From the NCBI GenBank assembly GCA_013138595.1, contig WTCM01000143.1:1-34022 (forward strand): a stretch of DNA of 34,022 nucleotides. The letters run 5' to 3'. The notes under the pieces are model-generated. The model was given only the letters and a program-made list of their open reading frames with translations. It searched no databases and was not told the origin of the DNA. This DNA comes from Methyloprofundus sp. (lineage in GTDB: Bacteria; Pseudomonadota; Gammaproteobacteria; Methylococcales; Methylomonadaceae). Shown here in pieces: positions 1 through 34,022 of the stretch; the first letter of the stretch is position 1, and each line of letters begins with the position of its first letter. The translations under genes were made by a program, and so were the position numbers.

Positions 1-2
1 CT

Positions 3-53
3 AAAGCCGAATTAGAAACAGCAAAAAGTGGTTATAACGCTTTAGACCTCTAA
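3..53 (+). CDS. C-terminal fragment of an unidentified CDS (KAELETAKSGYNALDL*), truncated by window edge
   Basis: Open frame from base 3 ending in TAA at 51-53, immediately followed by a terminator-like hairpin. Confidence 0.35.
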   Translation, partial: KAELETAKSGYNALDL

Positions 54-66
54 TATACGTTATATG

Positions 67-118
67 CTTAAGGAGCGAGGATACTATTCAATTCTCACTC
101 CTTAAGTATATTTTTCAC
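67..118 (+). terminator. Probable rho-independent terminator
   Basis: Inverted arms cttaaggagcgag (67-79) / ctcactccttaag (94-106), 12/13 paired, followed by tatattttt. Confidence 0.55.
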
Positions 119-187
119 CACCTCCCCTATACTAGCTGCAATCAGGTATACTCTCCGTCATTTTTAAATTTCAAATAGAGAGAAACA

Positions 188-910
188 ATGAGACCTAGCG
201 GACGTACGCCCGACCAACTGAGAGAAGTCAATTTTACCTGTGGCTTTACCAAACATGCGGAAGGTTCCGTGTTAGTCGAGTTTGGTGACACGCGGGTACT
301 TTGTACCGCCAGTGTCGAAACCCGAGTACCACGTTTTTTAAAAGGCAAAGGTCAGGGCTGGGTGACCGCTGAATATGGTATGTTGCCGCGCTCTACTCAC
401 ACTCGCATGGGACGCGAAGCTAGCCACGGAAAACAAGGCGGACGTACGCAAGAAATCCAACGTTTAATTGGGCGTTCATTACGTGCCGCTGTGGATTTAT
501 ATGCTTTAGGTGAACATACCATTACGATTGATTGTGATGTCTTACAAGCCGATGGCGGAACCCGTACAGCAGCAATTACTGGCGGCTTTGTGGCTTTGTC
601 GATCGCCATAGAAAAAATGCTGAAACAGAAAAAGATCAAAAAGAATCCTATACATGGGCAAATCGCTTCTATTTCAGTGGGAATCTATAAGGGTGTACCT
701 GTGTTAGATTTAGACTATAAAGAAGATAGTAACGCTGAAACTGATATGAATGTGGTGATGAATGATGCCTCTGCTTTTATAGAAGTACAAGGAACAGCTG
801 AAGGGCATGCTTTTCATCAGGAAGAATTAAATGCGATGCTAGTGCTTGCTAAAAAAGGCATTAGTGAGCTTTTGCTTAAGCAGTCTGAGGCATTGGCTGA
901 GCATAGTTAA
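188..910 (+). CDS. rph: Ribonuclease PH
   Basis: [14 protein letters not shown]..., [35 protein letters not shown]: hallmark RNase PH motifs. Confidence 0.97.
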
Positions 911-918
911 GTATTTTA

Positions 919-987
919 TAGGATGTGTTGACGATAGGACACGCATCAAGTGCCTAAAAGATGCGTTTCGTGCCTCAACACATCCTA
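919..987. repeat. Long imperfect inverted repeat (intergenic hairpin/MITE-like)
   Basis: taggatgtgttgacgataggacacgcatc ... gatgcgtttcgtgcctcaacacatccta. Confidence 0.7.
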
Positions 988-1081
988 TTTTCATTTTAAT
1001 TTAACAGCAGCTACGCGATGCATACCTTACAAGATGGGCACGCCCATCCCACAAACTATTAAATGACATGGCCACTGACTT

Positions 1082-1675
1082 ATGACAAATACCAATCAAA
1101 TTGTTTTGGCAAGCGGAAATGCTGGAAAAATAAAAGAAATACAAACGATTTTGCATGATTATGCCATTCGTCCGCAATATGAATTTAATATTCCTGAGGC
1201 GGAAGAAACAGGCAGTACTTTTGTTGAAAATGCGATTGTTAAAGCGCGAAATGCGGCGGAATATAGTGGTTTAGCGGCGATTGCAGATGATTCGGGTTTA
1301 GTCGTCGATGCCTTGAACGGCGCGCCTGGAGTCATTTCTGCACGTTATTCTGGCTTACAGGCAACTGATGAGCAGAACTTGCAAAAACTCCTCGTTGATA
1401 TGCAGGCCTTTCCTGATGCTCAGCGTACGGCTAGATTTATCTGTGTGATTGTATTTATGCGTCATGCACTAGATCCCTTCCCTATTATTTCTCAAGCCAG
1501 CTGGGAAGGCACTATTCTTACTGAAAAGCAGGGAGAAAATGGCTTTAGCTATGACCCCATTTTCTGGGTTCCTAGTGAAAACTGTAGTTCTGCACAATTA
1601 GCGGCGAGTCGAAAAAATCAGTTGAGTCACCGTGGACAAGCCTTGCGTCAGTTTGCTGATTTAAACGACCGATAA
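1082..1675 (+). CDS. rdgB: XTP/dITP diphosphatase (Ham1/RdgB family)
   Basis: IVLASGNAGKIKEI, ETGSTFVENAIVKARNAA, ADDSGLVVDALNGAPGVISARYSG. Confidence 0.95.
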   Translation: MTNTNQIVLASGNAGKIKEIQTILHDYAIRPQYEFNIPEAEETGSTFVENAIVKARNAAEYSGLAAIADDSGLVVDALNGAPGVISARYSGLQATDEQNLQKLLVDMQAFPDAQRTARFICVIVFMRHALDPFPIISQASWEGTILTEKQGENGFSYDPIFWVPSENCSSAQLAASRKNQLSHRGQALRQFADLNDR

Positions 1676-1833
1676 AATAGAAGCCATCGCGGGGGCTTCA
1701 TATTGTGTACCTGCCCTTAATAAGGCTGAATATTGGTAGAAAAGTTGACAGCGATTGTATTAGCTCTATTATTGACAATAAAATGAGCACTTCTTAGCTA
1801 AAGTCCCTCTCACTTTTCACACAAACCAAGCCT

Positions 1834-2565
1834 ATGACTTTTCGCCCTATACTCTTATTGATCCTGCTTAATCTCTGGATCCCACACAGCAGCGCTCAAA
1901 CCCTTAGAATGGTTGCCGATCAATGGCCGCCCTATATTGATAATAATGCGGCGCATAAAGGTCTAGCCGCTGAACTGGTCATCGCTGCATTACAAAGAAA
2001 AGGCTATCAATCTAATTTACGTATTGATAATTGGCAACGCGCTTTAGAAGGTGTGCAGATTGGTATCTATGATATTGCCTGCGCCATTTGGAAAACCACA
2101 GCACGCGAGCAAGACCTGCTCTTTAGTCAGCCTTATTTAGAGAATAAAATTAGCTTTATCAAAAAGAAAGGGCTTAAAGTTAACTATCAACACTTTACTG
2201 ATCTAACGGATTTTATCATCGGTGTGCAACGCGGTTATGCTTATGATGAAGCTTTTATGCGTTCACGTGCCTTACTCAAAGTGCCTGCAAACCACTTAAT
2301 CCAAAATCTACAAAAACTCAGCCAAGGCAGTATTGATCTTACTGTCGGCGACCAACGCGCGATTAAATTTAGCTTACAACAATTTATGCCCACACATGCG
2401 AATGAGTTTGAATTTTTAGAGCCTCCCCTCGCACAGAAAAAACTGTATATTGCGGTGAGTAAAACCAATCCTGCGGCACAAACGATTATTAATGACTTTA
2501 ACCTAGCGATTAAAGAAATGCAGCAAGATGGCAGCTACGCAAAAATCCTCAACCAATACCCTTAA
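1834..2565 (+). CDS. Periplasmic substrate-binding protein, family 3 (amino-acid ABC transporter type)
   Basis: Signal peptide, [18 protein letters not shown]_bac_3-like layout to [12 protein letters not shown]. Confidence 0.8.
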
Positions 2566-2567
2566 TT

Positions 2568-3035
2568 ATGCGCATATACTTTATTACTGTTGGTCAAAAA
2601 ATGCCTAGCTGGGTCAAGCAAGGCTATGATGAATACGCTAAACGCATGCCTAAAGAATGTGAACTTGTTTTAAAGGAAGTTCCTGCAGGTAAGCGCGGTA
2701 AAAATAGCGATGTGAAGCGTATCATTCGTGATGAAGGCGAAAGAATGCTCGCGGCTATCCCCAAAAATTGCCATATCGTGACTTTAGATGTCCCTGGTAA
2801 AGCGTGGAGTACGCCTGTGCTCGCAACTGCGATGCAAGATTGGTTGGTCGGTGGACAAGATATTGCTTTATTAGTCGGCGGCCCTGAAGGTCTCGCTGAT
2901 TCGGTTAAGCAAATCGCACGTCAGTCATGGAGCTTATCTAAATTAACCTTTCCCCACCCTTTAGTGCGTATTATTGTTGCCGAACAGCTATATCGCGCTT
3001 GGAGCATTATTAATAACCACCCTTATCACCGCTAA
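2568..3035 (+). CDS. rlmH: 23S rRNA (pseudouridine1915-N3)-methyltransferase RlmH
   Basis: [53 protein letters not shown]. Confidence 0.97.
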
Positions 3036-3613
3036 TGACACCTGAACTTATTTTAGCGTCTGCTTCACCGCGACGTAGCGAATTACTCAAGCAAATTGGA
3101 TTACCACATAGTATACAAATTGCCGATATTGATGAAACGCCTTTAGCTAATGAGCAAGCCGCTGACTATGTCTTGCGTACTGCTCAGGCCAAATCGCTTG
3201 CTATTCAGCAGCAATGTCTGACTAAAGCCGTGATTCTAGCCGCTGATACTTCAGTGATCCTTGAGGGGCAGATTATGGGTAAACCCGATAATCTGGAACA
3301 TGCACTCAGCATGTTAAGCAAGTTATCAGCCAATACGCATCAAGTTTATAGCGCGGTTTCTATACGTGGTCAGCAGATACAGCACTGCTTAAGCATCTCT
3401 AATGTGACTTTTCGTGCCATTTCCGAGCAAGAAATTATACAATACTGGCATACGGGAGAACCTGCGGATAAAGCAGGGGCTTATGCTGTGCAAGGTTTGG
3501 GCAGTGTATTTATCCAATCTATTCAAGGTAGTTACTCTGGAATCATGGGCTTACCCTTATTTGAAACCGCGCAACTATTAGCTAATGAAGGAATAAAAAT
3601 TTTCAATGAGTGA
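3035..3613 (+). CDS. maf: Maf family nucleoside triphosphate pyrophosphatase
   Basis: LILASASPRRSELL, AADTSVILEGQIMGKP, DKAGAYAVQGLGSVFI. Confidence 0.95.
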   Translation: MTPELILASASPRRSELLKQIGLPHSIQIADIDETPLANEQAADYVLRTAQAKSLAIQQQCLTKAVILAADTSVILEGQIMGKPDNLEHALSMLSKLSANTHQVYSAVSIRGQQIQHCLSISNVTFRAISEQEIIQYWHTGEPADKAGAYAVQGLGSVFIQSIQGSYSGIMGLPLFETAQLLANEGIKIFNE

Positions 3614-5060
3614 AGAAATACTAATTAATGTAACCCCCCCTGAAACCCGTGTGGCCATTGTTGAAAATGGCGTTGTTCAAGAAATCATTATTGAACGCGC
3701 GCAACAATTAGGTTTAGTGGGAAATATCTATAAAGGCACGGTTTGTCGTGTGCTTCCAGGCATGCAAGCGGCTTTTGTGGATATAGGCTTAGATCGCACC
3801 GCCTTTTTGCATCTTTCTGATTTATCAAGTCAAGAACTCGCCAGTAAAGACTCAGAAAATATTGAACATTTTCTCTTTGAAAGCCAGAAAATTATCGTTC
3901 AAGTTTCTAAAGACCCTATCGGCAGTAAAGGCGCACGCTTAACCACCGAACTGTCTATTCCTTCTCGGTATCAAGTTTATATGCCTTATGCGCATAAAGG
4001 CGGGGTTTCACAACGTATAGAGTGCGAATCCGAAAGACAAAGATTACGTAACTTCCAAGATAACTTTCAAGAAAAACATAAGTCAGGCGGTTTTATTGCC
4101 AGAACCGCTGCGGAATGTATAGACGAAACTATTTTAGAATCAGATATGCTGTTTCTCTTACAATTATGGGACTCGATTAAAGAAAAAATCGCCTCAGCAG
4201 AAACCAAAACACTGATACATTACGACCTGCCCTTAAGCATTCGTACTTTACGTGACCTTTACACCGAAAATATTGAAAAAGTAAAAGTCGATTCACGTAA
4301 AACTTATCATAAGCTGGTTGAGTTTGCCGAAGAGTTTGTCCCTGATATTTTACCGATTATTGAGCATTACACTCGCGAGCGTCCTCTCTTTGATATTTAC
4401 AATATTGAAGATGAAATCGAAAAAGCGCTGAATCGTAAAGTAAACCTCAAATCTGGCGGTCATCTTATTTTTGACCAAACAGAGGCAATGACTACGGTAG
4501 ATGTCAATACAGGTGGATATGTCGGCGGTAGAAACCTAGAAGAAACGATTTTTAAAACCAATCTTGAAGCGGCTCAAGCGATTTCTCGGCAATTAAGATT
4601 ACGTAATCTTGGCGGCATTATCATTATTGATTTTATTGATATGCAAAGTGAACAGCATAAAAGTCAGGTACTGAAAGCTTTAGAAAAAACCTTAGATACC
4701 AGCAATGCTAAAACTAAAATCACCGAAGTTTCTGCACTGGGGCTGGTTGAAATGACGCGTAAACGTACGCGTGAAAGCTTGGCACATATTCTGTGCGAGC
4801 CTTGTTCAGTTTGTGGTGGTAAAGGTGCAATGAAAACGGCTGAAACCATTTGTTTAGAGATTTTTCGTGAAATTATTCGTGAAGTTAGGCAGTTTAATGT
4901 ACAACAAATTTTGATCTTAGCATCAGTCACTGTGGTCGATAAATTACTCGATGAAGAAGCCGATGTACTGGCTGAATTAGAAGCGTTTTTAAGTATACGC
5001 GTCAAATTTAGATCAGAGTCTGAATATAATCAAGAACAATATGATGTGGTTTTATTGTAA
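3606..5060 (+). CDS. rng: Ribonuclease G
   Basis: ILINVTPPETRVAIVENGVVQEIIIER, S1-like GNIYKGTVCRVLPGMQAAFVDIG, TVDVNTGGYVG, CEPCSVCGGKG zinc link. Confidence 0.95.
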   Translation: MSEEILINVTPPETRVAIVENGVVQEIIIERAQQLGLVGNIYKGTVCRVLPGMQAAFVDIGLDRTAFLHLSDLSSQELASKDSENIEHFLFESQKIIVQVSKDPIGSKGARLTTELSIPSRYQVYMPYAHKGGVSQRIECESERQRLRNFQDNFQEKHKSGGFIARTAAECIDETILESDMLFLLQLWDSIKEKIASAETKTLIHYDLPLSIRTLRDLYTENIEKVKVDSRKTYHKLVEFAEEFVPDILPIIEHYTRERPLFDIYNIEDEIEKALNRKVNLKSGGHLIFDQTEAMTTVDVNTGGYVGGRNLEETIFKTNLEAAQAISRQLRLRNLGGIIIIDFIDMQSEQHKSQVLKALEKTLDTSNAKTKITEVSALGLVEMTRKRTRESLAHILCEPCSVCGGKGAMKTAETICLEIFREIIREVRQFNVQQILILASVTVVDKLLDEEADVLAELEAFLSIRVKFRSESEYNQEQYDVVLL

Positions 5061-5076
5061 ATCCCTACTTACATCA

Positions 5077-5099
5077 GCCCAAAACGTGCTTTGGACTCC
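5077..5099. repeat. 23-bp palindromic repeat, copy 1 (gcccaaaacgtgctttggactcc)
   Basis: 21/23 identical to 30279-30301. Confidence 0.7.
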
Positions 5100-5242
5100 C
5101 GCTTAAAAAAACTTGTGCACCGACTGCAGCTAGTGTTGATTAGCTCATTTTTAACCTTAGAAACAGTAGGTGCAAAAACCCTGCACAGAGCACTAGCACC
5201 ACGTATAATACCCGCAACAATAACTCAAAGTTGGAGAATAAT

Positions 5243-5911
5243 ATGACTGATAACTGGATTGCACCTTCTATTCTTTCTGCGGATTTCGCTAAATTAGGCG
5301 AAGAAGTTGATAATGTTTTAGCCTCTGGTGCTGATGTAGTGCATTTTGACGTAATGGATAATCATTTCGTCCCTAACTTAACGATTGGTCCTCTAGTGTG
5401 TGACGCGCTTAGAAAACATGGTGTGACTGCACCCATTGACGTACATCTAATGGTAGAGCCTGTCGATCGTCTTATTCCTGATTTTGCTAAAGCAGGCGCA
5501 AGCATGATTACTTTCCATCCAGAAGGTTCAGTGCATATTGACAGAACCTTACAAATGATTCGTGACTTAGGTTGTAAATCAGGATTAGTATTTAACCCTG
5601 CGACACCGCTTAGCCACCTTGATTACGTGATGGATAAAGTAGATATTATTTTATTGATGTCTGTGAATCCAGGTTTTGGCGGTCAATCCTTTATTCCTGC
5701 GACATTGGATAAACTACGTGAAGCAAGAAAAAGAATTGATGATAGCGGTTTTGATATTCGCCTAGAAGTTGACGGTGGTGTGAAAGTTGATAATATCCGT
5801 GAAATTAAAGCAGCAGGTGCTGATATGTTTGTGGCAGGTTCGGCAATTTTCAGCCAACCTGACTATAAAACCGTGATTGATGAAATGCGCGCTGAATTAG
5901 CAAAAGCTTAG
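5243..5911 (+). CDS. rpe: Ribulose-phosphate 3-epimerase (start moved to 5243 behind a GGAG site)
   Basis: [57 protein letters not shown]. Confidence 0.96.
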
Positions 5912-5932
5912 CCCACGTACAGGAAACAGAAC

Positions 5933-6592
5933 ATGACTCAAGATGAAAGTAAACGTAAAGCTGCAGAAGCTGCTTTAGCGTATATTAAAGATGTAGAAAT
6001 TTTAGGCGTAGGAACAGGTTCAACGGTTAACCATTTCATCGATTGCCTAGCGGATTTTAATTTAGCAGGCGATATTAAAGGCGCGGTTTCTAGCTCAATT
6101 GCAACCACAGAAAGACTGAAAAAAATCGGTATTCCTGTGATGGAATTAAGCGAATCAGGTAACTTAGACGTATACGTTGATGGTGCTGATGAAGTTAACC
6201 CCTTAAAAGAATTAATCAAAGGCGGCGGTGGTGCACTGACGCGTGAAAAGATTATCGCAGGTGCAAGTAAGCAATTCGTGTGTATTGTAGACGAAAGCAA
6301 AACCGTTAAAGTATTGGGTGACTTCCCTTTACCTATCGAAGTCATTCCAATGGCACGTAGCTATGTGGCGCGTGAAATTGTGAAATTAGGCGGCCAACCT
6401 ATCTGGCGTGAAAATTACTTAACCGATAATGGCTGTGAAATCTTAGATGTGCATAATATGGAAATCGCTGAACCACTAGCCTTAGAAAGATTAGTGAATA
6501 ATATTGCTGGGGTTGTGACCGTTGGAATTTTTGGTGTCAGACCTGCTGATGTCGTGCTTATTGCTAAAGAAACAGGTGTAGAAACGATGTAG
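5933..6592 (+). CDS. rpiA: Ribose-5-phosphate isomerase A
   Basis: [39 protein letters not shown]. Confidence 0.97.
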
Positions 6593-6620
6593 TCTTTTCT
6601 ATTTTAGAAAATTCTTACTC

Positions 6621-6660
6621 AAAAGGTCGACTTAGATTTTTTCTAAGTCGACCTTTTTTT
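6621..6660. terminator. Strong (likely bidirectional) intrinsic terminator between convergent genes
   Basis: 16-bp perfect stem aaaaggtcgacttaga / tctaagtcgacctttt, 5-nt loop, flanking A and T tracts. Confidence 0.93.
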
Positions 6661-6679
6661 ATGCGCGCCTTTAAATAAT

Positions 6680-6946
6680 TTAGCGTGATTTACTTTCTTT
6701 AGTCATCACTTTCCCTGTAATAAAATTAATCTCGTAATCCTTTTCCAAATCACTCCATTGTAATGTTGATTTGCTAATCCCTAGCATTGAAGAGCTTTCT
6801 GAGTTGGCTGGCTTACCTAATAATTCTATGACTTTCTCTTTAGAGTCCCCTGCGCTAATTTGCGTAAACTGAGGGTCTAAAGATTGTAGACTGGTATCGC
6901 AAGCGGCTAATAATAAAAGTAGGCTGCTGAGTAGTAATTTTTTCAT
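6680..6946 (-). CDS. Small lipoprotein, SmpA/OmlA (BamE)-like fold
   Basis: Lipobox LLLAAC; ISAGDSKEKVIELLGKPANSE typical of SmpA/OmlA-like proteins. Confidence 0.65.
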   Translation of the reverse strand: MKKLLLSSLLLLLAACDTSLQSLDPQFTQISAGDSKEKVIELLGKPANSESSSMLGISKSTLQWSDLEKDYEINFITGKVMTKESKSR

Positions 6947-7021
6947 TTGTTGTATCCTGAGTGGGTTTAGTATTCCACATTTTATATAATTGTAATATTG
7001 TTTTATACCATTTAACGTAGT

Positions 7022-7032
7022 AGTGAGGGCTA
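7022..7032. repeat. Left copy of 11-bp direct repeat AGTGAGGGCTA flanking the Gabija-like module
   Basis: Identical 11-mer at 10642-10652. Confidence 0.6.
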
Positions 7033-7033
7033 T

Positions 7034-8863
7034 TTAAAACCCCTTTAAAAACCTCGATATATTTCTTGTTTTATAATCTCCCCAAGGCATCATTCTCTTT
7101 TCTGGGTAAGTCACATATAAAAACCGTTTTGCACGAGTAAAAGCAACATATAGATTGTTTTTTTCCTGCTTCAACTCAATACCACCATTACGCACAGCTC
7201 TATAATCTGGAAAAGTATCATTATCCATGCCCATAATAAAAACAATATCAAACTCTTGACCTTTCATCGTATGAACGGTACTTAATGTGATGCCAGAATG
7301 CTGTGCTAATGGATGAGTTTGCCCTAAAGCCATCGCATTTTTAAATTGATGCAATGATTTGTTATCTGTTTTTCTTGCATAGTTGTGCCAATGTTTCAAT
7401 AATTCATTAATATCATTGATGATCATATTTTTTTCATTTTCATCTTCAATATTTATATTATCTTTTAAACTTTCAAAATTCCTTTTCAAGTTACTTCCAT
7501 CGTCATTTAATTCAACCACTAAAATGATCACCTTTTTCATTGATGGGTCTAATATTAAAGGAACAATATTTTCTAAATTTACATTGCTATCCTCTATTTT
7601 TAATCTATTTAACAGCCGCTTTTTATGTAAAATATCTTGTGAATTCAATCTAGCTCTTAAGCCAAGATCAAATATTTTCATTAAATCAGATTCAAACCGA
7701 ATAGTTCCTGGAGTCATTTTGTAGTAGAAAGGCAGCTTATTTTCTACTAGCTGAGCCTCTAATTGATTAAAGATATATTTATTTCTTGCAAGTACCGCAA
7801 TTTTTTCATAAGAAATATCACCTTCAATATCCTCATGCTTTTTTAATGAAACTAATGATGTTATCTTATTAATAATCCATCTAGCTTCATCCCCCTCATC
7901 CTCTAAAGCTTTTATTTCAAAAATACCTGCTTTAACTGTTTCTGTAATATTTTCCACATCAGGAATGATTTTTCTTGCCGCCTCTAAAATAGCTAATGAT
8001 GATCGGTAATTTTCATTTAGCTCAAACACAGAGGGACTAAAGTCATGGACAAAGTGTTTATCCATGTAATCAGGAGAGGAGCCATTAAAGTGAAAAATAG
8101 ACTGATTAGGATCACCCACCATCATAATATTTTTAAATTCACCATTTGCTAATGCGCGTAAAAATTGATATTGAGCATTATTTAAATCTTGTGCTTCATC
8201 AATACAGATAGCAAAAAAACTTCGACGATATAACGCGGCTGTTTTAGGGTAATTTACCAATAAACTATAAGCAAGTAATAGCAAGTCATCAAAATCTATG
8301 GCATTTTGAGCGCGTAAAATATCTTGATAGTTTTGGTAGAGCAAAACGATATTTTCATCATCAGTATGTTGCTCAAGTTCATTGTCAGCAATTAATTCAC
8401 GCTTCACCTTTGAAATATAATTTAAAACACGATATCGAAAGTTTTTCTGTTCTTTACTACTTTGAGTTTTATATGTACCTGCATAGGAAGGCGTTTGATT
8501 AATGGCTTGTTCAATTAATTCTAATCTATCTGCTTCCTCTTCAAAAATATGTGGCATTTTTGTAAGACCAATTGAATGACCATGATTTTCTAAAATTGAC
8601 TGGCAAAAACCATGAAAAGTCCCGATAAAAACTCGTTTCTCTATTTCAGATATATCACTTAGCCGCTCCTTAATTTCTGCACCTGCTTTATTGGTAAAGG
8701 TGAGTGCAAGTATTTTTTTATTGGTGTTGCCAAGTAAATAACGAATTCTTTCTGTTAAAATTCGTGTTTTACCGCTTCCTGCACTGGCTTTAACATAAAT
8801 TGCACCATTTTCTGCAAAAACAATTTCTTGTTGTTTTGGTGATAAGTCAATGTGAGGTGTCAT
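7034..8863 (-). CDS. gajB: UvrD/Rep-family SF1 helicase, GajB-like
   Basis: VKASAGSGKTRIL (Walker A), CIDEAQDLNNAQYQFLRA, MMVGDPNQSIFHFNG, STVHTMKGQEFDIVFI, NNLYVAFTRAKRFLYV; partner of OLD nuclease with ATGA overlap. Confidence 0.87.
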   Translation of the reverse strand: MTPHIDLSPKQQEIVFAENGAIYVKASAGSGKTRILTERIRYLLGNTNKKILALTFTNKAGAEIKERLSDISEIEKRVFIGTFHGFCQSILENHGHSIGLTKMPHIFEEEADRLELIEQAINQTPSYAGTYKTQSSKEQKNFRYRVLNYISKVKRELIADNELEQHTDDENIVLLYQNYQDILRAQNAIDFDDLLLLAYSLLVNYPKTAALYRRSFFAICIDEAQDLNNAQYQFLRALANGEFKNIMMVGDPNQSIFHFNGSSPDYMDKHFVHDFSPSVFELNENYRSSLAILEAARKIIPDVENITETVKAGIFEIKALEDEGDEARWIINKITSLVSLKKHEDIEGDISYEKIAVLARNKYIFNQLEAQLVENKLPFYYKMTPGTIRFESDLMKIFDLGLRARLNSQDILHKKRLLNRLKIEDSNVNLENIVPLILDPSMKKVIILVVELNDDGSNLKRNFESLKDNINIEDENEKNMIINDINELLKHWHNYARKTDNKSLHQFKNAMALGQTHPLAQHSGITLSTVHTMKGQEFDIVFIMGMDNDTFPDYRAVRNGGIELKQEKNNLYVAFTRAKRFLYVTYPEKRMMPWGDYKTRNISRFLKGF

Positions 8864-10602
8864 GATTCCACCTCTATTTTTAATATGGTAGAAATCTTAG
8901 TAAATAGATCAATAACCTTTGGGGGAAGGTCTTTATTACTCACTACAATTTGTTCTGCTATGGAAGGGCCGTATTGAGTTTTATTGCTTGTAATGGTTTT
9001 ATATAATTTGTCATCATCATAATTTTCTACGATTTTTAAATACTGTTCACTTATCTTACTAAGGTAAGCAATACTTTTCTTAATTTCATCACTAAAACCA
9101 TCATTAATTAATTGTTTCTCAAAATCATTACCTTCATCTAGAAAGATAATATAGTCAGTTTCGTTCTTACTTTTCAGAGAAGCACATTTAAAAAACTGTT
9201 CTCTAATACTTTTTTTTACATTTTTTTCGGCATCACTAAAAATAAGCCAGGGGATTTTCAAGGCTTCTACAAAACGTAAAAATGGCAAATAACTCTTATA
9301 ACTACCTACCCCAACAAAATCTATTCCTATTTCAATATGTGATTTACCAAAATATTTTTGAGATAAAATTGGCAGAGCCAACTCCTCTGTCTCTCCTTCA
9401 GCAAAAATAATGATTTTGGAAAAAAATATCTCCCCTCTAGTATTGATAACTTGTCGGTTTATTTTTCTGATTTCTTCTGAAGTTAAGATATTAGTATCTA
9501 TTTGACCACAAGTGACAGTTTCACCTTTGTAAAAGCTACGTATTTGACTCAATTCAGCAGTAGCAGCAATATAAGGCGAATGGGTGGAAATGATTTTCTG
9601 CCCTACTATTGCATCTATTTGCCCATAGAGTTTTTTCTGAGCATTAGGGTGTAAGTGAGCCTCTGGCTCTTCAATGGCAAGAATAGGAAAAAATACAGAT
9701 TGTTCTTTCTCAGCATTAATGGATAACAACGCAATAAATGCCTTCAATGTCAGCAGCGAAGACCAGCTCCTTGTTCCCATTCCATGATATTCCATTGAGA
9801 AAGGTTCTTTCTGGTCGGAATAATAGATTGTTAAACCTTTGCTCAAATCTCGGATTTTTTTAGTGAAAGGAGTGATTTCTATGCCTTCGCTGTGGCTATC
9901 CATTGCGGTATCAAGTTCTTTTAAACTTGTTTTAATAGTGGATAAAATATCACTACTACTCACCGCTTTTTCATTAAGTAATTCTATTTGTTGCTCAATG
10001 TCTCTAATATTATCAGCTGAATACTCAATTTTAGATAACATTTTACCAAGGTAAGAATTTCTTAATTTTGTATCTTCCAATATATCTCGTTGTGCATCCA
10101 TGTAGAAAAAAGGCATTTCGTCAAAATTAAATCCAGATTTATTTCCATTATCACGCTCAAACCAGTGAGTCTCATCTTGTTTAAATTCAGACCAGCTTTG
10201 TAAAATATATTGCTGAGTTTTGAAGCTATTCTTTATTGAATCAAAAATAATAATGGTTCTAAGAGGGATAAAAGCATGACCAGTATCATCATGACGAATT
10301 CTATCAGTAGTCAATAATACTTCCCAGTTTTCTAAAAAATCTTCATTTCTGATACCATTATCATTAGTAGGTACAATCAAAAGGTCAATGATTATTTTCT
10401 CGTTTACTGAACTACCTTGAATAAAAAAATCATCTTGTGAAATAAATTGACGATTCCCTAACGCTATCTGTAATGCCTTTAGGAAAGAGGTTTTTCCTGT
10501 ATTATTCATCCCTGTCAAAATAGTTGTTTTTTCAAGCTCAACTTCGATATTTTTTAAGCCCCGAAAACCTGAAATACGAACTGTTTTTATTAAAATACTC
10601 AT
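8860..10602 (-). CDS. gajA: OLD-family ATP-dependent endonuclease (AAA ATPase + TOPRIM), GajA-like
   Basis: FRGLKNIEVEL, LTGMNNTGKTSFLKAL (Walker A), ILAIEEPEAHLHP (Walker B), STHSPYI, TOPRIM IIFAEGETEELALPIL. Confidence 0.88.
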   Translation of the reverse strand: MSILIKTVRISGFRGLKNIEVELEKTTILTGMNNTGKTSFLKALQIALGNRQFISQDDFFIQGSSVNEKIIIDLLIVPTNDNGIRNEDFLENWEVLLTTDRIRHDDTGHAFIPLRTIIIFDSIKNSFKTQQYILQSWSEFKQDETHWFERDNGNKSGFNFDEMPFFYMDAQRDILEDTKLRNSYLGKMLSKIEYSADNIRDIEQQIELLNEKAVSSSDILSTIKTSLKELDTAMDSHSEGIEITPFTKKIRDLSKGLTIYYSDQKEPFSMEYHGMGTRSWSSLLTLKAFIALLSINAEKEQSVFFPILAIEEPEAHLHPNAQKKLYGQIDAIVGQKIISTHSPYIAATAELSQIRSFYKGETVTCGQIDTNILTSEEIRKINRQVINTRGEIFFSKIIIFAEGETEELALPILSQKYFGKSHIEIGIDFVGVGSYKSYLPFLRFVEALKIPWLIFSDAEKNVKKSIREQFFKCASLKSKNETDYIIFLDEGNDFEKQLINDGFSDEIKKSIAYLSKISEQYLKIVENYDDDKLYKTITSNKTQYGPSIAEQIVVSNKDLPPKVIDLFTKISTILKIEVES

Positions 10603-10641
10603 ATTATTGTTTATATTCTATCGCGGATTATTTACACAGTG

Positions 10642-10652
10642 AGTGAGGGCTA
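10642..10652. repeat. Right copy of 11-bp direct repeat AGTGAGGGCTA
   Basis: Identical to 7022-7032. Confidence 0.6.
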
Positions 10653-10659
10653 GACAAAT

Positions 10660-10751
10660 ATTACGGCTCCCGTTTAGATAAAGCACAGTATTAAAACTAA
10701 ATGGCTTTATATGACAGAAATGTTATAACTCACTAAAATGGGAACCGTAAT
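10660..10751. repeat. Inverted repeat upstream of gajA / downstream of ccmI
   Basis: attacggctcccgtttag (10660-10677) and ctaaaatgggaaccgtaat (10733-10751) are imperfect reverse complements. Confidence 0.55.
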
Positions 10752-10774
10752 GGCATCATAACTTTTAGTCTAAA

Positions 10775-12112
10775 TTACTCAACTACCTGATCAATCAATA
10801 AAGTAATTTCTACGCCTTGCTGTACTGAGACATTTTTAGCCGTGGCAAATAAATCCCCTTTTGCAGCTCTTGGGCTACCTGATAAGGCGACACGTGCGGT
10901 AATCTCAACAAAGTCAGCAGAGGATAATTTCGCCGTGGGCATCGCGGCTTTCGTATCATCTAATACGATAGTAATCGGCAGGTCTTTGACTTGCAAACGC
11001 TCTGCCGCTAATGGCATGGGCATTTTCGCTTTAGCAAACACAAAAATGCGTTCTTCTGGGTTTAACTTTGCTTTAAACGCTGGGCTAATATTTAAATGAA
11101 TGGTAATACTCGCTGACTGTGTGCTTGTCGATTTTTTTACAGGTGCAGCGGCTGGCTTAGCTTTAACGGCGGCAACAACAGGAACCGTCACACCCATTTT
11201 ACGCTGGGTTTGCGCAATCGCAGGATTGATAAATTGGCTAATTTGCGCTTTTCCTGCTTTGATCTTGGCTTTTTCCCATAAACTAATCGCATCGCTATAA
11301 CGGTCTTGTTGATATGCATGTAAACCTAATAAAATAAGCGCGGTCGGCTCTTCGGGGTCAACCGCTATCGCTTCATCCACCGCTTGTTGCGCTTCTGCAG
11401 TCATTTTCTCACCAGATAACTGGAATAATGTCTGTGCATAAGCCGCTTTGACTGAGGCGTAACCAGGGTTGTCTTTACCCACTAAGCCACTCATTTTCTT
11501 ATACACAGCAGAGGCTTCGTTGTACTTGCCCATTGCCATATAACTATTCGCAAGTAAAAACCATTTTTCTATATCTTGTGGGTTTTCTTCTAATTTAGCT
11601 TTGAGTGCGATCACAGCAGCATCAAAATCAGGCGCTTCGCTGCCCATATTTTGTGCTTGCGTAGGTGCTGCTCTTGTTCCTTCCTTGGGCATCACACCTG
11701 CAGGCTCGCCTAAAGCGAGGTATTCCTCATAGCCTTGACTCGCGCCTAATGATTGATAGGTTAAAATACTGACGATCACTAATGAACACGCCACACCGCC
11801 CATTACTAACCAATTCATTGCGCTGACTTGAGCAGGTCTTATACTTTGTTCTTCTATGGTTAATTGCACATCACCTAGTAAGTTCTTTTCTAATTCTGTT
11901 TTTAATAGATGAAAATCAGTCTCTTCTAAATTACCTTGTGCTTGCTCATACTCAAGCTCCGCTAAACGCTCTTGAAAAATATTAACATTTTCCTGCTTTT
12001 GCGAGACTTCTGGGTGACTATCTTGGCTTGCCTTATAAACAGCTAAAGGCCATAAGACAATCACTACGGCAAGTAATAACATCGCTGCAAACACAGCCCA
12101 TAATGTCATCAT
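10775..12112 (-). CDS. ccmI: Cytochrome c maturation protein CcmI (TPR)
   Basis: N-terminal TM, NIFQERLAELEYEQAQGNLEETDF, TPR region, last gene of ccm operon. Confidence 0.9.
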   Translation of the reverse strand: MMTLWAVFAAMLLLAVVIVLWPLAVYKASQDSHPEVSQKQENVNIFQERLAELEYEQAQGNLEETDFHLLKTELEKNLLGDVQLTIEEQSIRPAQVSAMNWLVMGGVACSLVIVSILTYQSLGASQGYEEYLALGEPAGVMPKEGTRAAPTQAQNMGSEAPDFDAAVIALKAKLEENPQDIEKWFLLANSYMAMGKYNEASAVYKKMSGLVGKDNPGYASVKAAYAQTLFQLSGEKMTAEAQQAVDEAIAVDPEEPTALILLGLHAYQQDRYSDAISLWEKAKIKAGKAQISQFINPAIAQTQRKMGVTVPVVAAVKAKPAAAPVKKSTSTQSASITIHLNISPAFKAKLNPEERIFVFAKAKMPMPLAAERLQVKDLPITIVLDDTKAAMPTAKLSSADFVEITARVALSGSPRAAKGDLFATAKNVSVQQGVEITLLIDQVVE

Positions 12113-12600
12113 GATTTTTTATCCTTTTTTATATGCAACAAATCATCCAACTGCTGCGTTTGCGTCGCGCTCAACTCTGTTGCTTCTGCTGTGGTATTCG
12201 CTTGCTTTTTTGCCCGCCCTCGTAAAATCCACGCAATACTGATTAAACCTAAAATAATAAATAAAGCAGGCCCATACCAAAGTAAGTAAGTTTGTGGTTT
12301 GACGCGTGGCTTATATAAAACAAAATCACCGTAACGCTCAACCATATAATCAATAATTTCTGGGTTGCTTTTATCAGCTTCTAGCATTTGCTGAATTTTA
12401 GTGCGTAAATCTTTGGCAATTTCCGCATTAGAATCGGTGAGGTTCTGATTTTGACATTTTGGACAACGCAATTCATAAGCAAGCTCTTGAAAACGTTTTT
12501 CTTTTTCAGGGTCTTTAAACTCATACACATCAATCGCTGCTGACAGCATAAAGCTACTCAGCAGTAAGATAAAAGCAAGCATTCCTTTAATTTTTAACAC
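12109..12600 (-). CDS. ccmH: Cytochrome c maturation protein CcmH
   Basis: ELRCPKCQNQNLTDSNAEIAKDLR, MVERYGDFVLYKPR. Confidence 0.95.
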   Translation of the reverse strand: MLKIKGMLAFILLLSSFMLSAAIDVYEFKDPEKEKRFQELAYELRCPKCQNQNLTDSNAEIAKDLRTKIQQMLEADKSNPEIIDYMVERYGDFVLYKPRVKPQTYLLWYGPALFIILGLISIAWILRGRAKKQANTTAEATELSATQTQQLDDLLHIKKDKKS

Positions 12601-13123
12601 TGTCCCACCCTTTGATAATCGCTTGTATTTCTTGCCAAGCAGCGGGTGTTACCACGCCGACATGACGATGACGAATCTTGCCCTGTGCATCCAGTAAATA
12701 CGTTTCTGGTGCGCCGTACACGCCTAAATCTAGCCCTAACATACCATCTTCATCATAGATATTAAATTGATAAGGATCGCCGAGCTGGCGCAACCAGTTA
12801 ATGGCTGCGGCACGCTCATCTTTGTAATTTAAACCAATAATTTCAAGATTACCTTGTGCAGCAATCGCTAATAATTGCTCATGCTCTTGACGACAAGACG
12901 GACACCACGTTGCCCAGACATTGACTAAGACAGGCTTACCAACAAAGTCTTTTTTTGTTAAGACACGGTCAGGTTGCTGCAGTGCCGTAACTGAAAATTC
13001 AGGAAACGGCTTATCTAATAAAGCAGACGGTAATTCACGCGGGTCGATGCTTAAGCCTTTCCATAAAAAGCCGCCTAAGATCATAAATAAGACCAGCGGG
13101 ATAAATAATAATAACCTAGGCAT
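12587..13123 (-). CDS. ccmG: Thiol:disulfide interchange protein CcmG/DsbE (ORF 12587-13168; MPRLLL start at 13123 preferred)
   Basis: VNVWATWCPSCRQEH, GLNYKDERAAAINWL, YGAPETYLLDAQGKIRHRHVG. Confidence 0.95.
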   Translation of the reverse strand: MPRLLLFIPLVLFMILGGFLWKGLSIDPRELPSALLDKPFPEFSVTALQQPDRVLTKKDFVGKPVLVNVWATWCPSCRQEHEQLLAIAAQGNLEIIGLNYKDERAAAINWLRQLGDPYQFNIYDEDGMLGLDLGVYGAPETYLLDAQGKIRHRHVGVVTPAAWQEIQAIIKGWDSVKN

Positions 13124-15077
13124 TAGCCACTCTCCCGCGTGTTTTTTTCTTACGGTAACGTTTATCAAATACCGTTAATAAACCGCCTAAAGACATTAAT
13201 ATTCCACCCAGCCATAACCAACGTACATAGGGTTTATAATGCACACGCACTGCCCATGCTTCGCCATTATTAAGCGGCTCACCTAAGGCAACATATAAAT
13301 CTCTAAATAAACCTGCATCTATATCGGCTTCGGTCATCATATTTCGTTTAACGTTATAGCGACGTTTTTCAGGGTGTAAGGTAGTAACGCTTTGCCCATC
13401 TTCGGTAATCACTATCGTGGCTTGATCCGCCATATAGTTCGGTCCTTTGACAACTTTTGTACCTTCAAAGGTAAATAAATACCCTGCTAGCTCAACATGA
13501 TCGCCTTTTGCCATACGCATATCACGCTCTTCACTATAAGTGGACACTAGCGTAATACCAATCGCGGTCACGGCTACGCCAATATGGGCAACCATCATGC
13601 CGTAATAACTCATAGAGAGCTGTGAGAGTTTTGTTTTAATCGTAGTGGCATTACGGAATTTACTAATAAATTCGCGTACCACTGTGCTAATCACCCATAA
13701 ACTGACACTCATGCCTAGAAAAACACGGAAATCAAAACCACCGCCATAAGCAAAAGGGAAAATTAAACCTATCACTAAACTAACCACAGCAGGTAGCCAT
13801 AGCGTTTTAATCACGGACTCTTGCGAGGTTTCACGCCATCTCACCGCAATAGAAATACCCATTGCAATAGACATTGTACCCATAATGGGGACAAAAACCG
13901 CATTGAAATAAGGAGGACCCACAGAAATTTTTCCTGAACCTAGCGCGTCAATTAATAAAGGATATAAAGTACCCAGTAAAACAGTCACAGCCATCACTGT
14001 TAAGAAGACATTATTCACTAACAATAAAACTTCACGGGATAACCATGAAAAACTCGATTCACTTTTAACACTGGGTGCTTTTAAAGCATAAATCGTTAAA
14101 GAGCCACCCATTGTAATGGCAAGTAACATTAGGATAAAAAAACCACGTTCAGGATCACTAGCAAAAGCATGGACTGAGGTTAATACCCCTGAACGTACTA
14201 AGAATGTGCCTAATAAGCTTAAAGAAAAAGCAAAAATAGCGAGTAATAAGGTCCAACTTTTAAACACACCGCGTTTTTCTGTAACCGCTAAAGAATGCAC
14301 TAAGGCTGTTCCGACTAACCACGGCATGAGTGACGCATTTTCAACAGGATCCCAGAACCACCAACCGCCCCAGCCTAATTCATAATAAGCCCACCAACTC
14401 CCTAAAGTAATGCCTAAACCTAGAAAAGACCAAGCAATATTTGTCCAAGGACGTGACCAACGCGCCCATGCAGCATCCATTCTGCCTGATAATAAGGCGG
14501 CTAAGGCAAAGGCAAAGGCGACAGAAAATCCGACATAGCCCATATATAACATGGGAGGATGTACAATTAAACCAAAATCTTGCAACAAGGGGTTTAAATC
14601 GGCTCCATCTGCTGGATAACTGGGTAAATAACGGGCAAACGGGCTGGAAGTAATCAGTAAAAATGAAATAAAACCAGTACCGACCATTCCCATAATAGAT
14701 AAAACGCGTGCGAGCATATCTAAGGGTAAGGCTTTACTAAAGCGACTGACAGCAAACGTCCAACCACATAAAATTAACGCCCATAATAATAAAGAGCCTT
14801 CATGGCCGCCCCAAATCGCGCTGAGCTTAAATTGGATGGGCATTTGACTATTCGAGTGCTGTGCCACATACACCACCGAGAAATCATCCGTCGCAAAGGC
14901 ATAGCCTAAACAAAGAAAACTGATAATCATAAATAAGAATTGCCCCAGCGCCAGTGGCTTGGCAAAACTCATCCACATTTCATTGCGTGTTGCCGCACCC
15001 ACCATGGGCACAACCGCTAATATAACAGACAGTAATAAGCCAATAATTAAAGCAAATTCACCTATTTCAGGGGTCAT
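13116..15077 (-). CDS. ccmF: Heme lyase CcmF
   Basis: [53 protein letters not shown]. Confidence 0.98.
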
Positions 15078-15511
15078 TGAGCCGCCTCCTGCTTTTTCTT
15101 CATTGACTCGGCAATTTCGGGTGGCATATAATTTTCATCATGCTTTGCCAATACTTCATCGGCTTGAAAAACACCGTTGGCATCCATGGTTCCTTGGGCA
15201 ATAATTCCCTGCCCTTCACGAAATAGATCAGGCAAAATGCCTGTAAATTCCACGAGCACCTGTTTTTCATAATCGGTAATCGCAAACTGGACTTTTAAGG
15301 AATCAGTCGAACGTTTAATACTATTATCCACCACCATACCACCTGCACGAATCCGCGCGCCGACAGGGGCTTCGCCGTTAGCAATTTGGCTAGTAGAATA
15401 AAATAAATTAATATTTTCACTGAGTGAAAACATCACTAAACCAACAATTAAAGAAGTACCAAATACTAAGCCTAAAATAATCGTTAATCGTTTCTTTCTC
15501 TTGGGGGTCAT
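15074..15511 (-). CDS. ccmE: Cytochrome c maturation chaperone CcmE
   Basis: [52 protein letters not shown]. Confidence 0.97.
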
Positions 15512-15690
15512 ACGCTTCCCTGTTCACGTCTTAAGCGACGCTTTGCATTAATAAAAAACTGTCTTTTAAGTAAATAAGCCGCAAGGATATTATAAATAAA
15601 TATCGCCAGCCCAATACCATAGCTGAGCCACACATACAGCCCATGTGTCCCCATCTGTAAAAAATCAGCAAATGATGTAAAATTTCCCAT
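15508..15690 (-). CDS. ccmD: Heme exporter protein CcmD
   Basis: Small single-TM protein [28 protein letters not shown] in correct operon position. Confidence 0.92.
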
Positions 15691-15708
15691 TTTTGAATCC
15701 TTTTTTAA

Positions 15709-15745
15709 AACTATTTCTGATAAAACTTGATAGAAGCAAAGTCTT
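15709..15745 (-). pseudogene. Possible truncated RelE-like toxin remnant (L/M-KDFASIKFYQK*)
   Basis: Frame overlapping the end of the antitoxin-like ORF reads TTG-AAA-GAC-TTT-GCT-TCT-ATC-AAG-TTT-TAT-CAG-AAA-TAG; resembles the N-terminus of toxins following this antitoxin type, then stops. Confidence 0.35.
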
Positions 15746-15868
15746 TCAAATTTCTGTAGCCTTGCCCGCGCTATATTCTTCTAATGCTTCTTTGGCAAGC
15801 GCATCAAGCTTTCCTGATGCTGCATCTTGTTCTATTTGTGCATCCCACGTATCTGAATCAAAAGTCAT
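15746..15868 (-). CDS. 40-aa antitoxin-like small protein (MTFDSDTWDAQIEQDAASGKLDALAKEALEEYSAGKATEI)
   Basis: Below ORF-track cutoff; W-D-x-Q-I-E-x-D-x-x-x-G-K-L-D-x-L-x-x-E-A-L-x-x-Y/F-x-A-G-K pattern resembles small antitoxins encoded directly upstream of RelE-like toxins. Confidence 0.5.
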   Translation of the reverse strand: MTFDSDTWDAQIEQDAASGKLDALAKEALEEYSAGKATEI

Positions 15869-15893
15869 AAATGAATATTGCAATTTTATTATA

Positions 15894-16169
15894 TTATGAA
15901 AATATTTCATCTAATGAATTTGCCGTTAAGATACGACCTACCCATACATCCAGCTGTTGCTTATCTGCTGAATTAACTTGTAATTCTATTGCTTCGGGGA
16001 GTTTAATAAATTTTAGTTTAAGTAGTTTTAATAAGGTTTGAGCTTCACCTCGTGCTTCACCTCGTGCTTCACCTCGTGCTTCACCTCGCGCTTCACCTCG
16101 CGCTTCACCTCGTGCTTCACCTCGTGCCTCACCTTCTCGAATCCACTGTGGTATACGGTCTGCTAACAT
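15894..16169 (-). CDS. Candidate intragenic small protein (Rpn_S-like, 91 aa), in-frame internal start within the Rpn gene
   Basis: ATG at 16169 (residue 244, MLADRIPQWIREGEAR...) preceded by GGAG at 16179-16182 with 9-nt spacing. Confidence 0.4.
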   Translation of the reverse strand: MLADRIPQWIREGEARGEARGEARGEARGEARGEARGEARGEAQTLLKLLKLKFIKLPEAIELQVNSADKQQLDVWVGRILTANSLDEIFS

Positions 16170-16898
16170 TGTTTTAATCTCCACTAAATCGTTAATCTCA
16201 GTTTTTTGCTGTTGCAATTCATCTGAAGGACGTAGTAATACTCTATTAATCCAAATACTAAAACTACGTCTTAATCGAGTCTGTTCGGGACTTGATAGCC
16301 ATTCTATCAAGCTAGAAATAACCTCAAGTATATCATCATCAGAATTGGAATTTTCTAAGCGAAAAATAGCGGCAACTAGATTTTTTAGTGGAATTAATTC
16401 ACTGGGCTTATAACTTCCCTCATCCAATATTAAATATTTCAGTGACGGTAAATATTGCTCTAAACCACCAGGCAAACTAACAATTAAATCTTTTAATTCT
16501 GTTGCTGCATTCCAGCGTTGTTGACCATTATAAAGAACCACTGGAAAAACAGGCGGTAATAATTTATCAGCGGGTAGTTGTTTAGCTTTAATAAGGTCTT
16601 GATACAACAAGCCCATATAAGTCATTAGCCTGACAGCCATAAACTTATCGATAGTTGATTGAAATTCAATTAATAAATAAACATAAATCCAGCTTTGCTG
16701 ATATTTAACACGCCAAATCACATCATCTTCACGCCCACGTAAATCATCACTGACATAACTTCCTGAAACTTTTTCTAAAGTACTAAAGTCCAGTTCATTT
16801 ACCCATTCTTCATGCACAAAGCCCTGCAATAAATCAATAATAATTTCAGGTTCAGAAAAAAGCAATTTATAAGAATGATCGTGACTCGCCTTTGCCAC
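15894..16898 (-). CDS. Rpn-family recombination-promoting nuclease / PD-(D/E)XK putative transposase
   Basis: HDHSYKLLFSEPEIIIDLLQGFV, VSDDLRGREDDVIWRVKY...WIYVYLLIEFQSTIDKFMAVRLMTYMGLLYQDLI, PPVFPVVLYNG; GTG start overlapping the ccmC TAG by one base. Confidence 0.88.
   Translation of the reverse strand: MAKASHDHSYKLLFSEPEIIIDLLQGFVHEEWVNELDFSTLEKVSGSYVSDDLRGREDDVIWRVKYQQSWIYVYLLIEFQSTIDKFMAVRLMTYMGLLYQDLIKAKQLPADKLLPPVFPVVLYNGQQRWNAATELKDLIVSLPGGLEQYLPSLKYLILDEGSYKPSELIPLKNLVAAIFRLENSNSDDDILEVISSLIEWLSSPEQTRLRRSFSIWINRVLLRPSDELQQQKTEINDLVEIKTMLADRIPQWIREGEARGEARGEARGEARGEARGEARGEARGEAQTLLKLLKLKFIKLPEAIELQVNSADKQQLDVWVGRILTANSLDEIFS
16042..16134. repeat. Coding tandem repeat, about 8 copies of 12 bp (GEAR units)
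   Basis: gcttcacctcgt/gcttcacctcgc units; encodes GEARGEARGEARGEARGEARGEARGEARGEA. Confidence 0.95.
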
Positions 16899-17653
16899 TA
16901 TTTACCATACTCCTGAACCACTTTTGTGACCCACTCACTACGCTTTTCTCGCTCTAAAACTTCAATACGCGCACGGCTCATTAAGATCACGGCAAAAAAA
17001 CAATAAAAACCTAATACCATAATCAGTAAAGGGATCCACATTTCTGGAGGCATCGCTGGCTTTTCTGTCAAGGTAAACGTTGCAGGTTGATGTAAGGTAT
17101 TCCACCATTCCACTGAATATTTAATAATGGGAATATTCACTAAGCCGACTAAAGATAAAATAGCCGTGGCTTTATCAGAGCTTGCCTTATTTTCAAACGC
17201 GGAATTTAAGGCAATCACGCCAATATATAGGAATAATAATACCAACATTGCGGTTAAACGTGCATCCCAAACCCACCAAGCTCCCCATGTGGGTTTACCC
17301 CAAATAGCACCTGTTGCCAGAGACATCACGGCAATTGACGCACCAATCGGTGCACAAGCACCTGCAACAACATGAGCAATTTTCATTTTCCAAATTAAAC
17401 CCACCGCGCCTGCAATCGCCATCATCATATAATAGGACTGCGCCAGAATAGAGGACGGTACATGAATATAAATAATCCGAAAACTATTGCCTTGTTGGTA
17501 ATCTGCGGGAGCAAAGACCAAGCCCCAGACCGTTCCTGTTACCAATAACAGCACAGCGGCAACGGTAAACCAAGGTAGCAACTTACCTGTAATCTCATAA
17601 AACCAGCGCGGTGAGGCAAGTTGATAAAACCATCTTGGCATTTTTATTTTCAT
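16898..17653 (-). CDS. ccmC: Heme exporter protein CcmC
   Basis: FRIIYIHVPSSILAQSYYMMMA, GKPTWGAWWVWDARLTAMLVLLFLYIG, NTLHQPATFT. Confidence 0.98.
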   Translation of the reverse strand: MKIKMPRWFYQLASPRWFYEITGKLLPWFTVAAVLLLVTGTVWGLVFAPADYQQGNSFRIIYIHVPSSILAQSYYMMMAIAGAVGLIWKMKIAHVVAGACAPIGASIAVMSLATGAIWGKPTWGAWWVWDARLTAMLVLLFLYIGVIALNSAFENKASSDKATAILSLVGLVNIPIIKYSVEWWNTLHQPATFTLTEKPAMPPEMWIPLLIMVLGFYCFFAVILMSRARIEVLEREKRSEWVTKVVQEYGK

Positions 17654-17677
17654 CTATGAAGTCCTTTAGGATAGAGG

Positions 17678-18346
17678 TTAACTACGAACACTAATTTTTA
17701 AAGCTGCCGAAATGGCAAAGGGGGCAAGCATTAAGCTTAAGACTAAAATAGCGGCTAATAAGGCTAAATACCCTTGAATTCCTAAGCCCATTGCCCCTGC
17801 TTGAACAGTACCAGCACCGAATATTAGCACAGGTATATATAGAGGGAGAACTAATAAAGAAATTAAAACGCCGCCTTTTCTTAAAGCCACGGTTAATGCG
17901 GCTCCAATTGCCCCCATTAAGCTTAAGGTAGGCGTACCTAATAACAGACTCACCACCAATGAAAAGTAACCTTGTTCTGGTAAAAAGAACATCATTGCTA
18001 CTAAAGGCGAAATAATCGCTAAGCAAAAACCACTCACCAGCCAATGTGTGAGCACTTTCGCTAAAACGACTAAGTATAAGGACTCTGAACTCACCAGCAT
18101 TTGTTCTAAAGAGCCATCTTCATAATCAGTACGGAAAATGCCATCGACCGATAATAAACAGGCTAGCAGTGCAGCGACCCAAATAACACCAGGAGCCACT
18201 TCTGATAAAAATGTGGGGTCAGGGCTGACACCTAATGGAAATAATACCGCTACCATTAAAAAAAAGGCTAAGGGGTTAATAATATCGTTACGATGACGAA
18301 ACACTAATAATAAATCACGCTTTAGCGCACTCATAAAGAAATTCAT
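17678..18346 (-). CDS. ccmB: Heme exporter protein CcmB
   Basis: FRHRNDIINPLAFFLMVAVLFPLGVSPDP, LFRTDYEDGSLEQML-type motif (here IFRTDYEDGSLEQMLVS). Confidence 0.97.
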   Translation of the reverse strand: MNFFMSALKRDLLLVFRHRNDIINPLAFFLMVAVLFPLGVSPDPTFLSEVAPGVIWVAALLACLLSVDGIFRTDYEDGSLEQMLVSSESLYLVVLAKVLTHWLVSGFCLAIISPLVAMMFFLPEQGYFSLVVSLLLGTPTLSLMGAIGAALTVALRKGGVLISLLVLPLYIPVLIFGAGTVQAGAMGLGIQGYLALLAAILVLSLMLAPFAISAALKISVRS

Positions 18347-18972
18347 CGTATCGCCACCTCATCCAAATTAACGGGGCGTATCGTTTTATTAGGAATGCTT
18401 AAATCATGGTGCGTAGTCAAAATAACCGAGCCACCTGCATGAACATGTGCCGCAATCAAAGCTTCTTTTTCACTCACGCCTTTTTTATCCAAAGCAGTGA
18501 AAGGCTCATCTAAAATCCATAAGGGTGCATTACTCAAATATAAACGCGCCAAACCGACACGGCGTTGCTGCCCAGCCGAAAGACTGTGACAAGGTACATC
18601 TTCAAAGCCGTATAAACCCACTTGTTTTAAGGCTTGCATAATTGTACATTTATTAAGGCTTTTATCGAGTTGGCTCATCCATTGCAAATTTTCTTCTGGC
18701 GTTAAACTTGCCTTAACCCCCGCTAAATGCCCCACGTATAGCATGGATTGATAATAATCATCACGGACTTCTTCTAAAGCTTGTCCTTTCCACAACAGGT
18801 CACCCGTATAGGCATCTGATAAACCACATAAAATACGTAATAAGGTGGTTTTACCGCTACCATTTTGACCAATAATTTGTACCACCTCGGCGGTATCAAT
18901 TTTTAATGCAAAGCTGGAGAATAAAACCCGTTCATCACGTTCGCAAAATAAATTTTTGACTTCTAGTGTCAT
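18343..18972 (-). CDS. ccmA: Heme ABC exporter ATP-binding protein CcmA (ORF to 18984; start at 18972 preferred)
   Basis: IIGQNGSGKTTLLRILCGL, LSAGQQRRVGLARL, LWILDEPFTALD. Confidence 0.96.
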   Translation of the reverse strand: MTLEVKNLFCERDERVLFSSFALKIDTAEVVQIIGQNGSGKTTLLRILCGLSDAYTGDLLWKGQALEEVRDDYYQSMLYVGHLAGVKASLTPEENLQWMSQLDKSLNKCTIMQALKQVGLYGFEDVPCHSLSAGQQRRVGLARLYLSNAPLWILDEPFTALDKKGVSEKEALIAAHVHAGGSVILTTHHDLSIPNKTIRPVNLDEVAIR

Positions 18973-19109
18973 AAAATATAACAAATTCCTTGTTTAAAGT
19001 GGCTAGTAATTTACTTTAAATACTTTTCTAGGGGCAACGAAAAAGGTGGGGGATCATCCAAGTTGACGATATTTATTTAATACCAGAGTAAAGTAAAGCT
19101 ATATCCCGA

Positions 19110-19133
19110 TAAAGCGGGCTAAAGCCCGCTTTA
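19110..19133 (-). terminator. Hairpin downstream of manC, possible terminator
   Basis: taaagcgggct aa agcccgcttta, 11-bp perfect arms. Confidence 0.5.
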
Positions 19134-19137
19134 CATC

Positions 19138-20538
19138 TTAAGCCCTACCGTATTTATCCTCATAGCGAACAATATCATCTTCGCCTAAGTAACTACCTGA
19201 TTGCACTTCCACCATTTCCAATGGAATCACCCCAGGGTTTTCTAAACAATGGATAACACCTAAAGGAATATAAGTCGATTCATTTTCTGATAGCAAAATG
19301 GTTTCTTCACCTTTGGTTACTAAGGCTGTACCTTTTACCACCACCCAATGCTCTGCACGGTGATGATGTTTTTGTACTGACAGTTTTGCACCAGGTTTAA
19401 CCACGATACGCTTAGTTTTATGTAGTTCACCAATATCTACCGAATCATAATGCCCCCAAGGTCGGTAAACCTTACGATGCTGCGTTGCTTCTGCGCGTTT
19501 ATCTCGCTTTAATTGTTCAACAATTTTCTTAACATCTTGCACTTTATCAATCGGGGCAACCATTACCGCATCATCAGTTTCCACAACAACCATATCTTTC
19601 AAGCCAATCACGGCAACCAATTTATTCGCAGAATGAATATAAGAATTCTGCGTATCTAATGCTAAAACATCCCCTGTTAAGGCATTGCCTAAAGCATCCT
19701 TATCGGTGACTTCCCATAGTGCTGACCATGAGCCAACATCACTCCATTTTGCATCTAAAGGAATCACTACTGCTTTATCGGTTTTTTCCATCACCACATA
19801 ATCAATAGAATCTGATGGGCATTGGCTGAAAATGTCTTCAGCGATACGTACAAAATCAGTATCCGTTTCTGCGTGTTCGTAAGCTTGTTTACAGATGGTC
19901 AGCATACCGGGTGCAAACTTCTCTAATTCTTCTAAATAACGTGAAGCTTTAAAAGCAAACATGCCGCTATTCCAGTAAAACTCACCACTGTCCACATAGC
20001 CTTGCGCGGTCACAGCATCTGGTTTTTCTACAAACTCGGCAACTTTATAAGCTTCACCAACGCCCTCCACAGACCGTTTAATATAACCATAACCTGTTTC
20101 AGGCGCTGTAGGCACAATACCAAACGTCACTAAAAAGTCATCTTCTGCGAGTTGATTTGCTTGCATCACTGCTTGCTGAAAAGCCGCTACATCTTCAATC
20201 ACATGATCTGCAGATAAAATTAACAATACATCATTAGGGTTCTTTGCAGCTAAAGCAGCTAAGGCAACGGCAGGCGCTGTATTTTTGCCAACTGGCTCCA
20301 ATATAATTGAATCTGCTTGTATATTAATAGCACGTAACTGCTCGGCCATCACAAAGCGGTGCGCTTCATTACAAACCGCAATCGGTGCTTGCAATTGCTC
20401 TAGCCCTTCTAAACGTAATACCGTTTCTTGTACCATCGTGGCATCAGATACTAGAGGTAAAAACTGTTTTGGATAAGCACCTCGTGATAAAGGCCATAAG
20501 CGAGTTCCTGAGCCGCCAGAGAGAATTACAGGTATCAT
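19138..20538 (-). CDS. manC: Mannose-1-phosphate guanylyltransferase / mannose-6-phosphate isomerase (bifunctional)
   Basis: IPVILSGGSGTRLWPLSRGAYPKQFLPL, FVEKPDAVTAQGYVDSGEFYWNSGMF, cupin HHHRAEHWVVVKGTA. Confidence 0.96.
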   Translation of the reverse strand: MIPVILSGGSGTRLWPLSRGAYPKQFLPLVSDATMVQETVLRLEGLEQLQAPIAVCNEAHRFVMAEQLRAINIQADSIILEPVGKNTAPAVALAALAAKNPNDVLLILSADHVIEDVAAFQQAVMQANQLAEDDFLVTFGIVPTAPETGYGYIKRSVEGVGEAYKVAEFVEKPDAVTAQGYVDSGEFYWNSGMFAFKASRYLEELEKFAPGMLTICKQAYEHAETDTDFVRIAEDIFSQCPSDSIDYVVMEKTDKAVVIPLDAKWSDVGSWSALWEVTDKDALGNALTGDVLALDTQNSYIHSANKLVAVIGLKDMVVVETDDAVMVAPIDKVQDVKKIVEQLKRDKRAEATQHRKVYRPWGHYDSVDIGELHKTKRIVVKPGAKLSVQKHHHRAEHWVVVKGTALVTKGEETILLSENESTYIPLGVIHCLENPGVIPLEMVEVQSGSYLGEDDIVRYEDKYGRA

Positions 20539-20631
20539 ATTGTTCCTTGGTTCATTTTAATGAACAGAGTAGTTTACAAAACATTTCTTAAAAAGTAAAA
20601 AAACAGACCGGCAAAATGAAAACTTATTCAC

Positions 20632-21996
20632 TTAAACCTCAATACTATACTTGCTCAATAAAGCATATAAGGTCGGTCGTGCCACTCCTAATAACTTAGC
20701 CGCACTAGAAATATTATCAGCATGCGCTAAAGCACGTTTAATCGCGGTGGTTTCAGCCTGTTCGCGCACTTGTTTTAAATTCAGCGGTAAAGCGTTAAGC
20801 TCCTCATCATTACTCACACTTTCCAACTCTAATGATAAGTCATTGGCATCAATATAAACGCCCTCAGCCATCACCACGGCACGCTTTATTTTATTTTCTA
20901 ACTGACGAATATTGCCTGGCCAAGCATATGTCTCTATCGCCTTAACAGCCTCACTGGTAAAGCCCTTGATACTCAATTTCTCTTGAATAGCAATACGCTG
21001 TAATATGGCTTTTGCAATCACAATAGCATCGCCTTCTCGTTCTCTTAAAGGCGGAATATTAATCACCATTTCACTAATTCGATAATATAGGTCCTCCCTA
21101 AATTCACCTGCCTCAATTAAGCTTTGTATTTTTTGATGAGTCGCACAAACAATACGTACATCCACAGGAATTTCACCTCGCCCACCTAAACGCTCAATCA
21201 CACGCTCCTGAATAAAACGTAACAGCTTTGCCTGTAGAGAAAAAGGTAAATCACCAATTTCATCTAAGAAAAAAGTACCTCCATTCGCATATTCTATCTT
21301 GCCTATTGTCTGCTTAGTCGCTCCCGTAAAAGCGCCTTTTTCATAGCCAAACAATTCGCTTTCTAATAAATTCTCAGGAATCGCTGCACAATTAATAGCC
21401 ACGAAAGGCTTATCAGCACGTGGGCTCAATTCATGAATGGCACGTGCTAGTACCTCTTTACCTGTACCACTTTCTCCCAATAGTAAGGTAGTAATCGAGC
21501 TAGGGGCAATTTTTTCTATCGTCCTTGATAATTTTTGCATTTTTTCACAACTAATAATCAATCCTGATAAAGGCTCATTCGCTTGACTTTGTAACTTGAT
21601 ATTATCTTGCTCTAAAGCGGTTAACTGAAATGCCCTTGCCACAATTAAGTTCAACACATCAATATCCACAGGCTTTTGATAAAAATCATAAGCCCCCATA
21701 GCGACCGCTTTTACTGCATTATCTCTATCATCATTCCCTGTGACGACAATCACTTTCGTTTTAGGTGCTAGCTGTAAAATTTCTGCTAATGTCGCAAAAC
21801 CTTCACTTGCATTAGTCGGATCTGGAGGTAAACCCAAATCCAATGTCACAACAGAGGGAGAAAATCGCCTTAAAGCATCAATTGCCGACTTTCTATCACC
21901 CACGATCACTACTTTATAATCAGCAAAGCTCCACTTAAACTGCTTTTGTAAGCCTAAATCATCCTCAACAATCAATAAAACTTTTTTATCATCCAT
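20632..21996 (-). CDS. prsR: PEP-CTERM-associated sigma-54-dependent response regulator PrsR
   Basis: LIVEDDLGLQKQFKWSF, LDLGLPPDPTNASEGFATL, GAYDFYQKP, GESGTGKEVLARAIHELS, ELFGYEKGAFTGA, Fis-type HTH at C-terminus. Confidence 0.9.
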   Translation of the reverse strand: MDDKKVLLIVEDDLGLQKQFKWSFADYKVVIVGDRKSAIDALRRFSPSVVTLDLGLPPDPTNASEGFATLAEILQLAPKTKVIVVTGNDDRDNAVKAVAMGAYDFYQKPVDIDVLNLIVARAFQLTALEQDNIKLQSQANEPLSGLIISCEKMQKLSRTIEKIAPSSITTLLLGESGTGKEVLARAIHELSPRADKPFVAINCAAIPENLLESELFGYEKGAFTGATKQTIGKIEYANGGTFFLDEIGDLPFSLQAKLLRFIQERVIERLGGRGEIPVDVRIVCATHQKIQSLIEAGEFREDLYYRISEMVINIPPLREREGDAIVIAKAILQRIAIQEKLSIKGFTSEAVKAIETYAWPGNIRQLENKIKRAVVMAEGVYIDANDLSLELESVSNDEELNALPLNLKQVREQAETTAIKRALAHADNISSAAKLLGVARPTLYALLSKYSIEV

Positions 21997-22005
21997 TCAT
22001 TTTCT

Positions 22006-24099
22006 CTAAATAAGTATTTGCTTATTAATGTTACCTTGAGTATCACAGCTTATCAACGGGTATTTAAGACTAAAGACCGTTCCTACACCTAATTCACTTT
22101 CAACAGCAATCATTCCACTTTCGTTTAAGATATACTCTCGCACTTCATACACCCCTATCCCCATACCTGCATTACCTTTTGTGGTATCAAAAGGTCTGAA
22201 CAAACGTTCGCTAATAAATTTCTGATCCATCCCAACGCCTGTATCAATAATATCTATCAATGCATAGCCAGCCTCTATCGCAACATGAATTTTAACTATT
22301 CCGTCGTCTGCAGTTGCATCTTGAGCATTCTGAACTAAATGCCCTAGTATGGCTATAAAGCGTTGCTGATCGGCTCGTATCAAGCATTCAGATAAGCGGC
22401 AATCAACACTTAGCTTTGGCAAATTGCCTGCTTGCTGTAAAACAATATCGGCTAATACATCAGGGATATTAAGCGTAATTTTCTGTTGTTCCTTGACCTG
22501 CCCTTTTTTAAGCTGTGCTAATAAGTACTCCATTTTATTCACCACATTTTCCAAGGTATCAATCGCATCATCAATAAATTCAGGGTTATGTCGATGCTGC
22601 TCTGCATTGCGTACAATCATCGAAACCTGTGCCACTAAATTTTTTAAATCATGTACCAAAAAAGCCGAAAAACGACTATAAGCTTCAAACTGTCTCGCTC
22701 GCGACAAATCATCTGATACTTTACTTAAAGCTAGCGCATTAGCAAGCTGCAAGCCTACTGTTTTAAGTAAATCATGGTCTTCGTGATTAATCTGACGCTT
22801 AACCAGTGGGTTACTTAACACCACAAAGGCAAGCATTTTATTTTTTTGAAATAAAGGAATAATCATCCAAATATTTTTCTTACCCAACCACGCGGATAAA
22901 TCAACGTCATCATATATTTCAGGGGTATTTTCAAATTCACAAAAATCAATCACCCACTGCTTTTCATTTAAAAATTGTATAAAAGCATCATTCGACTGAA
23001 AAATAGTATCAACAGAAAAACCTAAATGCTGTTCATCGGCAAAATAAAACTGACCTGTGTCATTCACTAACCAAAGCCCCCCTCCCCTACTTCCTGCTAA
23101 GTTAGCAAGTGTTTTAATGACAAACTGAGTGAGTTCATCCCATGAATCTAAACTGGCAATCTCACGGCTTAATTTAATCCACTCTTCGCGGTAATCATAA
23201 TTATGCTGAAAGAAATGCGTATTAAAATACACTTTAAGATAAGCACGAATTTTCCCAGTTGTAAACACAACAACCACTAATAAAACAGCGAGAAAAATAA
23301 AGAAGGTCTGAATAATATCGCTCCAGACTCCCCCAAAATCTTTAATATAAAATCCCGCTAAAGACATCAAGATCATATACAAACCTGTACCAAAAAGTAC
23401 CGTGGTATGCATCACAACGGTATGAGAAATAGTCACTTGTTGTTCTGAGTCTTGCAAGCGCGTAAACGAGATCGCTAATAATGGTACGCATAATGCGTTA
23501 ATTAAACCCCTAGAATTCCACAAAACAAAATCTAAGCGCTCAAATAAGATAGATTTACTAAACACAATAAAATCAAAGGAAAAAATAGCGGCTAGCCCTA
23601 GACATAAATATTTAATCGCCCAGCGCTGATCCTTATTCACACTACGATAGAGCTGCTCCACCAAAATTAAACCAATAATCGAAAAACTTAAATGCGTAAA
23701 TAAACGTATATCACTCATATAAAGCTTGGTTATATCTAACAGGTCAACCGATAACTCAACAGCACCACTAAAGAGAACCCAAGCGATTAAAAACAGCGTA
23801 TAGCGTGATCTAATTAAAAAATCAAAATTCCCCTGAAACAGCTGTCTGGAAATCAAAGTGCCTAAGAAAAAGAACCAAACCGCATTACGTAAGGTTTCAA
23901 ATATAAAAACATCGGCAATATAAACAGTAGCATGGGTTATCGCATAAACAACCGCCCCCATCCAGACAATACTTGCTACGATAGCTAAGATAAATTGCGG
24001 TACAAAGGCATTTTTCTTAAAGCGAAAAATAGCCCAAGGAAGTAATACCAAAAAAACTAATAAGCCGATTGAATAACTGTAAAGCGCAAATATTTCCAT
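22006..24099 (-). CDS. prsK: PEP-CTERM-associated sensor histidine kinase PrsK
   Basis: Multiple N-terminal TMs, GAF region, FLVHDLKNLVAQVSMIVRNAEQH, HATPase with DTGVGMD; paired with PrsR. Confidence 0.88.
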   Translation of the reverse strand: MEIFALYSYSIGLLVFLVLLPWAIFRFKKNAFVPQFILAIVASIVWMGAVVYAITHATVYIADVFIFETLRNAVWFFFLGTLISRQLFQGNFDFLIRSRYTLFLIAWVLFSGAVELSVDLLDITKLYMSDIRLFTHLSFSIIGLILVEQLYRSVNKDQRWAIKYLCLGLAAIFSFDFIVFSKSILFERLDFVLWNSRGLINALCVPLLAISFTRLQDSEQQVTISHTVVMHTTVLFGTGLYMILMSLAGFYIKDFGGVWSDIIQTFFIFLAVLLVVVVFTTGKIRAYLKVYFNTHFFQHNYDYREEWIKLSREIASLDSWDELTQFVIKTLANLAGSRGGGLWLVNDTGQFYFADEQHLGFSVDTIFQSNDAFIQFLNEKQWVIDFCEFENTPEIYDDVDLSAWLGKKNIWMIIPLFQKNKMLAFVVLSNPLVKRQINHEDHDLLKTVGLQLANALALSKVSDDLSRARQFEAYSRFSAFLVHDLKNLVAQVSMIVRNAEQHRHNPEFIDDAIDTLENVVNKMEYLLAQLKKGQVKEQQKITLNIPDVLADIVLQQAGNLPKLSVDCRLSECLIRADQQRFIAILGHLVQNAQDATADDGIVKIHVAIEAGYALIDIIDTGVGMDQKFISERLFRPFDTTKGNAGMGIGVYEVREYILNESGMIAVESELGVGTVFSLKYPLISCDTQGNINKQILI

Positions 24100-24114
24100 A
24101 AATCTATCACATAA

Positions 24115-24984
24115 TTAACGTTGCAAATACTTATAAAAATAAGCTTCTATGGCCAGCATTTGACGTTTAAAAGCGGCTTTTGAAGTATAAGGGTCATCTT
24201 TAATACGTACAAAATGTCGACATTCATGCGCCACACTCCATGCATAGATAGTCTTTACATAGTCGGCAAATTGTTGCTGAGTCAATACTTTCCCAGCCAG
24301 TTGTTGCGCGTTGGGAATCTGTAATACCTCCTGAGCGCGATGCTCAGGCCAAGCGGCGACAATTTTAATACTGCGCTCATACAAGGTCATATTATATAAA
24401 TACTCAATATCCCCTGTTGTTGGATTAGCCCAACAAGGTGCATGATCTAGCCCATTCCCCTGTAATTTATTCTGCAAATAAGCCACCTGCCCTTTTAACA
24501 ATTGCTCTGCTTGCTGAGTTTGTTCGACTTGTTGTAATAACTGCTGAAGCTGTAAGGCGGGTTGCTGTGCTTTGATTCCTGCTGCTTGTAAGGCTGCTAT
24601 TAATTGTTTATACACCTTTAAAGCATTTAATTCTGCCTGTAACTGTGCATTTTCCTGCTGTAAATGATCGCTGACTTGCGCGTTTTGTAACTTGGAGAAG
24701 AGTTCATCTAATTGCTGCCCGCTAGGCTTCGTTGCAAACCCTCCTGCTTGCATCATTCGACTTTCCAGTAATTGCAAACGCTTAAAACTCACATCAGAAT
24801 CACGTTTAAGCTGCTGCATTTCTGCCTGTAAACTTTGCTTTTCTTGTGCTTCTTGCGCTAATTCTTGTTGTGTTTTTTGTAACACCGAAGCGCTAATAAT
24901 CATCAGTAAGAAAAACATAATAAAACTGAGTTCACTTAAAGTGATGCTTAATAAAAAAGAGCGCCGCCCCTCAGTAGAAGCCAC
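24115..24984 (-). CDS. Uncharacterised single-TM coiled-coil protein, MotB/ExbD/ZorB-like architecture (candidate motor B-subunit)
   Basis: N-terminal TM LSITLSELSFIMFFLLMIISASVL with an acidic residue at the TM start, long coiled coil, novel C-terminal domain CWANPTTGDIEYLYNMTLYERSIKIVAAWP...HECRHFVRIKDD. Confidence 0.55.
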   Translation of the reverse strand: MASTEGRRSFLLSITLSELSFIMFFLLMIISASVLQKTQQELAQEAQEKQSLQAEMQQLKRDSDVSFKRLQLLESRMMQAGGFATKPSGQQLDELFSKLQNAQVSDHLQQENAQLQAELNALKVYKQLIAALQAAGIKAQQPALQLQQLLQQVEQTQQAEQLLKGQVAYLQNKLQGNGLDHAPCWANPTTGDIEYLYNMTLYERSIKIVAAWPEHRAQEVLQIPNAQQLAGKVLTQQQFADYVKTIYAWSVAHECRHFVRIKDDPYTSKAAFKRQMLAIEAYFYKYLQR

Positions 24985-24987
24985 GAC

Positions 24988-26442
24988 TTAAATTTGTCCC
25001 TTTTGAGTGGTGTTTGCCTTAAGGGTATCTTGCTGTATTTTGGCAAGATACTGTCGTGACTCGCGTAAAATACCCGCCATTTCATGTTGGTGCAGCTTTG
25101 CAAGGTCAATATCCACTTGCGCAACGCCACCGACACTAGTCATTAACTGAGTATGCTCTTCCATCATATTGTTAAAGGCTTCAAGGCGTTTAAAAGTCGA
25201 TGTCACATACATACCAAAGTCGGAAATTTGCTGCACGGTTTCGCGCGTCTTACTTAAAGCAAGTGCAATTTCCTGTAAATCATCACCAATCCTCACACCT
25301 GATTCGGTATTATTACCTATCGCATGAAAAGTAGTATTAAACTGCTGTGCGGCTTGTTGTATATTGTCCGATAAACGCTGCACATCATCAGGCAAAGAAA
25401 GCATCGCCGTGCCCATTTTGCTATAGTTTTGCATCGCTAAAGCAGATTGTGCGACTTGTTTTTCTAGGCTTGCTGAAATTGTTTTGGTATTGTCCGCTAA
25501 CGCAGCAACGCCTTGAACCACTTGTACAAAATCTTCATTCACTTTGGTATTTGCATATAATTTGTCATTAAACACACTGATAGATTGCACTAAAATATCG
25601 ACTTCAGCGACCGAACGCTCCAGGCTGCTAATAATGCTTTGCGTATGCTGTGCTATATCACTTTGCCCCGTGTTCAGCCCTTGCAATAGCTGCTGCGTTT
25701 TATCTAAACGTTCAACCAGTCTATCTAAAGGGATATCCAATTTATCCACAAATATGTCTTCAAGTATTTGCGTATTTTGCAGATTTTCTGCAAAACTATC
25801 AGCCGCGCGGATGATTGCTTGATGGCTGCTATGCGTATTTTTCAATAAGGCTTCAGCACTTGCCGCTGCATATTCATCAATCATCGCCAAACTTTGCTGC
25901 ATCCCTATCGCCGCATTATCAACCGATTGTTTAATCGCTATTTGAGTTTCTTCATGGGACACATCCAGTTGCATAGAAATCAACTTAGCTTTTCTAATCA
26001 TTTCATTCGCGGCATGTTCCACTTCTGTCATCATCTGCCGCTCAATGGTATTTAAATCAATTTGAAAATTATTGATAAAAATACGCACTGACAAGCCAAA
26101 GATAGTCGTGATCAAGGCTAAACTGAAATTTGCGGTTAATACGCCCGCATCCAAGTTATCACTTTGATAAAAATACAGTGAGACCACTAAGGCAACCAGC
26201 GTGAGTAAAAAGCCCAGATAATACACACTGTCTGCAAACTGCTCTAAAAAAACCGTCTCTTCACTATGCACATAGCCCAGCCACGTATAAATAATCATAC
26301 ACAGTAGCGGTAAGAGCACCGCGAGCAATGGCAGTTTAAAATACTGAGGTAAACAAACGCTTAAGACACCGCAGATTAAGGCGATAATAAACATTTTGCG
26401 TACATCAAGGATTAAACTTTGTTGTAATGATTGCTCACTCAT
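24988..26442 (-). CDS. Uncharacterised MotA/TolQ/ExbB/ZorA-like membrane protein with long coiled-coil tail
   Basis: Four predicted TMs, YYLGFLLTLVALVVSLYF ... ANFSLALITTIFGLSVRIFINNF (MotA/TolQ-like TT-x-x-G-L motif), then ~280-aa helical tail. Confidence 0.6.
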   Translation of the reverse strand: MSEQSLQQSLILDVRKMFIIALICGVLSVCLPQYFKLPLLAVLLPLLCMIIYTWLGYVHSEETVFLEQFADSVYYLGFLLTLVALVVSLYFYQSDNLDAGVLTANFSLALITTIFGLSVRIFINNFQIDLNTIERQMMTEVEHAANEMIRKAKLISMQLDVSHEETQIAIKQSVDNAAIGMQQSLAMIDEYAAASAEALLKNTHSSHQAIIRAADSFAENLQNTQILEDIFVDKLDIPLDRLVERLDKTQQLLQGLNTGQSDIAQHTQSIISSLERSVAEVDILVQSISVFNDKLYANTKVNEDFVQVVQGVAALADNTKTISASLEKQVAQSALAMQNYSKMGTAMLSLPDDVQRLSDNIQQAAQQFNTTFHAIGNNTESGVRIGDDLQEIALALSKTRETVQQISDFGMYVTSTFKRLEAFNNMMEEHTQLMTSVGGVAQVDIDLAKLHQHEMAGILRESRQYLAKIQQDTLKANTTQKGQI

Positions 26443-26448
26443 CGCTGC

Positions 26449-27267
26449 TTAACCATCAATTTTTTCAACTAAAGTCACTCGCCCGCCTATGGATTGGATA
26501 AAGTCTGCCCAGAAAAAAGCATGGCGCTTCGTTTGTATTTTTTCTTTGCCTTCCCTACGCACATATAAAATATTAACCTCCGCATTTTGTAAATCTGTAC
26601 TGATACGCTGGTAATAACTGCTTTTTTCTAACTGCGAAAAATCCATCCCGCCCCGATAATGTGACCATTCTGGCGTATGTTGCAACATATCAGAAATCAA
26701 TATAATTTGCTTGTCAGCCTGACTATTAATCACAGGGAAAGCCGTTAAAGCAATCGGCTGAAAGATTTCCATAATCGGTGAAAAATTTGCCTGCCCTGCT
26801 CGCATAAAACCTTTAATGGCTTGATCTAAGGGCTGTGCAAATTGCTCCAGCCAGCGTTGCTGTATGCGCTTAGGATTTTCATATAAGGCATTCGCATCCA
26901 CACCTGTACGTGGCGCACAGACCACAAAATCAGGCGCTATTGGCTTATCTTTTTGATTATCAATCACATAAATTGAAATCCGTGTCCCTGCCACTAAATT
27001 AGCTTTAAATTGACTAAAAAAACGCTGCAAAAATTGCTGTTGAACTTTATTATAAGCATCACTTTTATCAAACACTAAGGCGACATATTTAGGGCTTTGC
27101 ACACCAATAGGACAAAGCGTATCAGGATCATAAGCTAATTTAGTCTGTTGTAATTCAAAACGAAAAAAAGCGAGAAAGGCAAACACTGCTAAGACCCCAA
27201 TGATTAACAAGATTCCCCATAGATTTTTACGTTTAGCGGCTTGCTTTCTTTTGCTGTATCTAGGCAT
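26449..27267 (-). CDS. Uncharacterised membrane-anchored vWA-like protein
   Basis: N-terminal TM; YVALVFDKSDAYN (MIDAS-like), FSPIMEIFQ, IILISDMLQHTPEWSHYR; vWA-like alternation. Confidence 0.5.
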   Translation of the reverse strand: MPRYSKRKQAAKRKNLWGILLIIGVLAVFAFLAFFRFELQQTKLAYDPDTLCPIGVQSPKYVALVFDKSDAYNKVQQQFLQRFFSQFKANLVAGTRISIYVIDNQKDKPIAPDFVVCAPRTGVDANALYENPKRIQQRWLEQFAQPLDQAIKGFMRAGQANFSPIMEIFQPIALTAFPVINSQADKQIILISDMLQHTPEWSHYRGGMDFSQLEKSSYYQRISTDLQNAEVNILYVRREGKEKIQTKRHAFFWADFIQSIGGRVTLVEKIDG

Positions 27268-27271
27268 TTTT

Positions 27272-28696
27272 TTAGTCAGGGCTTATAGAGATTTGTTTAA
27301 AATCAGGATCAATCAGCTGTAATTGTTGAAAAAAGGAGACATATAATTTTTCTATCTCATTTGCACGCTGCTGACAATATTGAGGGAAATCACTAAATAA
27401 CTGCTTTTGTTGCTCCACGACTGCAATATCATCATGCCCACCTCTTAAGGTAAAGCTATTGACACTCTGCCAATCTTGCTCAAAATACACAGGTGCAGGC
27501 TGTTGACGAAAACGCCTGTTAATATCTCTATAACGATAAATTAAGGCATTCCCAGCGGCATGAAAATTAGCCATCCCCTGCTCATACTCAGCCACAAACA
27601 CTTGTTTATCTTCAACCAAATGCACTAAGCGAGTATGTTTTAGCAACACCATGTGCTTCATTTCTTCTAGTTTAATCAGAAAATCTTGACGAACTTCTTC
27701 TATTTGCGTGACCACTTCATCCCTTTGCTCATCATATTCTTCATGTACCACTTGCAAGCGCCGATGTAATTTACCATAACTGGGATAGGCATCATCGCGC
27801 TTATAGCCATCAATTAAAGCAAAAATAGCGAATAACAAACCCATAAAAAACAAAATCCACGAATTAAATTCAGCTAACTGCCAAGGTGTCGCGATAAAGC
27901 GCTGTACCGCTAATACCCCCGCTTCTTCGGGTTGCAAGGCAAAATAATCTCGATAATGTGCGACTAATAGATTAAACCCTACCACACAGGGAAAATAAAT
28001 GAGAAATCCCATATAAGCCGCTATTTTTTTCCCCCAAGAACGATGATTTTTATAGCGAAATAGCCAACCCATCATAAAAAAGGCAACCGATATATTAATC
28101 GCTGCAATAATCACCGCTTGCCCTATCCCGCCTAATAAACCTAACTCTGAGCCTTCTGCGAAAAAATAACCATTACCTACAGATTCTAACAGCCAAAATA
28201 ATAAAATCAGCGCAAAATATAAGATTTGTGAATCAGGGTAATGTGCCGTACGACTGAGTTTATGGTTGCTTTGAAAAGCATCAAACTCTTGCTGTATCGC
28301 ATCTAACTCTTGCTTCAGCTGTTTTAATAAACGAAATTCTCGCGCCATCAAGCTTTTAACCGCGAGTTTAGAATGTTCGGTATGATTGCTAATCAGTGCG
28401 CGCTCATCTTGTAAATTAGTATCCGCAATCGAGGTATTACGTAAGCACAGCCCTGCATTCACAAGATGGTTGATCGCCGCCATTTTATTTTCAAAATAGC
28501 TTTGTATTTCACGCTCTGCACCATCAGGGCTGGTCGATGTTTGCGCAGGCAGTTCATTCTCAGCCGCTTGTGTCGCTTTACCTTCCACCGCTAATTGCTT
28601 TGCAAGCTTTTCTAAATCAAAGTCGCAGGCACGACCAAGATCTGATTGACTGCGGTGTGAAAAATTCTTTTTGATTTTATTCGCCCAATTTTTCAT
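27272..28696 (-). CDS. Uncharacterised multi-TM protein with flanking coiled coils
   Basis: About four hydrophobic segments (LYFALILLFWLLESVGNGYFF, AVIIAAINISVAFFMMGWLF, etc.) between charged helical regions; first gene of tight four-gene operon. Confidence 0.6.
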   Translation of the reverse strand: MKNWANKIKKNFSHRSQSDLGRACDFDLEKLAKQLAVEGKATQAAENELPAQTSTSPDGAEREIQSYFENKMAAINHLVNAGLCLRNTSIADTNLQDERALISNHTEHSKLAVKSLMAREFRLLKQLKQELDAIQQEFDAFQSNHKLSRTAHYPDSQILYFALILLFWLLESVGNGYFFAEGSELGLLGGIGQAVIIAAINISVAFFMMGWLFRYKNHRSWGKKIAAYMGFLIYFPCVVGFNLLVAHYRDYFALQPEEAGVLAVQRFIATPWQLAEFNSWILFFMGLLFAIFALIDGYKRDDAYPSYGKLHRRLQVVHEEYDEQRDEVVTQIEEVRQDFLIKLEEMKHMVLLKHTRLVHLVEDKQVFVAEYEQGMANFHAAGNALIYRYRDINRRFRQQPAPVYFEQDWQSVNSFTLRGGHDDIAVVEQQKQLFSDFPQYCQQRANEIEKLYVSFFQQLQLIDPDFKQISISPD

Positions 28697-28707
28697 GATT
28701 GTATCAA

Positions 28708-30078
28708 CTAATTTTCAGCGTTTTGACGCTTATTAGATGCATTCAGAGTGTGTAAATACTCGCGTGTCAGCTTAAAAATAACGGGGCTTAATAAGGCTAG
28801 AGCAATCAAATTAGGAATCGCCATTAAACCATTTAAAATATCTGCAACCACCCACACTAAAGAAAGCTTACTCATCGCTCCGACAGGAATGGCGACTAAC
28901 CAGAGTAAACGATAAGGCCAAATCACTTTTGTACCGAATAAATATTCCGCACAACGCTCACCATAATAGCTCCAGCCTAAAATAGTGGTAAAGGCAAATA
29001 CGACTAAGCCAAACACCACCACATAACTGCCAAAGCCCGGCAAACTCGTTTCAAAAGCAAGCGTGGATAAAGCTGCGCCATTCACACCACTAGACCATGC
29101 ACCGCTTAAAATAATCACTAAGGCCGTCATCGTACACACTAACAGGGTATCAATAAAAGTCCCCAACATAGCAACCATGCCTTGTTCGACAGGGTTATTG
29201 GTTTTAGCGGCAGCATGTGCAATCGGCGCACTCCCTAGCCCTGCTTCATTAGAGAAAATGCCCCGTGCGACACCAAAGCGAATCGCTGCCCAAACTGCAG
29301 CACCTGTAAACCCGCCGACGGCTGCTGTCCCTGTAAAAGCACTTTTAACAATTAAAGCTAAAGCCGCAGGAATTTCCGTGATATGCATCGCTAAGACCAC
29401 TAAAGCACATAAAATATAAGCAATCGCCATAATAGGTACAAGTTTAGCCGCGACCTCAGCAATACGCTGTATGCCTCCTAAAATCACCACAGCACTCAGT
29501 ACGGTTAACACAATCGCCGTATAATAAGTCGGTATTTGAAACAAGTTCCCCACTGCATCTGCCACAGAATTAGCTTGCACCATATTGCCAATACCAAAGG
29601 CGGCAAAAGCGCCAAAAAAAGCAAAGGCACTGCCCAACCAACGCCAATGTGCTTTTAAACCATTTTTAATATAGTACATCGGACCGCCCACATAGCGCCC
29701 TCGCTCATCAACTTCACGATACTTAACCGCAAGTACCGCTTCTGCATATTTGGTCGCCATACCGAATAAAGCGGTTAACCACATCCAGAAAATCGCTCCC
29801 GGTCCTCCGAGTGCAATCGCTGTTGCCACACCGGCTATATTCCCTGTGCCGATGGTGGCTGATAGTGCGGTCATTAAGGCTTGAAAAGGGCTGATGTCGC
29901 CGATTTTATCTGAACGTCGCCCCTGCCATAACATTTTCATCGCCGTTGTCACATGACGAAAAGTAAAAAACTTTAAAGCGAAGGTTAAATAAACACCAAT
30001 ACCTAATAATAGTATTAGCATAATAGGTCCCCAGACTAGGGCGCTGACTTCATTTAAGATCTCTTCGATTGCTTGCAT
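28708..30078 (-). CDS. Sodium:alanine symporter family (AGCS) transporter
   Basis: FQALMTALSATIGTGNIAGVATAIALGGPGAIFWMW, GMATKYAEAVLAVKYRE, FSNEAGLGSAPIAHAAAKT. Confidence 0.95.
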   Translation of the reverse strand: MQAIEEILNEVSALVWGPIMLILLLGIGVYLTFALKFFTFRHVTTAMKMLWQGRRSDKIGDISPFQALMTALSATIGTGNIAGVATAIALGGPGAIFWMWLTALFGMATKYAEAVLAVKYREVDERGRYVGGPMYYIKNGLKAHWRWLGSAFAFFGAFAAFGIGNMVQANSVADAVGNLFQIPTYYTAIVLTVLSAVVILGGIQRIAEVAAKLVPIMAIAYILCALVVLAMHITEIPAALALIVKSAFTGTAAVGGFTGAAVWAAIRFGVARGIFSNEAGLGSAPIAHAAAKTNNPVEQGMVAMLGTFIDTLLVCTMTALVIILSGAWSSGVNGAALSTLAFETSLPGFGSYVVVFGLVVFAFTTILGWSYYGERCAEYLFGTKVIWPYRLLWLVAIPVGAMSKLSLVWVVADILNGLMAIPNLIALALLSPVIFKLTREYLHTLNASNKRQNAEN

Positions 30079-30161
30079 GGGATAAAGCCTTTTTAAGTGG
30101 TGGGAATAAGAATCGAGAATTCAAATCAAAGCGTTGAAAAACAAAATATAGCTACACATTT

Positions 30162-30259
30162 AACACGGGACACGCAGTATAGCGGCATTATTCGTAGGTG
30201 TGGCTTTAGCCGCACAGTGCAGATAAATCTGCACCTACATTACGCGTATGTCCCGTGTT
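30162..30259. mobile_element. MITE-like element with 11-bp perfect terminal inverted repeats AACACGGGACA...TGTCCCGTGTT
   Basis: TIRs 30162-30172 and 30249-30259; internal hairpins gtggctttagccgcac and gtgcagataaatctgcac within gtaggtg...cacctac. Confidence 0.6.
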
Positions 30260-30278
30260 TTGTGGTAGCCGAAAATTC

Positions 30279-30301
30279 GCCCAAAACGCGTTTTGGACTC
30301 C
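30279..30301. repeat. 23-bp palindromic repeat, copy 2 (gcccaaaacgcgttttggactcc)
   Basis: 21/23 identical to 5077-5099; contains perfect palindrome CCAAAACGCGTTTTGG. Confidence 0.7.
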
Positions 30302-30347
30302 AGCCTTTTGCCTCATACATTTCTGATCAGCCTTAAATCTGTCGCCA

Positions 30348-30557
30348 TTATTCTATATCCAAAAACTGTTTGATTTGCGGTAAAAAATACCAAACAAGAA
30401 ATAGAATCACCGCTAGCCCTAAGATAGGTGCAGCAATTTCTGGGTTAGTGCGCAAGGTAATCTTAGCAACCGCTAAAAGAAAGATGGCTAAAAGAAGCTT
30501 TAATAATAATAAAAACCAACTCAATAGCTCAGTGATCGTTTTTTTAATCGTTTCCAA
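30348..30557 (-). CDS. Small hypothetical membrane protein
   Basis: 69 aa, two hydrophobic segments, directly downstream of rsgA. Confidence 0.55.
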   Translation of the reverse strand: METIKKTITELLSWFLLLLKLLLAIFLLAVAKITLRTNPEIAAPILGLAVILFLVWYFLPQIKQFLDIE

Positions 30558-30560
30558 ACG

Positions 30561-31439
30561 TTATCCTCCCATTTTTTCTCTTAATTTTAAAAAACGCTGA
30601 TAACGCACTTTAGTTACCAATCCTTCCTCTACTGCCGCACGTACTGCGCAACCTTTATCTTTCACATGCCGACAATCATTAAATTGGCACTGCTCGATTA
30701 AAGGCTGAAATTCTCGGTAGCCTTGCGCTAATTGCTGCTCACTTATCCCTGCTAAACCAAAAATAGCCACGCCAGGGGTATCAATTAAATCTCCACCCTT
30801 AGGTAAATGATATAAGGTTGCCGCCGTTGTGGTATGCCGCCCATGCTTGGTAATCGCAGACACGGTATTGGTTTTTAATTCTTTATCAGGAATCAAGGCA
30901 TTGGTTAACGAGGATTTCCCTACCCCCGATTGCCCTGTGAAAATACTAATTTTATCACTCAATGCTTGTTGTAATGGGTCAATCCCGATATTGTCTATCG
31001 CACTGACTCTAAATAAAGAATAACCCAATGCCACATAGTTTTTTAATTCTTGTTCAATATTATCCGCTGTGGCTAAATCGGCTTTATTATAAACCAGCTG
31101 AACATCAATATCTCGATTCTCACAAATAGCAAGGTATTGATCTATCAATAAAAAATCACAAAAAGGCTCCGTTGCAAAAACCACAAAGACTTGATCGATA
31201 TTCGCCGCAACAGGGCGTGTTTTACGCCCTTTATTCGGTCGTTCTAAGACTGAGTGGCGCGGCAAAAGCTCTTCAATCCGTCCTTGGTCTTTCGCCACAA
31301 TCGTTAGTTTAACTTTATCGCCTGCGGCGACCGTGGCTACTTTCCGTAATGATTGGCAAAGAATAACGTCATTATTGACTTCAACCGCCGCCCCTTTGCC
31401 TAAATTAGCAATGACCAACCCTGTGAGTAATTCAGTCAT
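30561..31439 (-). CDS. rsgA: Ribosome small subunit-dependent GTPase A
   Basis: RKTRPVAANIDQVFVVFA, FTGQSGVGKSSLTNAL, HTTTAATLYHLPKGGDLIDTPGV, CRHVKDKGCAV. Confidence 0.97.
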   Translation of the reverse strand: MTELLTGLVIANLGKGAAVEVNNDVILCQSLRKVATVAAGDKVKLTIVAKDQGRIEELLPRHSVLERPNKGRKTRPVAANIDQVFVVFATEPFCDFLLIDQYLAICENRDIDVQLVYNKADLATADNIEQELKNYVALGYSLFRVSAIDNIGIDPLQQALSDKISIFTGQSGVGKSSLTNALIPDKELKTNTVSAITKHGRHTTTAATLYHLPKGGDLIDTPGVAIFGLAGISEQQLAQGYREFQPLIEQCQFNDCRHVKDKGCAVRAAVEEGLVTKVRYQRFLKLREKMGG

Positions 31440-32681
31440 CTATAGTTTAGGCTCTAAATGTGCAATACGAATCGCAGCAGGTGGGTGACTATAATGAAAC
31501 GCTGAAAATAATGGATCTGGCGTTAAAGTGCTGGCATTTTCTTTATACAGTTTCACTAAACCACTAATTAATTTGCTTGCCTGTGCATGCTCTGCTGCAA
31601 AGTCATCCGCTTCAAATTCAAATTTACGTTGAAAAAAAGCACTGATAGGAGTCATAAACGTCGTAAAAACAGGCAATACCAACATAAACAACATTAAGGC
31701 CGCCGCATTAGATTGTACATCGACACCTAGCCCTGAAAAAAACCACTGCTTATCAATCAACCAACCTAAAAGAGCGAAACTAATCAAACTCATCACTGAA
31801 CTTGCCACTAACATTTTAATCACGTGTTTACGTTTAAAATGACCTAACTCATGTGCCAATACCGCTTCCATTTCATCATCATCTAAAGACTCTGCTAAAG
31901 TGTCAAAAAAGACGATACGCTTATTATTTCCCATCCCTGTAAAGTAAGCATTTCCGTGCCCTGAACGTTTAGAGCCATCCATAATAAAAATACCGTTACT
32001 GCTAAAACCACAACGATCTAATAACTGGTTAATACGCTCTTTTAAGCTACCTTCTTCTAAAGGCGTAAACTCATTAAATAAAGGCGCGATTAAAGTCGGA
32101 TAAAGCCAACTCATTAACAGCGAAAAACCAATTAAAATTGCCCATGTCCATACCCACCAGCTACTGCCTAATGCTTCCATTACCCACAAAATTAAGGCAA
32201 GTAAAGGTAAGCCAATCACCGCGACTAAAAGCAACTGCATGCCTTGGTCTGTAAAAAATTGCTTTAAGGTACTTTTATTAAAGCCAAATTTTTCTTCAAT
32301 CACAAAGGTTTGATATAAAGTCGTGGGTAATTCCAAAACAGACATAATCGCAAACAATGATCCCATTGCCGCAATACCCGTCATAATCGCTGACCATTCA
32401 AAACTTGCCCAAAAACTAAAGACTGCGCTAATACCGCCTCCTAAAGTGAGTATCAGCAAAAACACCATCCCTACCGCACTATCAATATCGCCTAATCTGC
32501 CCTTTTCAATAGTATAGTCCGCCGCTTTTTGATGCGCTTCTAGGGTAATGGATTCAGTAAAGGCTTCGGGAACTTGCTCACGGTGCTTAAGCACATAAGC
32601 CGCTTGACGTTTGGATAACCAAAATTGCACGGAATAAGATAAAACCAATGCGAATAAAAAGATATAAGTGAAAGTATTCAT
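31440..32681 (-). CDS. M48 family (Ste24/CAAX protease 1-like) metallopeptidase
   Basis: VLAHELGHFKRKH (HExxH), FEFEADDFAAEHAQ, DPLFSAFHYSHPPAAIRIAHLE. Confidence 0.95.
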   Translation of the reverse strand: MNTFTYIFLFALVLSYSVQFWLSKRQAAYVLKHREQVPEAFTESITLEAHQKAADYTIEKGRLGDIDSAVGMVFLLILTLGGGISAVFSFWASFEWSAIMTGIAAMGSLFAIMSVLELPTTLYQTFVIEEKFGFNKSTLKQFFTDQGMQLLLVAVIGLPLLALILWVMEALGSSWWVWTWAILIGFSLLMSWLYPTLIAPLFNEFTPLEEGSLKERINQLLDRCGFSSNGIFIMDGSKRSGHGNAYFTGMGNNKRIVFFDTLAESLDDDEMEAVLAHELGHFKRKHVIKMLVASSVMSLISFALLGWLIDKQWFFSGLGVDVQSNAAALMLFMLVLPVFTTFMTPISAFFQRKFEFEADDFAAEHAQASKLISGLVKLYKENASTLTPDPLFSAFHYSHPPAAIRIAHLEPKL

Positions 32682-32776
32682 GACGAGTATTAAGTTTAGG
32701 CGGTTCAGCTATTTTTGATAAAAAGTAGCTCTATTTTAGAATATTAAAGACTGTTTGTAACTTTTCTTTAAGCGGG

Positions 32777-32800
32777 CTTAGGAGCGTGCACGCTCCTAAG
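32777..32800. repeat. 24-bp perfect palindrome immediately downstream of psiE-like gene
   Basis: cttaggagcgtg/cacgctcctaag. Confidence 0.8.
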
Positions 32801-33259
32801 TTATTCAACATAATCATTTTTATAATTTTTACCCAGCAAAAAGTAAGTAATCCCAAGTGCTAGCACCACCGCGGCTATGGCAAAAATATACAGCGCGGAT
32901 ATGTCCTTGAAATCAAAAATAATGATCTTACGTGAAATAGCCATTAATGCGGTGGCAACCACTAATTTTAGAGGAATAATATCTTTTCTGAGGTATAAAA
33001 CAATATTTTGATAAATTTCAATCGCGATTAAAACCGTTAAAAAAGCGGCAAATGTTTTCAATATATCAGAGATATTCAGCAACATAAAAGGTGGTTGCAC
33101 TAGCTGTTTATATAAAACATGTACCACATCAGCGACTCCCCAAAAAATCACTAATACCATTAAAATCGCTAAAATTTTAACCGCAACTTTAATCGATTTA
33201 TGCAGAAAAGCGAGCAAAGCATCATCGTGCTCTGTGGGGAGTTCATCGTGTTTGTTCAT
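32801..33259 (-). CDS. Phosphate-starvation-inducible PsiE family membrane protein
   Basis: Four TM PsiE-like layout: FLTVLIAIEIYQNIVLYLRKDIIPLKLVVATALMAISRKIIIFDF. Confidence 0.85.
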   Translation of the reverse strand: MNKHDELPTEHDDALLAFLHKSIKVAVKILAILMVLVIFWGVADVVHVLYKQLVQPPFMLLNISDILKTFAAFLTVLIAIEIYQNIVLYLRKDIIPLKLVVATALMAISRKIIIFDFKDISALYIFAIAAVVLALGITYFLLGKNYKNDYVE

Positions 33260-33402
33260 GTTGTTTCTGGAGAAATAGGTGACTCGATTGCAGGCTAAAA
33301 ACTAACGGCTGACAGCCTTTGATTGATGCGCATATTATACGTTGTACACTTTATCGGTGTGGCTTAAATTCCCTCTAAGCTTTTACTGATGTATCGTCGG
33401 TT

Positions 33403-33430
33403 TTTTAAAGCTGCCTGTACGGTAGTAAAG
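33403..33430 (-). repeat. Orphan degenerate type I-F CRISPR-like repeat
   Basis: ttttaaagctgcctgtacggtagtaaag matches tttctaagctgcctgtacggcagtgaac at 23/28. Confidence 0.75.
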
Positions 33431-33447
33431 GCTACGCATTTAGCAAT

Positions 33448-33746
33448 ATGTAGGGTATGCACCGCATTACGGCAATTAAGTTAAGCATTAAATCATTATT
33501 AAACAATAATTTACGATGCATGCTGGGTTAGATTTGCAAGCGTAGCGCGGCAAACGTAACCCAGCATTTTTCGCACATTCAACAATGCTGGGTTACGCTT
33601 TTATTGCTACGCAAATAAAATCTAACCCAGCCTACGGTGTAACACCTTGTATATTATAATTATTAACTTAATTGCCGTGATCCACCGCATACCTCATACT
33701 GGCTAAAGGTACGCAGTGCGATACCCTACAATAATGTCCCGTGTTA
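33448..33746. mobile_element. Nested palindromic/MITE-like element between orphan repeat and CRISPR array
   Basis: Inverted acggcaattaagttaa (33469-33484)/ttaacttaattgccgt (33663-33678), gtagggtatgcac/gtgcgataccctac outer arms, and inner palindrome 33520-33635 (atgctgggttag...ctaacccagcctac); right end TGTCCCGTGTT shared with 30249-30259. Confidence 0.55.
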
Positions 33747-34022
33747 AGTTTGTAACGGCAGTGAACCCTCTGGTGATGCTGGGCTTGGGTTTGATGATTT
33801 TCTAAGCTGCCTGTACGGCAGTGAACATGCAGTGCTGCAATAAAAACATCAAGCATTATTTCTAAGCTGCCTGTACGGCAGTGAACGCCGATGCTATGCA
33901 ATGCGCGGCAGATAAGCTTTTCTAAGCTGCCTGTACGGCAGTGAACTTTTATGGGTTTTTTATGGTGATTATCGTGGCTTTCTAAGCTGCCTGTACGGCA
34001 GTGAACGTTACATTAACGGTTA
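33739..34022 (-). CRISPR. Type I-F CRISPR array, leader-distal end (continues past window)
   Basis: Perfect 28-bp repeats tttctaagctgcctgtacggcagtgaac at 33799-33826, 33859-33886, 33919-33946, 33979-34006; degenerate terminal repeat 33739-33766; four complete 32-nt spacers; canonical repeat GTTCACTGCCGTACAGGCAGCTTAGAAA on minus strand. Confidence 0.98.

What the first reader, a model, noticed from the sequence alone, without database searches (positions are those of the whole stretch)
24115..28696. Four-gene operon encoding a candidate novel ion-driven (MotAB/TolQR/ZorAB-like) motor with a vWA-like protein
Seen directly: four minus-strand genes separated by 3-6 nt. Gene 3 (24988-26442) has four hydrophobic segments including LITTIFGLSVRIF, resembling the conserved TT/G-rich TM of MotA/TolQ/ExbB/ZorA, followed by a ~280-aa predicted helical tail as in ZorA. 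Gene 4 (24115-24984) has one N-terminal TM with an acidic residue (SELSFIMFFLLM) and a coiled coil, like MotB/ExbD/ZorB. Instead of an OmpA peptidoglycan-binding domain it ends in an unrecognised domain (CWANPTTGDIEYLYN...AHECRHFVRIKDD). Gene 2 is membrane-anchored and vWA-like; gene 1 is a TM/coiled-coil protein. Inference: a 5:2 stator-type motor of unknown function, possibly defence or envelope related. No ZorC/D/E is present, so it is not canonical Zorya.
Basis: partly seen in the sequence, partly recalled or inferred. Interest (0 to 1): 0.85.

Follow-up and report, generated by a model that had tools for sequence, protein, structure and literature searches.

The report
Four-gene ion-driven envelope motor cassette
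Four neighbouring genes in a methane-eating bacterium encode what looks like an undescribed ion-driven membrane motor that also occurs patchily in distant bacteria and plasmids, where its moving part is sometimes joined to a DNA-cutting enzyme, which hints that it acts on foreign DNA arriving at the cell envelope.

Summary
Four minus-strand genes (window 24115-28696; gaps 4, 6 and 3 nt) form a cassette that recurs in the same order in Gamma-, Beta- and Alphaproteobacteria, Rokubacteria, a Thermodesulfovibrionia MAG and alphaproteobacterial plasmids. Gene 3 is a divergent MotA/TolQ/ExbB channel subunit: 11 of 18 relatives match PF01618, and a profile alignment to the genome's own TolQ/ExbB/MotA (E 4e-5) puts its conserved Thr81 and Thr113 on the threonines of the ion path. 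Gene 4 is the axle subunit, with an invariant Glu/Asp in its TM helix. Its 'unrecognised' C-terminal domain has a predicted TolR/ExbD fold; relatives carry an OmpA-like domain there. Gene 2 is a membrane-anchored vWA protein by fold. Gene 1 is a new four-TM family. New here: alphaproteobacterial cassettes repeatedly carry a staphylococcal-type nuclease (SNase), beside the operon in eight loci and fused to the periplasmic end of gene 4 in three. Distant gene 1-gene 2 pairs lack the motor; two precede a conjugative coupling ATPase. It is not Zorya, nor either published vWA/TolQ system. The motor part is well supported; action on incoming DNA is inference, and defence-island enrichment was not shown.

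The parts
27272..28696 (-). gene 1: 474 aa, helical N-terminus, four TM helices (about residues 156-295) with E171, N175 and GLLGG motif, DDxYPxYG after TM4, helical C-terminus; no known family
   Evidence: conserved in all complete 4-gene loci and in motor-less pairs
26449..27267 (-). gene 2: 272 aa, one N-terminal TM then a periplasmic von Willebrand A (integrin I-type) domain; conserved D67, C117, SP163-164, SDML192-195; partial MIDAS (second Ser of DxSxS missing)
   Evidence: 66 PDB hits with E<=1e-3; those shown are vWA/I domains or vWA-containing proteins
24988..26442 (-). gene 3: 484 aa, MotA/TolQ/ExbB-like A subunit with four TM helices and a ~355-aa helical tail
   Evidence: PF01618 E 4e-4, above cut-off in own-genome search, 11/18 homologues, hhalign E 4.3e-5 to TolQ/ExbB/MotA
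26200..26202 (-). gene 3 Thr81 (TM3), nearly invariant; aligns with the Thr of GLFGTV in TolQ
26104..26106 (-). gene 3 Thr113 (TM4), invariant; aligns with the Thr of ALVATAIGL in TolQ
24991..26061 (-). gene 3 helical, presumably cytoplasmic tail (residues 128-484)
   Evidence: cytoplasmic side inferred from MotA topology
24115..24984 (-). gene 4: 289 aa, MotB/TolR/ExbD-like B (axle) subunit: TM with acid, coiled coil, periplasmic domain
24931..24933 (-). gene 4 Glu18 in the TM helix: Glu or Asp in every homologue seen
24118..24447 (-). gene 4 C-terminal domain (residues 180-289), predicted TolR/ExbD periplasmic fold with invariant Cys184 and Cys255; replaced by an OmpA-like domain, with or without SNase, in many alphaproteobacterial relatives

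Best explanation
The cassette encodes an accessory, ion-driven inner-membrane motor of the MotAB/TolQR/ExbBD/ZorAB class. Gene 3 forms the pentameric channel and gene 4 the dimeric axle, whose TM Glu18 picks up and releases ions opposite the Thr81/Thr113 ring (homology and residues shown; stoichiometry and ion flow inferred). The axle's periplasmic end is exchangeable: TolR-like here, OmpA-like in many alphaproteobacteria, and OmpA-like plus SNase in some (shown at sequence or predicted-fold level). Gene 1 (four-TM) and gene 2 (periplasmic vWA) form a module that can exist without the motor; coupled to it, they would be its sensor or load at the envelope (inferred). Most likely function (inference): the machine sits at the cell wall and acts on foreign DNA as it enters the periplasm (phage or conjugation). 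A disturbance sensed through vWA/gene 1 would open the channel, and the turning axle would deploy a periplasmic nuclease, fused or encoded beside the cassette in alphaproteobacteria; in methanotroph-type cassettes the effector would be an unlinked nuclease or the motor itself.
For: Motor: PF01618 matches; profile alignment to own-genome TolQ/ExbB/MotA, E 4.3e-5, TM3-TM4 in register, conserved Thr on the ion-path Thr; invariant TM acid in gene 4; TolR/ExbD domains are the highest-probability PDB fold matches to the gene 4 model (prob 0.57-0.77, TM-score by target length 0.51-0.69); alphaproteobacterial gene 4 annotated 'OmpA family'. vWA. Unit; motor-bearing cassettes form essentially one clade. 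DNA link: SNase fused to gene 4 in L092, L098, L099 (PF00565 E 3e-13 in L092), adjacent in L041, L043, L045, L046, L096, L110, L111, L112, although the 11 genomes tested hold only 0-3 SNase genes each; at least two separate fusions on the gene 2 tree; two motor-less gene 1-gene 2 pairs precede a TraG/VirD4-type coupling ATPase. Accessory behaviour: gene 2 homologue in 9/370 gamma and 17/385 alpha genomes sampled and on 24 plasmids.
Against: No SNase near the window cassette or any non-alphaproteobacterial cassette, so the DNA role may be an alphaproteobacterial addition. Flanks of the loci scanned are mostly housekeeping genes; clear defence neighbours in only a few, and no background rate was measured. 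Window gene 3 scores below the Pfam cut-off as a whole protein (20.5 vs 22.9 bits). TolR fold matches have poor E-values (0.3-1.1), probably because a short domain was searched within a long helical model. The 5:2 assembly was not modelled.
Confidence: 0.55

Rival explanations
1. An ion-driven motor for an envelope task unrelated to foreign DNA (cell-wall or outer-membrane maintenance, surface polymer or protein handling), with the vWA protein as force transducer or adhesin anchor; the alphaproteobacterial SNase is a later scavenging or biofilm-DNA add-on.
For: TolR-like and OmpA-like ends are typical of envelope motors; vWA proteins beside TolQ motors have been proposed as force transducers (PMC12204202); the window cassette lies beside PrsK-PrsR of the XrtA/PEP-CTERM system and another has prsK-prsR just upstream; few flanks are defence genes.
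Against: Patchy presence and plasmid carriage; recurrent SNase link, including fusion to the axle; prsK-prsR stands without the cassette in the relatives examined.
Confidence: 0.3
2. A DNA uptake or processing machine: the motor and nuclease nick and pull extracellular DNA through the periplasm for nutrition or transformation.
For: Periplasmic SNase on the axle; two gene 1-gene 2 pairs precede a T4SS-type coupling ATPase; a ComEC-like gene 6 kb from one cassette.
Against: No pilus, DNA receptor or DNA channel gene linked to the cassette in the loci read; ComEC is near one locus only.
Confidence: 0.08
3. A distant Zorya subtype in which cytoplasmic effectors are encoded elsewhere in the genome.
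For: Same A/B layout: long helical tail on the A subunit and, in alphaproteobacteria, an OmpA-like wall-binding end on the B subunit; Zorya also pairs a motor with a nuclease (PMC11890865).
Against: No ZorA or ZorB model matches; vWA and four-TM partners are not part of Zorya as described there; the linked nuclease is periplasmic by topology, not cytoplasmic.
Confidence: 0.05

Closest known systems
TolQR / ExbBD motors
   Same: gene 3 TM3-TM4 with both ion-path threonines; gene 4 TM acid and, in the window, a predicted TolR/ExbD-like periplasmic fold
   Different: gene 3 has a ~355-aa tail and gene 4 a long coiled coil; partners are a vWA and a four-TM protein, not TolA/TonB; accessory and patchy
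Zorya ZorAB (types I, II)
   Same: long helical tail on the A subunit, OmpA-like end on the B subunit in alphaproteobacterial relatives, a nuclease linked to a motor
   Different: no ZorA/ZorB model match, no ZorC/D/E seen; the linked nuclease is an SNase, periplasmic by topology; vWA and four-TM partners present
MotAB / PomAB flagellar stators
   Same: A subunit with four TM, B subunit with TM acid and (alphas) OmpA-like domain
   Different: no flagellar genes seen nearby; much larger tail; vWA and four-TM partners
vWA force-transducer and TPH-vWA/TolQ systems (Mol Biol Evol 2025, PMC12204202)
   Same: a membrane-tethered vWA protein next to a TolQ-like gene
   Different: gene 2 lacks a conserved TM histidine/SHLS signature and a conserved TM acid, and a separate TolR/MotB-like gene is present, so it fits neither published class

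Membership tests
MotA/TolQ/ExbB A-subunit superfamily (PF01618) | sequence match to the family model | tested here: met
   20.5 bits whole protein (cut-off 22.9); 24.3 bits, above cut-off, in the own-genome six-frame search; 11/18 relatives match; hhalign E 4.3e-5
MotA/TolQ/ExbB A-subunit superfamily (PF01618) | polar (Thr) residues in TM3 and TM4 lining the ion path | tested here: met
   T81 nearly invariant, T113 invariant, aligned with the Thr residues of TolQ/ExbB; their role in TolQ/ExbB is prior knowledge
MotA/TolQ/ExbB A-subunit superfamily (PF01618) | pentamer around a dimer (5:2) | not testable with these tools
   only single chains can be modelled, and both model jobs went to genes 2 and 4
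MotB/TolR/ExbD B-subunit | single N-terminal TM with ion-binding acid | tested here: met
   Glu18; Glu or Asp in every homologue aligned or read
MotB/TolR/ExbD B-subunit | TolR/ExbD or OmpA-like periplasmic domain | tested here: inconclusive
   predicted TolR/ExbD fold by TM-score to target 0.51-0.69, but E 0.3-1.1; OmpA family annotation of alphaproteobacterial gene 4, PF00691 in L092 only 19.1 bits, below cut-off; sequence profile to ExbD not significant
Zorya | ZorA and ZorB models match | tested here: not met
   no ZorA/ZorB hit in PADLOC or NCBIfam up to E 1
Zorya | ZorC/ZorD or ZorE effector genes | tested here: inconclusive
   not among the 25 printed PADLOC families of flanking genes of 17 loci (one search prints 25 of 48); none recognised in the window ORF list
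vWA force transducers (PMC12204202, first class) | SHLS motif with motor-binding His in the vWA protein's TM helix | tested here: not met
   no conserved His in the TM of gene 2
TPH-vWA/TolQ (PMC12204202, second class) | vWA protein carries the TM Asp and no tolR/motB gene is present | tested here: not met
   gene 2 TM lacks a conserved acid; a TolR/MotB-like gene 4 follows gene 3

The most novel reading that the evidence does not exclude
A new envelope-stationed barrier against foreign DNA: an ion-driven motor whose axle carries or deploys a nuclease in the periplasm, so that invading DNA is cut before it reaches the cytoplasm, with a vWA/four-TM module as sensor. This would be a periplasmic counterpart to Zorya, with interchangeable effector ends on the axle.
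Probability: 0.3. Interest if true: 0.9.

Novelty: new variant of a known kind. Interest (0 to 1): 0.68.

Why it matters
It appears to add a lineage to the small set of ion-driven membrane motors, with an unusual parts list (vWA protein, new four-TM family, exchangeable axle end). The natural fusion of a nuclease to a motor axle makes one question directly testable: can ion flow be used to control a nuclease in the periplasm? If so, it would be a defence layer at a place where few systems are known.

Tried and rejected
Regulation by the neighbouring PrsK-PrsR pair: no sigma-54-type site within 400 bp upstream of gene 1 in 14 loci, nor upstream of alsT (window matches below chance), and prsK-prsR stands without the cassette in the relatives examined; treated as a chance neighbour. 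Defence-island membership: 107 flanking genes of 17 loci scanned against PADLOC and Pfam; MADS-like genes in one locus and a type I methyltransferase match, otherwise mostly housekeeping; inconclusive without a background rate. Phage origin: gene 2 finds no match in 50,697 phage records. Sequence link between gene 4 and ExbD: profile comparison not significant, so the link rests on predicted fold, the TM acid and gene order. PDB sequence searches with genes 2-4 returned only coiled-coil or irrelevant matches. Weak Pfam hits of gene 4 (CaKB, TcdA_TcdB) and the PADLOC DruC/JetC hits lie in coiled coils and were dismissed. No paper describing this cassette was found in the open-access library.
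Full report
OBSERVATION. The four ORFs lie at the stated coordinates on the minus strand with gaps of 4, 6 and 3 nt. alsT ends 11 nt upstream of gene 1, and prsK starts 15 nt after gene 4, followed by prsR (PrsK and PrsR are equivalog matches). The window is part of a 78%-complete, 3.0-Mb draft genome; the nearest carriers returned by the searches are methanotrophs such as Methyloprofundus, Methylomonas and Bathymodiolus symbionts.

CONSERVED UNIT. Gene 3 alone found homologues in 9 of 60 relatives; all four genes lie beside it in the same order, down to 19-30% identity, apart from contig ends. A scan of species genomes with gene 2 and profile searches of the loci show the same order in Methylotuvimicrobium buryatense, Bathymodiolus symbionts, Glaciecola, Caviibacterium (where genes 1 and 2 are frame-broken), Azoarcus, a betaproteobacterium, a Thermodesulfovibrionia MAG, Rokubacteria, Geminicoccaceae and Marivibrio (gene 1 cut off by the contig end). 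Twenty-four Rhizobium, Sinorhizobium, Microvirga, Paracoccus and Tistrella plasmids hold genes 2 and 3, and the ten plasmid regions that were opened all show the four-gene order. Presence is patchy: a gene 2 homologue in 9 of 370 gammaproteobacterial and 17 of 385 alphaproteobacterial genomes, some of which are motor-less pairs.

GENE 3. Window gene 3 matches MotA_ExbB at E 4e-4, just under the cut-off, and passes it in the own-genome search (24.3 bits); 11 of 18 homologues match. A profile alignment to the genome's own TolQ/ExbB/MotA proteins gives E 4.3e-5 with TM3 and TM4 in register; nearly invariant Thr81 and invariant Thr113 fall on the TolQ/ExbB threonines. That these threonines line the ion path and are essential in TolQ/ExbB is prior knowledge. 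After TM4 comes a helical tail of about 355 residues, placed in the cytoplasm by MotA topology, as in ZorA.

GENE 4. One N-terminal TM with Glu18, Glu or Asp in every homologue read, then a coiled coil. The C-terminal 110 residues model at pLDDT about 95 as strand-strand-helix-helix-strand-helix-strand. Among PDB matches, TolR (5by4) and ExbD (8vgc, 8vgd, 8p9r) have the highest probabilities or close to them and TM-scores of 0.51-0.69 by target length, but E-values of 0.3-1.1. In Rhizobium-, Paracoccus- and Tistrella-type cassettes this end is an OmpA-like domain, a swap that needs two changes on the gene 2 tree. Invariant Cys184 and Cys255 in gene 4 and conserved Cys in gene 2 fit an oxidising periplasm (inference).

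GENES 1 AND 2. Gene 2 models at pLDDT 88 and matches vWA / integrin I domains (66 PDB hits with E<=1e-3); its metal site is partial. Gene 1 has four TM helices, conserved motifs (E171, N175, GLLGG, DDxYPxYG) and no known family. More distant relatives carry genes 1 and 2 without genes 3 and 4. In two of these (L067, L105) a TraG/VirD4-type coupling ATPase follows, in L105 near a serine recombinase. On the gene 2 tree the motor-bearing cassettes are one clade apart from one long-branched row.

NUCLEASE LINK. In three alphaproteobacterial loci (L092, L098, L099) gene 4 continues in frame into an SNase domain after the OmpA-like region (PF00565 E 3e-13 in L092). In eight more an SNase gene lies next to or one gene away from the cassette, upstream, downstream or convergent (L041, L043, L045, L046, L096, L110, L111, L112). 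The 11 genomes tested hold 0-3 SNase genes each, about one per 2 Mb, so by my estimate a chance SNase within 4 kb of a cassette is expected in under 1% of loci; 4 of the 11 have one fused or adjacent. The tree needs five changes of SNase state, with separate fusions in the L098/L099 and L092 lineages. By topology the fused nuclease is periplasmic. None was found at the window or other non-alphaproteobacterial cassettes.

MECHANISM. Shown: A/B subunit homology, ion-path residues, the vWA fold (predicted), the conserved four-gene unit, exchangeable axle ends and the recurrent SNase link. Inferred: 5:2 assembly, rotation, sensing through genes 1 and 2, and action on foreign DNA entering the periplasm. 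Accessory distribution and plasmid carriage fit a conflict role, but flanks are mostly housekeeping, so defence is the leading guess and not a result.

COMPARISON. Not Zorya: no ZorA/ZorB match and the described effectors were not seen, though the layout is similar. Not either vWA/TolQ system of PMC12204202: gene 2 has neither a conserved TM His nor a TM acid, and a TolR/MotB-like gene is present. No paper on this cassette was found in the open-access library; most subscription papers were not searchable.

Noticed in passing
window 7034-10602 (-): A complete-looking Gabija pair: GajB (E 4e-239) and GajA (E 8e-208) by PADLOC, about 14 kb from the cassette.
   Followed up: no
window 15894-16898 (-): A gene that looks like an Rpn-type recombination-promoting nuclease, with a run of GEAR repeats, sits between the ccmC-like and ccmE-like genes of the cytochrome c maturation cluster (identification by eye).
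   Followed up: no
window 20632-24099 (-) and L016 1485-4920: PrsK-PrsR of the XrtA/PEP-CTERM system lies directly downstream of the cassette here and upstream of it in one relative, but without it in the others examined.
   Followed up: yes
L067 1076-4948; L105 4940-9115: Motor-less gene 1-gene 2 pairs followed by a TraG/VirD4-type coupling protein (apparently split in L105), in L105 with a large serine recombinase nearby.
   Followed up: partly
L066, L068, L069: In one gammaproteobacterial genus the gene 1-gene 2 pair stands without a motor, with an alsT homologue a few genes away, as alsT also flanks the window cassette.
   Followed up: no
L031 8427-10669: In Caviibacterium pharyngocola genes 1 and 2 are each broken by a frameshift while genes 3 and 4 are open; a MADS-like defence gene lies nearby.
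   Followed up: no
L028 13352-13834 (+): In Methylotuvimicrobium buryatense a 160-aa glycine-rich membrane protein gene overlaps the end of gene 4 by 4 nt.
   Followed up: no
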